In this document: positions 1 through 64,000 of the stretch, piece after piece
How the letters are laid out: each line of letters begins with the position of its first letter
How positions within the stretch are numbered: the stretch's first letter is position 1
Assembly: GCA_016222825.1 (NCBI GenBank)
Contig: JACRQF010000012.1
Coordinates: forward strand, 1-64,000
Length of the DNA stretch: 64,000 nt
From: Verrucomicrobiota bacterium
Lineage (GTDB): Bacteria > Verrucomicrobiota > Verrucomicrobiia > CAIQCK01
Direction of reading: 5' to 3'
Notes under the pieces: model-generated
Database searches by the model: none
The model's input: the letters and a program-made list of their open reading frames with translations, nothing else
Told to the model about the DNA's origin: nothing
Made by a program: the position numbers and the translations under genes

Positions 1-203
1 CCAGCTTGATGCAGGGCGCGATCGGGTTGACCGAAACTTGCTCCCTTCGGTCTTGAGAGGTAGCCTTGCGGCCGTAGGTAGTGTTCATATTGGCGGGTGT
101 AGCCTTTCACGGCTCGCCCGCCAATACCCATGTCATCTACAGAGCGGCAATCGGAGAAACCTGTCGGACTTTGATCGAATGGCGGCTCTCTTGGGCTTCG
201 AAG

Positions 204-279
204 GTAGGGCGAGCCGTCCCGGCGAGCCGTGAACCGTGCTTTGCGAACCGATGCGGCTCGCCGGGACGGCTCGCCCTAC
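204..279. repeat. Perfect inverted repeat: 25-bp arms gtagggcgagccgtcccggcgagcc, 26-nt loop; REP-like intergenic palindrome
   Basis: Left arm 204-228 is the exact reverse complement of 255-279. Confidence 0.85.
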
Positions 280-628
280 CCGATCCAACATCTTTTGATA
301 AGGGGATTCCGACAGGCTTCGAAGGTCGCCGCTACGGCAAAAAATGCCGTTGACGCGGGGTAAACCGAAGGCGCAAAATCCAAACCAGCGTCAGGAGCGT
401 CGAAGCTTATGACAACGACGGAAGCCAGTCTCGACATCGCGGCAGCACCCTTCGGTGGGGCGAGTCTTTGTCGAACCGTCTCTTCCCCTTGCCAAAGCGA
501 TTCAGAAGTGACTCGACGGAGTCTCGCCTCACCTTCTTGTCCGACGAACTCAACAAACTGCGCCGCACAACTCATCTTCTGCGAGCCGCTGACGGGATTC
601 TCCGGCCTGTAGGAGATTATCGGTATGA

Positions 629-754
629 CGCAAGCAACCTTTTCCGCCACGGAACTTACCTTTTCCGTCGCGCAACCAACCGTCTTCGTGATGCAACCAA
701 CTGGTTGGATACAACAACCAATCGTCTGCGTAACGGAAACAGTCTGTTTCGAGG
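629..754. repeat. Degenerate 21-bp tandem repeat array (at least 6 units; probably extends upstream to ~545)
   Basis: Units at 629, 650, 671, 692, 713, 734 (e.g. cgcaaccaaccgtcttcgtga / tgcaaccaactggttggatac / aacaaccaatcgtctgcgtaa); translates as heptads SNLFRHG TYLFRRA TNRLRDA TNWLDTT TNRLRNG NSLFRGV. Confidence 0.75.
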
Positions 755-871
755 CGTTGAAGACATTGATTTTGATGAAAAATAGCGTTTGTGACGCGAA
801 GAATCCCGTTTCCACACTTCGGAAGGAATTCTCCTGTCTTGGACAAATAATGGAGGGCATATCCAAAACAA

Positions 872-948
872 CTGTAGCGGCGCTCTATGCGCGCCGATCG
901 CTGCCGCCTCATTGTGGGGTCATTGGCGCTCATAGAGCGCCGCTACAG
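872..948. repeat. Inverted repeat, 18-bp perfect arms ctgtagcggcgctctatg/catagagcgccgctacag
   Basis: 872-889 is the reverse complement of 931-948, with imperfect extension into the loop. Confidence 0.85.
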
Positions 949-1028
949 AAACCCTCACGCTTCGCGCATCTCTCGATCTCCCGTCCATCCACAACCCAAG
1001 CCCTCAACCCGAAAGGATAGAAAGACCC

Positions 1029-1658
1029 ATGCCCCAGCTCCGAGTATTGCTCGCATTCTGTAAAGGCGCCGACCATTTCCTTGCGGCCGCCGCCGGCACC
1101 GTCATCGAAGGCATGACCAACAACCCCGCTTTCCCAAATCCGCCCGTGACGATGGCCGCCTTGACGGTCGCGCGTGACGAATTCTCACGGGCGGTTGCTC
1201 TACAGCCAGAGGGAGGCAAACGGGCAACGGCCGAAAAGAAGGAAAAGCGCGCCGCGCTCGTCCGCCTGATGCGCCAGCTCGCCGCCTATGTGCAGCAGGT
1301 GAGCGACAATCACCTGCCGACGCTCCTTACAAGCGGCTTCCACACCGCCAGCAGCAACAGCGTGCAAACACAGTTGGAGAAACCTATCGTCATGGGTCTC
1401 CTCAACGGCAACAGTGGCGAGATCATCGCCCGCGTGAAGGCGGTGGCCAACGCGCGTTGTTACGAGTCGCGAGTCGCCCTTGTCCCTCCCGGCGGCAACC
1501 TCGGCCCGTGGCAAAGCGGCAACTACTCCACCAGTTCCCGTTCCATCCGGGTCAAAGACCTGATTCCCGGCGGCCTCTATGAGATTCAAATCCGCGCCAT
1601 CGGCGGCTCCACCGGCACCAGCGACTGGAGCGACCCCAAGCAGCACAGGAGTTTGTGA
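1029..1658 (+). CDS. Fibronectin type III-like domain protein
   Basis: 209 aa ORF; C-terminal ...SGNYSTSSRSIRVKDLIPGGLYEIQIRAIGGSTGTSDWSDP is FN3-like. Confidence 0.65.
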   Translation: MPQLRVLLAFCKGADHFLAAAAGTVIEGMTNNPAFPNPPVTMAALTVARDEFSRAVALQPEGGKRATAEKKEKRAALVRLMRQLAAYVQQVSDNHLPTLLTSGFHTASSNSVQTQLEKPIVMGLLNGNSGEIIARVKAVANARCYESRVALVPPGGNLGPWQSGNYSTSSRSIRVKDLIPGGLYEIQIRAIGGSTGTSDWSDPKQHRSL

Positions 1659-1813
1659 GGGAGAAGGTGCTGGCACGAACCACGCGCTCTGTTTGCCTTT
1701 GCCGGTTTTAATAATAGGCCTGCCAATCGTGTAAAATGTTCTGGACTCGGCAATAAGCCAGCGTGAAAGTCCGTCATGCCGTCTTACAAGACGTCAATTA
1801 GGCTGTCTAACAA

Positions 1814-2317
1814 ATGTTCGGCATAAAGATGAAACCAATCCGACGCGCCCAGATGAACGGCATCCTCGATCGTCTTGTTCCGGAGTGGAGAGAAACTGGT
1901 GGATGGACCTATAATGCCTTTGTTACTTCCCCATATTTGCGACTTGGATCATCGGAATCGGTAGCAGACCTTCACGCCGCTACAGAGATCGCTCTCGCTT
2001 ATTTCCAACCACATTCGATCCATGTATTCCATGATGGGATTGCGGCGTGGAGAACCAAGTGGCGTGGCAACAGGGGTTACTTCTGCTCTTGCGCCGAAGA
2101 AGTGATAAGCTTGATAGATTCCGAGGCATTCTTCCGTGATCCCAACGACAAGGAAGACAACTACAATGTTATTGGAGACACGGGGGATTGGATGATTACA
2201 TATTGTCACGAAGATGATTGGTTTCTGTTCGCTCCTCAAAGAGATCTCGATTTCCTTACTCAACGATTAAAAGCCGAACAATCGCATGGAGGCGACGGCG
2301 GTAACGCCGGTTTTTGA
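1814..2317 (+). CDS. Hypothetical protein, possible integron cassette ORF
   Basis: 167 aa ORF followed by an attC-like structure. Confidence 0.55.
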   Translation: MFGIKMKPIRRAQMNGILDRLVPEWRETGGWTYNAFVTSPYLRLGSSESVADLHAATEIALAYFQPHSIHVFHDGIAAWRTKWRGNRGYFCSCAEEVISLIDSEAFFRDPNDKEDNYNVIGDTGDWMITYCHEDDWFLFAPQRDLDFLTQRLKAEQSHGGDGGNAGF

Positions 2318-2359
2318 TTTCAGGCTTGCTTCCGCCGCGCCTCATGCGAAGCGTTAGGC
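2273..2359 (+). other. attC-like recombination site
   Basis: Left end GCCGAACAATCGCATGGAGGCGACGGCGG pairs with the reverse complement of the right end, GCCTAACGCTTCGCATGAGGCGCGGCGG; right core GTTAGGC at 2353-2359; one extra G in the left arm (extrahelical-base-like). Confidence 0.6.
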
Positions 2360-2368
2360 CACAAAGCT

Positions 2369-2719
2369 GTGAATATACGCATTGTTGATATTCCACCAGG
2401 AGAAGCACCAGAGCATGTGAGGAAAGCTTGGGTCGGTCTCGTGCTACCGCTTGCTGAGGGCGAAGGCGGTAGGCGCACATTGCCAGTCTTTGGTGTTATT
2501 TCTGCCCCAAGGACGAGATGGAGGATTTTCCTGGCTTTGCTATTGCGCCGATTTACGCGGGCAGACGGATACGTCGTGGACGCTCCGACTGCTATCGAAA
2601 GACTAGCTCAGTCCTCTCCTGAGGCAGCCGATTGGTGGAGAAGCAACGCGCCTCATCTCCTACAGGAGGGGCAGCGATTCGTCTTTTACGGAGAGGCTTA
2701 CCGGGAGGAACGCGATTGA
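2369..2719 (+). CDS. Hypothetical protein, possible integron cassette ORF
   Basis: 116 aa ORF starting 9 nt after the attC-like core. Confidence 0.5.
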   Translation: MNIRIVDIPPGEAPEHVRKAWVGLVLPLAEGEGGRRTLPVFGVISAPRTRWRIFLALLLRRFTRADGYVVDAPTAIERLAQSSPEAADWWRSNAPHLLQEGQRFVFYGEAYREERD

Positions 2720-2816
2720 GGCAAAGCGTAAGGCATCTCACGTCACTGGAGCTACCCGCGCCCCGCGCTGGCGCGCGGTTCGTGGTAACTCAGTTCGGGC
2801 GTTAGACTGCAATCGC

Positions 2817-3158
2817 ATGCCTGTTGAACGAAACACCGGTCGCAATCCGACGGCCAAAGAGTTGGCCGAAGCCAAGCGCATTGCGGCGTTGCCCAAAGAA
2901 GTTCAACGTCAACACCCATCCGCGCTGCCCGCTGACCCGTCGAAGCTCGACCACATCAACACCTATGGATGGTTGCCGGAGTTTTACATAGACAAGCCTT
3001 TTCGGTGTCGCGATTGCGGCAAGGAGGAAATCTGGAAGGCTGCGGACCAGAAGTGGTATTACGAGGAAGCAAAAGGCCATACGGACGCGACAGCGGTCAG
3101 GTGTCATGATTGCCGCAAAGCGCGAAAGGCGAATGCACGCCGGGGCGGAAACGGCTGA
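2817..3158 (+). CDS. Probable zinc-ribbon domain protein
   Basis: 113 aa; FRCRDCGKEEIW...VRCHDCRKARK (two CxxC motifs). Confidence 0.65.
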   Translation: MPVERNTGRNPTAKELAEAKRIAALPKEVQRQHPSALPADPSKLDHINTYGWLPEFYIDKPFRCRDCGKEEIWKAADQKWYYEEAKGHTDATAVRCHDCRKARKANARRGGNG

Positions 3159-3301
3159 CCGATGCGCTCCAGCGGACAACGGGGAGGTTGTGGAAGCTTT
3201 TGAAGCGGCGTCTCCGTTTCCCGTGTTTGTCTTCCATTGCTCAAGCCGGGCGTGTGAACCATCGGGGTGTGTTGGCAGGTAAGGACATGAGCTTCGATCA
3301 A

Positions 3302-3342
3302 GCCGAAGGCTCTGGACTGCTGTAGGCACTACAGCTTTCGGC
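3302..3342. repeat. Palindromic element gccgaaggctctggactgctgtag-gca-ctacagctttcggc
   Basis: 7-bp inner stem gctgtag/ctacagc and 6-bp outer stem gccgaa/ttcggc. Confidence 0.6.
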
Positions 3343-3430
3343 GCGGAGAGGGCGCGGAGTTTCGCAGAACCGGTTTTGATCTCGCATCCGATTTCTGGAG
3401 GCGTATGATCGGCCGCAGTTCAAGGAGACA

Positions 3431-5014
3431 ATGAATCCAGTCACGGAGCCTATGAAGACGATATTTGCGATTCTGATGGTTGTTTTGGTTTTGGAGGCGG
3501 GGACGGCGTTGGCGCAGGAGAAGGTTGCGCAGCCGACCGCATCCAAGCTCAAGGCGATGCTCGCGGACTTCGACAAGTATGCAGCCAAGGCGAGGGCGGA
3601 CTGGAGGATTCCCGGCATGGCGGTCGGCATCGTGAAGGATGGCAAGCTTATCTTCGGGAAGGGGTATGGAGTGAAGACCCAGGGCGGCAACGACCCGGTC
3701 ACGGAGAACACCCTCTTCCAGATCGGCTCGACGTCGAAGGCTTTTACCTCGACGCTGGCCGCGATGCTTGTGGACGAAGGGAAGGTCAAATGGGAGGACA
3801 AGGTGGTTGACCACGTGGCGGACTTCAGGATGCATGACCCTTGGGTGACGCGGGAGTTTCAGGTCATGGACTTGATGGCCCAGCGCAGCGGGATGCCGGC
3901 CTATGCCGCCGACACGCTTTTCGTTCTGGGCTTCGACCGCGGGTATATCAAGCGGGCAATCCGCCATATCAAACCGGTGAGCAGTTTTCGCGGGAGCTTC
4001 GCTTATGTGAACAATCTCTGGCTCGTGGCGGCGGGGATCGTCGAGCGATACACCGGCAAGACGTGGGAGCAGGCGCTGAAGGAACGTATTTTTGATCCGC
4101 TGGGCATGACGCATTCGTCGGCGGATATGCAGTCCTTCCTGAACGCCGGGGACGTGTCCTCGGTGCATGCGGCTGAAGGCGAGAAGGTGGTTGCCTTGCC
4201 CAAGAACTGGGAGTTTCTGGAGTGGAGCTACATTGCCGGCCCCGCGGGCGCGATCAACTCGAACATCAAGGACATGGCGAAGTGGCTGGCCTTGCAGATG
4301 AATAACGGGAGGGTCGGCGAGAAGCAGTTGGTCTCGGAGGAAAGCATGCAGATGCTGCATTCGCCGAAGACCATCGCCAACCCGATCGGCGACCTGCATA
4401 AGAACCAGTTTTATTGCCTGGGCTGGATCTACAAGGAACATTCGCCGTATCCGATCATCTGGCACAATGGCGGCACGCAGATGAAGACGATGCTCGCTTA
4501 TATCCCGGAACAAAAAATAGGCGTGATCGTGCTTTCGAATTATGTGACCAACCTGCCGGAGCTTCTGGCGTTCAGGTTCTTTGACCAGTATGCAGGCAAG
4601 CCCTCCAAGGACCTGAGCGCCGAGGGGCTGGCTGAGTGGAAGAAAAAGCAGAAGCAAGAAAAGGCCAAGAAGCCGGTCCCGCCGAAGAATCCTCTCGCGG
4701 CCATGCCGTTGGAGAACTACGCAGGAGTTTATGCGAATGATGTTTACGGCAGGATCAGTGTCTCTATTGTTGGCGGGAAATTAGCGGTCGTAATAGGCCC
4801 CAAGAAAGTGAAGATAATCCTCAGTCATTGGGACAGGGATGTTTTCGAGGCGCATTGGCCCATGCCCGACTCGGATATGGAAACCAACTTCGCGAGCTTC
4901 CAGGCAAGCCCGGAAGGCAGGGTGACGGGCATCACGCTTGATTCACTGAACCAAGGGGATGATATGGGAGTCTTCAGCCGTGTCGAGACTGCCACAGATG
5001 GGGCCAAGAAATAG
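3431..5014 (+). CDS. Serine hydrolase, beta-lactamase class C/PBP-like, exported
   Basis: Signal peptide; STSK (SxxK), YVN, HNGGT motifs. Confidence 0.9.
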   Translation: MNPVTEPMKTIFAILMVVLVLEAGTALAQEKVAQPTASKLKAMLADFDKYAAKARADWRIPGMAVGIVKDGKLIFGKGYGVKTQGGNDPVTENTLFQIGSTSKAFTSTLAAMLVDEGKVKWEDKVVDHVADFRMHDPWVTREFQVMDLMAQRSGMPAYAADTLFVLGFDRGYIKRAIRHIKPVSSFRGSFAYVNNLWLVAAGIVERYTGKTWEQALKERIFDPLGMTHSSADMQSFLNAGDVSSVHAAEGEKVVALPKNWEFLEWSYIAGPAGAINSNIKDMAKWLALQMNNGRVGEKQLVSEESMQMLHSPKTIANPIGDLHKNQFYCLGWIYKEHSPYPIIWHNGGTQMKTMLAYIPEQKIGVIVLSNYVTNLPELLAFRFFDQYAGKPSKDLSAEGLAEWKKKQKQEKAKKPVPPKNPLAAMPLENYAGVYANDVYGRISVSIVGGKLAVVIGPKKVKIILSHWDRDVFEAHWPMPDSDMETNFASFQASPEGRVTGITLDSLNQGDDMGVFSRVETATDGAKK

Positions 5015-5119
5015 GTTCTTCCGCTCTCTTGGCAGACAAGTCAGGAGAGCGATTCACATTTGCAGTTGAGGGCGCGTATTTAGCACGTCCCAGGGGACGC
5101 GGGAGAAACCGGAGGCTTC

Positions 5120-5573
5120 TCAAATGACGGGGCGAGTTGGCCGCTCGGCGCCGGGTGTGCCATCCGGCGCTTTGCCGGCCAGCAGGCGGTCGGTGAGCGC
5201 CTGGAAATAGTCGGCTTTCAAAGGTTTGTGAAGGAACGCGCGCGCCGGAGCTGGCCATGATCTCGGTCTTGTCGTCGAAGGTGTAGCCGCTCATAAGGAC
5301 GATCTGGATGTGGGGCTGCGCATGCCGCAGCCGTTGCGCCACGACAACGCCGTTCATGTCGTCCATGAAATAATCCACGAAGGCGAGGTCGAACGTGCGA
5401 TGCGCCGCCAACTCCAAGGCGAGCGAACCGCGCGACGTCACTGCGATGGCATACTGGCCGGGGCGGAATAAGTGAGGAAAGACATCGAGGACGTCGGTGT
5501 CGTCATCTACGATCAGGATTCGCGCGGCGGGGGCTTGCGGTAAGGGTTGCTGGGCGTGGGGTTGTTCCTTCAT
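5120..5573 (-). pseudogene. Response regulator receiver protein, frameshifted near its C-terminus
   Basis: ILIVDDDTDVLDVF...FDLAFVDYFMDDMNG...VLMSGYT...IMASSGA then a frame change; FLHKPLKADYFQALTDRLLAG continues in another frame and ends at 5120. Confidence 0.75.
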
Positions 5574-5868
5574 TCCGGTTCCTTGATTGCGGGGCAGTCA
5601 GTTGCATCATCGCACCGGCCATCCGATGCATCTCTTTCAGAGATGTGTCGCTATTGGCTGGTGTTCCCGGCGTAGCCGCTGCGCGTCAACGCTGGGCTGA
5701 GTGATTGAATCCCATTGGGATTCGTTCCGGCATCCGTGTGAATCGGTGTTTCATCCGCGGCTGGGTCCTCGTTGCGGTTGCTTCCTGATGCCTGGCCAAA
5801 ACATCCCGTGATGCTGGCGGTCATGGCGACGTCACACAGTTGTCGCCGGACACGAGGGGGAGGGGAGA

Positions 5869-6282
5869 CTACTGCGGGGCCGTGCCGGAGCGGGTGAAGG
5901 TGTTGATGATCTGGATGCCGGCCTGGTTGGCGGCGTCCACGACGGTGATGATAAGGTCGAGGGTGGTCTTCTGGTCGGCGCGCATCTCGACGACGACGTT
6001 GGGGTTCTGAATCCTCGCGGCGCGCAACCGCTCCACGAGCTGGTCGGCGGCCACCGGCTGGGCGTTGAGGAACATCTTGCCGTCGGGCGAGACGGTGAGC
6101 ACGAGGCCCTGTTCGCGTTTGACTTCCTTGCCGGTCTTGGATTTCGGCAGGGTGATCTGCACGGCGGGCTGGCGGATGAAGGTGGTGGTGACCATGAAGA
6201 AGATCAGCAGCACCACCAGAATATCTATGAGCGCGACGAGGATGATCGTCGGGGTGCGGCGGGGTTTGCTGTAGAACTTCAT
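5869..6282 (-). CDS. exbD: Biopolymer transport protein ExbD/TolR
   Basis: MKFYSKPRRTPTIILVALIDILVVLLIFFMVTTTF...; ATG at 6282 in the ORF annotated to 6726. Confidence 0.9.
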   Translation of the reverse strand: MKFYSKPRRTPTIILVALIDILVVLLIFFMVTTTFIRQPAVQITLPKSKTGKEVKREQGLVLTVSPDGKMFLNAQPVAADQLVERLRAARIQNPNVVVEMRADQKTTLDLIITVVDAANQAGIQIINTFTRSGTAPQ

Positions 6283-6311
6283 GGAGTCGGCGGGCGAGGC
6301 TCGGTGGCAAG

Positions 6312-6983
6312 TTACTCGACGCTGGCGGCGCGACGGTCGGAGCGACGATAGACGCCGGTGTCGGTGGAGTCGCGGTAAAGCTTGGACAGGAGGTCGCTGA
6401 GCGTGCTTTCCATTTCCACGGCCATGCGCTCGACCTTGCGGTTGAAGTAGCTCCAGCCGATGAGGGCGATGATAGCGATGAGCAGGCCGAAGAAGGTGCA
6501 GTTCAGCGCGTGGCTGATGCCGATGCCCAGGCCCGTGGTGCCGGTCTCGGTGGCAATCTGCCCGATGTCCTTGAAGAGGTATTTCAGGCCGCCGAGCGTG
6601 CCGAGCAGGCCCAGCAGCGGCGAGATGCCGGTGATGATCTCCAGGGCGATAAGGCCGTGTTCGAGCTTCACGGCTTCGCTGCGGGCGCGGGTCTGGACGG
6701 CCTCGACATTCTCGGTGCGGGGCCATTCGAGGTGGTTGAGGGCGACGCGGACGATGGCGCCCAGGGCTGTGGTGTCATTGTCAGCGAGGACGGAGAGGCG
6801 GGCGGCGGATTCGCCGGGCCGGAGCCGTTCGATGGCGGTGGCGAGGCCCGGTCCGATGACGTTATTGCGGCGCAGGGCGAGGCTGCGCTCGATGATGATG
6901 GCCACGGCGACGACGGACGCGAAGGTGAGCGGCACCATGACAGGGCCGCCTTCGCGGAAGAAATCAATCAACCAGATCCACAT
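6312..6983 (-). CDS. exbB: MotA/TolQ/ExbB proton channel family protein
   Basis: Three TM segments, ...LEIITGISPLLGLLGTLGGLKYLF...; adjacent to ExbD. Confidence 0.9.
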   Translation of the reverse strand: MWIWLIDFFREGGPVMVPLTFASVVAVAIIIERSLALRRNNVIGPGLATAIERLRPGESAARLSVLADNDTTALGAIVRVALNHLEWPRTENVEAVQTRARSEAVKLEHGLIALEIITGISPLLGLLGTLGGLKYLFKDIGQIATETGTTGLGIGISHALNCTFFGLLIAIIALIGWSYFNRKVERMAVEMESTLSDLLSKLYRDSTDTGVYRRSDRRAASVE

Positions 6984-6986
6984 GTT

Positions 6987-8057
6987 CTACCTTTCGTATA
7001 AGTAAACGTTGAAATCTATCGTGATGTCCAAGTGATCCCCGCCCAACAGCTTCAGCTCTTGCGGCCACGGATCGAAGGGGGCGCAGTCAAGCACCGCCTT
7101 CTGGCAATAGCTGCCAAGGATAGAAGAAGCGGTATTTTGCGCAACCTTCAAATTGTCCACGTGGCCGGTCGGGTAAAGCGTGAAGCTGAGCTTCACGCGG
7201 CCGGGCTGGCCGTCGGCGTAGTGTTGCTCCAGCAACAGCGTCCAGCGCCGGCCGATCTCAGCAAACATCTTCTTGCTGTAGGCGCCCTGCGGCATGCCGA
7301 CGACGTTCAAGGCCGTCGGCCCGCGGCGAGCCACGCCGCCGTCGGTTTCGGAGGCCATCGTCGGGATGTCGCGCTGGACCGGGGACGCCTCGTTGGGCGC
7401 GGGCCGCAGGCCGAAGGAGGACTCGGCGAATTTGAGTTGCGGCGCGGCTTGCGGCTCGGCGGGTGCTTCAGCGGCGGGCTGGGCCGTTTTTGCCGCGGTT
7501 TGCTGCTGCGGTTGTTGTTGCTTGGGATGGCGCTGAGGTTCGGGCGCGGTGATGCCCTCGGCTGGCTTCGGCGTGACAACAGGTTTGGGCGTCTCAACGC
7601 GCGCTGGGGTGGCGCTGGGCGCTTTCGGCGCTGGTCTTGCGGCGGGCGGCGGGGTTGCGGGACGGGGTTGCGTCTTCGCGGGCAGATGGACGGTGGTGGT
7701 TTCGATCTGCGTCAGCTTGCGCCCTTCGATCTTCGGAATCTCCGCGCTGCGGTTCTTCGGCGCGGGATTGGCGGCGAGCGAACTGCGATCCGAGAAGAAC
7801 TTGGGGTTTTGCGGCAGCGTCTTGCTGGCCTGTAGCGCGTCAACCTCGATGAAGTTCAACTGGGGCGGCTGGCGGCGCGCGGCCTGGTGCTTGAGTTGAT
7901 TCTTGGGCATCTGTTTGGCCGCAACCGGCCGCGCCAGAAGTCTGACGAGGGCTTGCGTCAGCGGTGTGGCAGCGTAGAACCACAGCAGAAAGACGTGGAT
8001 CAACAGCGATGCCGCCATCGCATAGGAGAGCCTGCGTTGATAGTAATCCGGATTCAT
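6987..8057 (-). CDS. TonB-like/energy transducer protein, Pro/Ala-rich
   Basis: N-terminal TM, Pro-rich linker, C-terminal domain ...RRWTLLLEQHYADGQPGRVKLSFTLYPTGHVDNLKV; ATG at 8057 overlaps the upstream stop. Confidence 0.7.
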   Translation of the reverse strand: MNPDYYQRRLSYAMAASLLIHVFLLWFYAATPLTQALVRLLARPVAAKQMPKNQLKHQAARRQPPQLNFIEVDALQASKTLPQNPKFFSDRSSLAANPAPKNRSAEIPKIEGRKLTQIETTTVHLPAKTQPRPATPPPAARPAPKAPSATPARVETPKPVVTPKPAEGITAPEPQRHPKQQQPQQQTAAKTAQPAAEAPAEPQAAPQLKFAESSFGLRPAPNEASPVQRDIPTMASETDGGVARRGPTALNVVGMPQGAYSKKMFAEIGRRWTLLLEQHYADGQPGRVKLSFTLYPTGHVDNLKVAQNTASSILGSYCQKAVLDCAPFDPWPQELKLLGGDHLDITIDFNVYLYER

Positions 8058-9181
8058 CACTTCGCGGGCAGACGGCGCCAGAGATAGTGGCGGAACAGCA
8101 CCGTGAGGGTGGAAGTCAGCGGCACAGCCAGCAGCACGCCGATGAAGCCGAGCAGATGGCCCCAGATGAAGATGGACAACAGGACGGAGACCGGATGCAG
8201 GCCCGTTTTGTCGCCGACGATCCGCGGGGCCAGAATCCAGTTTTCGATCAGGTGGACGACGACGCACACGCCGATGGCCTGCAAGGGCATTTGCCAACTG
8301 CCGGTTTGCGCATAAGCGATCAGCGCCGCTGGAAACGCGCCGGCAACGACGCCGAAGAGGGGCACGAGGTCGAAGATGCCTACCCAGATGCCGAGCAGCA
8401 GCGCGAAATCAACGCCGATGATATAGAAGCCGATCGCCGCCAGCACGCCGACGCACGCCGCGACGATGCACTGGCCGCGGAAAAATGCCTGCACGGACTC
8501 GTTGATCTCACCCACGACCCGGATGATGTCATCGCGCACGGTGCGGTTGGCCACGGGCACGTAGAGTTTCCAGTTCGTGGCGAAGTAGTCCGGGTCGCGC
8601 AGGAAGTAGAAGACGTAAATCGGAATGATGAGAAACCCGACGACGGCGCTGAGGAGGCTGATGGTGTTTGAAAGGACCTGCGGGAGCGTGGCCGTCAGAT
8701 GTTTCGCCAGCATCGGCAACGAGCCGGTGACGCTGACTGTGAGTTGGTCCACAAACCCCTGCCAGGCGCCGGACTCTCTGGCGGAGCGGGCGCCATCCGC
8801 AAGCTGGCTGGCGGCGGCGGCCGCGCGTTTCAGCAGCGCGGGCATCTTGCTGGCGAAGTCCGTCAGTTCCTGGACGATCATCGGCAGCGCCAGCGCCACG
8901 GCGGCGGTCAGCGCGACCGCGCCGAGTCCGAACACCGTCACAACGGCTGCCGTGCGCGGCCACGTGCGCTTCGTGTGAAGCCAATCCACCGCCGGCATCA
9001 GCAGGTAGGCGATCAACATGCCGATGGCCGCCGGCAGCAGGACCCACTGCAATTGAGCAAACAACGCCGCCGCCGCCAATACGGCCGCGGCAGTCAGCGT
9101 CACAAGGAACGCGATGGCCAGCGCGACCAGCGCGTTGGCCACTACGCGGCGTTGCCACTCGGTAAAGAGATCGGGATTCAT
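8057..9181 (-). CDS. AI-2E family transporter/permease
   Basis: 374 aa multi-TM; ...ENWILAPRIVGDKTGLHPVSVLLSIFIWGHLLGFIGVLLAVPLTS. Confidence 0.9.
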   Translation of the reverse strand: MNPDLFTEWQRRVVANALVALAIAFLVTLTAAAVLAAAALFAQLQWVLLPAAIGMLIAYLLMPAVDWLHTKRTWPRTAAVVTVFGLGAVALTAAVALALPMIVQELTDFASKMPALLKRAAAAASQLADGARSARESGAWQGFVDQLTVSVTGSLPMLAKHLTATLPQVLSNTISLLSAVVGFLIIPIYVFYFLRDPDYFATNWKLYVPVANRTVRDDIIRVVGEINESVQAFFRGQCIVAACVGVLAAIGFYIIGVDFALLLGIWVGIFDLVPLFGVVAGAFPAALIAYAQTGSWQMPLQAIGVCVVVHLIENWILAPRIVGDKTGLHPVSVLLSIFIWGHLLGFIGVLLAVPLTSTLTVLFRHYLWRRLPAK

Positions 9182-9186
9182 GGCTC

Positions 9187-10581
9187 TTAGAACTCCAGCA
9201 CGTCGTTGATGGCGGGGACATGGACTTGCGAGCGGGGGAAGATGTCGCGCAACGCGGCGGCGAGTGCGTTCGATTGCTCCGCTTCGCCGTGCACGACGCA
9301 GATGTGCTGCAACGAACCGGTCACGCGCCGCGCGTAGTCCAGCAGTTCACTGCGGCCGGCGTGCGCGCTGAACGCCGAGATCACCTCGACGTGCGCCTTC
9401 ACGTCGTGCTCCTCGCCGAAGATGCGCACGCGCTTCTCGCCGGCGATGAGCCGCGCGCCGAGCGTGTGCTGCGCGCAGAAGCCGACCATGATGACGGTGT
9501 TGCGCTCGTCGCCAAGGTTGTTGTGGAGATGGTGGCAGATGCGCCCGGCCTCGGCCATGCCCGACGCGGAGATGATGATGCACGGTTCCTTCAGGTCGTT
9601 GAGCGCGATGGACTGATCCACGTCATGGATGTATTTCAGCCGCTCCAGGCCGAACGGATTATGCCGTGCCATCAACTGCTCGTAGATGTCGAGGTTGAAG
9701 CACTCCGGGTGGAGCCGGAAGATTTCGGTGACGTTCACCGCGAGCGGGCTGTCCACGAAGATCGGCAGCTCCGGGATGCACTTCTCCTCCGTCAGCCGGT
9801 GCAGCGCATAGACGATGTGCTGGGTGCGGCCGACGGCGAAGGCCGGGATGATGATCTTGCCCTTGCGCTCAATGGTGCGGTTGACGATGGCGCAGAGCCG
9901 GTCGTTGACGTAGTCCATCGACTCATGCTCGCGGTTGCCGTAGGTGCTCGATATCGCCAATACGTCTATGTCCTCCATCGGCGCCGGGTCGCGCAGCAAG
10001 GGGTCGCAACCGCGGCCCAAGTCACCGGTGAAACCGATCCGTAGTCTTCGGTCACCTTCTCGCAAATCCATGATGACTTCCGCCGATCCCAGAATGTGGC
10101 CCGCATCGCGGAACCGGAACTGGACGCCATCGGCGATCCAGAGCGGGCGCTCGTAGCCCAGGCCGACGAACTGCCGGATCGTTGCCTCGGCTTCCTTCTC
10201 GGTGTAGATCGGCGCGACGGGCGGCAGGCCCTTCCTGGCGCGCTTCCGCGAAACGAATTGGGCGTCGTAGCGCTGCACGTGGGCGCTGTCCTGGAGCATC
10301 ACGGCGGCGAGGTCTCGGGTGCCGTTGGTGGCGTAGATGTTGCCGGCGAAACCGCGCTTCACCAGCGTCGGCAGCGCGCCGGTGTGGTCAATGTGCGCGT
10401 GGCTCACCACGACGGCTTCGACGGATCGCGGGTCGAAAGAAAAGCTGTTGTTGCGTTCAATGGATTCCAAGCGTCTGCCTTGGAAAATGCCGCAATCCAG
10501 CATCAATTCCGTGCCGTTGATGTTCAACAGGTGTCGAGAACCAGTGGTGGTTTGCGCTGCTCCGCAAAACGTCCATTTCAT
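9187..10581 (-). CDS. MBL-fold/beta-CASP RNA-processing-type metallohydrolase
   Basis: MKWTFCGAAQTTTGSRHLL...LDCGIFQG...VVSHAHIDHTG...VHGEAEQ. Confidence 0.92.
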   Translation of the reverse strand: MKWTFCGAAQTTTGSRHLLNINGTELMLDCGIFQGRRLESIERNNSFSFDPRSVEAVVVSHAHIDHTGALPTLVKRGFAGNIYATNGTRDLAAVMLQDSAHVQRYDAQFVSRKRARKGLPPVAPIYTEKEAEATIRQFVGLGYERPLWIADGVQFRFRDAGHILGSAEVIMDLREGDRRLRIGFTGDLGRGCDPLLRDPAPMEDIDVLAISSTYGNREHESMDYVNDRLCAIVNRTIERKGKIIIPAFAVGRTQHIVYALHRLTEEKCIPELPIFVDSPLAVNVTEIFRLHPECFNLDIYEQLMARHNPFGLERLKYIHDVDQSIALNDLKEPCIIISASGMAEAGRICHHLHNNLGDERNTVIMVGFCAQHTLGARLIAGEKRVRIFGEEHDVKAHVEVISAFSAHAGRSELLDYARRVTGSLQHICVVHGEAEQSNALAAALRDIFPRSQVHVPAINDVLEF

Positions 10582-10825
10582 ATATTAAGCTCATCACATG
10601 TAATATTAAAAATATAAGGAATAAACAACAGGCAATACAAGAAGATGCTCAGTGTGTCAACGGAACGGTCCAGAACACCGCTGCTTTCAGTGCCAGCAGC
10701 TTTTATGTGACAGTGCTGCTTTCCAGTCTGAATGGTGCGGGCGTGTCTCTTCTTGTTCAGAGCTTCAGATATTGGTTTATGCTATTCAACCACAGCACGG
10801 ATGTGGTAGAAACAGCGAGTGAAGC

Positions 10826-12313
10826 GTGGAGAAACCTCCATCGAATGAAAGGCAAGGATTGGGAGCATTGAAACGCGAGAAGTCAGCTAGAGTTGATCGT
10901 GTGTTTTGTGAAACCTCGAGAAGGTTTGGGAACGGTGCTTCGATCAGGGGAACAATTTCGGTTTCCAAGTTGCGCACTGTCCACCCTTTGGCCGCGCGAC
11001 GGGGGTGCCGTGGCCTAATTATTCTGATCTTCGATTCTCTTCGGAAGGACTTCGAGTCGATTTGCTCTCAGAATGGTGTGCCGAATTTGCCGATGTTCAA
11101 CCGGCTGAAATCCATGACTCATCCTTTGTTGCACGCGTGTTGTGGTTCATTCCCCACCGTTCCCATGCGAACGGACCTGTTGACGGGGCAACTGTCTTTT
11201 CTGCAAAGACGTTGGGCAAGACCGCTGAATACGGATTTTGTGTTTACAAAGTCCGCTGCGAATGTTGGTATCAAGACGCGGCTCATAACAGATAACTACG
11301 TTATCATTTTGCCACAGTTAGGCGGTATGATGGATGAATTCTTTGATGGTTGCATCTTCATACGAGGCTCAGGTTCAGATCCTTGGCAGGAAACTGTGAC
11401 TTGGAGTAGCCTGCATAGTTCTCGTCGCCCATCGCGCTCACTCAGTTTCGAACAGCAGTTCCTGGTCAATGTGCAAGCTTGGGAAAGTGCGGGAGGACCT
11501 CCCTATCGCCGACTATTTGATGAGGCGGGCCGCGCTTTGAGGCAAGAGATCACCAATGAACGCTTTATATTTTGGGTTGATTGCTTCTCTACGCACGAGC
11601 CTTGGATTTCTCCGCAACAACTAGATCCGAAAAACCTGCCGGATGACGAGCCGATCTCGCCACCTTACGGAGGGACAAATGGATATGCCCCGCATCAACT
11701 TGCCGCTCTTCGCATGCAATACGCGAAGCGTATTGCTGCCGTAGATGCGGCGGGGTTGCCTTTCATTTCTGTGCTACAGGAGGCGATGAAGTCTGGTGAC
11801 GTGGCCCTTGCTGTTCTGTCAGATCACGGCTTCTTGTTCGGAGAATATGGGCTGGTCGGGAAACTCGACAGTTGTCCGGTGCTTCCTCCGCTTTATGATC
11901 TGGTAGCGTGGCTGTCTCCACACTTTGAGAATCGGGTTGATGATAACCGTCTTCTTCAGCCTTCTGATTTCACGAATGTATTCTGCGAACTACTTGGCAC
12001 GTCTTTTCCTTCCGCCCCGACACAGAATTTACCTGATCGCCCACAAGTAATCGGCCGCAACAGCCCGGAAGTTCCCACCATTACCATCGCAACACGAGAG
12101 GGGTTTGCACTGGTGTTTCGAGATGACCTAAATACTTTCCCCAGATGGTATGCACAATCTAAGCTTGATGCATCAAGAGCTTGGGAGATGCAAGGAGAAC
12201 CGACAATCCCACGCGGAGTGATCGATTCACGCCAACTACGAATAATACTTGGACAACAACCATGGGTTGAGAACTTTCGGAGTTCAGTAAACCAATTAAT
12301 AGGAGCAACATGA
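10826..12313 (+). CDS. Alkaline phosphatase/sulfatase-superfamily hydrolase (Thr at the nucleophile position)
   Basis: LIILIFDSLRKDFES, FPTVPMRTDLLTG, VDCFSTHEPW, LSDHGFLFGEYGLVGK; start codon uncertain. Confidence 0.75.
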   Translation: MEKPPSNERQGLGALKREKSARVDRVFCETSRRFGNGASIRGTISVSKLRTVHPLAARRGCRGLIILIFDSLRKDFESICSQNGVPNLPMFNRLKSMTHPLLHACCGSFPTVPMRTDLLTGQLSFLQRRWARPLNTDFVFTKSAANVGIKTRLITDNYVIILPQLGGMMDEFFDGCIFIRGSGSDPWQETVTWSSLHSSRRPSRSLSFEQQFLVNVQAWESAGGPPYRRLFDEAGRALRQEITNERFIFWVDCFSTHEPWISPQQLDPKNLPDDEPISPPYGGTNGYAPHQLAALRMQYAKRIAAVDAAGLPFISVLQEAMKSGDVALAVLSDHGFLFGEYGLVGKLDSCPVLPPLYDLVAWLSPHFENRVDDNRLLQPSDFTNVFCELLGTSFPSAPTQNLPDRPQVIGRNSPEVPTITIATREGFALVFRDDLNTFPRWYAQSKLDASRAWEMQGEPTIPRGVIDSRQLRIILGQQPWVENFRSSVNQLIGAT

Positions 12314-14076
12314 ACAACGGCCAGGTTGATTTTCTCGTTCTAGCACCACTTGCCGAGGAAATCGAGGCGCTATCTAAAACGCTGGGGTTTTCAATTACGT
12401 CATCTCGTGTCCTAGAGAATGGTGCCACTTGCTATTCGTTAGAACTTCCAAACAACGAGGGGAACGGGATCGTCCAAGTGTGCGTAGTAAAGCTCATTCA
12501 CCAAGGTGTGTTGAGGGCAGGCGTGACAGCATCTAGGCTTATAGCACATTGGCGCCCGTGGTGTGTGGTATCGTTTGGAATCGCTGGCGGATTTGTGGGC
12601 GACGACGTAGAACTCCGCGATGTTATTGTGCCTGAAGTCGTGATTTACTACGAACCAGCAAAGGAAACGCGGCGCGGTCGTAAGTCTAAGCGCCAACCAC
12701 GATTCTTGCCTATTCCGACTTCTCTCTTGCTACAAACAATCTGTCGGAGGATTCAGCCGTCAGCTATGAAGGTAATCGGACCGGGGATAAGACTGGAAGG
12801 TTTACTCGCCTCTGGCGAGAAAAAGATAACCGACAGGGAGGCGCCAGTTCGTGAGGCTCTGGGGGATTATAACGATAAGATTCTGGGAGTCGAAATGGAG
12901 GCGGCGGGCGTGGGGGCCGCAACTCTAGAGTTTCCAGAATACTGTCCAGTCCCACATTTGCTTGTAGTTAAAGGCGTCTCCGACGATGCAACCATCGCTG
13001 ACAATCCTAAGAACTCTGAGCCAGAGAAGATTAAGCGAAAGGAGAATCGCCGCATGGCAGCAGTGAATGCGGCGCAATTCCTCAAAATGGTCATGGAGAA
13101 CTCGAAACCAGAGCATCCAGTGAAGGTTGAGGTGTCACCTGCAAGCAAAGTGAAAGAACTGGCACGCTCAATTCAAACGAAGATTCCGAATATCTTCCTC
13201 GCTCGGCCGCTGAGACAAGACGATCTGATCCGAGCGATCAACCGGTTGGATCGCCTTCCGACTGTATATTATCATTGGAGAATCATGCATAGGCATGTTC
13301 ACTGGGTGGACTTTTGCCATATTCTCTTAATGAAACGGCTTCAACAGATCGGATTGCCCGTTGAAGCCTTGATAACAGACGGTGAGAGACCCTTTCAGCA
13401 AGAGGCGCGTTCACATACTGGGAAGCTGGTCGAGGCAGTGCTGGGGCCGCAGGCTCATATAAGTTGGCATAGTGAGATTGCAAAAGAAGCGGGTAAATAT
13501 GCTCAACATGCCCGTGATAATGGTTTTGATGAAACCGCGCGGCAAACACTTCTTAGAGCAGGGCACATCCTCGGAGTCCGGGCAGGCAATCTCATTACTG
13601 AGCAATGGTTGCACTATATTGCTTGGTCAGCTCGTGCTACAGGTCGTTGTCTTGTTCTCTTCTGGGACCGTCATGCGAGGATGTATAAACAGTTATTGAG
13701 TATAATCTCGCTTGACCCTCTTCTTATTCCTGGCCCTAGTTTTGAACTGAACGGAACACTTGGAAAATACGATGAGCCAGGCAAAGGTCTTGTGATAGAT
13801 CCGCCGCGGTTCGATTCGATAATTGGCTGGCTTGAGAAGTCGCCGCCCGCCTCATACGTTTCGGATCTCGCTAGGTATTTGACGCTTGACGAACTGCCAA
13901 AGGTGCCTCCCGCGAAGGAATGGGTGGTCACTGAGGGAAGGGAACTCCTAGAAAAATATCCGCGGCTCAGAAACAGGCTCGCTTCACCACTGAGGAATCG
14001 AAAATTCAACATAGCCACTTTTGGTATTCTAGACGCGATGCTGAAATGGAACAGGATCTTCTTCAAGGACTGGTAG
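12310..14076 (+). CDS. Nucleoside phosphorylase-superfamily domain fused to a putative degenerate class I (TyrRS/TrpRS-like) aminoacyl-tRNA synthetase module
   Basis: N-term VVSFGIAGGFVGDDVELRDVIVPE, LEGLLASGEK, GVEMEAAGVGAAT; C-term TVYYHWR..HVHW..CHILLMKRLQQIGLPVEALITD and PLLIPGPSFELNGTLGKYDEPGKGLVIDPPRFDSIIGWLEKSPPASYVSDLARYLTL. ATGA overlap with the upstream gene. Confidence 0.7.
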   Translation: MNNGQVDFLVLAPLAEEIEALSKTLGFSITSSRVLENGATCYSLELPNNEGNGIVQVCVVKLIHQGVLRAGVTASRLIAHWRPWCVVSFGIAGGFVGDDVELRDVIVPEVVIYYEPAKETRRGRKSKRQPRFLPIPTSLLLQTICRRIQPSAMKVIGPGIRLEGLLASGEKKITDREAPVREALGDYNDKILGVEMEAAGVGAATLEFPEYCPVPHLLVVKGVSDDATIADNPKNSEPEKIKRKENRRMAAVNAAQFLKMVMENSKPEHPVKVEVSPASKVKELARSIQTKIPNIFLARPLRQDDLIRAINRLDRLPTVYYHWRIMHRHVHWVDFCHILLMKRLQQIGLPVEALITDGERPFQQEARSHTGKLVEAVLGPQAHISWHSEIAKEAGKYAQHARDNGFDETARQTLLRAGHILGVRAGNLITEQWLHYIAWSARATGRCLVLFWDRHARMYKQLLSIISLDPLLIPGPSFELNGTLGKYDEPGKGLVIDPPRFDSIIGWLEKSPPASYVSDLARYLTLDELPKVPPAKEWVVTEGRELLEKYPRLRNRLASPLRNRKFNIATFGILDAMLKWNRIFFKDW

Positions 14077-14079
14077 CAG

Positions 14080-14982
14080 ATGGGTGTCCATGGCTACGAT
14101 AATTGTGCGGCAGTGAAACTGACATCCCCCTACAGCGAAGCAGGGGCTAGAATTGGCTCTGCAATCAAGGTGTGCTTGGAGCAGTATCCTTCGCTGCGGG
14201 TGGGTGGGTCTTGGGCGTCAGGAGAACCACATCTCCCAGCGGTCTGCGGCGGTTGGATTCATTCATTGTCCGACATTGATTTGGTGCTAGTTAATGATCT
14301 CGCTGTGTCCGAGCGAGGCGGCATCATCTCACACATTCAGGGGGAGGCCAAACAGGCTCGCGTTCGGCTTGCTGGCATATCGATGAAGAAACAACATGGG
14401 GTAACGGATTCGTTGCATCCCGCCGAGGTGAGGCCAACAGATGAGAACAATCGCTGTCAATTAGACCCTGTTTACTACTTACACTTTTGGAGCGCAATCA
14501 GCTCATTCGAATGTTCAATTCGTGAACGACGATTTGGAATGGAGAATCGTCGATGTGTTGCTTCTTATTCCGCGAGCAAGTTTTTCTTCACACTGCTCAG
14601 GAACATCGGTGTTCTACGCGGGCACAGATTCCAATCTTACGCTGCCCTTTCCCGGTGGGCAAAGGCGCTGTGGACTGAGTTGCCGGTGTGTGAGGCTTAC
14701 GATATCAAGGTTGGGAACATCCCAGAGCTAAGCGATGTCGTAGTGGAGGGACTCATTGGGAAAGACACAGTAAGACTTGTTCTTGATAACGAGAAGATGT
14801 CGGGCGCAATACCAGGAGTCACGTCTTTGGCTGCTGACGTGCTCGGCTCACTTTACGGTAGCGAAAGCTTGTGTCCTACGCAGTATCTGCAAGCGGCGCG
14901 AAATGCAGTGTATGCGAGGCATTTGTCAGCGTTTGTTGACTATGTGGAATCGAAGTTGGTGCGACCGAATGCCCTAATCTGA
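14080..14982 (+). CDS. Pol-beta-superfamily nucleotidyltransferase
   Basis: GGSWASGEP...SLSDIDLVLVND (GSxxxG...SDIDL motif). Confidence 0.65.
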   Translation: MGVHGYDNCAAVKLTSPYSEAGARIGSAIKVCLEQYPSLRVGGSWASGEPHLPAVCGGWIHSLSDIDLVLVNDLAVSERGGIISHIQGEAKQARVRLAGISMKKQHGVTDSLHPAEVRPTDENNRCQLDPVYYLHFWSAISSFECSIRERRFGMENRRCVASYSASKFFFTLLRNIGVLRGHRFQSYAALSRWAKALWTELPVCEAYDIKVGNIPELSDVVVEGLIGKDTVRLVLDNEKMSGAIPGVTSLAADVLGSLYGSESLCPTQYLQAARNAVYARHLSAFVDYVESKLVRPNALI

Positions 14983-14988
14983 AACACG

Positions 14989-15969
14989 ATGAGTGGCTCT
15001 ACTCAAAACGACTGTGCATTCTTGTTTCTCACCGAGGCCTGCAATTTATCGTGCAAGCACTGTTATGTGTCTGCCCACCCAAGTAAAGGTGGAGAGATGC
15101 CTGCTTCCATAATCCGACGTGCATTCGAGGTGTGTGCGCAGCTCGGAATCAAACACCTTCGGCTTACCGGTGGCGAGCCAACAATTCATCGAGAGTTTGA
15201 CTCAATTCTTGCCGAGGCCACAAGCCGTGGATTCAAAGTTGGCTTAGTTACCAATGGCTTACGTTTTCTACGTATGGCCGGTGTTGAACTGTTGCTCAAG
15301 CAACTGTCCCGGTGCTGGGTGAGTGCATACGGGCCTACGGCGGCGATTCACTCTCATATTGGAGGAGAACTCGCTCCTTCATTTAGTGAGGTGCTATCTC
15401 GGGTTGGTGAGTGGACGCAGGGAGGGCATGCCATAGGCGTGAGCGTCCTGCTAAAGCCGGGATCTGCGATGGAGTCTGCCGGGTTGCTTGAGCGAGCACT
15501 TGCCACAGGAGTTCGTCGGCTGCGTTTTATACCGATGCAACCTGACGGAAGAGGGGTGAGATATTTTGCAGGAGACTGGTCTGAGTGGCCGGAAGAACTA
15601 GCTCAGTTATTTCAGAGGTTGCGCAATACGTCCCTATGTGAAGAATTTCAAGAAATCACGCTGAATGACCCATTTGACCTTGCCGCACGCTTTCCAGATA
15701 AAATGGATTCCTGTTTCTTACGCCGTCGCCGTATGTGGTCTGTCGTCCCAACGGGTGACGTTTATCCGTGTTGTTTCGCGGCTTATGAAACGAAACGGAA
15801 ACTCGGAAATATAATGGAGGATGACATAATTCGACGTTTGCAGGGGAAGCTGCCGCTTGCAGAAAGAGTGCCTCCTTGCAGAGCATTTAGTAGATCTTTT
15901 TGGCCGGGAATTCCGGGAAAATTAGTAAGCTGTCCAGTCTCTCATATCGCTCTACGAGCCAGAGGCTAA
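14989..15969 (+). CDS. Radical SAM protein with Cys-rich C-terminus
   Basis: EACNLSCKHCY (CxxxCxxC), LTGGEPTIH, C-terminal ...DVYPCCFAAYET...CRAFSRSF...SCPVS. Confidence 0.92.
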   Translation: MSGSTQNDCAFLFLTEACNLSCKHCYVSAHPSKGGEMPASIIRRAFEVCAQLGIKHLRLTGGEPTIHREFDSILAEATSRGFKVGLVTNGLRFLRMAGVELLLKQLSRCWVSAYGPTAAIHSHIGGELAPSFSEVLSRVGEWTQGGHAIGVSVLLKPGSAMESAGLLERALATGVRRLRFIPMQPDGRGVRYFAGDWSEWPEELAQLFQRLRNTSLCEEFQEITLNDPFDLAARFPDKMDSCFLRRRRMWSVVPTGDVYPCCFAAYETKRKLGNIMEDDIIRRLQGKLPLAERVPPCRAFSRSFWPGIPGKLVSCPVSHIALRARG

Positions 15970-16035
15970 TTGGCAAAACAACTCGCAACTATCGCGAACT
16001 TTGCAAGAACACCAACGCGCATGCTTGCGCGACTG

Positions 16036-16083
16036 CCGCGAGCCGGTGGTCATCTGCGCTGCGCCGTAAAAAGTCCATTTCAT
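16036..16083 (-). pseudogene. Relic of the N-terminus of a second MBL/beta-CASP gene
   Basis: Reverse-strand translation MKWTFYGAAQMTTGSR vs MKWTFCGAAQTTTGSR of the gene ending at 10581; similarity stops after 16 codons. Confidence 0.7.
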
Positions 16084-16189
16084 CGTGTTCTCTTGTTACC
16101 GAAGGCCCGGAGTATAGGCAACCGGGGCGGCGGACACAAGAAGCGGCAGCAGAAAGAAGCGGGGCAGGGGATCTCTCCGCCGAAAGCGG

Positions 16190-17288
16190 TCACGGCTTTG
16201 GGAACGATGCCGGAACCACGACGACCGGCGCGGAGGGAGCGGAGGGGTCGGTTTGCAGGCTGGAGGAGGCGGCGGACGGCGCGGGGCGCGGCATGACACT
16301 CATGACGGCCTGCGTGGTCTGGTTGGAGCGCAGAAGCTGTATCTGGGGCTGGTCGCCGACGCGGAGGTAGAACATCGCCTCGGCCACGTCGTGCAAGAGG
16401 CGCGTCGGCTTCTGGTTGATGGAGAGCAGCAAATCGCCGGGACGGGCGCCGGCTTGTTCTGCGCTGGTGCCGGGGAACACCGTCTCAATCTGGATGGCGG
16501 GCTGGGGGGGGGCGTTGGTGGCGGCGAGCACTTGCACCTGGCGCACGTTGAGGCCGAGCGAGCCGTAGCGCGCTTCACCGAACTGCCGCAGGTCGGCGGC
16601 GACGCGCATTGCGGCGCGCGTCGGGAGCGCGAACGCCATCGAGGGCAGTTGCGTGGACGCGCCGAAGAGCACGCCGGCGACCTGGCCGCGCGCGTTCAAG
16701 AACGGCGCGCCGCTCTCGCCGGGATTGGTGTTCACGCGCGTCATCATCAGCGGCGTGTTGCGAAACATCGCCATCGAGCCGACGAAGCCGACCGACGGCG
16801 AGGCGGGCAGGTCGCCGGCGAAGCCAAGCATGATGACCAGCGAGCCGGGGTCGGCAGAGACTTTCTCGTCGAGCGGCAAGGCAGGGAACTGCACCTGTGG
16901 AGGCAAGCCGGTCACCCGCAACAGCGCGAGATTGCTCCGCTCGCGGTCCACACCGACGAGCTTCGCCTCGAATCGCTGGTTTTGCCATTCGATGAAAATC
17001 TTGTGCGCGCCCGCCACGACGCTGGCGGCGGTGAGAATTTCGCCCTTCGGGTCCACGAAGAAGCCGCTGCCGGCGCGCAGGCGCAACGCGCGCGGGTCGG
17101 CTTCCACGCCGCCGGCTTCGTCGGGCAGGATCGCCTTGACGCGGACGACGGCGGCAATGCTGCGGTTGCAGACGGCGACGACGGCGCGCTCGAAAGTCTG
17201 GACAGACAAGTCTTGCGCGCGCACCGGCATGAAGGCCGACAGCATCAGCAAGGCGCAGGCTGGCTTAGTAATTAAACGAAGCAGCATA
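16190..17288 (-). CDS. S1C trypsin-like serine protease with PDZ domain
   Basis: MLLRLITKPACALLMLSAFMPVRAQ signal peptide; GSGFFVDPKGEILTAASVV; NPGESGAPFLNARGQV; PDZ ...GTSAEQAGARPGDLLLSIN. Confidence 0.85.
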
Positions 17289-17969
17289 AACTTTGGGCGT
17301 GATGTCCACGCGGTCCATGACGAAGTGAACGTTCGGCCGGCTCCCAATCGTGGGCACCAGCATCACGGCAGAGTCGGTTGCCTCTTCTTGCGGGACGTTG
17401 GCGCGCGCGTCGTCGTAGATGACCTGCACGGGGCGCTCCGGCGCGGCGGCGGCGATGATCGTCGGGGCAGGGGCGTGGGCGGTCACGGAAGCATCCCGGC
17501 GCTGCCAGTAGTTGTAGGACTGGATTGTCAGGACGAACGTGAGCGCAAAGGCGACACCGACCTGCGCGAAGGCAAGGGGACGCTCCGTGAGCGATTGACG
17601 GAGCCGCTCCCCAAACGCGACCGGATGCATCTGCTCCGCGAGCAGGCGGCGGTTCAGCCGCATCAGGAAGTTATCGAGGTAGGCAGGGGAAGGGTGCTCG
17701 TAACGCTTTAGCGACAGCAGCCGGCGCAACGCAGGAAACGCTTCATCGCCGGGGACGGCGGGCGCGATGCCGAGCGTCTCGCGCAGGCGCAGCCACCACG
17801 AGTTGGCGCGGCGGGCGGCGTCGGCGGCCTGTTCGTCGGCGAGCCGCTTGTGGAACTCGCCGAGGAAATTGTCCATCGTCTCCCGCGGCGGGCGCTCGGC
17901 GCGCTTCATGGCGAGCAACTTCCGCAGGTCGTCGAATTGAGGGTCGTTGGGTTGTGGCGTCTGTGGCAT
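17265..17969 (-). CDS. Membrane-anchored protein, putative anti-sigma factor
   Basis: 234 aa, single TM (PLAFAQVGVAFALTFVLTIQSY), between an ECF sigma factor and a protease gene. Confidence 0.6.
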   Translation of the reverse strand: MPQTPQPNDPQFDDLRKLLAMKRAERPPRETMDNFLGEFHKRLADEQAADAARRANSWWLRLRETLGIAPAVPGDEAFPALRRLLSLKRYEHPSPAYLDNFLMRLNRRLLAEQMHPVAFGERLRQSLTERPLAFAQVGVAFALTFVLTIQSYNYWQRRDASVTAHAPAPTIIAAAAPERPVQVIYDDARANVPQEEATDSAVMLVPTIGSRPNVHFVMDRVDITPKVYAASFNY

Positions 17970-17974
17970 GTCGT

Positions 17975-18631
17975 TCAGCCCCTCTCTGGCAGATAGCGTT
18001 TCAACAGTTGCTGCAGTTGGAGCCGCGCGTAGTAGAGCCGCGAGCGGACGGTTCCTTCCGAGCTGTTGGTGATTTTGGCGATCTCGGCGTGCGAGAGGCC
18101 CTGGATGTCGTAGAGCGTGACGACGAGCCGGTGGTCCGGCGAAAGCTTTTGCAGGGCGGTGTTGAGCTGCTCCATCAGCTCGTTTGCGGCGACCTCGCTG
18201 GCCGGGCCGGCGCCGCTTGTGCGCTCGATGAAATCGGGGTCGTCCTGGATGCGCGCATCCACGTCGTCGAGGCTGAGATGGTTCTGCACGCGCCGGCGGC
18301 GGCTGTGGAGGAAGTTGATCGTGGTGTTGACGGCGATGCGATAGATCCAGGTGTAGAAAGTGGAGTCGCCTTTGAAGCGGTGGAGGTTCTTGTAGGCGCG
18401 GATGAACGTCTCCTGAGCGAGGTCGTTGGCGTCCTCGTGGTTGGAAGTCATGTGGTAGATGGTTCCGTAGATCCGCTGCTTGTAGCGCTCCACGAGTTCG
18501 TCAAACGCACCAGAGTCGTTGGCGCGGGCGCGCTCGACGAGCGCCGCGTCATCGCCGACGGCGGAAACCGGTTGTGCGGGAATATCTATCACTGTCTCCG
18601 CTGAAGTTACCAAGGCTGACAGCATAATCAA
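17975..18631 (-). CDS. RNA polymerase sigma factor, ECF subfamily
   Basis: IYGTIYHMTSNHEDANDLAQETFIRAYKNLHRFKGDSTFYTWIYRIAVNTTINFLHSRRRR...LSHAEIAKITNSSEGTVRSRLYYARLQL. Confidence 0.95.
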   Translation of the reverse strand: MIMLSALVTSAETVIDIPAQPVSAVGDDAALVERARANDSGAFDELVERYKQRIYGTIYHMTSNHEDANDLAQETFIRAYKNLHRFKGDSTFYTWIYRIAVNTTINFLHSRRRRVQNHLSLDDVDARIQDDPDFIERTSGAGPASEVAANELMEQLNTALQKLSPDHRLVVTLYDIQGLSHAEIAKITNSSEGTVRSRLYYARLQLQQLLKRYLPERG

Positions 18632-19674
18632 CTCACCAGACGAAGCCGCGGGTTCGGCCGCAGCGCGCGCCCGACCTTGGCGCAGGGACGGCCGTTCACT
18701 TGGACGATGTCGGCGGTGAAATCAATCCGCCCCCGAAACAGGGCTGAACCTACGCCAACCACATCAAATGGAACCCGGTCTTTCACAAAGCGTTTCAACT
18801 TCTCGGCGGTGAAACCACCGCTAACGACGATTTTGACCCATCGGAAGCCGTTTTCGTTCAACGCCGCGCGCACTTTTCGCACCAACTCGGCGCAGACCCC
18901 GTGGCTTGCCGGGCCACGGCCCCGCACACTGCGGTCGCGTAGGTCGCCGGAGGTGTCCAGCCGCACGGCCCAAAGCCGCCGGCCGAGCGCGCGGGCGCAC
19001 GCCAGCGCGGTGCCGACGCAGTCGTTGTCCCAATCCACCAGCGCGATGCGGTTGACGCCGCGCTGGATATGCCGGTCAAACGCCTCCGTCGCTGCGACCG
19101 TGTCGCCCTCGTAGGCGGCGATCAAACCGTGTGGGATCGTCCCGATGCCCTTGCCGCGCCATAGAGCGGCGTTGGCGTCGGTGGAAACGCCCGCCGCGCC
19201 GCCGACCTTTGCCGCCCAACCGTCGCCGGGCTGGTTCAGCAGGTGGTCGAAGCGCGCCGAGAAGAAGAACACCGGTTTGCCGCTGGCGGCCTCGACGACC
19301 TCGCGGACGTTCGTGGCCACCGCGGAGCGCCGGCCGAGGATGCCGAGATAGACCGTCTCTAAGTGCGCGAACGTCGCGTAATCGCCCTCGATGGTCATCA
19401 CCGTGTCCCGCGCGCGCATCGGGTCGCCGTCGCGCAGGGCGCGGATGCGGAGCGCGCTCGGCTTGTCGGCGCAGAGCTTGAGGACGGCGATGGCCTCGTC
19501 GGCGCCGCAGACGATCCCGGCGCTGCGCGTGAAGACCTGCATCAACACGCGCGGGTGGTGGCCGTCGCGTTGGAGGATGCGGCGGGTGCGGGTGAAATAA
19601 GCGTCGGTGTAAAACCCGCGCCGGATGTCGGCCACCGGCAGGCGGAACACGCGGGGATCAAGCCGGGCTGTCAT
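18628..19674 (-). CDS. Nicotinate phosphoribosyltransferase family protein
   Basis: FYTDAYFTRT...GTIPHGLIAAYEGDTVAATEAF...RLDTSGDLRDRSV...VVSGGFTAEKLKRF. Confidence 0.85.
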   Translation of the reverse strand: MTARLDPRVFRLPVADIRRGFYTDAYFTRTRRILQRDGHHPRVLMQVFTRSAGIVCGADEAIAVLKLCADKPSALRIRALRDGDPMRARDTVMTIEGDYATFAHLETVYLGILGRRSAVATNVREVVEAASGKPVFFFSARFDHLLNQPGDGWAAKVGGAAGVSTDANAALWRGKGIGTIPHGLIAAYEGDTVAATEAFDRHIQRGVNRIALVDWDNDCVGTALACARALGRRLWAVRLDTSGDLRDRSVRGRGPASHGVCAELVRKVRAALNENGFRWVKIVVSGGFTAEKLKRFVKDRVPFDVVGVGSALFRGRIDFTADIVQVNGRPCAKVGRALRPNPRLRLVS

Positions 19675-19689
19675 TGCGGCGGGCCGCCG

Positions 19690-20736
19690 TCACCGTGTCG
19701 GGGCGGGTGCGGCGGCGGGTTTGCCGCCGGAGAGGGCGAGACTGCGGCTCTGGAGGAAGAAGGCGAGGTTGCGCAGCGCGTTCTTGAACTCCGACGCCGG
19801 CAGCACCTTCAGCGAGTCCAGCGCCGTGTCCAGATAACGCTCGATCATCTCCAGCGATGCGTCGAGCGTGCGGTGCTTCACCACCAATGTCGCCAGCCGG
19901 GCCGCGCCTTGGATGGAATAGCTCGTCAGGTCAATCGAGATCTGGTCGCGCTCGGCCTCGCTGGCGCGGCGCAGCAGCGTCAGGATCGGCAGCGTCAGCT
20001 TGCCCTTGTTCAAGTCCGTGCCGAGGGACTTGCCGGCCTCGTTCTCCTGCTCGAAGATGTCCACGCAGTCATCATAAATCTGATACGCGATGCCGAGCGC
20101 CATGCCGTAGGCGCGCAACGACTGCCGCACGGGCACGGCCGCGCCGCTGAGAAACGCCCCCAGCTCGCACGAGACCGCGAACAGTTCCGCCGTCTTCATC
20201 TCCACAAACTTCAGGTAATCCTCGATGGACAGCTCCAGGTCGAACCGCCGCTGGGTCTGCAGGATCTCGCCCTCGCAGACGACGTTCGTCGCGTGCGCGA
20301 TCCGCCGGCAGACCTCCATGTCTGGGAACTCCGTCGCCAGCTTCAGCGCATGGGCGAAGAGGCAGTCGCCGAGCAGCACGGAGATTTCGTTGCCCCAGCG
20401 CGCGCTCACCGTCAGCTTGTGCCGGCGCATCGTCGCCCCGTCCATGATGTCGTCATGCACGAGCGTGGCCAGATGGATCATCTCGGCGATCACGGCCATC
20501 GTGATGTGGAAATCGTTGAGCGTCCCGCAAGCGCCGCCGCTGAGCAACGCCAGCGCCGGCCGGAGCCGCTTGCCCTGCGTGCCGAGCGCGTAGCGGACGT
20601 AATCGCTCACGCCCGGCTCGAACGCGCCGACTTGCTGGGCCAGCCGTTGTTCCACCTTGCCCAACGCCGGCTCAATCGGCCCGATCACCTTGCTGAACTT
20701 GAATCCGCCGCGCACGCGTTCCGCTGCCGTTGACAT
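19690..20736 (-). CDS. Polyprenyl synthetase family protein
   Basis: LVHDDIMDGATMRRHKLTVSARWGNEISVLLGDCLFAHAL...GIAYQIYDDCVDIFEQE. Confidence 0.95.
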   Translation of the reverse strand: MSTAAERVRGGFKFSKVIGPIEPALGKVEQRLAQQVGAFEPGVSDYVRYALGTQGKRLRPALALLSGGACGTLNDFHITMAVIAEMIHLATLVHDDIMDGATMRRHKLTVSARWGNEISVLLGDCLFAHALKLATEFPDMEVCRRIAHATNVVCEGEILQTQRRFDLELSIEDYLKFVEMKTAELFAVSCELGAFLSGAAVPVRQSLRAYGMALGIAYQIYDDCVDIFEQENEAGKSLGTDLNKGKLTLPILTLLRRASEAERDQISIDLTSYSIQGAARLATLVVKHRTLDASLEMIERYLDTALDSLKVLPASEFKNALRNLAFFLQSRSLALSGGKPAAAPAPTR

Positions 20737-20891
20737 AAGGCCCGCACTCTAAAAACCCCAGCCCCGCCCCGCAAGAGTAAAAGCGAGTGCAGCAGTGTTG
20801 GCGTCGGCGGTCAGGGTTGTTCCTTGCGCGCGGATAGCTAAGAACGAATACCAGCCAGCGTCAGGCGAGGCCGGAGAGCGCGGTGAAACAA

Positions 20892-23800
20892 CTATTTTGC
20901 GGCGACCTTTTTGATGTCGGTGTCGCAGACGACGCGGAAGCCGACGTTGAAGACGCGCTGCCATGGCGGATAGCTGAGGCGAAACGCGGAGCGGGCACGC
21001 AACGGCCGGTCATAGAACGAGCCGCCGCGCACGACCTTGGGGCCGTCGGGCGAGCCGCTGTCGCGGCCGTCGGCGGCGTAGGGGTAGGGCGCGTAGGTGG
21101 TGAGCGTCCACTCGGCGGCATTGCCGTGCATATCGTGGAGGCCCCACGCGTTCGGCGGGTATTTGCCGGCGTTGCCGGCGACGATCTCGCCGTCGTTGAT
21201 GTTGGCCATTGCGGGAATCCACTTGGGCGAGTCGCCGCGGCAGAGGTTGTGCAGGCGCTCGTCGGCGAGGTTGGCGAGCTTGGCGAAGTCGGTGGTGCAA
21301 TCGCCGAAGTTCAGCGGTGTCGCGGTGCCGGCGCGGCAGGCGTATTCCCACTGCGCCTCGGTCGGGAGCGTGAACTTGCGGCCGGTCTTCATCGAGAGCC
21401 ACGCGCAGAACTCCATCGCCCGGTTCCACGAGACGCGGATGACGGGCTGCTTGGCGGTGTTGGCGGCGACGCCGCGGGTGTTCTGGTCCTTGTTGAATGC
21501 GCTGATGTAGCCGTTGTCGTGCGCCGGGTCGAACGCGGCGAATTGCTCGACGGTGACTTCGTGCGCGCCCATGTAGAACGGCTTCTCGATCTTCACGGTG
21601 GTCTGTGGTTGTTCGTCGGTGCAACCAGCGACGTCACCCATGACGAACTCGCCGGCGGGGATGAGCGCGAGGTCGAGCGAGATGTTGGGAGCGAGTTCCA
21701 GTTTGGTTTGAGGCGGCGCGCCGACGGCGGCTTGGCGGCGCTTGGCTTCGGCGGAATCAAACGGCCAACCCGCTGCATTTTGAATTTTAGATTTTGGATT
21801 TTGGATTGGTTCGGGTTTGAGGAACTGGATTGGGTCGCGTTTAATCTCGAAGATGGCTTCGGGGTCGGTGGGGTTGTTGGCGTAGCGGGTGCGGAACTCG
21901 ATCCGGCGCGTGTGGTAGTTCTCCTTGATCGGCTGGTGCTCGCCCCAAGTGCCGTGGTCGGGGACGTTGAGGTCAATCCACGTGATGAGCCGGTCCCAAG
22001 CTTCGGCGTCGAGCTTCACGTTGTGATGGCCTTTCTTCAGCATCTGCACCAGCTCGCTGGTGTCGGCGTTCCACTCCAGCGGCACCGGCAGATGATAGTC
22101 GCTCTCCGGGCCGGGGCGGCGCACGAACGGATGCAGCGCCAGATAGGACGGCGTGAAGTTGCGCCAACCGTTCTGCGGCTTTGCGGTGAAGTCAGGGACG
22201 CTCTTCGCTGCGGCAGTCTGCTCGTTGTGGCAGCCGACGCAGAAGCGGTCGAGCACCGGCTGGACCTCACGCTTGAAGCTGAAGCCGCGAGCGGGGCCGC
22301 GCCACGGTTGGATTTCCACGGGCGACTTGGTCATCGCAACACCTTGTTTCGTCAGCGGCGTGGAGTTTGGATCTTCGTGGCAGCCGACGCACGAGACTTT
22401 CTCGCCGGGCATGGCGGTGAACCAACTGCGCATGACTTGCAGCGCCTTGCCGTCCTTGTCGAGCGGCTGGACGGCGATGGGTGTGTTGGCGGGAACTTTG
22501 AAGACCGCCGAGCCGTCTTCCTCGACCGGCACCGTGCCGAGGATGCGATGCACGTCCCACGGGCCGTCCACGCCGACGTGGATGTGGCCGCCCATGCGGC
22601 GATAGGTGTAGTGCGGCTCGAAGACGCGAAGTGATTTCACCGCGCCGCGCGGCACACCGGCGAGGCCGGGGCCGGCGTAGATGTCACTGAGATAGACGAT
22701 GCCTTCGTTGCTGGCGAGGTCCACACGGTCGGGAATGACCGGCGGGCGCGGCGTCTTGCGGAACGGCACCGGCTCCAGCAACGCGTAGTCGCTGTCCTCG
22801 CGGATGAGCACGGCGTTGTCGAACACGTCCACGAGGTAGATGCCCCACGGTGACTGCTGCGTCGGCTGCATCGAGACGAGGAAGTATTTTCCGCTGAGCG
22901 GATAGGGGTGGAGGAACTTCGGCCAGGAGTCGTTGACGAGCGTGTCGCGGATGATCGGCTCGACGGCTTTGGCGTGGCCGGGGATGCGCTGGATGGCGCC
23001 GGCGGATTCGTTGCGGCCTTTGCTGACGTCGAAGAGGACCATCTCGCCCATGCGCGGCACGCCGTGGTGGCCGGAGATGATGGCGACGACGCGGTTCGGG
23101 TCGTCGGGAACCTGGCGCGCGTAGAAGATGGAATTGGGCCAGTAGGAGTTGCTGCCGTAATGGACCATCTGGCCGGTGCCATCGGGGTTCATGTGGAAGA
23201 GCAGCCGCGTGAAGTAATGCGGTGTGTCGGTGTATTCCCAACGGCTGTAGAGCACGCGGCCGTCAGCGAGGACGGTCGGGCACCAGTTGTGTTCCTGGTC
23301 GAAGCAAAGCTGGCGGATGGTCTTGCCGTCGGTGTCCATGCGGCAGAGGTTGGCCACCGAGTCTCCGCCGCCGACGCACGGGACGCCGGCGAACGTGCAG
23401 GTGGAATCGAAGAGGATGCGACCGTCGGGGAGGTAGCACGGATCGTAGTAGTCAACGTCCGGCTCATCGGGCGTGCGCTGGCGGAGATTCTTGCCGTCGG
23501 CGTCCATCTCGAAGACGTGCCAGCGGTTCTGCGAGCCGATGGAGGAGAAGAGCATCTTGTCGGCGTCGAAGTTCAGGTCCACGTCGCCGACGAAAACCTT
23601 TTTCTCCGGCCGGTAGAGCGTGGTGAGCTTGCCGTCGGGACGGACCGGCGAGAGCGTGGCAATCTCGTTGTCGAAGCCCTGGCGGGCGAGGGCGCAGTTG
23701 CCTTGCCAGTTCTGAGGCAAGCCGAGCATATCGGGGCGTCGCTTGATGACAAGCAGGCGCTCGAAGTCGAGCAGCGGGTTGGCCAGCAACGCCTCGCGTT

Positions 23801-24941
23801 GGAGCGCACGCAGTTCGCCGGCGAGCAACGCCGCACGGTCGGCGGTGGCGACGGGATCCTTGGCGGCGGCTGCCGTCAACTCATCGGCGGTCTTCTTGAG
23901 CGTCTCGAGCTTCGCGAGAAACTGCGGAGCGTTCGGATACTTGTCGCCGAAGGTCTTGGCGAGGTCATTGACGGCGAGGCGCAACGGCTCGAACTGGAAA
24001 TTGCGAACGGCATTTAGGGCGTCGCTGGTGACGCGGGATCGGTAGTAGAATTCGCGCAGCGCGGCGAGATCGGCGGACTTCTTAGCTTGCTCGGCGAGCG
24101 GGGCGACGGTGATGGCGCGCTGGTAGCGCCGCGCCAGTTCGGTTAGGCCGGCGACGGCGATGTTGCCGCTCCAGAGGTTGTCCTCGCGCTCCCAATTCAT
24201 CTGGCGGAGTGCGGCGGGGTCGCCGAAGTCGCGGCGGAGGAGGCTCCAGATTTGCTGGCGCTCGTGCTCGCCTTGCTGGCGATGGCGGGCAATGCCGGCG
24301 ATGGAGAAGTAGAAGCTGTAGTCGCCGCTGATGTTGTTGACGCGCAGCAGGAGATGGTTCTCGCCGGGCTTGAGGTCGAGCTTCACGGTGCCACCGCTCG
24401 ACGGCGAGAAGGTGGGAACGTCTTTGGCAAGGACGCGGTTGCCGTTGAACCAGACCTGCATGCCGTCGTCGGCCCCGAAGTGGCCGGTGATGTAGCAGGG
24501 CTGCTTGGCGGTGATCGTCCGGTAGATGTAGATGACCGCGGAGGAGCCGCCGCGAAGCTTGGTGGTTTCGCCGTCGGCCCAGTCGGGATGCAGCTCCCAA
24601 CGGAGTTTGCCGCCATCGTAGCTGGCGGCGAGATCCACTTTCTCTTGGGGCGGGAAGACGTCATTGAAGCCGTGTGGCGTCTTGCCTTGGAACGGCCCGA
24701 CGGCGTGCCACGGGCCGATCTCGACGCCTTTGGGCAGCGCGGCGGCGTAGGCGCGGCGGGTTTGCTCGGTCTCATGGCGGAGCAGCGCCTCTTGCGAAGC
24801 AGACATCGAATTCTGCCAAGTGTCCTTGCGGACGTAGTAGGGCGGGTCGCCGGCGAGGGCCAAGGACGCGGCGAGCAGCCACACGGAAAGGGCGAAGCGA
24901 GTGTGTTTCATGAGCGGCGTCATCCAGATTTGGGGCGACAT
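20892..24941 (-). CDS. Large exported protein: HzsA-like/beta-propeller-like region with two CXXCH haem motifs and a C-terminal SUMF1/FGE-like domain
   Basis: CVGCHEDPNS and CVGCHNEQ; C-term ALIPAGEFVMGDVAGCTDEQPQTTVKIEKPFYMGAHEVTVEQF...WEYACRAGT...GNAAEWTLTTY...VVRGGSFYDRP. Confidence 0.8.
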   Translation of the reverse strand: MSPQIWMTPLMKHTRFALSVWLLAASLALAGDPPYYVRKDTWQNSMSASQEALLRHETEQTRRAYAAALPKGVEIGPWHAVGPFQGKTPHGFNDVFPPQEKVDLAASYDGGKLRWELHPDWADGETTKLRGGSSAVIYIYRTITAKQPCYITGHFGADDGMQVWFNGNRVLAKDVPTFSPSSGGTVKLDLKPGENHLLLRVNNISGDYSFYFSIAGIARHRQQGEHERQQIWSLLRRDFGDPAALRQMNWEREDNLWSGNIAVAGLTELARRYQRAITVAPLAEQAKKSADLAALREFYYRSRVTSDALNAVRNFQFEPLRLAVNDLAKTFGDKYPNAPQFLAKLETLKKTADELTAAAAKDPVATADRAALLAGELRALQREALLANPLLDFERLLVIKRRPDMLGLPQNWQGNCALARQGFDNEIATLSPVRPDGKLTTLYRPEKKVFVGDVDLNFDADKMLFSSIGSQNRWHVFEMDADGKNLRQRTPDEPDVDYYDPCYLPDGRILFDSTCTFAGVPCVGGGDSVANLCRMDTDGKTIRQLCFDQEHNWCPTVLADGRVLYSRWEYTDTPHYFTRLLFHMNPDGTGQMVHYGSNSYWPNSIFYARQVPDDPNRVVAIISGHHGVPRMGEMVLFDVSKGRNESAGAIQRIPGHAKAVEPIIRDTLVNDSWPKFLHPYPLSGKYFLVSMQPTQQSPWGIYLVDVFDNAVLIREDSDYALLEPVPFRKTPRPPVIPDRVDLASNEGIVYLSDIYAGPGLAGVPRGAVKSLRVFEPHYTYRRMGGHIHVGVDGPWDVHRILGTVPVEEDGSAVFKVPANTPIAVQPLDKDGKALQVMRSWFTAMPGEKVSCVGCHEDPNSTPLTKQGVAMTKSPVEIQPWRGPARGFSFKREVQPVLDRFCVGCHNEQTAAAKSVPDFTAKPQNGWRNFTPSYLALHPFVRRPGPESDYHLPVPLEWNADTSELVQMLKKGHHNVKLDAEAWDRLITWIDLNVPDHGTWGEHQPIKENYHTRRIEFRTRYANNPTDPEAIFEIKRDPIQFLKPEPIQNPKSKIQNAAGWPFDSAEAKRRQAAVGAPPQTKLELAPNISLDLALIPAGEFVMGDVAGCTDEQPQTTVKIEKPFYMGAHEVTVEQFAAFDPAHDNGYISAFNKDQNTRGVAANTAKQPVIRVSWNRAMEFCAWLSMKTGRKFTLPTEAQWEYACRAGTATPLNFGDCTTDFAKLANLADERLHNLCRGDSPKWIPAMANINDGEIVAGNAGKYPPNAWGLHDMHGNAAEWTLTTYAPYPYAADGRDSGSPDGPKVVRGGSFYDRPLRARSAFRLSYPPWQRVFNVGFRVVCDTDIKKVAAK
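21777..21806 (-). repeat. 7-nt-period tract (ATCCAAA ATCCAAA ATCTAAA ATTCAAA AT) inside a CDS
   Basis: Encodes IQNPKSKIQN in the linker before the SUMF1 domain. Confidence 0.8.
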
Positions 24942-24971
24942 TCTAGTTGAAAAGCGCGGGCGCTCAATACA

Positions 24972-25346
24972 ATGTTTGCGGCGATGCTAGTCACCTTGCT
25001 CAAATCCAAGATTCACCGCGCGACCGTGACCGGTTCGAGCGTGAACTACGAAGGCAGCCTGACGATAGACCTGGAGTTGATGGAGAAGGTCGGGCTGGTG
25101 CCCTACGAGCGCATTCTGGCCAGCAACATGGCCAACGGCGCGCGGTTCGAGACCTACGCCATTCCCGGTGATCGCGGCAAGCGGCAGATCATACTCAACG
25201 GCGCCACCGCCCATCTCGGCAAGGCCGGCGACCGGCTCACGATCATGAGCTTTATCGAGGTGGAGCCGAAGCTGGCGCGCGACTGGAAGCCAAAGGTGAT
25301 CGTCGTTGACACGAAGAACCACGTCGTCACCGAGCGGGGCATCTGA
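24972..25346 (+). CDS. panD: Aspartate 1-decarboxylase
   Basis: LLKSKIHRATVT...YEGSLTID...ILNGATAHLGKAGD. Confidence 0.95.
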   Translation: MFAAMLVTLLKSKIHRATVTGSSVNYEGSLTIDLELMEKVGLVPYERILASNMANGARFETYAIPGDRGKRQIILNGATAHLGKAGDRLTIMSFIEVEPKLARDWKPKVIVVDTKNHVVTERGI

Positions 25347-25350
25347 CCCG

Positions 25351-27408
25351 CTATTTGCCGGGCGCGGCGTCTGCCCATCGTTTGCGGTCGCAGAAGAAGA
25401 GCATGTTGACGCCCTCGAATCGCTCAGGCGGGATGGCTTCCTTGAGCGGGAAATCCCTCGGCACCTTCAAGAACCTCAGCACATCGGCCCACGGCCACCA
25501 TTCGTCGTAAATGATCTCCGACAGGAACCGGCGGTTCAGCGTGATCGGCGTCAGCAGCAGCGCGGCGACGTGCTCGTGGAGGTCGTTGATCTTGTAGAAC
25601 TGCTCGCGCTGCATCGGGAGCCAGAGACAACGGCGGTTGCCATACCATGCCACGGCCCAAGGTTGGTCGCTGACCATGAACTCCTTCGCGTCGAGATAAG
25701 CGGTGGCCTCGGCGATCTTCGGCGGGTAATACGGCGGGTAAGCGTAACGATCCGCCGGCTGGCCAATCAAACGCAAGCCGACGGGCAACGCCGTCGCTGC
25801 GACAAACAAGCCGACGACGCAGCCGCGCCAGATCGGAATGAAAATCTGGAGCCGGTCCAGCATGGTGAAAAAGAGCGCCGTGCCATACATCGCGATGAAG
25901 GGAGTCACGAGCACGAGCAGGTTGCCCTCCTGGGCAAGGCCGTTGGGCGGCCGGGGCTGGAGCCCGAGGACGCACATCACGAGGAAGAACACGCCGGCGC
26001 TGCCGACGGCGAACCATTTGAACCGGTTGACCGCAGGGCGGCGGAACCGGTAGAAGAGCGCCGCCGCAAAGAACGCCATGATGACGCCGCCGCCGCTGGC
26101 CCACGGGCTGTCCGTCCAGACCTCTCTCGCATTCGCAGCGGTTTTCATGGAGATCATCTTCAGCGTCGCAGGGGCGAAATTTGGCTCTATGGAACGTTGC
26201 AGGTTTTCGCGAATGAGAGAGGGGACCTTTTCGTAGATGGCAGTCGTGGCGAGACCGAGCGGGTTGTTGCACATCCAGTAGTTCCGCGCCATCCACGGCG
26301 CCGCCGGGATCAGGAACATCGCAGTCATGCCGAGCGCCACCCAGCCGCCGCGCGTCAGTCCCCAGATCCGCCAAGCCAGGATGCACGCGGGCAGAAGCAG
26401 CCAGCCGGCGGAGTATTTCACCAGAAACGCGACGCCAATGATGGCGCCGGCCAGCAGCGCCAGCAACAGCGCGATCACGGGCCGCCGCTCCTGTGAGCGC
26501 AAATCATTGGCGACCACCAAGGCGAGCGTCGCCAGGCACAGCCACATCATCGCGAACATCACGTTCAGGCCGGAGATGGCGTATTGGCAGATGGTTTCCG
26601 AGAGGACGAACAACGCGGCAGCCGTGACGCCGACGCGGCGGTCGAACAACCGGCGGGCGATGAGATAGGTGAGGCAGCCGTTGATCAACGTCAGCGGGAT
26701 GCCGAGGCCATAGACGATCCAGCGGTCCGGGCCGAAGCTGATGTTCGCCTGCTCCGGTTCGACCTTGAACGAAGTCGTCGGCGCCCAGAACAAGGTGAAC
26801 AGCATCATGCATAGCATGATGCCCACGCCGTGCCAGGGCAGCTCGCCTTTGCGGAGCTTCATTCTCAGGCCCCTCGGCACGACCCCGAACAACAGCCATG
26901 CGCTGGCAATCCCCGCCAGCACCCACATCCAGTAGCGCCACTGCATCACGTTGAAGAGCCGCTGCCGGAGCGACGGCGGCTCGCCCGCTTTTGTCTCCGG
27001 CCGCGGTCCGCCGCCGGGCCAGAGGTTGCCTTTCTGCACCATGTAGAACAACGAGCCGATCAGCACTGGATACGCGGGGGGATTCATCAGGTCGGGATGC
27101 TTCTCCAGCATCGCGTTGCGCCAGCGCGGGCAGTTCAACTCCATCCACATGCTCAGCGGCCGGATGAACTGCGTCGTGTAGCCGTCGCCGCGCAGCAGAT
27201 TGCGGCCGAGCTGGGCCTGGTCCATCGCCTCGGCATGGCGTAGCCCGCAGAATTGGTTGCCCGCGTAAAGCAGCAGGAGCGTGCCAAGCGTCACGGCCAG
27301 CAATACGCCGCGCAGCACGCGCTGGCCGATGCCGATGTCCAGCGAATGAACCGTGTCCTGAATCGCGGCTTGTATCGGCCGCAGTCTCTCTTCTTCCGGG
27401 TTGCTCAC
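25351..27408 (-). CDS. Multi-TM glycosyltransferase family 39-like protein
   Basis: 685 aa with many TM segments; AEAMDQAQLGRNLLRGDGYTTQFIRPLS. Confidence 0.65.
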   Translation of the reverse strand: MSNPEEERLRPIQAAIQDTVHSLDIGIGQRVLRGVLLAVTLGTLLLLYAGNQFCGLRHAEAMDQAQLGRNLLRGDGYTTQFIRPLSMWMELNCPRWRNAMLEKHPDLMNPPAYPVLIGSLFYMVQKGNLWPGGGPRPETKAGEPPSLRQRLFNVMQWRYWMWVLAGIASAWLLFGVVPRGLRMKLRKGELPWHGVGIMLCMMLFTLFWAPTTSFKVEPEQANISFGPDRWIVYGLGIPLTLINGCLTYLIARRLFDRRVGVTAAALFVLSETICQYAISGLNVMFAMMWLCLATLALVVANDLRSQERRPVIALLLALLAGAIIGVAFLVKYSAGWLLLPACILAWRIWGLTRGGWVALGMTAMFLIPAAPWMARNYWMCNNPLGLATTAIYEKVPSLIRENLQRSIEPNFAPATLKMISMKTAANAREVWTDSPWASGGGVIMAFFAAALFYRFRRPAVNRFKWFAVGSAGVFFLVMCVLGLQPRPPNGLAQEGNLLVLVTPFIAMYGTALFFTMLDRLQIFIPIWRGCVVGLFVAATALPVGLRLIGQPADRYAYPPYYPPKIAEATAYLDAKEFMVSDQPWAVAWYGNRRCLWLPMQREQFYKINDLHEHVAALLLTPITLNRRFLSEIIYDEWWPWADVLRFLKVPRDFPLKEAIPPERFEGVNMLFFCDRKRWADAAPGK

Positions 27409-28805
27409 AGGTCTTCCAGTTTATAGTCGTGCAGCTTCCGATGCAAGGTGCGTCGGCTGATGCCGAGCCGGCGCGCGGCTTCGCTGCGGTTGCCCTCGGT
27501 GGCTTTCAGGGCGTTGATGATCATCAGCCGTTCCACTTCGTCCAGGGTCAGGCTGCTCTTGGCCAGTTGCTCCGGCGGCACGGCGCCTTGCTCGTGCGCG
27601 GACTGAACCATCGCGCCCACGGCGGGCGGCAGGTCGCGCGCGGTGATCTTGTCGCCGCGGGCGAGCACCACCGCGCGCTCGATGGCGGTGCGCAGCTCGC
27701 GGACGTTGCCGGGCCACTGGTAAAGCAGCAACGCGTTCATTGCCTCCGGCGTGATTTCGGAGATGATCTTGTTGTTCTCGCGGGCGTATTCCCGCAGGAA
27801 CGCGTTCGCCAGCAACACCGTGTCCTCGCCGCGCTGCCGCAACGGCGGCAGGGTGACGGTGACGACTTGCAGGCGGTAAAAGAGGTCGTCGCGGAACTTC
27901 CCGGCCTTGACCAGTTCTTCGAGGTTGCGGTTGGTGGCGGCGACGAGACGCACGTCCACCGACAGCGTTTTGTTGCCGCCGACGCGCTCGAATTGCCGCT
28001 CGCCGAGCACGCGGAGAATCTTCACCTGCACCGACGGGTCAATCTCGCCGATCTCGTCGAGGAAGATCGTGCCGCCGTCGGCTTCCTCGAAACGTCCGAT
28101 CCGCCGCTCCAGCGCGCCGGTGAACGCGCCCTTCTCGTGGCCGAAAAGCTCGCTTTCCAGGAGGTTCTGCGACAGCGCCGCGCAATGCACCGCCAGGAAC
28201 GGCCCGTTGCGCCGCGGGCTGAGTTGGTGGACGGCGCGTGCCACCAGTTCCTTGCCGGTGCCGCTCTCGCCTTGGATCAACACCGTGGCGCGGCTCGGCG
28301 CGACCTGACGGATCGTATCGAGCACCTCGACCATCGGCGCGGACTGGCCGATGATGTTCTCCATCCCGTAACGCTTGTCGAGCTGCTGCCGCAGCGTGAC
28401 GTTCTCAGCTTCCAGGCGGCGGCTCTTGAGCGCGCGCGCCAGCACCAGTTCCAGCCGGTCGAGGTCCATCGGCTTGGTCAGGTAGTCGTGTGCGCCGCGG
28501 CGCATCGCCTCGACGGCGTTCTCGACGGTGCCGTAGGCGGTCATGACGATGCAGACAGGCGGCCGCGCGACGGACTGCGCGCGCTGCACCAGTTGCAGCC
28601 CGTCGAAGTCCGGCATCCGGAGGTCGGTCAGGACGATGTCGAACGTCTCGCTCTCCAACAGCCGCAGCGCGGTCGCGCCGTCCTCGGCGATGGTGATGGC
28701 GTAGTCCTGTTCCAGCGCGCGGCGGAGGCCCTCGCGCGTGTGCTTCTCGTCGTCCACGACGAGCACGGTTGGTTTTCCAAGTGCATTCACGGTTTCCATA
28801 GTCAA
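27405..28805 (-). CDS. Sigma-54-dependent response regulator, NtrC family
   Basis: Receiver VLVVDDEKHTREGL; GESGTGKELVARAVH; GAFTGA; Fis-type HTH AARRLGISRRTLHRKL. Confidence 0.97.
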   Translation of the reverse strand: MTMETVNALGKPTVLVVDDEKHTREGLRRALEQDYAITIAEDGATALRLLESETFDIVLTDLRMPDFDGLQLVQRAQSVARPPVCIVMTAYGTVENAVEAMRRGAHDYLTKPMDLDRLELVLARALKSRRLEAENVTLRQQLDKRYGMENIIGQSAPMVEVLDTIRQVAPSRATVLIQGESGTGKELVARAVHQLSPRRNGPFLAVHCAALSQNLLESELFGHEKGAFTGALERRIGRFEEADGGTIFLDEIGEIDPSVQVKILRVLGERQFERVGGNKTLSVDVRLVAATNRNLEELVKAGKFRDDLFYRLQVVTVTLPPLRQRGEDTVLLANAFLREYARENNKIISEITPEAMNALLLYQWPGNVRELRTAIERAVVLARGDKITARDLPPAVGAMVQSAHEQGAVPPEQLAKSSLTLDEVERLMIINALKATEGNRSEAARRLGISRRTLHRKLHDYKLEDL

Positions 28806-29983
28806 TTCCCTGCCGGCGCTTCCAATTGCCTGACGGTCGTGCCCGACGGCGCTTCCAGCACGCGCGCGCGTCTTTCCGGCGTCGGCAGCCGGACGCGGAA
28901 CACGGTGCCTTTGCCGACGGCGCTGTCCACGTCAATGGCCCCCCCGTGCTGCTGGACGATGCGGCGCACGATCATCAAGCCCAGGCCGGAGCCGCCCTGC
29001 TTGGTGCTCTCGTAAGGCTCGAAAATCTTCCCGATGAGATGGGGCGCAATGCCCGCGCCCGTGTCGGTGACGTTCACGATGACGAACTCCTCCGTCCGCT
29101 CGGTGGCGACGGCCAGCTTGCCGCCGGGCTTCATCGCCTGGAGCGCGTTCTTGATGAGGTTGATGAACACCTGCTTCATTTGGTCATGGTCGAGCCAGAC
29201 GCGCGGCAGGCCGCGGCTGAGGTTGACCTCGGCGGCGACGCTGGCGCCCTGGATTTCGGCGCTCATGAATTGGAGCGTGTCCTCGACGACGGCGTTCAAC
29301 GATTCCAACGCCAAGCGCGGCGGGGTGGGGCGGGCGGCGCGGAGGAAATCCGAGATGATCTTGTCCAGCCGGGCCACCTCCGCCTTGGCGACGCGCACGG
29401 ACTCCTTCAACGCCGCGCGCCTCTCGGCGGGCACGTGGCGCAACTCGCGGTCGAGCAGTTGCAGGTGGATGTTGAGCGAGTTCAGCGGATTGCCGATCTC
29501 GTGCGCGACGCCGGCGGCCAGGAGCGACACGGCCTCGTTGCGCTCGGTGGCGATGGTGTTGGCGGTCTGTTTGCGCGCGGCGGTCACGTCGCGGAGGATG
29601 AGCACCGTGCCGCCGCCGGCGGCCGTGAGCGGCACGGCGTGGAGGTGGAGATAACGCTGCTGCGGGTAGAAGACCTCGATCTCGCGGCTGAAGACGCGGG
29701 GCTTGCCGTTGCCGGTGGCGTCCCATTTCAGGTCGGGCAGGTAGCGGCGCAGGGCGAGGCCGAGCGCGGTTTCCTGCGGCACGCCGAGCAGTTCCGTCGC
29801 CGCTTGGTTCAGATAGGAGATGCGGCCTTCGTGGTTGGTGACGATGACCCCTTCGGCGAGCGAGTCGAACACGGCCTCGAAGAATCCCTTCTCGCGCGCG
29901 AGCTGGCTGAAGTAATCCTGCACTCGCTCGGGGTCGAGCCAGTTCAGTTTGCCCAGCAGTTTTTGTCGAAACTTCGGTTTCAT
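28802..29983 (-). CDS. PAS-containing sensor histidine kinase
   Basis: GVAHEIGNPLNSL H-box; DTGAGIAPHLIGKIFEPYESTKQGGSGLGLMIV. Confidence 0.95.
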   Translation of the reverse strand: MKPKFRQKLLGKLNWLDPERVQDYFSQLAREKGFFEAVFDSLAEGVIVTNHEGRISYLNQAATELLGVPQETALGLALRRYLPDLKWDATGNGKPRVFSREIEVFYPQQRYLHLHAVPLTAAGGGTVLILRDVTAARKQTANTIATERNEAVSLLAAGVAHEIGNPLNSLNIHLQLLDRELRHVPAERRAALKESVRVAKAEVARLDKIISDFLRAARPTPPRLALESLNAVVEDTLQFMSAEIQGASVAAEVNLSRGLPRVWLDHDQMKQVFINLIKNALQAMKPGGKLAVATERTEEFVIVNVTDTGAGIAPHLIGKIFEPYESTKQGGSGLGLMIVRRIVQQHGGAIDVDSAVGKGTVFRVRLPTPERRARVLEAPSGTTVRQLEAPAGN

Positions 29984-30210
29984 CGGTCCAACTCGTCACA
30001 CTATCCGGCGTGCGTCCGGGCGCTCCGGCCACTGGGGCAATTCTGCCCACTCGCGGCCACACTAACGGCGCAAACAATCCTCTTGCCTGATTTCCCGCCG
30101 CGGAATCTATCATAGCCGGCGCGAGAGCTTCAAGCGCGCTCTTCGGGCGGATGTTTTCACTTGCGGAGGGAATTTGAACGGTTAAAGTCGCTGGTAACAA
30201 AGAGCGTCAC

Positions 30211-30615
30211 ATGGAACTGCCCATCATCACCCGGCCGCCTTCCGGAGCTAATGGTCCCATCCGCCTGCTCGTGGTGGATGACGACCCCGACATCTTCGAT
30301 TACTTCCGGGAGATTTGCCCGCTGCCGCGGTTTTCGGTCGCGGCGGCCCCGGACGGGCTGACGGCGGAGCAGATGGCGTTGCGGGAAACTTTTAACGTGG
30401 CGTTCGTGGATTACTTCATGGAGGGGATGAACGGCCCGGAGGCGGCGCAACTCCTGCACAGGGCGCAGCCGGCGTTGCCCGTGGTGTTGATGAGCGGGTT
30501 CTTTGCCGGCAACCGCGAGAAGGTGATGGAGGAGGCGGGCGCCGCCGACTTCCTGGTCAAGCCGATCACCGCTGAGAGCGCCCACGCGATCATCGAGCGG
30601 CTGGTGGGAGGATAA
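30211..30615 (+). CDS. Response regulator receiver protein
   Basis: IRLLVVDDDPDIFDYF...FVDYFMEGMNG...LMSGFF...AADFLVKPI. Confidence 0.92.
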   Translation: MELPIITRPPSGANGPIRLLVVDDDPDIFDYFREICPLPRFSVAAAPDGLTAEQMALRETFNVAFVDYFMEGMNGPEAAQLLHRAQPALPVVLMSGFFAGNREKVMEEAGAADFLVKPITAESAHAIIERLVGG

Positions 30616-30750
30616 GGCTCCCGCCGCCGTTGATGCGGATGTGGAGGACGGGTTCGCTGGCCCGGCCGATATCAACTGCCTGCCCCACTGCAAAACCACG
30701 TTTCTCGGCATGGCGCGGGGCGGTTCCCGGCTGGAAACGGCTGGAACGGC

Positions 30751-30876
30751 GGGATTGCACCACGGAACGCGGCGATTGTGCCACGGAACGGCCCCACCGT
30801 TCCACGGTCCCGCGTCGCCGTTTCGTGGTGCGCTGGCGGCGTTCCACGATTTCAGGCCGCCGTTCCGAGGTCTGGC
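30751..30876. repeat. Degenerate 21-bp tandem repeat array (6 clear units, probably more upstream)
   Basis: gggattgcaccacggaacgcg / gcgattgtgccacggaacggc / cccaccgttccacggtcccgc / gtcgccgtttcgtggtgcgct / ggcggcgttccacgatttcag / gccgccgttccgaggtctggc. Confidence 0.75.
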
Positions 30877-30931
30877 GCGACCGGGCCGCAGCCCGGCCAG
30901 CCGCATCCGTGATCCGGCGGCGCGGCGGCGA

Positions 30932-32296
30932 TTACTTCAACGGGCGGCCGTCGAGTTCGCCGGTGAGGGTGCCGAGGAACTTGACGATGAGCGCGATGTC
31001 GCGCTCGGGAACGTTGGAGTGGAGTTGGTGTTTGGCCATCAGCTTGACGACCTTGGCGAGGTCGCTGGTGGAGCCGTCGTGGAGGTAGGGGAAGGTGAGG
31101 GTGATGTTGCGCAGGGTCGGCACCTTGAACTTGTGACGGTCGGCTTCGTTCTTGGTGACGGCGTAGCGGCCGTCGTCGGCGGGCGTGGGGTTGCCGCGCT
31201 CGGCGAAGTAGTCGCCGTGGAGGCTGAACTTCTCAAAACTCTCGCCGCCGAGGGCCTGGCCGACGTGGCACTTGTAGCAGCCGTCGGCCATGAAGAGCCG
31301 GTATCCTTCCTGTTCGTCCGCCGTCAGCGCGTCGGTCTTGCCGCGCAGGAACTGGTCGAAGCGGGAGTTGAGGGTGACGAGGGATTTCTCGAAAGTGGCG
31401 ATGGCGTCGGTGATGCTGTTCTTGGTGATGCCTTCGGGGTAGAGCTTGGCGAAGGCGGCCACGTAGTCCGGATCGGCCTTGAGTTTGCCGGGCACGTCGT
31501 TCCAGCTCGCGCCCATCTCGATGGGGTTGGCGACGGGGCCGGCGGCCTGGGCCTGGAGGTCGGCGGCGCGGCCGTCCCAGAACTGGACGAAGGCGTGGGA
31601 GGCGTTGAGGACGGTGGGGGCGTTGATGCCGCCTTTCTGGCCCTTGATGCCGGTGGAGTATTGGGCCTGGTCGGTGCCGCCCTTCTTGAGGTCGTGGCAG
31701 GAGGCGCAGGAGAGGGTGTTGTCGCCGGAGAGGCGGTTGTCGTGGTAGAGCTTGCGGCCGAGAGCGACCTTGTCCGGATTCAAACCTTGCGGAGCGGTCA
31801 GCGGCAGGATGGGGCTGGCAAAGAGCGGATGGGTGCCGTCCGCCTGGCCGTTCGCCCGCGCGCGCGCGAAGCGGATCCACTCCATCAACGCCTTCTTGTC
31901 CTCGCTGTTGAGGCCGCTGCCCCAGTGCATCAAACGGTAGTCCGCCGGCGGCATGGAGCCGTCTTCCATGACCCGCTGGATTCTTGCCAGCACCGCTTCG
32001 TTGGGGGGCGTCGGGCCAAAACAGTCCAGGAGGGCGTTGAATTCCTCGGTGCCGTGCTTGATGTCCTTGGCGATCATGGAGGAAGCGACCGGGAGGTTGG
32101 CGTAGAACGGCAGCGTCGCCTTGTCGGAATGGCAGTCGAGGCACTTCTGCTCAAAGATCGAGGCCACCTTTTCGTGCCGCGCATCCTTGACGTGCGTCCG
32201 CAGCGCGGGATCCGGCTTGCGGGTGGCGAGCAGGTTGGAAACGGGAAATGCAAGCGCGAGGGCGAGCAACAGGGCGATGCAGAGCAGTTTTTTCAT
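30932..32296 (-). CDS. Di-haem cytochrome c peroxidase (MauG-like) with N-terminal haem-binding domain
   Basis: CLDCH, CASCH, CYKCH; GLNPDKVALGRKLYHDNRLSGDNTLSCASCH. Confidence 0.92.
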   Translation of the reverse strand: MKKLLCIALLLALALAFPVSNLLATRKPDPALRTHVKDARHEKVASIFEQKCLDCHSDKATLPFYANLPVASSMIAKDIKHGTEEFNALLDCFGPTPPNEAVLARIQRVMEDGSMPPADYRLMHWGSGLNSEDKKALMEWIRFARARANGQADGTHPLFASPILPLTAPQGLNPDKVALGRKLYHDNRLSGDNTLSCASCHDLKKGGTDQAQYSTGIKGQKGGINAPTVLNASHAFVQFWDGRAADLQAQAAGPVANPIEMGASWNDVPGKLKADPDYVAAFAKLYPEGITKNSITDAIATFEKSLVTLNSRFDQFLRGKTDALTADEQEGYRLFMADGCYKCHVGQALGGESFEKFSLHGDYFAERGNPTPADDGRYAVTKNEADRHKFKVPTLRNITLTFPYLHDGSTSDLAKVVKLMAKHQLHSNVPERDIALIVKFLGTLTGELDGRPLK

Positions 32297-32482
32297 ATTC
32301 GCAGTCCTTCTTCCTTCCTCGAATAACGCCCTGCCTCAGGGCGACCAAAACGCCGCGATACTACACCAGCCGTCGGCGGCGTGCAAGGTTCGGGTGGCTC
32401 TCCCAATCCCGCCGCTCTGCCGGCTCACAAATCTCGCTTTCCCTTTGACGCGCCTGCCAAGTTTCCGCAATATGCCGCGCTT

Positions 32483-33703
32483 ATGAAACTAGACCAAGTT
32501 TACGCCAAGTTGCAGGAACACTCCGATAAGAAGATCTGTTTGCTCGTGCTGGACGGTGTCGGCGACATCGCCGTCGAAACCACCGGCTGGAAGACGCCGC
32601 TGGAAGCAGCCAAGACGCCGAACCTCGACGCGCTCGCCAAACGCAGCGCGCTTGGCCGGCTCACGCCCGTCGCTCCCGGCATCACGCCCGGCAGCGGTCC
32701 CGGCCACCTTGGCTTGTTCGGCTACGACCCGCTGGAGTTCGAAGTCGGCCGCGGCGTCATCGAGGCGCTTGGCCTCGGCATGGAACTGAAGCCCGGCGAC
32801 GTCTGCGCCCGCGCGAACTTCTGCACGCTCGACGCGAAAGGCATCGTCACCGACCGCCGCGCCGGCCGCGTCGCCACGGAGATCACCGAGGAGCAGTGCG
32901 CGTTGCTCGGCAGCAAGATCAAGAAGATCGGCGACACGCAGGTGCTCATCAAAGCGGGGAAGGGGCACCGTTTCGTCGTCGTGTTCCGCGGCAAAGGTCT
33001 CGAAGGCCCGCTCACCGACACCGACCCCGGCCACGAAGGCATGGGCATCGCCACCGCCAAGCCCGCGGGCAACACCGCCGGCCAGAAGAAAGTCGCCAAG
33101 CTGATCGCGGAGTTCTACAAACAGGCGCTGCCGCTCCTCAAGGGCCGCAAGCCCGCCAACGGGTTCCTCATGCGCGGCATCGCCCACCAGCCGGCCATCC
33201 CGACCTTCGAGGAGCGTTACGCCCTCAAGGCCGCCTGCGTCGCCATCTACCCGATGTATAAGGGTCTCGCCCAACTCGTCGGCATGACCAAGATCGAAGG
33301 CGCGCACGACGTGAAGGAGGAGTTTGAGCTCGCCATCAAGGCCAAGGCAGACTTCAACTACGTCTTCGTTCACTACAAACCGACCGACGCCAGCGGCGAG
33401 GACGGCAACTTCCCCGCGAAGGTCAAGGCCATTGAGGAACTCGACGCCGCGCTGCCGATGCTGCTCGACGCGAAGTTTGACGTGCTCGCCATCACCGGCG
33501 ACCACTCCACGCCCTGCCCGGTGAAAGGCCACTCCTGGCATCCGCAGCCGGTGCTGATCCATAGCGACATCAGCGGCAGCGACGGCTTGGATCGCCTCAC
33601 CGAGAAATGCGCCAACAGCGGCTCCCTTGGCATCATGGAGGCGAAGTATCTCATCCGCCACATGCAGGCCAACGCGCGGATGTTCGCGAAGTTCGGCGCG
33701 TAA
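32483..33703 (+). CDS. apgM: 2,3-bisphosphoglycerate-independent phosphoglycerate mutase, archaeal type
   Basis: CLLVLDGVGDIAVE...TPNLDALAKRSALGRLTPVAPGITPGSGPGHLGLFGYDP; ATG at 32483. Confidence 0.92.
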   Translation: MKLDQVYAKLQEHSDKKICLLVLDGVGDIAVETTGWKTPLEAAKTPNLDALAKRSALGRLTPVAPGITPGSGPGHLGLFGYDPLEFEVGRGVIEALGLGMELKPGDVCARANFCTLDAKGIVTDRRAGRVATEITEEQCALLGSKIKKIGDTQVLIKAGKGHRFVVVFRGKGLEGPLTDTDPGHEGMGIATAKPAGNTAGQKKVAKLIAEFYKQALPLLKGRKPANGFLMRGIAHQPAIPTFEERYALKAACVAIYPMYKGLAQLVGMTKIEGAHDVKEEFELAIKAKADFNYVFVHYKPTDASGEDGNFPAKVKAIEELDAALPMLLDAKFDVLAITGDHSTPCPVKGHSWHPQPVLIHSDISGSDGLDRLTEKCANSGSLGIMEAKYLIRHMQANARMFAKFGA

Positions 33704-33737
33704 AGACGCGCGCAGCGTTTTAGCTTCGGCTGAAAAC

Positions 33738-33768
33738 GAGAAGGACAGGCGAGTTGCCTGTCCTTCTC
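33738..33768. terminator. Rho-independent, probably bidirectional terminator
   Basis: 13-bp perfect stem gagaaggacaggc-gagtt-gcctgtccttctc followed by tgtttt, between convergent genes. Confidence 0.85.
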
Positions 33769-33796
33769 TGTTTTGAGTTGTGAAGTGTGAAACGCC

Positions 33797-35209
33797 CTAT
33801 CCGTTCAGCGTCCAGCCGTCGCGATACTTCTTGCCGAGGTATTGGTTCGCCTCGGGGCAATTGGTGACTTTGCCGGTCGCGCCGTCGTAGTTGATCTTCT
33901 TGCCGACGCGGTAGGCGACGAGTCCCAGCAGCATCTGCTCGATCATGTTGCCGCTATACTCGAAGTCGCACGCGGTCTTGAGGCTGGGGTTCTTGCACGC
34001 CTCGATCCACTGTTTCTGGAAGTGGCCTAGCGGCGGCAACACCGTCTCCGCCGTCGGCGGCTTGTAGTAGGTCATGTCCGCGTTGTCGCCGACGGGGATG
34101 AGCAGGCGCTTCTGGAAGTCGCAGACGAGGACGCCCTTGGAGCCTTTGAACATCGCGCCGTGGTCAATCTTGGTGAGGTCGAGCCATGCGATGGGCGACT
34201 TTGGCATCATGCGGCCCTGATACCAGCCGACGCGGATGGGGCCGCGCCAGTCGTTGGCGGGGTGCTCGAAGAACGACGCGCACTTGATGGGCGTGATGGC
34301 GGGGTTGAAAGGATCGCCCTTGGCCTCCGCGGAAGTCGGCAGGGTGGCGTCCACGCAGTTCCAGAGCAAGTCCATCGTGTGGCTGCCCATGTCGCCGATC
34401 TGGCCGCCGCCGAAGTCCCAAAACATATTCCATGAGAGGCAATTGGCTCCGGCGCCGAGCGCGAAGTAGCCGGGGTTGTAGGGATGATACGGCGACGGGC
34501 CGAGCCAGAGGTCGTAGTTGAGGTTTGTCGGCGGCGTGCCGGCGTCGGGTAGATAGCCGGCGGGGACGCCGGGCTTGTCCTTGAAGTAAACAATGCCTGT
34601 CTTGTCGTTGTATTCGTCGGGATTCTCGTAGGAGCAACCGGCGGGTTTGACCTGGCGGTTGCCCCAAGCGTAAGCGGCCTGAAGTTCGCCGATGGCGCCG
34701 CCGCGGATCAGTTCGCGGGTGCGGTTGAAGTTCGGGCCGGCGTGGCGCTGCATGCCGACCTGCGTGGCGAGCTTCGCCTTCTTTTTCACCCAGTTGGCGC
34801 GGACGGTGCGCGCCTCCTCGACGGTGATGGCGAGCGGCTTCTCCATGTAGCAATGCAGGTCGCGGTTCAACGACCAGTTGGCGATGAACGCGTGCGTGTG
34901 GTCGGTCGTGCAGCAGACGACGGCGTCGAGGCCGAGCTTCTTGTGGTCGTCGAGCAGCTTCCGCCAGTCCGCGTAGGTCTTGGCGCCGGGGAACTTCTTG
35001 AGCGCCTCGGGGAAACGGTCCTCGTTGATGTCGCAGAGCGCGACGACGTTCTCGTCCTTGAGCGAGTCGGTGTGAGCGAGGCCGCGGCCCCAGACACCGA
35101 TGAGGGCGACGTTGAGTTTGTTGTTCTTGCCCGCGCGGGCGCCGCTGGGCAGCAGAAGCCATCCGGCTCCAACGGCGGCGGTGGTTTTGAAGAAATGGCG
35201 ACGGTTCAT
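33797..35209 (-). CDS. Gfo/Idh/MocA family oxidoreductase, exported
   Basis: MNRRHFFKTTAAVGAGWLLLPSGA; LNVALIGVWGRG; YMEKPLAITVEEA. Confidence 0.92.
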   Translation of the reverse strand: MNRRHFFKTTAAVGAGWLLLPSGARAGKNNKLNVALIGVWGRGLAHTDSLKDENVVALCDINEDRFPEALKKFPGAKTYADWRKLLDDHKKLGLDAVVCCTTDHTHAFIANWSLNRDLHCYMEKPLAITVEEARTVRANWVKKKAKLATQVGMQRHAGPNFNRTRELIRGGAIGELQAAYAWGNRQVKPAGCSYENPDEYNDKTGIVYFKDKPGVPAGYLPDAGTPPTNLNYDLWLGPSPYHPYNPGYFALGAGANCLSWNMFWDFGGGQIGDMGSHTMDLLWNCVDATLPTSAEAKGDPFNPAITPIKCASFFEHPANDWRGPIRVGWYQGRMMPKSPIAWLDLTKIDHGAMFKGSKGVLVCDFQKRLLIPVGDNADMTYYKPPTAETVLPPLGHFQKQWIEACKNPSLKTACDFEYSGNMIEQMLLGLVAYRVGKKINYDGATGKVTNCPEANQYLGKKYRDGWTLNG

Positions 35210-35404
35210 GGTGCGTTCTCCTGTAGCTTGTGTGTGGTCGGTTTCAAGGCTGTGCCCATCCTAGCAACACAGACGGCAGGGTAAACAAATTTCTTCGGAA
35301 AGACGGCGGAACAGCGGAACGGCGGAACGGCAACAGCCGCCAGAAGAAGCTCACCCGCGACTGCTTTCTTGTGTCAGCGTCCGCTAACTGATACGAGCGG
35401 GACA

Positions 35405-35815
35405 ATGCGTTGCTCAAAACCGCGTTCACTGCCGGCTCTATCGCCGGGCGTATATCAGCTTTGGATCGAGCTGCCCATGTTGATCCGACTGACGGTGGGG
35501 AAGCTGGGGACGTTCGAGTTTCCGCCGGGTGTCTATGTTTACACCGGCAGCGCGCGCGGCGGGCTGGAACCGCGCCTTGCCCGGCATCAACGGCAGCGAA
35601 AGAAGATGCACTGGCACATTGACTACCTGTTGCGGCACGCGCGCATCGCGCGAATCGCAACGCGGCGGACGCGGCGGCGGCTGGAGTGCTCCTGGAACGC
35701 GCGGACGCTGCGTCTGGCGGGAGCGCGGGTGGTCGCGCCGCGCTTCGGTTCCAGCGATTGCGATTGTCCGACGCATCTGGTTTACTTGGGAGAGAGGCAA
35801 CATGGACATCATTGA
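35405..35815 (+). CDS. GIY-YIG/DUF123-like protein
   Basis: PGVYQLWIEL...GTFEFPPGVYVYTGSARGGLEPRLARHQR...KMHWHIDYLL...FGSSDCDCPTHLVYL. Confidence 0.8.
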   Translation: MRCSKPRSLPALSPGVYQLWIELPMLIRLTVGKLGTFEFPPGVYVYTGSARGGLEPRLARHQRQRKKMHWHIDYLLRHARIARIATRRTRRRLECSWNARTLRLAGARVVAPRFGSSDCDCPTHLVYLGERQHGHH

Positions 35816-36338
35816 AGCGATCAAACAACGTCACTCGGTCCGGGCTTATCAGAAGCGCGAGGTGGAAGCGGAGAAGTTGCAGCGCATCCTAGAGGCGGTG
35901 AACGCCGCGCCGTCGGCGGGCAACCGCCAGGCTTACGAGGTTGTGCTCGTGCGCGACGCCGAGCGGAAGCAGCGGCTCGTCAAGGCGGCGTGGGACCAGA
36001 CGTTCATCGCCGAGGCGCCGGTGGTGCTGGTGCTTTTGGCCGCGCCGGAGCGAAACCGCGAGCGTTACGCGCAACGCGGGGCAGAACTCTACTGCGTGCA
36101 GGATGCGACCATCGCCTGCGCCTACGCCGAACTGGCCGCGACGGCGCTGGGGCTGCATTGCTGCTGGGTCGGTGCGTATGACGACGACGCGGTCGCGGCG
36201 GCGGTCGGCGCGACCGGCACGTTACGGCCCGTGGCGGTATTGCCGCTTGGCTACGCGGCGGAACAGCCGCCGGCGCGACCGAGGCGGGCGTTGAACGATC
36301 TCGTGCATCACGAAGTTGTCGGAGGCAAACGATCATGA
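35802..36338 (+). CDS. Nitroreductase family protein
   Basis: MDIIEAIKQRHSVRAYQKREVEAEKLQRILEAVNAAPSAGNRQ. Confidence 0.92.
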   Translation: MDIIEAIKQRHSVRAYQKREVEAEKLQRILEAVNAAPSAGNRQAYEVVLVRDAERKQRLVKAAWDQTFIAEAPVVLVLLAAPERNRERYAQRGAELYCVQDATIACAYAELAATALGLHCCWVGAYDDDAVAAAVGATGTLRPVAVLPLGYAAEQPPARPRRALNDLVHHEVVGGKRS

Positions 36339-36880
36339 ACAAACAACCGATCAAACCTTTTGACCTGTGGCAGGAAACGATGGCGGCGTTGACGCGCGGC
36401 GGACTGCTGCTCTGCACGATGGGCGCTGACGGCAAGCCGAACCCGATGACCGTCGGCTGGATGGTCGGCGGCGTCATTTGGGGCAAGCCGATCCTGGAGG
36501 TGTTGGTGCGGCCGAGCCGATACAGTTACAGCCGGCTGGAGCAGGTTTCCGAGTTCACTGTGAACGTGATGCCGCCGGAGTTTGCCGAGGCGATTCAAAT
36601 TTGCGGTTCGATGTCGGGTCGCGACACGGACAAGTTCGCCGAGACCGGCATGACCGCCACGCCATCGCAACAGGTGAAGGTGCCGCTGATCGAGCAGGCC
36701 GTCATCAGCTACGAGTGCCGCGTTGTCCACACCAACGAAGTCATTCCACCGCGCCTCGCGCCGGAGATCGTGTCGTCGTTCTATCCGCAGGGCGACTTCC
36801 ACCGCGTTTTCTTTGGCGAAGCTCTCGCCGCATGCGCCACTCCCGACGTGCGAAAGCGGCTGGCGGGCTGGCTGCGCTGA
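36335..36880 (+). CDS. Flavin reductase domain protein
   Basis: GADGKPNPMTVGWMVGGVIWGKPILEVLVRPSRYSYSRLEQVSEFTVNV. Confidence 0.85.
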   Translation: MNKQPIKPFDLWQETMAALTRGGLLLCTMGADGKPNPMTVGWMVGGVIWGKPILEVLVRPSRYSYSRLEQVSEFTVNVMPPEFAEAIQICGSMSGRDTDKFAETGMTATPSQQVKVPLIEQAVISYECRVVHTNEVIPPRLAPEIVSSFYPQGDFHRVFFGEALAACATPDVRKRLAGWLR

Positions 36881-36904
36881 CCGGATGCGCGGCCGGGAAG
36901 AAAG

Positions 36905-37528
36905 ATGGAATCTGCGGGCGGCATCGGTCGTCCTGTCATGAGTCCGAGTCATAATATGGAAACTTCCGACCCGGCGGTGGTGTCGCGGGCGCGCGAAGGC
37001 GATGTGGACGCGTTCGGCGAGCTGTTCCGCGCGACCCATCGTCGGGTCTACAACTTTGTCCGGTCCATGGTGACGAACCCCGAAGATGCGGCCGATCTGA
37101 CGCAGAAGACCTACGTGCGCGCGTGGGGCGCGCTGAAGAGCCTGCGCTCGGACGAGGCGTTCCTGGTGTGGCTGCATCGGATTGCGTTGAACGTCGCGCG
37201 CGACAGCCGCAAGCGCATCGAGCGGCCAACGGAGTCGCTCGACGCGCCGGTGGACGGCGAGGAATCTTCCGCCGCGCTGGAGATGCCCGACTGGTCGTTG
37301 GGGCCGGGGCAGCTTGTGTTGTCGGCGGACACGCAGCGGTTTGTGCGGCGTGCCGTGGAGCGGTTGCCGGAAATCCACCGAACCGTGGTGGCCATGCATC
37401 ATCTGGAAGGCATGGAGGTCACGGCCATCGCGGAAACGCTGGGCATCTCGCCCGGCACGGTGCTGTCGCGGCTGTCGCGGGCGCGGGAGGCGTTGCGAGG
37501 AACGCTGGATTCGTTGGTGAAGGAATGA
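36905..37528 (+). CDS. RNA polymerase sigma factor, ECF subfamily
   Basis: FGELFRATHRRVYNFVRSMVTNPEDAADLTQKTYVRAW...MEVTAIAETLGISPGTVLSRLSRARE. Confidence 0.93.
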   Translation: MESAGGIGRPVMSPSHNMETSDPAVVSRAREGDVDAFGELFRATHRRVYNFVRSMVTNPEDAADLTQKTYVRAWGALKSLRSDEAFLVWLHRIALNVARDSRKRIERPTESLDAPVDGEESSAALEMPDWSLGPGQLVLSADTQRFVRRAVERLPEIHRTVVAMHHLEGMEVTAIAETLGISPGTVLSRLSRAREALRGTLDSLVKE

Positions 37529-37535
37529 GGCGCGT

Positions 37536-38021
37536 ATGAAATCTTGCAAAGACATCCAATCTCAACTGGCCGGCTTCGCCGTCGGCGCGTTCCAGGAGCC
37601 GGAGTGCGCGGAGATCGAGCGCCATCTTCGGGATTGCCCGGCCTGCCATCGCGAACTCCGCGCGCTTCAGCGAACCGGCGCGCTGCTCGACGCGACGGAG
37701 CCGGAAGATGCGCCGGCCGATCTTTGGCTGTCCATCCGGCGCGACATCGAAGCGCCGAAGCCGGTGCCGGCACGCGCGCCGTGGTGGGAGATGTTATTCC
37801 CGGCGCGGTGGCCGCGGCTGGCTTACGCGGGGCTGGCGGCGACGGCGGTTATAGCGGTGGCTTTGCTCATGACCGTCTCGCGCCTGTCGCCAGTGGGGGA
37901 CGACGAGACACAGGACTTCATCGTGCGCCACGGCCTATTGGCGTGGAACGATCCGTTGAGCGACAAGGCCGCGCTGGGCGTGATGTTGGGCCGTGGCGAG
38001 GCTGGACGGGAGATGCAATGA
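37536..38021 (+). CDS. Anti-sigma factor with zinc-finger domain
   Basis: ECAEIERHLRDCPACHRELRAL; one TM segment. Confidence 0.88.
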   Translation: MKSCKDIQSQLAGFAVGAFQEPECAEIERHLRDCPACHRELRALQRTGALLDATEPEDAPADLWLSIRRDIEAPKPVPARAPWWEMLFPARWPRLAYAGLAATAVIAVALLMTVSRLSPVGDDETQDFIVRHGLLAWNDPLSDKAALGVMLGRGEAGREMQ

Positions 38022-39022
38022 TGCGAGCTGCTCTTTTCATTGGCATGGAGGCGCTGGCACTGGCGGTTTCTGCCGCGAGCGACACTGCCGCGCCAAATCC
38101 GGCGGAGCGGCTGCGGGCGGCGCAGGGCGCGGAGGAGCGGTTCTCGCTGCGTGCGACGCTGAACACTGCGACGTTCTCCCGGCAGACTCCCGCGTCGTCG
38201 CAGGTCGTCGTGAGTCGGAAACCGGGCTGCTGTCGGTGGGAATACCAAGCGCCGGCGTTGAAGGGACTCGTGATGATCGAGAAGGGGGATGCGGTCATCC
38301 GGCTCGATCCGGCGCAGAAGACCGCTTCTGTCGGTTGCGCTCGTCGCGAGGCCGGCGCGTTCGATTTGTTGCTGAAGAACTACACGGTGACGGCGGATCG
38401 GGCCGAGCCAATCATCGGTCGCGCGGCGGACGTGCTGGTCATCAAACACCGCGAGCCGGGCCGCCCCGCGAAGAAGGTGTGGGTGGACCGCGCCACCAGC
38501 CTCATCCTGCGGACGGAGTATTACGATTGCGACGGACGGCTGGCCACGCTGACGTTCTACACGGACATCGAGTGGAACCCGCCGTTGGCCGACAGCCTTT
38601 TTGAAATCCCCGACGACTGGAAGAAAATCGCGGTCGGCGATGATCCCGGCAAGCACTGGGACCGCGAGGGCTTGTCCAAGGAGGTTGCGTTCGCTGTTCG
38701 CGAGCCGGCGTATCTGCCGGCGGGCTTCGCGCTGGACGGATTCCACCTCTACCACTGTCGTTGTGGCGTGGCGTCGGCGCACCTGCGTTACGTGGACGGG
38801 CTAAACAGCGTCTCCGTGTTCGAGCGTTACGCGCAATGCCCCGGTCGCGGCCGGGGACGCGGCTTCGGTTGGGGGAAAGGCCGCGGCGGCGGACGCAACT
38901 GCGAGCTGCTGGCGAACCAGCCGGGCCGGATGCTCGTCCGGCAGGCCGGCGACCTCTCATTCATCCTCATCGGCGATTTGCCGGAGACGGAACTGTCCAA
39001 GATCGCCGGCAGCATCAAATAA
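38018..39022 (+). CDS. RseB/MucB- or LolA-like periplasmic sigma-regulatory protein
   Basis: ATGA overlap with the anti-sigma gene; sigma-E regulator-like sequence ...KVWVDRATSLILRTEYYDCDGRL; Gly/Arg-rich insert RGRGRGFGWGKGRGGGR. Confidence 0.65.
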   Translation: MMRAALFIGMEALALAVSAASDTAAPNPAERLRAAQGAEERFSLRATLNTATFSRQTPASSQVVVSRKPGCCRWEYQAPALKGLVMIEKGDAVIRLDPAQKTASVGCARREAGAFDLLLKNYTVTADRAEPIIGRAADVLVIKHREPGRPAKKVWVDRATSLILRTEYYDCDGRLATLTFYTDIEWNPPLADSLFEIPDDWKKIAVGDDPGKHWDREGLSKEVAFAVREPAYLPAGFALDGFHLYHCRCGVASAHLRYVDGLNSVSVFERYAQCPGRGRGRGFGWGKGRGGGRNCELLANQPGRMLVRQAGDLSFILIGDLPETELSKIAGSIK

Positions 39023-39108
39023 ATGGAATGCGCCGCCAGCGCCCCTCGTCTTTTCCACCAGCCAGCATGATGAAGGCTGGCGGAGAACTTTGGAGAAGGA
39101 GAACGACA

Positions 39109-39597
39109 ATGAAACGAACATGGCAGATTCTGATGATGGGTGGCTTGGTGTTGGCGCTGACGGCGGCGGACGGGCTTGCGCAAGGACGCGGCTGGTGCGG
39201 CATGGGACGCGGCTGGTGCGGACAGGGCGGCGGACGCGGCGCGGGTTGCTGGCTGACGCGCGTGACGCCGACTGACCCGAAGGAGAAGGCGTTCGTCGAG
39301 CAGGTGACGAAGCTGCAAACGGAAATTCGCGACGAACAAGAGGCGCTGGCGACGCTGCAAAAGGGCGGCGCGAGTTCCACCGCGCTGGACGCCCAGAAGA
39401 CCGTGCTGGAAAACCTGCGCGCACAGTTCCGCGAGTTGATGACCAGGAACAGCGAACTGCATCAGCAGATGGTGAAGCGATACGGTGGTGGCCCCGGCTG
39501 GTGCGCTGGGCGCGGCCCAGGCTGTTTTGCCAACTGTCCGCTCGGCATGACCGCTCCCGGCTGCGGCGTGTGCCCGAACTGCCCGTGGACGAAGTGA
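39109..39597 (+). CDS. Small exported Cys/Gly-rich protein with helical middle, possibly Spy/CpxP-like
   Basis: MKRTWQILMMGGLVLALTAADGLAQGRGWCGMGRGWCGQGGGRGAGC...EKAFVEQVTKLQTEIRDEQEALATLQ... Confidence 0.65.
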   Translation: MKRTWQILMMGGLVLALTAADGLAQGRGWCGMGRGWCGQGGGRGAGCWLTRVTPTDPKEKAFVEQVTKLQTEIRDEQEALATLQKGGASSTALDAQKTVLENLRAQFRELMTRNSELHQQMVKRYGGGPGWCAGRGPGCFANCPLGMTAPGCGVCPNCPWTK

Positions 39598-39730
39598 GGC
39601 GCGGAAGCTGAGTTTGGAAGACGACGCGAGGCGGCTGCGCGATGGCACAGCCGCCTCGGTTGTTTTGGGGGCAGGGCAGGGGAAGACGGTCTGTTCTACG
39701 GCGTCGGCGCAAGCGGGGTGTTCGTCGCTG

Positions 39731-40684
39731 CTACAAGGCCTCCACCGACAACGTCGCCGTCGGGTCGCAACCGCTCACGCGCGTGTAAACTCCCGCCGGA
39801 TCGTTGCCGCCGGTCTTCACGCCGCGCCAGACCTCGACGACTTCGGCGGTCACGTATTGCGTGGCCTGGATCACCAACACCCATTGCCCCGCCGTGGCGT
39901 CGTAAGAGAGCCGCTGCGCGGCGCCCGCGAGCACTTGCGCGGGGTCGTCGTTGTGCAGGTGCGAGAAGGAGTGGCCGAAGTTGATCCAGAAACCGTTATT
40001 CATGCCGGCGGCGCTGCCGGGCTTGAAGTAGCTGCACCAGAACAACTCCCCGCCCGCGGGATAGCGCGCCGCGTCGCGATACAGCGAGCCGTCCCACCAC
40101 ACGCCGCCGGACACGCCGCCGTCCCAGAGCAGGTCATCGGACTGCGGATTATTCTCGTCGGGCCATTTCAATCCGCTGCCCCATTTCGGCGGCAGCACAT
40201 CGCACTCGGGTTCCTTGGTCCCGATAAGGTCCCTCTGGTAACCGCTGATCCGGTAACTGGAAGCCGTCGGGCCTTGCGGCACGGCGGGCAGTCAGGTCGG
40301 GGGCGCGGTCTTGACCGTGGGCGCGTAGGCTTGATTGACGGGGATTTGGAACGCGCGGCGCACCGTCGCGTTGTCGGCATTGGTGTGCGGGCGGGCGTTG
40401 TTGACGGCCAACTGCAAGTCTATCCGGCGCGCGTTGAGGCTGGCCACGGCGGCTTTGAACACGGCCTTGGCCGTGTCGAGTTTTCGCTGAAACAGGAATG
40501 TGAATGAACCGTCGGCTGCGCCTGTTCCAAAGCGAATGAGATGCGCATGGTTCCTAGACCAGCTATACAGGCGAGTAATGGTGTCGAATGTAGACTGATC
40601 TAATTTGCTTTTGGCAGTCTTAAAAAGGCTCTTCTGTCCATCGCTTTCAACCATCGCTGCGCATTGCATCAGAACGAATATCAC
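39731..40684 (-). pseudogene. Hypothetical gene interrupted by one in-frame TGA at 40292-40294
   Basis: ORFs 40292-40684 and 39731-40282 are in the same frame; codons run ...APPT TGA LPA VPQGPTASSYRISGY... Confidence 0.6.
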
Positions 40685-40860
40685 CGACTACTCTAGGTAT
40701 CAGCATCTCGGTTTGGTCATTCTGGAAACGGCGCATCTCCAGCGCGGCAAATGAAAAAGCGGACTTTCCACAGGTGTTGACGAATCGGATGATGCGGGAA
40801 AGTTTTTCGTTGATTTGATCAACGACAATCATGAGGACAAAACTGCCTTTGCGGTGACCG

Positions 40861-41442
40861 TTACTGTTTCCACCGTGCCAGCAACTCGTAGAGGACGATG
40901 CTGGCGGTCATGGCGACGTTGAGGCTGTTGGTGATGCCGCGCACGGGGAGCTCGGCGACGTAGTCGGCCTCTTGCAGCAACGCGTCGCGCACGCCGTCGC
41001 GTTCGTGGCCGAAGACGGCGATGAGCGGGAAACGGTAGGGCACTTCGCGGTAGGGGATGCTGCCTTCGCATTGCTCGAAGACGACAAGCTGGTGGCCGGC
41101 GCGGCGCAACTCGGCGATTCGGGGTAGGGGATCGTCGTGTTTTTCCCACGGCACGGTCTGGAGGCTGCCGCCGACGGCGGTCTTGCCGATCTGTTGTTTG
41201 GCGTGCTCGGTCTGGATGGGCGTGCCGGTGATGCCGCTGAGGATGAGGCGCTCGATGTTGGCGCAGTCGCAGACGCGGAAGACGAGGCCGACGTTCTGGA
41301 GAGAGCGGACGTTATCAAGGACGACGGTGACGGGTATGCGCGTGGCGTCCTGGGCGGCGCGGTCGGGCCGGCTGGCGACCAGCTCGGCGGTGGTGTGGCG
41401 TCGGCGCGGTGTTTTCATGTCGTCTGCATTTCGTTCAAGCAC
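40861..41442 (-). CDS. TrmH/SpoU family RNA methyltransferase
   Basis: VVLDNVRSLQNVGLVFRVCDCANIERLILSG...LIAVFGHERDGV...ITNSLNVAMTASIVLYELL. Confidence 0.93.
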   Translation of the reverse strand: MLERNADDMKTPRRRHTTAELVASRPDRAAQDATRIPVTVVLDNVRSLQNVGLVFRVCDCANIERLILSGITGTPIQTEHAKQQIGKTAVGGSLQTVPWEKHDDPLPRIAELRRAGHQLVVFEQCEGSIPYREVPYRFPLIAVFGHERDGVRDALLQEADYVAELPVRGITNSLNVAMTASIVLYELLARWKQ

Positions 41443-41559
41443 TGTAGCGGCGGTCTATGACCGCCGGTCTGTAGGCCACGTGCCCGCACGTGGCGATGAT
41501 GATGATTTCGCCGGGTCGGGGACCCGGCCTACACCGCCGGTCGTCGTCCGCCGCTACAG
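41442..41559. repeat. Nested composite of palindromes
   Basis: Outer arms ctgtagcggcgg/ccgccgctacag; inner gtaggcc/ggcctac; hairpins ccacgtg-cccg-cacgtgg and ccgggtc-ggg-gacccgg. Confidence 0.8.
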
Positions 41560-42309
41560 CAACGTCTTCAATCGTTCTGGAAAGTTCGTGATGATGCCGT
41601 CCGCGCCGGCGGCAATCAAGGCGCGTTGTTGGCGGAGCGAGTCAGCGGTCCATGCGAACACCCGCAGGCCCGCCGCGTGAACGTTCCGCACGAAGCGTTG
41701 CGTGCAGAGCTTGTGATTCGGCGCAAGGGTCGTGGCGCGGAGTTCGCGGGCGACGGTGATGAAGCTGGCGAGGTCGGGAACAGTGGCGTTGAAGCGGCTG
41801 AGGAGGAATGCCAGCTCGATGTCTGGCCGGAGGCGCGCGATGGGGCGGAGGAGTTCGGGGTGAAACGAGAATACGAGGACGGAGCGCTCCATTTTCTCGG
41901 CGAGGATCACATCCAGAACGCGGTCGGGGCTGGCGGACTTGATCTCGACGAGCAACCGTGCCTTGCCGCGGACGAGGTGGCAGAGTTCGCGCAACGTCGG
42001 CACGCCGAAGCCGCGCAGTTCGACGGCGGTGTGGGCGTTGACGGGGCCGCTGGCGGTGGTCGTGCGGTCGAGCGTGTCGTCGTGGATGACGACGGGTTCG
42101 TTGTCGGCGCTGAGATGAACGTCGCACTCGACGGCGTCAACGCCGATGGCCAGCGCGCGCTCGAAAGCGGGCAGTGTGTTTTCCAACTCCGCCCGCCCTT
42201 CGTGCCCGCCCCGATGGGCGATGACGAGCGGCAGCGTTCGGTCTCGAGAACATTCCCCCAGATCCGCGCAGCGCTGTAGCGGCGGTCTCTGACCGCCGAA
42301 ACTCTTCAT
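41554..42309 (-). CDS. Glycerophosphodiester phosphodiesterase
   Basis: VIAHRGGHEGRAELENTLPAFERALAIGVDAVECDVHLSADNEPVVIHDDTLDRTT; nearest in-frame ATG at 42309 lies in the loop of a palindrome. Confidence 0.88.
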   Translation of the reverse strand: MKSFGGQRPPLQRCADLGECSRDRTLPLVIAHRGGHEGRAELENTLPAFERALAIGVDAVECDVHLSADNEPVVIHDDTLDRTTTASGPVNAHTAVELRGFGVPTLRELCHLVRGKARLLVEIKSASPDRVLDVILAEKMERSVLVFSFHPELLRPIARLRPDIELAFLLSRFNATVPDLASFITVARELRATTLAPNHKLCTQRFVRNVHAAGLRVFAWTADSLRQQRALIAAGADGIITNFPERLKTLL

Positions 42310-42346
42310 TGGATGAGCAGACGGCGGTCGGAGACCGCCGCTACAG
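42274..42346. repeat. Inverted repeat, 25-bp arms with one mismatch (ctgtagcggcggtctctgaccgccg)
   Basis: 42274-42298 vs 42322-42346; each arm is itself a hairpin cggcggtc-tct-gaccgccg. Confidence 0.88.
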
Positions 42347-42367
42347 TTCCGACCAGTGTTGGTCGTG

Positions 42368-42751
42368 TCAGGCATTCACGGCCTCCTTCGTCAATTGGCG
42401 CATCAACGCGAGGAACATCGGGTGCTGGCCGATGACGGGGAGCAGCGTGACCTCGAACGCCGGGAACTGTTTTTTGATCTCGTCCAGTTGGCCGGGGATG
42501 TCGGTGTTGAAGTGCGCGCCCTGCGCCATGAAGAGCGGCAGCACGCGGCAGCGCGTGACGCCGGCGGCGGCCAGTTGGCGGACGATGTCGAGCAGCGTGG
42601 GCTTGGCGGACTCCATGTAGCAGAGCAGGACGTTGGCGCTGCCGACGTCTTTGCGGAGGTCGGCGGCCAGTTGCTCAAACGGCGCGCGCCACTGCGGGTA
42701 TTTGCTGCCGTGGGCGAGAAGGACGAGCGGGGTGGATTGTGAGGTTGTCAT
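42368..42751 (-). CDS. cbiX: Sirohydrochlorin cobaltochelatase CbiX-like
   Basis: PLVLLAHGSKYPQWRAPFEQLA...RCRVLPLFMAQGAHFNTDIP. Confidence 0.85.
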   Translation of the reverse strand: MTTSQSTPLVLLAHGSKYPQWRAPFEQLAADLRKDVGSANVLLCYMESAKPTLLDIVRQLAAAGVTRCRVLPLFMAQGAHFNTDIPGQLDEIKKQFPAFEVTLLPVIGQHPMFLALMRQLTKEAVNA

Positions 42752-43545
42752 GGTTGTGTGCAGGGCTGCGGTGCGGAAGAACTCGGCGCGAGGCGCTGGC
42801 GAAGCTCGTCAACGAGCGCTTGCATGTCGTTGAAGGCGTGGGCGGACTGCTGGGGCGGCCGGCCGACGACGATCAGGAGGCATCGCTCGGCGCGCGCGGC
42901 TTCGAGTTTTGCCGGGACGCCGCCCGCTTCGCCGCTGTCCTTGGTGATGACCACGCCGATGCCGAACTGCCGGATGAGGCGGCTGTTCTCGTCGGCGGTG
43001 AATGGGCCGCGTCCTGTGATGATGTGATCGTCGGAGAGGCCGGCCGAGCGGCATAGTTGGAGCGAGTCTGGATGAGGAAGAACTCGGGCAAACAAGGGAA
43101 TGTTGCAGCACACAGCCTCCGCAGCGTAAACGCCGACATTCTTCGAGCCGACGGTCAGCAAGATGGGCTTGCCCGCTTCGCAAGCGAGTCGCGCGGCTTC
43201 GGAGTGGTCGGCGGCAAATCGCACGCCGTCTTCTTCGCCGACGCCGCCGGGCCTGATGAATGTCAGGTATAGAATTCCGGTTTCCGCGGCCACGCGCTCG
43301 GCCGTGGCGCGGACGTTGCTCGCGTAGGGATGCGTGGCGTCCACGATGGCGCGGACGGCGCGCTCCCGGATAAGCTCGGTCATTTCGACTTCCGTCAGGC
43401 GGCCGCTGCGATGGGAGATTCGCGGACGGTTGCCGACGGCGAGGGGCACGTCAGTGGCGGTGGACACAAGCACCTCGCAGCCGGCGTCGGCGATTGCCTC
43501 CGCCAGCGGCGCGGTTTCGCTGGTGCCTCCGAGGAGCAGGATCAT
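42748..43545 (-). CDS. cbiJ: Precorrin-6A/cobalt-precorrin-6A reductase
   Basis: MILLLGGTSETAPLAEAIADAG...AIVDATHPYASNVRATAERVA; ATG at 43545. Confidence 0.92.
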   Translation of the reverse strand: MILLLGGTSETAPLAEAIADAGCEVLVSTATDVPLAVGNRPRISHRSGRLTEVEMTELIRERAVRAIVDATHPYASNVRATAERVAAETGILYLTFIRPGGVGEEDGVRFAADHSEAARLACEAGKPILLTVGSKNVGVYAAEAVCCNIPLFARVLPHPDSLQLCRSAGLSDDHIITGRGPFTADENSRLIRQFGIGVVITKDSGEAGGVPAKLEAARAERCLLIVVGRPPQQSAHAFNDMQALVDELRQRLAPSSSAPQPCTQP

Positions 43546-44325
43546 ACGTTGTAGCCCCGCGGCGTCACGAACCAGCCGTCCAAGCACTTCGAGGAACGGT
43601 TGCCGATGATGACTATGCTCTTCATCGTGATCTCCAGTGCGAGGAAGTGGTCAAGGTCGGAGAGGACGATGTGCTCGTCCGCCGAGCCGACCGCCGTGGC
43701 GACGCCGACGGGCGTTGTGCCGGGGCGGTGTTGACGGAGGATGGCGGCGACCTCTTCGATCTGGGTGATGCGCTTGGTGCTCTTGGGGTTGTAGAGAGCC
43801 ACGACGAGATCGGCGGCGGCGACGGCCTCCACGCGGCGGCGACTTGTCTCCCACGGCACGAGCAGGTCGCTGAGGCTGATGCACGCGTAGTCGAGCATCA
43901 ACGGCGCGCCGAACCGCGCGGCGGCGGCGCTCGCGGCAGTGACGCCGGGGATGATCTCAATCGGCACGCGGATGCCCTCGGCGGCGGCCATCTTGAGGGC
44001 GAGGCCGGCCATGCCGTAGATGCCGGCGTCGCCCGACGACACGAAGGAGACGACCGCGCCATCGCGCGCGCGTTCCAACGCGAGCTTGCAGCGCACGGTC
44101 TCCTGCGTCATGCCCGAGGAAAGCAGTTCCTTGCCGGCGGTCAGGTCGCGGATGTGGTCGAGGTAATGCTTGTAGCCGACGACGACGCTGCTGGCGGCGA
44201 TGGCCGCCTCGGCGCGGTGGGTGCGGTCCTGCACGCTGCCGGGACCGATGCCGACTACAAACAGTTTTCCCGCGCGACCGCCACCGTCACTCCGTTCAGG
44301 ATGGTCTTGGGTAGTATTAATTGGG
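43542..44325 (-). CDS. cbiH: Precorrin-3B C17-methyltransferase (start approximate, no in-frame ATG)
   Basis: GKLFVVGIGPGSVQDRTHRAEAAIAASSVVVGYKHY...IEIIPGVTAASAAAA...LVVALYNPKS. Confidence 0.88.
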
Positions 44326-45028
44326 TTCTCCTTCCGGCCAGCAACGCGCACGGCTCGGCCACGGCTGGCAGATTGACTTTCGACTTCACGAATCGCGACC
44401 GGCCAAACTTCTTCGGCGTCGAGCGAATCTCGTCCGACGGGATGAAACGCAGACTCAGGCCGAGCTGCGCGGCGGCTTCGATCAAGCCGGCTTCCTGTGA
44501 CTTGATGTCCGCCGATGCCAACAACCGGACTTGCTCCGGCCGCGCTCCGACTTTGCGCAACGCCGCGTGAACGGCGGCGACAATCGGCTCGCTTGCCGCG
44601 CCGCGCCGGCAGCCGACGCCGACGATGAGGTTGCGGGCGGCTTCCGTCGTCGTGGTGACGACCGGCTCGGCGCCGAGGATGTTCGCGACACGAAGGGCGA
44701 GCGCATTCGCGCCGCCTTCGTGGCCGCTGAGCAGACTGATGGCGAAGCGCGCGCCAACATCTAGGACGACGACAGCCGGATCGCTGAGCTTGTGCTGAAC
44801 CAGCGGTGCAATCGCCCGCACCACGACGCCGCATGGACAGATATAAACCAAGCCCGCATAGCGGCAGAAAATCTGGCGACTCAAAGCAACGACGGAACTA
44901 AACCGCTTTGCGCGTTGCTTGCGCGGCACGACGCTGTGGATGTAGAGATCCGCATCGGGCATCTGGCGAGCCAGCCGCACGGCGACGCGCGCGCCCTCGG
45001 CGGAGAGCGTGATAATCGCCAGCCTCAT
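44255..45028 (-). CDS. cbiG: Cobalt-precorrin-5A hydrolase CbiG (short form)
   Basis: LLSGHEGGANALALRVANILGAEPVVTTTTEA; LIVGVGCRRGA. Confidence 0.92.
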   Translation of the reverse strand: MRLAIITLSAEGARVAVRLARQMPDADLYIHSVVPRKQRAKRFSSVVALSRQIFCRYAGLVYICPCGVVVRAIAPLVQHKLSDPAVVVLDVGARFAISLLSGHEGGANALALRVANILGAEPVVTTTTEAARNLIVGVGCRRGAASEPIVAAVHAALRKVGARPEQVRLLASADIKSQEAGLIEAAAQLGLSLRFIPSDEIRSTPKKFGRSRFVKSKVNLPAVAEPCALLAGRRTQLILPKTILNGVTVAVARENCL

Positions 45029-45783
45029 TTCCGCGCGCCCTTCCGGCAGCCATGCGTGAAGGCCGCGTCGTAGAGTTTTGAAACGGGGATGTCGCGCTCC
45101 AGTGCGCGGCCCACGATGATCATCGCCGTCTTGTGGATGTCCAGCTTCGCCATCTTGGCAGCGATGCTCGCGAGCGTGCCGCGGACAATCTTCTGGTCAG
45201 GCCACGAAGCGCGATAGACCACGGCTATCGGGCAGGCGCGACCGTAATGCTTCGCCAGCGTGCGGGCGATGTCGTCCAGCTTCGCCGCGGACAGGAAGAG
45301 GCAGAGCGTGGCGCGCGTCTGTGCGAGTCGCTCCAGTTCCTGCTCGGGCGGCAGCGGCGTCCGGCCGGAGGTGCGCGTGAGGATGATGGTCTGCGAAACC
45401 TCCGGCGCGGTTAGCTCAGTCCTTAGCGCGGCGGCGGCGGCTTGGAACGAGCTGACGCCCGGCACGACTTCGTAGCCGATACCGAGCTTGTCCAGCTCGT
45501 TCATCTGCTCGCGGATTGCGCCGTAGATGGACGGGTCGCCGGAGTGAAGACGAATGACGTTGATGTTCCGCTTCTTCGCCTGGCGGCAAAGCTCGATGAT
45601 CTCCGGCAGCGCGAGCGCGGCGGAATCGTGCTTCTCAGCGCCGGCAGGCAGCAGCGCCAAGACGCGCGGGCTGACGAGCGAACCGGCGTAGATGCAGCAA
45701 CGGCAGCTCTTGAGCAGGCGCACAGCTTTGACGGTGAGCAGGTCCGGGTCGCCGGGGCCGGCACCGACGAAGATGACTTTCAT
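45025..45783 (-). CDS. cbiF: Precorrin-4 C11-methyltransferase
   Basis: MKVIFVGAGPGDPDLLTVKAVRLL...IRLHSGDPSIYGAI...YEVVPGVSSFQAAAA. Confidence 0.95.
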   Translation of the reverse strand: MKVIFVGAGPGDPDLLTVKAVRLLKSCRCCIYAGSLVSPRVLALLPAGAEKHDSAALALPEIIELCRQAKKRNINVIRLHSGDPSIYGAIREQMNELDKLGIGYEVVPGVSSFQAAAAALRTELTAPEVSQTIILTRTSGRTPLPPEQELERLAQTRATLCLFLSAAKLDDIARTLAKHYGRACPIAVVYRASWPDQKIVRGTLASIAAKMAKLDIHKTAMIIVGRALERDIPVSKLYDAAFTHGCRKGARK

Positions 45784-46508
45784 TGCGCGCTCCTTTCGTC
45801 GGCGTGGACGAGGATGATGGAAAGGTAACCGGCCTTCGCGTCGGCCTGCTTGAGCTTGCGCAGGTCGGTTTCGATCTGCTGGCCCTCCTGCCCGGCGCGC
45901 GCGACGAACACCGCGCGCCCGATCAGGCCGGTCTCTTCGAGGAGGTTGAGAATGTCCTGTAGCCGGTCGCCGATCTTCATGAGCACCACCGTTCCTCCGG
46001 TCGCGATGGCACGGCGCACGGGTTCCAGATCGTCGGCGGTCGGCACGATGGTGACGGGTTGCTTGCCCTCGCCGATGGGGAACTGGGTCAGGGCGGCCAC
46101 GGCGCAGAACGACGTGATGCCGGGGACGGTGACGACGTTGGCGGCGGGGAGTTTGCGTTTGAGTTCGCGCAGCAGGTAGATGTAGGTCGAGTAGAGGAGG
46201 GGATCGCCGAGCGTGAGGAAGCAGGCGTCATCGCCGGCCTGGAGCACGAGCGCGATTTGCGCGGCGGCGTCGGCCCAATGACGCGACAGCTCTTCGCGGT
46301 CGGTGAGCATGGGAAAGAGCAGCTCGTGGACGACGGCGTCCTTGCCGATGTGTTGCCTGGCGATCTCCAGTGCCACGCTGTCGGCGCCGATCTTGGCCTT
46401 GGGCACAAACACATGCCGGCAGCGGCTCAGCACGCCAGCGGCTTTGAGCGTCAACAACTCGGGGTCGCCGGGACCGACGCCGATGCCGTAGAAAGTTCCG
46501 GCGCTCAT
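45780..46508 (-). CDS. cbiL: Precorrin-2 C20-methyltransferase
   Basis: FYGIGVGPGDPELLTLKAAGVLSRC...FLTLGDPLLYSTYIYL...TVPGITSF. Confidence 0.95.
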   Translation of the reverse strand: MSAGTFYGIGVGPGDPELLTLKAAGVLSRCRHVFVPKAKIGADSVALEIARQHIGKDAVVHELLFPMLTDREELSRHWADAAAQIALVLQAGDDACFLTLGDPLLYSTYIYLLRELKRKLPAANVVTVPGITSFCAVAALTQFPIGEGKQPVTIVPTADDLEPVRRAIATGGTVVLMKIGDRLQDILNLLEETGLIGRAVFVARAGQEGQQIETDLRKLKQADAKAGYLSIILVHADERSAQ

Positions 46509-47149
46509 TGCAGCACCTCCTTGTGGAGCAAGAGCACGATGGTGCGACTGGCGAGTTTCATGGTTTGCAGTTGGGACGGTTTGATTTGCCGGATGCGCTC
46601 GTCAGGGAGCGTCAGGTTCTCGCATACGAAGACTTGATGGCTTGCCGCGAGTGCCGTCGCCAGCGAGGCGATCCACGGTTGGGTTGTGTCGTTGCCAGCA
46701 AGGACGGCGAGCTTCTTCTCTCGAACCAATGCGGCTGCGGAGGTGTCCGGCTTCTTGTCGTGGGCTGTCACGATGCGTGCGTCGAGCCAGTCGAGGCCGA
46801 GTCGCGCGAACGCAACCTGGACGGAACTGACGCCGGGGATTATCTGGCAGGCGGCGCGGCCAAACCGTTTCACGATGGGCGTCGCGAGACTGCACAGGCC
46901 GGGATCGCCCGTCACGAGCGCGACGACTCTCTTCTGGCCGGCGCGCGCGGCGATCTGGCCCAGCACAGTCTCGATGTCTGCTTTCACGACGATTCGCTCG
47001 GCGTCTTGTGTTGGAAACAAATCAAGCAACCGCTGCGCGCCGACCAACACTTTGGCGTGCTCGATGGCGGCGCGCGCGACGGGCGTCAGGTAATCCAGCG
47101 CACCCGGCCCGCAGCCGACGATGGTGATCTTGTGTGTGTTCATTGCCAT
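46505..47149 (-). CDS. cbiE: Precorrin-6Y C5,15-methyltransferase, CbiE domain only
   Basis: ITIVGCGPGALDYLTPVARAAIEHAKVLVGAQRLLDLF...IIPGVSSVQVAFARLGLDW. Confidence 0.93.
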   Translation of the reverse strand: MAMNTHKITIVGCGPGALDYLTPVARAAIEHAKVLVGAQRLLDLFPTQDAERIVVKADIETVLGQIAARAGQKRVVALVTGDPGLCSLATPIVKRFGRAACQIIPGVSSVQVAFARLGLDWLDARIVTAHDKKPDTSAAALVREKKLAVLAGNDTTQPWIASLATALAASHQVFVCENLTLPDERIRQIKPSQLQTMKLASRTIVLLLHKEVLQ

Positions 47150-48195
47150 GGCGTCATGTCACCGCATTGGCCGAGAATCTTGCCTGTCAGGTTGATCAAG
47201 ACAACCGCGATTTCGCGCCGCTGGCTAAGCCGCTGCGCGATACTGGAACGAACCGCCGACGCCAATGCATCCGCCAGTCTGCGTTGCTCCTCAGCGGACA
47301 GACTCTCAAAGACGCCTTCGACCGTCGCGCACTCGGGCATCGGGCGCGAGAGCGTGGTTTCCGCGAGCCGCGCCACAATCGGCACGGCGCTGGGCGACTG
47401 CGAGGAATGCGTGTCCCAATGCCCCTCGATGAGCTTCGCCAGCTTGCCCGGATGGCCGACTATCATGAAGCGCGGGAAATCGCGCTGCGCGGTTAGTTCC
47501 AGCATGAAGCCCCACTGGTTGCTCACCTGGATGACCTGTTCCGCGGCGAGACGAAAATTCTTGCGGGCGGCGCGCTCGCCGATGTTGCCTGGGACTAGCA
47601 CGGGCATCCGCACGCCGTTCGCTGCCGCCACGTCGAGCGAACACTTGAGCGCGTCGCGCAACGCGGACGAACTGAACGGTCGGACGCGGCCGGAGGTGCC
47701 GATGATGGAGATGCCGCCGACAACTCCAAGTCGTGGGTTGAACGTGCGCTCTGCCAGTTCGCGCCCGCCGGGGACGGAGATGGTGACTCGCACGCCGCGG
47801 TCGGTGACTTCGCGGATGGCGCTGCGAATCATCTGGCGCGGGACGGGATTGATGGCCGGTTCGCCGGGCGGCAGCGAGAGGCCAGACTTCGTGACGGTGC
47901 CGACGCCTTCGCCCGCGGTGAAAAGGACTTCGCTTCCTTCTATGAACTCAATAGTGGCGATGACGGTGGCTTTGTCGGTCACGTCGGGATCGTCTCCGGC
48001 ATCTTTGCGGATCGCCGCTTCAAACGCGTCGCCCACGTGGCGGCAGTGGAGAACTGGAAACTTCGCACGGCTCCCATCGGGCAGGGAAATCTCGACCTCG
48101 GTCGGCGCAGTGCCGCGACAGAGCAAGGAGACGGCGGCCTTGGCTGCGGCAGCGGCGCAGGTGCCCGTCGTGTAGCCTGTGCGTAAGCCGCTCAT
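47140..48195 (-). CDS. cbiD: Cobalt-precorrin-5B C1-methyltransferase
   Basis: LRTGYTTGTCAAAAAKAA...INPVPRQMIRSAI...VVGGISIIGTSGRVRPFS. Confidence 0.95.
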   Translation of the reverse strand: MSGLRTGYTTGTCAAAAAKAAVSLLCRGTAPTEVEISLPDGSRAKFPVLHCRHVGDAFEAAIRKDAGDDPDVTDKATVIATIEFIEGSEVLFTAGEGVGTVTKSGLSLPPGEPAINPVPRQMIRSAIREVTDRGVRVTISVPGGRELAERTFNPRLGVVGGISIIGTSGRVRPFSSSALRDALKCSLDVAAANGVRMPVLVPGNIGERAARKNFRLAAEQVIQVSNQWGFMLELTAQRDFPRFMIVGHPGKLAKLIEGHWDTHSSQSPSAVPIVARLAETTLSRPMPECATVEGVFESLSAEEQRRLADALASAVRSSIAQRLSQRREIAVVLINLTGKILGQCGDMTPWQ

Positions 48196-49073
48196 CGTTG
48201 TTCCTTCGCGGGTGGTTTCACGATGACCTCGTCGGGGATGAGCTTGAGCAACTGCGTGCGCGCTTCGCCCAGCGTCAATGGCATGCCTTCAATGGGCACT
48301 CCGTCGAGGCGGTTGAGGTCGTCGAGCAGGTGCGACACGTAGGGCAGGCGGAGGCTGGCCTGCGCGATGAGGTCGCGGTCGCAGAAAATCTCGCGCGACG
48401 GGCCCTCGCGGAGGACTCGGCCGCGGTTGAGCAGGTAGATCCGGTCGGCGAAAAGCGGCAACAGGTCCACCGAGTGCGTCGCGAGGATGACCGTGATGCC
48501 TTGCTGGCGGTTCAGGCGATGGAGCAACCGCATGATCATGCCCTCGCCGGCAGGGTCGAGTCCGGCCGTCGGCTCGTCGAGGATGAGGATGGAGGGTTTC
48601 ATCGCCAGCACGCCCGCGATGGCGACGCGCTTCTGCTCACCGAAACTCAGGTGATGAATCGCACGCTCGCGTAGGTGCGCGGCGGCAACGGCTTTGAGGG
48701 CGTCGGTGATGCGTTGCTGGACTTCGCTCTCGGCGAGGCTGAGGTTTCGCGGGCCGAACGCCACGTCCTCCTCGACGGTTGCGCCGAAGATTTGATCGTT
48801 TGGATTCTGGAAGACAAGACCGACGGTCTGATATAGCTCGGCCTGCGGATAGCTGCCGATTTCCCGGCCGGCGACGCGCACAATTCCCTTCTGCGGCTTG
48901 AGCAGGCGGACGAGCGTCTTGATGAGCGTCGTCTTGCCAGAGCCGTTGGAAGCGAGCATGGCAATGAACTCGCCGTAGTTGGCGCGGAAATCCACGTCCG
49001 TCAGCGCCAGCGTGCCCTCCTGATAGGCGAAGGAGACGTCGGCGGCTTCGATGGCAAGGCCGTTGCGTTTCAT
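48192..49073 (-). CDS. cbiO: Cobalt ECF transporter ATP-binding protein
   Basis: Walker A LASNGSGKTTL; LSFGEQKRVAIAGVLAMKPSILILDEPTAGLDP; ATG at 49073. Confidence 0.93.
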   Translation of the reverse strand: MKRNGLAIEAADVSFAYQEGTLALTDVDFRANYGEFIAMLASNGSGKTTLIKTLVRLLKPQKGIVRVAGREIGSYPQAELYQTVGLVFQNPNDQIFGATVEEDVAFGPRNLSLAESEVQQRITDALKAVAAAHLRERAIHHLSFGEQKRVAIAGVLAMKPSILILDEPTAGLDPAGEGMIMRLLHRLNRQQGITVILATHSVDLLPLFADRIYLLNRGRVLREGPSREIFCDRDLIAQASLRLPYVSHLLDDLNRLDGVPIEGMPLTLGEARTQLLKLIPDEVIVKPPAKEQR

Positions 49074-49843
49074 GCGGCCCTCCCGACGGCGGCGTAGAGC
49101 AGCAGCAACGCCACCACCGCCAGCCCCGTGACGCAGCAATCCTGCGCAACCAGCGGCGGCATCGGCCCGAACGGGATTTGCTGCCGGTAGCCGCGGAGAA
49201 CCATCGCCTCATGGGTGCGAATGGCTTGGTCCACGGAGCGAATGATGACAGTCCCGCAGACTGCACCCATCGAAGACAACGCGCGGCCCGCACCGGCATA
49301 GCCCATGCGCAATTGTTGGGCGGCGGTGAGGTCGGCGGTGAGGTCCAGCAGCGTGAACGTGTAGCGATACATCAACATCGCGATTTCCACCCACCCCTGC
49401 GGCACATGAAACCATCGCAGCGCATGGAAGATTCGGTGCGCCGGTGTGACGAGGCTGAGCAACAGCACCACGCTGACTGCGCCGCAGACGCGACTGGCTG
49501 TCAGCGCCGCTGCGTGGACGCCCTCGCGGGTCGCAGTGAGTGTCCATGCGCCGAGCGGGACGCTCCAGAGCGGCGTCGAACCGCTCGTGAAGGATTGGAG
49601 CAGTGCCAGCACCGCCACGATGCCCAAAGGCGCGGCGAGCCGCAGAGCCACCAGCCTCACGGGAATTCGCAATGCCAGCGTTGTGACCACGGACAAGAGG
49701 AACACGGCGACCGGCAGTGCGACGCTGGTGGAGAGGATCACACAGATAATTGCCGTTGTTGCGACAACGAGCTTCACCCGCGGATCAATCCGGCTGAACC
49801 GGTTGTCACGGCAGGCGAAGAAATCTGAGAAGAGGCTAAACAT
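49070..49843 (-). CDS. cbiQ: Cobalt ECF transporter transmembrane protein
   Basis: IDPRVKLVVATTAIICVILS...RYTFTLLDLTADLTAAQQLRMGY. Confidence 0.9.
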   Translation of the reverse strand: MFSLFSDFFACRDNRFSRIDPRVKLVVATTAIICVILSTSVALPVAVFLLSVVTTLALRIPVRLVALRLAAPLGIVAVLALLQSFTSGSTPLWSVPLGAWTLTATREGVHAAALTASRVCGAVSVVLLLSLVTPAHRIFHALRWFHVPQGWVEIAMLMYRYTFTLLDLTADLTAAQQLRMGYAGAGRALSSMGAVCGTVIIRSVDQAIRTHEAMVLRGYRQQIPFGPMPPLVAQDCCVTGLAVVALLLLYAAVGRAA

Positions 49844-50126
49844 CGGTGCGAGTCTCTTGAGCTTTGGCTTTTGGCGGGAACAGTTCGCGGTAGTAATAGC
49901 CGCCTACGAAACCGCCGACGGTTCCGGCGATGAGAAAGACGAAAAGCAGCAAGTCGCCTTGGTCGGTGTTGATCAGCGGCTCGCGTGGCGGACGGCCGGC
50001 GGCAGTAGCGAATTTCTCCACCACTGTTTCATCCACACCCGCCCATTTCGCGTCGCGGCGGGCTACACCGAAGCAGAGCGCGCCGAGAAGGAGGACGAGA
50101 GCGCTGATGATGACGGCTTTCTTCAT
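49836..50126 (-). CDS. cbiN: Cobalt transport protein CbiN-like
   Basis: MKKAVIISALVLLLGALCFGVARRDAKWAGVDETVVEKF...INTDQGDLLLFVFLIAGTVGGFVGGYYYRELF. Confidence 0.82.
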   Translation of the reverse strand: MKKAVIISALVLLLGALCFGVARRDAKWAGVDETVVEKFATAAGRPPREPLINTDQGDLLLFVFLIAGTVGGFVGGYYYRELFPPKAKAQETRTDV

Positions 50127-50869
50127 GCGACTCCTCCGTGCGGCTGGTTGAGCGATGCGATGAGGCCGGGGCGCCGTTTCTCGATAAAGCGGCAGGCAGC
50201 AGCGGTGACGATTCCCTCCAAGATGCCGAGCGGAATCTGCGTCGGGCAAAACGCGACCGCAATGGCGAGGAACGTCTGGCCAAGGCTGGCGTTGCCGTGG
50301 AGCGCGCTCGCCAACTCGAACGAAGTGATCGCGTAGGTGGCCCAATCCGACAACAGACCAGCCAAAAACGCCGCCGGCCAGCGCGACACGCCCAGCGTGG
50401 TCGCGAGCCGGAAGACACCATAGCCGGCAAACGCGCCGGCCACGCCCATCGAGACGATGTCTGCGCCGAGCGTGGTGAGTCCACCGTGGGCGAGGAAGAG
50501 CGCCTGCAACAGCAGAGCGATGCTCGTGATGACGACCGTCAGCGCCGGGCCGATCAGAATCGCCGCCATGCCGGTCGCGCAAGGATGCGAGCAGGTGCCT
50601 GCGGTTGGCACCGGGATGGGCATGCAGGAGATGACGAAGACCGCCGCGCCGACCAGCCCCACGAGCGATTTGAACATCGGCTCCCGTTCGCTGCGGACGC
50701 GCAGGTCGTGAAGCCCCCAGATCAGGAACGGCACCGACAAGACAAACCACAGTGCCGCCCACGGCGCGGGAAGAATCCCCTCCGAGATGTGCATTGCCGA
50801 AGCCGGCGGCGGAAACGCAAAGAGCAGCAGTGCGACCGGTGCCAGCAATGAAACGCGGGAACGCGTCAT
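50123..50869 (-). CDS. cbiM: Cobalt transport protein CbiM
   Basis: AMHISEGILPAPWAALWFVLSVPF...CSHPCATGMAAILIGP. Confidence 0.95.
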   Translation of the reverse strand: MTRSRVSLLAPVALLLFAFPPPASAMHISEGILPAPWAALWFVLSVPFLIWGLHDLRVRSEREPMFKSLVGLVGAAVFVISCMPIPVPTAGTCSHPCATGMAAILIGPALTVVITSIALLLQALFLAHGGLTTLGADIVSMGVAGAFAGYGVFRLATTLGVSRWPAAFLAGLLSDWATYAITSFELASALHGNASLGQTFLAIAVAFCPTQIPLGILEGIVTAAACRFIEKRRPGLIASLNQPHGGVA

Positions 50870-51555
50870 GATTGCTTCGTCTCCTTCTCTTGCCGCGCCG
50901 CGAGCGTGCAGAGCGCATGGAGCGCGGCGACCGCGAGCGTGCTGCCACCGCGTGTGCCGTTGATTGCCACGTGTGGAATCGGCAGCGCCATGAGTTCCTC
51001 CTTGCTCTCGATGACGTGAACGAAGCCAACCGGCATCGCCAGCACGAGCGCCGGGCGAATTCGCTCTTCGATGATCATGCGGTTGAGTTCGAGCAACGCC
51101 ACGGGCGCGTTGCCGAACACCGCGATGCCGCCGTCGAGCATTGGGCGCGCTTTACGGATAGCGAAGAGCGAGCGCGGGAGGTTGCTCTCGGCGGATTGTC
51201 GGGCGACGTCTGCATCGGCGACATGGCAGAGAATCCTGTCGGTGCTGTAGCTGGCGTTGGCGCTCTTCAATCGCGGCAGCGACAGCCCAGCGCGAATCAT
51301 GTTCGAGTCCACGTAGATTGGCCGGCCTTGACGCAACGCGGCTATGCCCGACTCAATGACATTCGGCGAGAAGCGCACCAGTTCGCCAAGTGACAGGTCG
51401 CCGGTGGTATGGATCATCCGGCGGACGATTTCCCATTGGTCGGCGGAGAAGTCGTGGCGCGTCTCGCGGTCGATCGCCTCGAAGGAACGCTGTTCGATTT
51501 CGGGGCCGCTCAGCGGAGCTGTGAGGAACTTGCGGATGAAAGGTGTCTGGCTCAT
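50866..51555 (-). CDS. cbiC: Precorrin-8X methylmutase
   Basis: RMIHTTGDLSLGELVRFSPNVIESGIAALRQGRPIYVDSNMIRAG...FGNAPVALLEL...MPVGFVHVIESKEEL. Confidence 0.96.
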   Translation of the reverse strand: MSQTPFIRKFLTAPLSGPEIEQRSFEAIDRETRHDFSADQWEIVRRMIHTTGDLSLGELVRFSPNVIESGIAALRQGRPIYVDSNMIRAGLSLPRLKSANASYSTDRILCHVADADVARQSAESNLPRSLFAIRKARPMLDGGIAVFGNAPVALLELNRMIIEERIRPALVLAMPVGFVHVIESKEELMALPIPHVAINGTRGGSTLAVAALHALCTLAARQEKETKQS

Positions 51556-52943
51556 GACGTTTGACGGTTCTCTGCGAGCTTGGCAACGAAGTGCCGGACA
51601 GCCTCCAGCCGAGAAGCAAAATGGAGATGCGCGTAGCTGGCCAGAACCCGGCCTCGCTGGAAACCTTCAGCGACGACTGTGTCGGATTGGCGGTGCCGCA
51701 TCTCGTAGGCTGTCTGCCAGCCTGAGTCCGCCGCAGGACTGCCGATCAACTCGGAGTAATGGAACTCGTGGCCACGCAACCGCTCGCCGCATTTGCCCAG
51801 AAGTGAGTCACGGCTCAGCGTGACCTCGACGTAGCCGAGCGACTTACGGCGCTGGCACATGCGCGTCCACGCCGGTAGCAACCCGAGCATGGCGTGCCGC
51901 GTGCCGCTGGTCGTTTCGATTCCCTGTGCGAGATACATCAGCCCGCCGCATTCGGCGTAGATCAATCCGTCGTCCGCAGCGAACCAACGGATTTCCTGAA
52001 GCAAGCTTTGGTTGGCGGCGAGCGCGGCAGCGTGTTCCTCCGGATAGCCGCCGCCAAAGTAGAGACCGTTGAGGTTGCGCGGAAGCGCCGCGTCTTTCAT
52101 CGGCGAGAACGGAACCAGTTCGCAGCCAGCTTGCTCCAAGGCTTGGAGGTTGTCCGGATAGTAGAAGTGAAACGCTTCGTCGCGGGCGATGCCAAGCGTG
52201 TAGCGCGTCGGAGTTGCAGAAGGAGCGACAATTGGGATGGCGGACGGTGGCGGTGCTTTCTGTGCGGATTCCATGATCGCGTTCACTGACAAGCCGGTTT
52301 CGATTGCGTTCGCGAGATGGTCGAGCAGGGCAGGGGAGAGGTTTGAGGTGTCGGCGGTCACCAGTCCGAGATGACGGCTCGGCAACTCCGGCAGTGAGTC
52401 CCGTTCCACATAGCCGAGCAGCGGCGGAAGCTTGGCGGCTTTCAGCGAATCGCTCAGCCAACGCGCATGGCGCTGCGAGCCGCAGCGGTTGGCGATCACG
52501 CCCGCCATGCGAAGCTGCGGGTCGAAGCTGGCGTAGCCGTGAACCACCGCCGCCAAGCTCCGCGCCATGCCGTGAGCGTTGGCTACGAGCAACACAGGCG
52601 CATCGAGCCAGCGCGCGATTTCTGCCGTGCTGCCTTCCGAGGAAGCCGGGTCCGCGCCGTCGAAGAGGCCCATGACGCCTTCGATCACGGCGATGTCAGC
52701 GTCCGCCGTAGCGCGGTGGAAAACGCTCTCGACGTGGGCGCAGCCCATCATCCAGCCGTCGAGGTTGTAGCAGGTTCGACCCGAAGCCAGCGCGAGATAG
52801 CCGGGATCGAGATAATCGGGACCGACCTTGAACGTCTGCACCCGCAAACCACGCCGTCGCAGCAAAGTCACCAAGCCCAGCGTCAGCGAGGTTTTGCCGA
52901 CGCCGCTCTGTGTGCCTGCAATGACGATGCGAGGGATGTTCAT
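51552..52943 (-). CDS. cbiA: Cobyrinic acid a,c-diamide synthase
   Basis: IVIAGTQSGVGKTSLTLGLVTLLRRRGLRVQTFKVGPDYLDP...YFGGGYPEEHA...AECGGLMYL. Confidence 0.96.
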   Translation of the reverse strand: MNIPRIVIAGTQSGVGKTSLTLGLVTLLRRRGLRVQTFKVGPDYLDPGYLALASGRTCYNLDGWMMGCAHVESVFHRATADADIAVIEGVMGLFDGADPASSEGSTAEIARWLDAPVLLVANAHGMARSLAAVVHGYASFDPQLRMAGVIANRCGSQRHARWLSDSLKAAKLPPLLGYVERDSLPELPSRHLGLVTADTSNLSPALLDHLANAIETGLSVNAIMESAQKAPPPSAIPIVAPSATPTRYTLGIARDEAFHFYYPDNLQALEQAGCELVPFSPMKDAALPRNLNGLYFGGGYPEEHAAALAANQSLLQEIRWFAADDGLIYAECGGLMYLAQGIETTSGTRHAMLGLLPAWTRMCQRRKSLGYVEVTLSRDSLLGKCGERLRGHEFHYSELIGSPAADSGWQTAYEMRHRQSDTVVAEGFQRGRVLASYAHLHFASRLEAVRHFVAKLAENRQTS

Positions 52944-53471
52944 CTAAAACTCCACTCCCGTTTGCGCCCAGACGCCGGCATTCAGCGCGTGCTTCACGCA
53001 CTTCATCTCCGTGACGGTGTCGGCTTCTTCAATGAGCCGCTGGCTTGCGCCGCGACCGGTGAGCACGAGGCAGAGCTTCTCCGGCGCGCTCTGGACTATT
53101 TCCAGAACCTTGTCTTCAGCGATGAGTCCGTGGGCGATGGCGACGCAAATCTCGTCGAGCACGACCAAATCGTATTTGTCCGACGCGACGGCTTCGGCAG
53201 CGGCGGCGAGCGCGCGCTCGGCGGCTTCGCGGTGGACGACGTGTTTCAAACTGGTCGGTGGCGGAATGAATCCCCGGCCCATCTGCACAAGTTCCACGCC
53301 GGGCAGGTTCTGGCACGCGGCCAGTTCGCCGGTCTTGGCGTCCGCTTTGATGAACTGGATCATCTTCACTGCTTGGCTGTGCCCGGCGGCGCGCAGGACC
53401 ATGCCGAGCGCCGCGGTCGTCTTGCCCTTGCCGTCGCCGGTGAAAACCAAAAGTCGTCGGTTCTTCCTCAT
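52944..53471 (-). CDS. cobO: Cob(I)yrinic acid a,c-diamide adenosyltransferase
   Basis: RRLLVFTGDGKGKTTAALGMVLRAAGHSQAVKMIQFIK...LVVLDEICVAIAHGLI...LVLTGRGA. Confidence 0.96.
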   Translation of the reverse strand: MRKNRRLLVFTGDGKGKTTAALGMVLRAAGHSQAVKMIQFIKADAKTGELAACQNLPGVELVQMGRGFIPPPTSLKHVVHREAAERALAAAAEAVASDKYDLVVLDEICVAIAHGLIAEDKVLEIVQSAPEKLCLVLTGRGASQRLIEEADTVTEMKCVKHALNAGVWAQTGVEF

Positions 53472-54445
53472 GAATGTCCTCCGTTGCAGAAGCGTGGAAA
53501 TTCAATCATCGCCAGCCGCGCACTTGCGAAGACGACCAAAGCCAGAGCGGCTGTCGTCAGCATCAGCGTGTTGGCGCGCGGAATGTCGCGGCGTTCCAGC
53601 GGACGCGTTGGATCGCCCATGCGTGGGTGCTCTGACGGTTCGCCCCCGTAGTAGTTCGTCCCACCGAGTTGCACGCCCAACGCCCCGGCCACCGCGGCTT
53701 CTGAGAGGCCGGCGTTCGGGCTGGCGTGCTTGCGGCCGTCGCGGAGCCAGATGCGCAACGAGCGAAGAGGGTTGTGACCGAGCAGCGCGGCAGCGACGGC
53801 AACCAACGGCGCTGTGAGTCGCGCCGGCAGGAAGTTGGCAACATCGTCGAGACGCGCCGACGCCCAGCCAAACTGGATGTATCGTTCGTCCTTGTAGCCA
53901 AAGGTCGAGTCCAGCGTGTTCACAGCCTTGTAGAGCATCGCGCCAACCGGCCCACCGAGCACGGCGAAGAACAGTGGCGCTGTCACGCCGTCCACGAGGC
54001 TCTCCGCGACGCTCTCGACGGTGGCGCGCACAACTTCGCGCTCGTCGAGGCGGGCGGTGTCGCGGCCGACAATCATGCCGACGCGCCGGCGGGCTTCGGC
54101 GAGGTTGTTGTTGGTGAGCGCGCGATAAACAGCGTTGGCGTGGCTCGCCAGATCGCGTGCGGCGAAGGCGGTGTAGAGAAGCAGAATCGAGACGATGTCG
54201 CCGGCCAGCGGATGCAATGCGCTGGCGCAGTGGATCAGGCCGAGCGTAACCAAGCCGGTGACACCGAGCACGATGGCCACGGCGATGACGCCGGCGGCGC
54301 GGGCGTTCGGGATGCTGCGGCGGAGCGGAGCTTCCAACGCCGCAGCGAAGCGGCCGATGAGCTTGACCGGATGTGGCAGCCAGCGCGGGTCGCCAAGCAG
54401 GAGGTCCAGCGCGAAGGCGACAATGATTTGGTATTCGAGCCTCAT
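53468..54445 (-). CDS. cbiB: Adenosylcobinamide-phosphate synthase
   Basis: [21 protein letters not shown]...[63 protein letters not shown]. Confidence 0.96.
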
Positions 54446-57156
54446 CGCAGTCCCATCAGCCGGTAAATCTCCGCGACGTTCAAACTTTTGCGAACAACCT
54501 CGGCGAGTCGCTCAAACGCCGGCTCAAGATCGTAGGAGGTGCATATCTTGCTGAGGGCGGGTAAGCCTCGGCGCGCGCGAAGGCGGTTCACGAACCAGCG
54601 GCGAAACTCGTCGGCGTCAAAAAGACCATGAAGATAAGTGCCCCACGCAAGATTATTGGCGGAGCCAGCACCGATCATCTCGCCGTCGTCGCAGAAGACG
54701 AGCGGCTGCAGACCGTCGCCGCCACTCTGGCCGTGATGAATCTCGTAGCCGTGGACAGTCAGTCCCGATGGTGCGTGCTTCGCGGTGACGCGACGCAGAA
54801 TTTTCTCGCGCTCCAGCACGGTTGAAAGCGGGAGCAAGCCTAGCCCGCAAATCGTCTGTCCGGCGGATTCGATGCTGTGCGGGTCGCCGATTTTCGTGCC
54901 GAGCATCTGGTAGCCGCCGCAGATGCCGATGAACTCGGTCTTGCCAGCATCGGCGAGTTTGTGGATCGCGTCGTCGAAGTTGTGCTGCCGCAGATACGTC
55001 AGATCGCCGATGACGTTCTTGCTGCCGGGCAGGATAACCGCGTCCGGCTGGCCGAGGTCGGCGGCGGAGCGGACGATGCGGAGATGCACGTCGGGTTCGA
55101 GTCGCAGCGCGTCGAAGTCGGTAAAGTTGGAAATGTGCGGAAGGTCAACGACGGCGATCTCGACGTAATCGCCGTTGGCGGCCGACTCCGCTGCACCGCG
55201 GGGCGCGGCCTTGAAGGTCACAGAGTCTTCGTCGGGGAGGCCGAGGTTTTGTAGATACGGCACGACGCCGAGGACGGGCCGGCCCGTGTGGTGCGCGGTG
55301 TAGTCGAGCGCGTCTTTCAGGAGAGGCTCGTTGCCGCGGAACTTGTTGACGACAAAACCGGCGATGAGGTCGCGTTCCCATTCCGCCAGCACTTCCATCG
55401 TGCCGACGAACGACGCAAAGACGCCGCCGCGGTCTATGTCACCCACCAGCAGCACCGGCGCGCCGGCGTGCCGAGCCATGCTCATGTTCACGATGTCGTG
55501 GTGCTTGAGGTTCACCTCGGCAGGGCTGCCGGCGCCTTCGAGCACGATTGCGTCGTAGTCGGCGGCCAGCGACTCGTAGGCTTGCTTGGCCGTCTCGAAC
55601 GCCTGCGGCTTGAAGCGGATGTATTCGCCGACGTTCATGTTGCCGACCGGCTTCCCCATGAGGATGACCTGCGAGCCGGTGTCGGAGTTCGGCTTGAGCA
55701 GGATTGGGTTCATCGCTGCGCTCGGCTCGATGCGGCACGCTTGTGCCTGCACGACCTGCGCGCGGCCCATTTCGCAGCCGTCGCGTGTGACGAACGAGTT
55801 CAGCGACATGTTCTGCGACTTGAACGGCGCGACGCGGAAACCGTCCTGCAACAGGATGCGGCAAAAGGCGGCGGTCAGGATGCTCTTGCCGGCGTTGGAA
55901 CTGGTGCCTTGGAACATGATCGCCGGCGTCCGGCGCTTGAGCGGGGCAGGGCGATGGACGCCGAGCGCGGCGCGAAGCCGGTCACAGAAGAAGGTGTTCT
56001 CCTCTTCGCGGCGCACGGCGATGCGGAAGTAACGTGAGTCAAGGCCATCGAAGTTGTCGCAGACGCGGATGGCGATGCCATCGGCCAGCAAACGCTGCGC
56101 GAGTCTTGGCGCGTCGAAATCATTGCGGTCGAGGCGGATCAGTAAGAAGTTGGCTGCACCGTGATAAACCGTCAGGCCGGGCAGTGAATTCAGCGTGGCG
56201 GCGAGGGCTTCGCGCTGCTGGCAGACGTAGAGTTGCGTCTGACGGACGTATTCGCGGTCGCGCAGCGCGGCGACGCCGACGGCTTGGGCCAGTGTGTTGA
56301 CCGACCATGACGGTTGCAGTTCGCGCAACCGCTGAATTACAACTCGGTCGGCGATGGCGCAGCCGAGTCGCAGGCCGGGGATGGCGAAGAGTTTGGTGAG
56401 CGAGAGGAGGACGATGACGTTTGCAGGGCGGCGTTGCGTGAGACTGTCGAAACCCTCGACAAAATCGCCGAAGGCTTCGTCCACGAGAAAGGTCGTCGCT
56501 GAATGCCTTGCCGCGAGCGAGCGGATGGCGTCGGCGTCGCAGATGTGGCCGGTGGGATTGTTAGGGCGGCAGAGGAAGACGATTTCGTTGCCACCGAGCT
56601 TCGCTTCCAGCAACGCCAAGTCGAGGCTGAAGCCATCAGCTCGGTGCAACGGCATTGTCTCCACGCTCATTCCGGCGAGTTGGCAGGCGCGGGCGTAGTC
56701 GCTGTAGCAGGGGACGGGGATGACAGCGCGCTTCTTGCCGAGAACGCGTGGGAAGAGGTGCAGCAACTCTGTGGAGCCGTTGCCGACGGCGATTTCTTCC
56801 GGAGCGACGCCGTAGCGTTGGGCGGCGGCTTCGACGAGCGCAGCGCACTCGGGGTCGGGGTAATGGGTGAGCGCGGTGACGTGCGAACTGATGAGGGGGC
56901 GGAGCCACTCGGGCGGGCCGAGCGGGTTGATGTTGGCGGAGAAGTCTAGGATGTCACGTTCGGCTTTGCCGGAGGCGCTGGCGAGCTCGCGGAGGTTGCC
57001 GCCATGCGCGGGCACAGCGAGTCCGTGGCATTGGTTTGCCGTGTTCTCGCTGTGGCGGACTGGTGACACACGCTGCTTCATGAGTTGGCGCTGAGGGCTG
57101 CGCCTCATGAAGAGCGGGGCCGGATGGCCGGGACTTCGATGGCTGGCGAGCCTCAA
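54442..57156 (-). CDS. Fusion: threonine-phosphate decarboxylase (CobD/CobC-like) + cobyric acid synthase (CbiP/CobQ)
   Basis: N-term [15 protein letters not shown]...[12 protein letters not shown]...[10 protein letters not shown]-term [63 protein letters not shown]...[10 protein letters not shown]. True start may be a downstream ATG (~57081). Confidence 0.92.
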
Positions 57157-57229
57157 CCTTATTTGTTGCGAATAAGTTGGTCGGCCGGCTCACTTGCTGG
57201 TGAGCGCGAACCGGTTGAGAACATCGCGG

Positions 57230-57395
57230 CCGTTATCCGGACTTGAGGCTTCATGCCTTACCCCTGCCTTCACCTCGCACATCGGGTTGGCGTCGAGGGG
57301 ATCGTAGCCTGTTACCGTGGCGCAACCGTTCCCGAATCGCACGGGATTCCCTGCGCCGCGACGTCACTGATAAAGAACATCCTGTGGCGCGCACA
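57230..57395 (-). promoter_or_regulatory. Cobalamin (adenosylcobalamin) riboswitch upstream of the cobalamin operon
   Basis: Minus strand: cagGGAAtccCGTGcgattcgggaacGGTTGCGCCACGGTAAcagg...GAAGCCtcAAGTCCGGATAAC matches conserved B12-element segments. Confidence 0.85.
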
Positions 57396-57518
57396 CTACA
57401 GGCCGCCGTCGGTGGTGTCAATTACTTCGCCGGTGCTGATTCGCCGCTTGCGTTCAATCGGTCGCGCGCCTACGCTGCGCAGCGGACGAGAGTTGAAGAT
57501 CGAAGAAAGGCAACCGCC

Positions 57519-58841
57519 ATGACCCAGCCACAGTTCCGCATTTCCCGGAGACAGTTTCTCAAAGCATCCGCCAGTGTTGTCGGCGCGCCACTTGTTTTGC
57601 GCACGCCGTTGTTTGGAGTGGACGCGCCGGGTAACCGTATCACGATGGGGTGCATTGGCGTCGGACGAATGGGCACGGGCGATTTGCGCGACCTCATGGG
57701 GCGCCAGGGTGTGCAGGTCGTGGCGGTGTGCGATGTGGACTCCAAGCGCCTTGCCAACGCCAAGAGCACGGTTGAGAAGCAATACGCCACTGCGAAAGGC
57801 GGCGGCAGCTACAAAGGTTGCGGCGCCTACGGCGATTTCCGCGAGCTGATCGCACGGGCGGACATTGACGCGGTGCAGATCTGCACGCCGGACCACTGGC
57901 ACGCCATCCCGGCGATTGAAGCGGCGCGGGCGGGCAAGGACTTGTTCGTGCAGAAACCGCTGACCTACTCACTGCAGGAAGGCCGTGTCCTGAGCGACAC
58001 CGTGCGGCGTTACGGGCGCATATTGCAGGTTGGTTCGCAGCATCGCTCGAACAACCGCGTTCGGTTCGCTTGCGAGCTGGTGCGCAACGGGCGGATCGGG
58101 AAGTTGCACACGGTCAAGGTTGGCCTGCCGACGGATCCGGCAGGGCCGGTTCGCGCCGCGACACCACCGCCGAAGGAGTTGAACTACAACATGTGGCTCG
58201 GCCCCGCGCCGTGGGCGGACTATGTCGAGGACCGCGTGCATCCGCAGAATGACCTCGGCCGGCCGGGCTGGCTGCGTGTCACCGACTACTGCCTCGGCAT
58301 GATCACCGGCTGGGGCGCGCACTACAACGACATCGCCCACTGGGGCATGGGAACGGAACTGACCGGTCCCGTCGAGATCGAAGGCCAGGCGACCTACCCA
58401 ACCGAAGGCGTGTGGGACGTGCACGGCGGGTTCCACATCGAATACACCTACACCAACGGCCTGAGGATGATTTGCGCCGACGCCAAGTCGGACCAGTTGG
58501 GTATTCGTTTCGAGGGCAGCGAGGGCTGGGTCTTCGTGGATCCCAGCCGACTCGACGCGCATCCGAAGTCATTGCTGACCTCCGTGATCGGTGCGGACGA
58601 GATTCATCTCTGCGAGAGCCGCCACCACAAGCAGAACTTCCTCGACAGCGTCCGCTCCCGCAAAGACCCCATCGCGCCCGTCGAGGTGGCGCACCGTTCG
58701 TGCAGCGTCTGCATTCTCGGTCACATCGCCATGAAGACCGGTCGCAAACTCAAGTGGGATCCGCAGCAGGAGCGTTTCACCAACAACGACGCCGCCGATC
58801 GCATGCTCGCGCGTCCAGCGCGGGAACCGTGGAATGTCTAG
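57519..58841 (+). CDS. Gfo/Idh/MocA family oxidoreductase, exported
   Basis: MTQPQFRISRRQFLKASASVVGAP; RITMGCIGVGRMGTGDLRDL; LFVQKPLTYSLQEG; ATG at 57519 (ORF upstream of this overlaps the riboswitch). Confidence 0.93.
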   Translation: MTQPQFRISRRQFLKASASVVGAPLVLRTPLFGVDAPGNRITMGCIGVGRMGTGDLRDLMGRQGVQVVAVCDVDSKRLANAKSTVEKQYATAKGGGSYKGCGAYGDFRELIARADIDAVQICTPDHWHAIPAIEAARAGKDLFVQKPLTYSLQEGRVLSDTVRRYGRILQVGSQHRSNNRVRFACELVRNGRIGKLHTVKVGLPTDPAGPVRAATPPPKELNYNMWLGPAPWADYVEDRVHPQNDLGRPGWLRVTDYCLGMITGWGAHYNDIAHWGMGTELTGPVEIEGQATYPTEGVWDVHGGFHIEYTYTNGLRMICADAKSDQLGIRFEGSEGWVFVDPSRLDAHPKSLLTSVIGADEIHLCESRHHKQNFLDSVRSRKDPIAPVEVAHRSCSVCILGHIAMKTGRKLKWDPQQERFTNNDAADRMLARPAREPWNV

Positions 58842-58851
58842 TTGAGCAGGG

Positions 58852-61314
58852 TTACTTGATTTCCAACTCGCGCCGCACTTCCAGTTCTTGCCCGCGCCAC
58901 GTCAGGCGCGCGTCGCCAAAGCCGTGGAACAGGCGGGCGCGCTTTCCATCTATCTGCGCCGTGAACAGCACCGGCCCGGTGTAGTTGCGCCCAGCCCAGC
59001 TCGTCGCGTGGAACGCCACGAAGCGCGGCGACTCGATGAGGAAGCCCCACGTTGGCAACCTCACGTTGCCACCCGACTTCGATTGGGTGACGAACTCGGT
59101 CGAGCCAAAGTTCACCGTCACCGTCGTCGCCGAACGACCAACGCCGAATGTGGCCTGCCGCACCGCCCGGTCGGGCGTCAGGAACTCCAACTTCGTCAGC
59201 CGTGTGTGAGTCGTGATGGCTGCGAGTGGGCTGAGAATCTCATGCGTATTTTTCACAAAGCGGTCCATCGGGCACAAGCCCTCAGCCCAACCGTTGTCGG
59301 CGCGCACGAAGCTGGCGCGGTCGCCCAGTGGAGGAGGTGGTCCCGCAGGCGAGAACGAAATCGCCGGTTTCAGCCGCAGCCGTCCCGCCAACACCCGGCC
59401 GTCGCTGCCACCACCGAGCAGTCGCGCGCGCTCAGACCCGCCCGCTCCTCGGAAAAGGCCGATATAGACATCCACGGCGTCTGTTTTCGTCGCGGGCGGC
59501 ACTGTGACCTCGAACGGTCCTTCTTCGATCACGTCGCCTGCGCGCCAAGTCGCCACGGGCCGCGCCGGTGCGTGGTCGTTCTGGAATTGCGGTGGTTGCT
59601 CCTTCCCGAAATGCACGCACACACGCCAGTCGCCTTCACAATCCGCCTCCACTTGCCAGCGATAGCGAATCTGGAATCTGGAATTTGAGATTTGAGACAC
59701 CGACACCACGCTCGGCCTTGCTTTCACTTGCGGCACCGGTTGCTTCCAGTAGAGGTGCGGGTCCAAGCGGTGGTAGTTCAGCGTCCGGCCGCAAAGGACG
59801 TGGTGGGCGACGTATTCGGCAGCGGCTTCCGGCGCGTAGCCGTATTTGCCATGCACGACCATGCAGTCGTGATAGACCATCTCGAACAGTGGCACCACCG
59901 TCGCTCCGAGCTTCTCCGGGTCAATGTTGTTGTGGAAATACCGGCCGCTGACGCCGCTGAGACCCTCGAAGAACTCGCTGTGCGGGATGGCCCACTCGCG
60001 TCCGCACTCGGAGCCGAAGATGCCGAAGACCTTGCGTGAGTAGTCGCTAAGCTCCTGTTTCCAGCGGATGTCGTCGTTGCGAGTCAGGGGATGCTTCGGG
60101 TCAAAACACTCCTGCGGGTCCACGGCGTAAGTCGTGTCGATAAAGTAAGCCTGCGGCCCGAACAGCTTCTGCACCGCCGGCAGGTTTTGCGGCCGTTGGG
60201 CCAACTCCAACGTCTTCGGCGCGCACACGAGCCACGCCCGGCCGCCGAGCCATCGTCCACCCGACATGAGCGAACCGTCAGGCTTCTTCTGGATGCAGTC
60301 CGGGTTCCACGACTTCGCGTCGCGATACATGTCCTGATAGTTGTCGTGGAAGCAGGCGATGTAACCGAGAGACTTGATGCGCGCCACCGCCGCAGCGAGC
60401 GCATCGTTGCCGCCGCATTCGGGGTTCGCCGGCAACGCGTCGGGATGCCGACAGTCGTAGCCGCCTTCGGTCCAGCCGCCGAGCGTAAACAGGCAGCGGT
60501 CCATGCCGAGGTCGCGCTTGAGATGCTCGGCCACCTGCGCAGCCTCGTCGAACGTCCACTTCACTTCCACGCTCTCATCCTTGGTGCTGTCCTCGCTGCG
60601 GCGGCGCGCGAGACAGGTCCAGAGCTTGGCGTTGGATGCGCCGAAGAGCTTCACCACCTCGGGATTGCGCCGTGCCTTGGCGGCGAGCGTGACGGCGAAC
60701 TTCTTTTGCTCGGCGACTTTGCGATAGGCGGCCGCGATGGTGTTCCAGTCGCCGCTGCCCAGCGGCGTCAGGGTGATCGAAAAGATGGCGCTCTCGCAAT
60801 GAGGCGGCCGTCGCGCATGGACCGAGCACTTCAGCGATTGCTTCGTCTTCACCAGCTCAGGCCGGATGTAAGCGTCGTCCCACGTCACCAACAGCGCCGC
60901 TCCGCGCTTGATGAAGCCCATCATGTTCATGTGGCAGCCTTCGTAGCCCGATGTGCTGAAGCTGCGGGTGAACTCCACGGTGCTGTCGGCGGGAATCAAC
61001 AGTCCCTCGCGTGCTGGCACCAGCGCGCATCCCGCGTCGCTCGCGGCAATCTCCAACGCGCCATCGAGCAGCTTGATCGGGTCATTGCCGGTGACAGTGC
61101 TGCGAATTACCACGCTGCGGGCGTCTTTCGACAAGGCAGCGTCTGATATCGCTCCCAAGTCCCACGTCACGCCGCCGCGTTTGTCGAGGAGGGTGACGCG
61201 GCTGCTCGCGGCATCGGTTGAGAGCTTGAGGTTGGTGCTTTCGTTTCGGGTCGCAGCGGAAAGTGAGACCGAAACTGCGAGTAGAGAGACGAGAACGCAA
61301 TGGAAAGTGCTCAT
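58852..61314 (-). CDS. Exported glycoside-hydrolase-like (TIM-barrel, DUF5696-like) protein
   Basis: Signal peptide; DRCLFTLGGWTEGGYDCRHPDALPANPECGG...YIACFHDNYQDMYRDAKSW...FGSECGREW. Confidence 0.6.
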   Translation of the reverse strand: MSTFHCVLVSLLAVSVSLSAATRNESTNLKLSTDAASSRVTLLDKRGGVTWDLGAISDAALSKDARSVVIRSTVTGNDPIKLLDGALEIAASDAGCALVPAREGLLIPADSTVEFTRSFSTSGYEGCHMNMMGFIKRGAALLVTWDDAYIRPELVKTKQSLKCSVHARRPPHCESAIFSITLTPLGSGDWNTIAAAYRKVAEQKKFAVTLAAKARRNPEVVKLFGASNAKLWTCLARRRSEDSTKDESVEVKWTFDEAAQVAEHLKRDLGMDRCLFTLGGWTEGGYDCRHPDALPANPECGGNDALAAAVARIKSLGYIACFHDNYQDMYRDAKSWNPDCIQKKPDGSLMSGGRWLGGRAWLVCAPKTLELAQRPQNLPAVQKLFGPQAYFIDTTYAVDPQECFDPKHPLTRNDDIRWKQELSDYSRKVFGIFGSECGREWAIPHSEFFEGLSGVSGRYFHNNIDPEKLGATVVPLFEMVYHDCMVVHGKYGYAPEAAAEYVAHHVLCGRTLNYHRLDPHLYWKQPVPQVKARPSVVSVSQISNSRFQIRYRWQVEADCEGDWRVCVHFGKEQPPQFQNDHAPARPVATWRAGDVIEEGPFEVTVPPATKTDAVDVYIGLFRGAGGSERARLLGGGSDGRVLAGRLRLKPAISFSPAGPPPPLGDRASFVRADNGWAEGLCPMDRFVKNTHEILSPLAAITTHTRLTKLEFLTPDRAVRQATFGVGRSATTVTVNFGSTEFVTQSKSGGNVRLPTWGFLIESPRFVAFHATSWAGRNYTGPVLFTAQIDGKRARLFHGFGDARLTWRGQELEVRRELEIK
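59667..59697 (-). repeat. 7-nt-period tract (TCTCAAA TCTCAAA TTCCAGA TTCCAGA TTC) inside a CDS
   Basis: Encodes SQISNSRFQI within the 58852-61314 protein. Confidence 0.8.
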
Positions 61315-61335
61315 GGTTGGGAACGGCGTCGGTGC

Positions 61336-61977
61336 TTACTTGCTGTTGCCGGGCTTCTTCTTATTGTCGGGAGCTTCCTTCTCCCACGGGACGACCCACT
61401 TGTAGAGGATGTGTATGTTGCTGTCGAAATTGCTCTCGTGGCCTTCCTCGCCCTTCGTGGTCAGCACGACCACCTGTGCTGGTTTGGCGTCGCCCATGTC
61501 GAACTCGTGCGAGACGATGCGCGAGCCGGGCTTGAGCTTCTCAAGTTGTGGCATCAACCGGGTGTTCAGCGTCGGCATCAGGAAAAGGAACACGACGGTG
61601 GCCTTGCTCAGGTCGAGCTTGAAGATGTCCTTCTGCTGGATGGAGACCAGATGCTCCACCTTATTTTCGCGGACGTTGGCGAGCGAGTCCTTGACGCGCT
61701 GCGGGTCAATGTCAACACCGACGGCTTTCACGCCGTATCGCTTGGCGGCTGTGACAACAACACGACCGTCGCCGCAGCCGAGGTCATAGACGATGTCGCC
61801 GGGTTTGATCTCCGCCATCTGCAATAGCTTGTCCACGACGACCTGCGGTGTCGCCACGTAAGGAACATCGCGTTTTACTGGCGCAGCCTTGGTAGGCGCG
61901 TCTGCGGCTCCGGTCGGGAGATTGGCGAAAAGGAACAGAGATGTGAGTGTGAGGCGAAGTGAATGAAGAGAAGTCAT
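61336..61977 (-). CDS. Exported SAM-dependent methyltransferase-like protein
   Basis: MTSLHSLRLTLTSLFLFANLPTGAADA signal peptide; IVYDLGCGDGRVVVTAAKRYGVKAVGVDIDP. Confidence 0.85.
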   Translation of the reverse strand: MTSLHSLRLTLTSLFLFANLPTGAADAPTKAAPVKRDVPYVATPQVVVDKLLQMAEIKPGDIVYDLGCGDGRVVVTAAKRYGVKAVGVDIDPQRVKDSLANVRENKVEHLVSIQQKDIFKLDLSKATVVFLFLMPTLNTRLMPQLEKLKPGSRIVSHEFDMGDAKPAQVVVLTTKGEEGHESNFDSNIHILYKWVVPWEKEAPDNKKKPGNSK

Positions 61978-62008
61978 TGTCGTTTGCCAAGAGGGAATGA
62001 TTGAGCCA

Positions 62009-62686
62009 CTACGGAAGGGATGGAGCGGTGCGCGCTTTCTCCCACGGGACGACCCATTTGTAGATCGTGTGCTCGTGGGTTTCGAGGTCGTCTTCATCGG
62101 CCGTGCCGTTCTCCGGGGGGATCTTGACGATTTGGAGAGGCTTGGCGCCTTCCATGTCGAAATCGTGGGACAGGATGCGGGAGCCGGGCCGGAGTTTCTC
62201 CAGTTGCGGCATCAACCGGACATTCAGACTGGGCAGCAGGTAGAGACACACCACCGTGGCCTCGCTCAGGTCGAGCTTGAAGATGTCCTTCTGTTGGATG
62301 GAGACCAGATGCTCCACCTTGTTGGAGCGGACGTTGGCGAGCGAGTCCTTGATGCGCTGCGGGTCAATATCGAAACCGACGCCCTTGACGCCGTATCGTT
62401 TGGCCGCCGTCACCACGATGCGGCCATCGCCGCAGCCGAGGTCATAGACCACATCGCCGGGTTTGATCGCGGCCATCTCCAGCATCTTGTCCACGACGAC
62501 CTGCGGCGTGGGCACGAACACCACGTCGGGTTTGTTTGTCACGGTGTTCGCAGGTGGCGGGGCGGGGGAATCCGCTGCCCCGGCCGGAAGCGCGAACGTC
62601 AAAGCTGCGAGCAGAGAGACTCGGCACAGCATGACGAGAAACAGGTTCCACAACATAGAACCGAACATCGAGGTGTTGGATTTCAT
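62009..62686 (-). CDS. Exported SAM-dependent methyltransferase-like protein, paralog of 61336-61977
   Basis: Signal peptide; VVYDLGCGDGRIVVTAAKRYGVKGVGFDIDPQRIKDSLANVRSNKVEHLVSIQQKDIFKLDLS. Confidence 0.85.
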   Translation of the reverse strand: MKSNTSMFGSMLWNLFLVMLCRVSLLAALTFALPAGAADSPAPPPANTVTNKPDVVFVPTPQVVVDKMLEMAAIKPGDVVYDLGCGDGRIVVTAAKRYGVKGVGFDIDPQRIKDSLANVRSNKVEHLVSIQQKDIFKLDLSEATVVCLYLLPSLNVRLMPQLEKLRPGSRILSHDFDMEGAKPLQIVKIPPENGTADEDDLETHEHTIYKWVVPWEKARTAPSLP

Positions 62687-62695
62687 GGCTGATTG

Positions 62696-64000
62696 TTATC
62701 GAATGTCCACTTCCAATTTTCGGGTGGCAGAGAGCGTGTGTTCGTCTGCGAGCCGCACCAGCAGCTTGCCGTTCTCGATGCTGGTCTTGGCGGATACTGC
62801 TTTCCCATTCACGGTGACCTTCACTGTTCCATCCGCGCTAGTCCCCGGCACTGGCAGCGACAAGCTCTTGATCTTCAGTTTGCCCCACTTCACCCGCAGT
62901 TCCGCTCTCCGCGTGCCGCCTTCTGTGTTCGTTGCGAACGTTCCCCAGCCCTCGGCGCTGGTAAACGGCGCGCGGAAATTCTCCGGTGTCAGCCGCGGCG
63001 CGAAGCCGATGTGGCCTCTCGGACCGTGATACTCAAAGCCGCACGCCGCCAGGAACACTCCGTAGCTGGCCATTGAGCGCGCGTAATGGTCGCCGCACTC
63101 GACTTCGTTCCAGGGGTTGCGGCGCGAGGGGTGGTAGCGGTCGTGCAGCGCGCGCGTGATGGCGAGGCCCTCGGTGAGCATCCCTTCCCAGACCATGTGA
63201 CTGGCGACCTGATACTCGAAGCCGTTCATGCACTCGTTGAAGTAGCCCGCCGCCCACTCCGGGCCTTTGCCGGCGGCTTTTTTGTAGTCCCAGTCGGTGC
63301 GCGGGAACGAACACATCAGCAGGCCCGCCTCGCCGGGCATCGCATACCAGCGGCCGGGCTTGAGCGCCTCGCGATACGGGCCGACATCGGGCGAGAAGTT
63401 GTAGCGCCACAGCGACCGCAGAGCCGAGAGCGTTTCCTTCTCCGGCAACACGCGTCCCAATCCGACCTGCCATGCCCAGCTCTGGCCGAACACCTGGTCA
63501 ATTTCGCAACCGGTGCCGGAGTTGATCGCCTCCGGATGTTTTGGGTCGGGCTTGTTGACGAAGTATTCGCCGTCGAAGAGGTCCATGATGCCTCTGAAAC
63601 CCTTCTCGAAGATTGCGCGGCACTCCGCGGCGAACTTGCCGTCGTCAACTTCGCGCGCCATCTCCTCGCCGGCACGGAGTGCGGCAAGATAGAGACTCGT
63701 GAGCCACGCGACGGGGCCGTGCCAGTTCGTGTCGAGCGTGTTGTGCTGGGAACCGCAGAGCACACCGCTTGTGCCGCCGTCCTGCTCGATGAGATGCTGG
63801 AGCGCGCGTTTGATCTTCGGCCAGTTGCGTTTCAGGAACTTGTCGTCCAGAGAAACCTGATGCTCACGCAGCGAGCGCAGGATGACGCCACACTGGCCGT
63901 CAATCGCCAACCCCGCGCCTTCGCCGCGGAACTTGATGAGGCCCGTCTCCTCGTTGAACGCCAGCCCGTAGTCGGTGCGCTCGCGGAGGTCGCGTTCGAG
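62696..64000 (-). CDS. GH116-like beta-glucosidase/glucosylceramidase, partial (open at window end)
   Basis: GSQHNTLDTNWHGPVAWLTSLYLAALRAGEEMA...GCEIDQVFGQSWAWQVGLG...YFNECMNGFEYQVASHMVWEG; frame stays open to base 64000. Confidence 0.78.
   Translation of the reverse strand, partial: LERDLRERTDYGLAFNEETGLIKFRGEGAGLAIDGQCGVILRSLREHQVSLDDKFLKRNWPKIKRALQHLIEQDGGTSGVLCGSQHNTLDTNWHGPVAWLTSLYLAALRAGEEMAREVDDGKFAAECRAIFEKGFRGIMDLFDGEYFVNKPDPKHPEAINSGTGCEIDQVFGQSWAWQVGLGRVLPEKETLSALRSLWRYNFSPDVGPYREALKPGRWYAMPGEAGLLMCSFPRTDWDYKKAAGKGPEWAAGYFNECMNGFEYQVASHMVWEGMLTEGLAITRALHDRYHPSRRNPWNEVECGDHYARSMASYGVFLAACGFEYHGPRGHIGFAPRLTPENFRAPFTSAEGWGTFATNTEGGTRRAELRVKWGKLKIKSLSLPVPGTSADGTVKVTVNGKAVSAKTSIENGKLLVRLADEHTLSATRKLEVDIR

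What the first reader, a model, noticed from the sequence alone, without database searches (positions are those of the whole stretch)
10826..15969. Four-gene, translationally coupled, lower-GC island with an unfamiliar enzyme combination
Seen: four same-strand genes with a 4-nt ATGA overlap (12310-12313) and gaps of 3 and 6 nt, in visibly AT-richer codon usage than the flanks. Products: AP/sulfatase-superfamily hydrolase, nucleoside phosphorylase fused to an aaRS-like module, nucleotidyltransferase, radical SAM enzyme. Inference: either a small pathway making a nucleoside/aminoacyl-modified metabolite, or a nucleotide-centred conflict/defence system, since phosphorylase-like domains and nucleotidyltransferases are recurrent in bacterial conflict systems. 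I know of no named system with this set.
Basis: partly seen in the sequence, partly recalled or inferred. Interest (0 to 1): 0.85.

Follow-up and report, generated by a model that had tools for sequence, protein, structure and literature searches.

The report
Acquired four-gene cassette with nucleosidase effector
A bacterium has recently picked up a compact block of four enzyme genes, one of which resembles the nucleotide-destroying weapons of bacterial antiviral systems, in a combination not found in any genome, plasmid or virus collection searched here; what it does still has to be tested.

Summary
The four-gene island is real. ORF coordinates, the ATGA overlap and the 3- and 6-nt gaps are exact. 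GC3 is 46-53% against 71-90% in flanking genes. It is an insertion: two congeneric genomes have the empty site. The foreign stretch (~10,440-16,033) replaced the 5' end of a beta-CASP RNase-type gene and is bracketed by a 50-bp direct repeat (10532-10581 / 16034-16083).

Products:
- (1) AP/sulfatase-superfamily hydrolase with Thr in place of the sulfatase Cys.
- (2) Catalytically intact MTAN/PNP-fold nucleosidase, closest to a CBASS effector (PNP-SAVED, 33%), fused to a 326-aa domain with no detectable relative; the 'aaRS-like' reading failed its test.
- (3) 300-aa protein recognisable as a nucleotidyltransferase only by motif.
- (4) Radical SAM/SPASM protein.

No homologue of gene 3 or of the gene 2 C-terminus was found, so conservation of the set is untested.

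Best explanation (45%): a mobile nucleotide-centred conflict cassette with a PNP-type nucleosidase effector. Main rival (30%): a radical-SAM metabolite pathway in which the nucleosidase removes 5'-deoxyadenosine or trims a nucleoside. The tree leans to the first, but an AU test does not exclude a housekeeping origin (p 0.16). A PADLOC 'effector' hit proved uninformative because E. coli Mtn hits it equally.

The parts
10440..10581 (-). 5' end of the MBL/beta-CASP gene (9187-10581) replaced by divergent, lower-GC sequence; left edge of the foreign DNA (boundary approximate)
   Evidence: identity to three congeners falls to 0.70-0.82 and GC to 0.53-0.55 in 10396-10581, versus mostly 0.78-0.96 in 9187-10395 with dips at 9187 and 10024
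10532..10581 (.). left copy of the 50-bp direct repeat (first codons of the MBL gene)
10582..10825 (+). leader of the cassette; no convincing ORF, no Rfam match, no sigma-70-type site above chance
10826..12313 (+). gene 1 (P0001): alkaline-phosphatase/sulfatase-superfamily hydrolase, Thr at the FGly-Cys position; true start uncertain
   Evidence: PF00884 3e-6; alignment with 27 relatives
12310..13095 (+). gene 2 N-terminal domain (P0002 aa 1-262): MTAN/PNP-fold nucleosidase, catalytic residues intact, basic substrate-side loop
   Evidence: PF01048 7.5e-11
13096..14076 (+). gene 2 C-terminal domain (P0002 aa 263-588): no detectable relative; proposed sensor/partner module
14080..14982 (+). gene 3 (P0003): putative pol-beta-type nucleotidyltransferase (VGGSWASG...SLSDIDL motif), no detectable relative
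14989..15969 (+). gene 4 (P0004): radical SAM protein with short SPASM domain
   Evidence: PF04055 1e-14, PF13186 1.4e-5
16034..16083 (.). right copy of the 50-bp repeat: the displaced native 5' end of the MBL gene; right edge of the foreign DNA

Best explanation
The island is a small mobile cassette encoding a nucleotide-centred conflict (probably anti-phage) system. Shown: it is foreign DNA inserted at the 5' end of a conserved RNase-type gene and absent from the three congeneric genomes. Its four genes are tightly packed on one strand. Gene 2 carries an MTAN/PNP-fold nucleosidase domain with its catalytic residues in place. Inferred: on infection, the gene 2 nucleosidase cleaves the N-glycosidic bond of a phosphorylated purine nucleotide, most likely (d)ATP, and so starves phage and cell. 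Its orphan C-terminal domain acts as the sensor or regulatory module, in the place that SAVED occupies in the CBASS effector that is its closest relative. The gene 3 nucleotidyltransferase either makes a nucleotide signal that switches the effector on or adenylylates it to hold it off. The gene 1 Thr-nucleophile phosphohydrolase removes that signal or modification. The gene 4 radical SAM enzyme modifies the nucleotide or the effector; its role is the weakest part of the model.
For: The closest sequences to the P0002 N-domain are the Nostoc PNP-SAVED protein next to an annotated CBASS oligonucleotide cyclase (33% over 251 aa), a Streptomyces plasmid PNP, a PNP inside a 1383-aa verrucomicrobial open frame, and an Agrobacterium protein annotated HNH endonuclease. 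A tree separates these plus P0002 from housekeeping MTANs at 100/99. Catalytic Glu12, Glu172-Met173-Glu174 and Asp197 equivalents are all kept, and the loop PEVVIYYEPAKETRRGRKSKRQPRFL has net charge +5 against -4 in E. coli Mtn, with the YY[DE] motif shared by most of the conflict-type proteins. The cassette is horizontally acquired, with an empty site in two congeners and absence of gene 3 from the third. PNP effectors that destroy (d)ATP occur in CBASS, Detocs, pAgo, DRT8 and NLR-like systems (PMC10952713; PMC11249213).
Against: With AMP nucleosidase added and a futalosine-type row removed, the tree is less resolved; forcing P0002 in with housekeeping MTANs costs only 3.8 log-likelihood units (AU p 0.16). 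The conflict-type sequences were chosen because they matched P0002. Their loops are less basic than that of P0002 (net -2 to +2). The PADLOC effector model matches E. coli Mtn just as well, so it is no evidence. No known sensor domain or CD-NTase is recognisable. I know of no PNP system with a radical SAM enzyme. The flanking genes identified are housekeeping, not defence genes. No second copy of the cassette exists to show that the four genes travel together.
Confidence: 0.45

Rival explanations
1. A compact biosynthetic or tailoring pathway. The radical SAM/SPASM enzyme and the nucleotidyltransferase build or modify a nucleoside- or peptide-linked metabolite, gene 1 removes a phosphate, and the gene 2 nucleosidase clears 5'-deoxyadenosine (the inhibitory by-product of radical SAM chemistry) or trims a nucleoside intermediate.
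For: The best solved-structure relatives of the nucleosidase domain are MTA/SAH nucleosidases, a fold known to hydrolyse 5'-deoxyadenosine (own knowledge). P0004's nearest solved relatives are small-molecule and peptide maturases: PqqE, cytosylglucuronate decarboxylase, SkfB, MoaA. The AU test does not exclude an MTAN origin.
Against: The P0002 substrate-side loop is strongly basic and unlike MTAN; its nearest sequences are conflict-type. No transporter, precursor peptide, carrier protein or regulator in the cassette. The 326-aa C-terminal fusion is unexplained.
Confidence: 0.3
2. A toxin-antitoxin-like module: the gene 2 nucleosidase is a toxin held inactive by nucleotidylation by gene 3 (as MNT proteins do to HEPN toxins), with gene 1 reversing the modification.
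For: Short co-directional genes with overlapping or near-overlapping ends; NTase motif in gene 3, absent from 1226 other ORFs scanned; acquired as a self-contained cassette.
Against: No match of P0003 to MNT/NTP_transf_2 or any Pfam, NCBIfam, PADLOC or PHROGs model. Four enzymes including a radical SAM protein exceed a usual TA pair.
Confidence: 0.12
3. An orphan or decaying chance assembly: unrelated acquired genes that happen to lie in one AT-rich insertion and do not act together.
For: No other copy of the set was found anywhere; gene 1 has an unclear start.
Against: All four ORFs are intact, share one GC3 signature, are packed with -4, +3 and +6 nt spacing, and gene 2 keeps its catalytic residues.
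Confidence: 0.13

Closest known systems
CBASS with a PNP-SAVED (Cap17-type) effector, e.g. Nostoc pNPM2 NPM_RS36660/36655
   Same: MTAN/PNP-fold nucleosidase domain at the N-terminus of a two-domain protein, encoded beside a nucleotidyltransferase; 33% identity over 251 aa.
   Different: No SAVED domain and no recognisable CD-NTase; extra AP-superfamily hydrolase and radical SAM enzyme.
Detocs (PNP effector DtcC; ATP nucleosidase)
   Same: Same effector superfamily; proposed nucleotide-depleting action (PMC11249213, PMC10952713).
   Different: Detocs is described as a three-gene defensive two-component system; none of the four genes here matches such components.
MTA/SAH nucleosidase (Mtn/Pfs)
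   Same: Fold and catalytic residues E12, E172, M173, E174, D197.
   Different: Below the NCBIfam cut-off (38.9 of 169 bits), basic loop, 326-aa C-terminal fusion.
Sulfatase family PF00884 with Thr (GSFPT-x-P-x-R-T-D...TG), e.g. L042, L062, L067
   Same: Metal-site motifs FDS and SDHG, and a Thr in place of Cys, shared with this verrucomicrobial subgroup.
   Different: True sulfatases need Cys/Ser for formylglycine; only 28% identity to the best relative.
SPASM radical SAM proteins (PqqE, MoaA-like, SkfB, mycofactocin MftC)
   Same: CxxxCxxC core and a SPASM-type Cys cluster.
   Different: Far below every equivalog cut-off listed (best 62.9 of 325 bits); best relative in 289 sampled Verrucomicrobiota genomes 29% identical by E-value.

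Membership tests
CBASS | CD-NTase (oligonucleotide cyclase) gene | tested here: not met
   P0003 matches no Pfam, NCBIfam or PADLOC model even at E up to 10 in Pfam and PADLOC
CBASS | effector with a cyclic-nucleotide sensor (SAVED or similar) | tested here: not met
   P0002 C-terminus has no PADLOC/Pfam match; the Nostoc control protein is recognised as SAVED in the same scan
PNP-type immune effector | MTAN/PNP-fold domain with catalytic Glu/Met-Glu/Asp | tested here: met
PNP-type immune effector | phylogenetic placement with immune PNPs rather than housekeeping MTANs | tested here: inconclusive
   100/99 split, but AU p 0.16 with AMP nucleosidase included
PNP-type immune effector | cleavage of ATP/dATP | not testable with these tools
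   needs enzyme assay
Detocs | two-component (kinase/receiver) partner genes | tested here: not met
   no such domain in the four genes
MTA/SAH nucleosidase equivalog | score above NCBIfam cut-off | tested here: not met
   38.9 vs 169 bits for PRK05584
Sulfatase (formylglycine) | Cys/Ser in C/S-x-P-x-R | tested here: not met
   Thr in GSFPTVPMRTDLLTG
Alkaline phosphatase/sulfatase superfamily | PF00884 above gathering score, metal-ligand motifs | tested here: met
   27.2 vs 25 bits; FDS and SDHG motifs
Class I aminoacyl-tRNA synthetase (Tyr/Trp type) | profile similarity above shuffled sequence; HIGH and KMSKS | tested here: not met
   no score above shuffles against TyrRS/TrpRS profiles; hhalign probability 0.1-0.2%; no Pfam match; other class I types not built as profiles
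Pol-beta-type nucleotidyltransferase | hG[GS]...[DE]h[DE]h motif | tested here: met
   VGGSWASGEPHLPAVCGGWIHSLSDIDL; the pattern used (gap 8-24) occurs in 0 of 1226 ORFs of the fetched loci. The gap is longer than the canonical spacing and the third carboxylate is not identified
Pol-beta-type nucleotidyltransferase | profile or structural match | tested here: inconclusive
   no profile match; AlphaFold model unusable, pLDDT 33
Viperin (pVip) | score above NF038283 cut-off | tested here: not met
   54.7 vs 180 bits; P0004 also has a SPASM domain
Radical SAM/SPASM | PF04055 and PF13186 above gathering score | tested here: met
   55.5 and 25.7 bits

The most novel reading that the evidence does not exclude
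An undescribed conflict system in which a PNP-type nucleosidase effector with a new sensor domain is run by a divergent nucleotidyltransferase together with a radical SAM enzyme and a Thr-type phosphohydrolase, possibly using a radical-SAM-modified nucleotide as its signal, and travelling as a 5.5-kb cassette that integrates into the 5' end of a beta-CASP nuclease gene.
Probability: 0.25. Interest if true: 0.8.

Novelty: new variant of a known kind. Interest (0 to 1): 0.5.

Why it matters
PNP nucleosidase effectors are a recurrent immune weapon shared by several systems and by eukaryotes (PMC10952713, PMC11249213). If this cassette is one, it would add a new sensor domain, a divergent nucleotidyltransferase and, for the first time as far as I know, a radical SAM enzyme to that set, and suggest modified nucleotides as immune signals. 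If it is instead a metabolite pathway, it is a minimal four-enzyme cluster with two uncharacterised folds. Either way two of its protein regions have no detectable relatives.

Tried and rejected
(1) aaRS-like domain: by eye, RHVHW and TLGKYDEPG recall HIGH and KMSKS, but profiles built from 15 mainly TyrRS and 12 mainly TrpRS sequences score the domain no better than shuffles; rejected as unsupported.
(2) PADLOC 'PN-superfamily effector' hit as evidence of defence: rejected after a control, since E. coli Mtn and the host's own MTAN hit as well.
(3) Viperin hit: rejected, far below cut-off and SPASM present.
(4) Homologue hunts: P0002 or P0003 in plasmids, phages, viral contigs, and up to 289-384 Verrucomicrobiota genomes per query and two genome-contig scans by short peptide patterns, the second with a hand-made degenerate pseudo-alignment. 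Those scans need near-exact 8-residue matches, so their silence is weak evidence.
(5) Weak P0003 hits in G505 and Nonomuraea were inspected and are chance: an antisense frame over an ABC permease gene, and a low-complexity stretch of a sensor-kinase-like protein.
(6) AlphaFold2 of gene 3 and of the gene 2 C-terminus without an alignment: pLDDT 33 and 38, unusable; no fold search was run on them.
(7) Mesorhizobium plasmid cluster with alkaline phosphatase plus radical SAM genes: the phosphatase is not detectably related to P0001.
(8) Other copies of the cassette ends in the host genome: none beyond the two repeats.
Full report
OBSERVATION. The four ORFs, their ends, the ATGA overlap and the 3- and 6-nt gaps are exactly as described. 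The drop in GC is sharp: 50-51% per kb inside against 56-69% per kb around it, and GC3 of 0.46-0.53 in the four genes against 0.71-0.90 in eight neighbours. Gene 2 has a good Shine-Dalgarno (AGGAG), the others weaker ones. The start of gene 1 is doubtful, because relatives align only from about residue 62. There is no tRNA, no Rfam match and no promoter-like site above chance.

WHERE IT SITS. Sampled genome sizes and groupings suggest the host is a member of Verrucomicrobiota, class Verrucomicrobiia (inference; no name is given). Three congeners lack gene 3. In two of them the left flank (a metallo-beta-lactamase/beta-CASP/RMMBL nuclease gene) runs directly into the right flank; the third lacks the island but is rearranged there. 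In the window the first 50 bp of that nuclease gene occur twice, at 10532-10581 and 16034-16083, 80% identical. The right copy resembles the congeners and continues into native intergenic sequence. The left copy, and about 140 bp of the gene 5' end, are divergent and AT-richer. So foreign DNA from about 10440 to 16033 was inserted and replaced the 5' end of the gene, leaving the gene open. No integrase is apparent in the insert and no other copy of its ends was found in the host. The replaced 5' end implies the cassette previously sat at the same gene in another, lower-GC genome (inference).

GENE 1 is an AP/sulfatase-superfamily protein (PF00884). The catalytic Cys of sulfatases is Thr here (GSFPTVPMRTDLLTG), as in three verrucomicrobial relatives (L042, L062, L067), while the FDS and SDHG metal motifs are kept. 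A Thr nucleophile at this position is typical of phosphodiesterases and phosphotransferases of the superfamily (own knowledge), so a phosphate substrate is likelier than a sulfate ester.

GENE 2. The N-terminal 262 residues are an MTAN/PNP-fold nucleosidase (PF01048; nearest solved structures are MTA/SAH nucleosidases). Of six positions compared with E. coli Mtn, all are kept except Ser76, which also varies among relatives. Its closest sequences are a CBASS PNP-SAVED effector and other non-housekeeping PNPs, and a tree groups it with those at 100/99. This is not proof: when the AMP nucleosidase is added, an AU test does not reject placement with MTANs (p 0.16). The loop that in MTAN lines the 5' side of the substrate is +5 here and -4 in E. 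coli Mtn, and carries the YY[DE] motif seen in most of the conflict-type sequences, whose own loops run from -2 to +2. I read it as a pocket for a phosphorylated 5' end (inference). The C-terminal 326 residues match nothing. The aaRS idea was tested with profiles made from TyrRS and TrpRS of relatives and failed.

GENE 3 matches no library. It carries VGGSWASGEPHLPAVCGGWIHSLSDIDL, a pol-beta nucleotidyltransferase-type motif found in none of 1226 other ORFs scanned. The spacing is longer than canonical and the third carboxylate is not identified. GENE 4 is a radical SAM protein with a short SPASM domain, far from all equivalog cut-offs listed; its best match in 289 sampled Verrucomicrobiota genomes is 29% identical.

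MECHANISM. Best reading (0.45): a mobile nucleotide-centred conflict cassette. Shown: horizontal insertion, intact co-directional genes, intact nucleosidase catalytic site, kinship of the nucleosidase to PNP-type effectors (leaning, not proven). Inferred: cleavage of (d)ATP or a related nucleotide; the C-terminal domain as sensor; gene 3 as signal maker or adenylylating regulator; gene 1 as the off-switch; gene 4 as modifier. Main rival (0.30): a radical-SAM metabolite pathway in which the nucleosidase removes 5'-deoxyadenosine or trims a nucleoside. The basic loop and the fusion speak against it, but not decisively.

NOVELTY. The searches found no described system with this gene set, in libraries or papers. 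PNP effectors are known in CBASS, Detocs, pAgo, DRT8 and NLR-like systems, so the conflict reading makes this a new variant of a known kind. Two defining CBASS features tested negative and Detocs partners are absent, so it is not filed under either. Without a second copy of the cassette, joint function remains an inference from gene packing and shared composition.

Noticed in passing
9187-10581 and 16034-16083: The 5' end (~140 bp) of a beta-CASP/RMMBL nuclease gene has been swapped for a divergent copy by the insertion, leaving a 50-bp remnant of the native 5' end 5.5 kb away; the gene is now read from a new upstream region. A possible integration hotspot at the 5' end of this gene.
   Followed up: partly
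L027 (congener G291, contig 31): In the third congener the same junction is broken by a rearrangement that places TolC-like, succinate dehydrogenase and helicase genes between the two flanks (12 kb apart, one flank inverted).
   Followed up: partly
L110 (G452 C9:15000-27000), 1383-aa open frame: A verrucomicrobial PNP domain at the C-terminus of a very long open frame, related to the gene 2 nucleosidase (31% over 244 aa); probably another conflict-type PNP protein.
   Followed up: no
L109 (G289 C28:148000-150500): A congener carries its own non-housekeeping PNP-domain protein (364-aa open frame) grouping with cyanobacterial plasmid PNPs.
   Followed up: no
61339-62695, - strand: Two adjacent or overlapping open frames that both match SAM-dependent methyltransferases (PF13847), in a lower-GC stretch (59-60%); apparently a tandem pair.
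   Followed up: no
1-5000: GC is also lower here (54-59%) than in the rest of the window; contents include a serine beta-lactamase/DUF3471 protein (3380-5011) and a response regulator (4977-5597).
   Followed up: no
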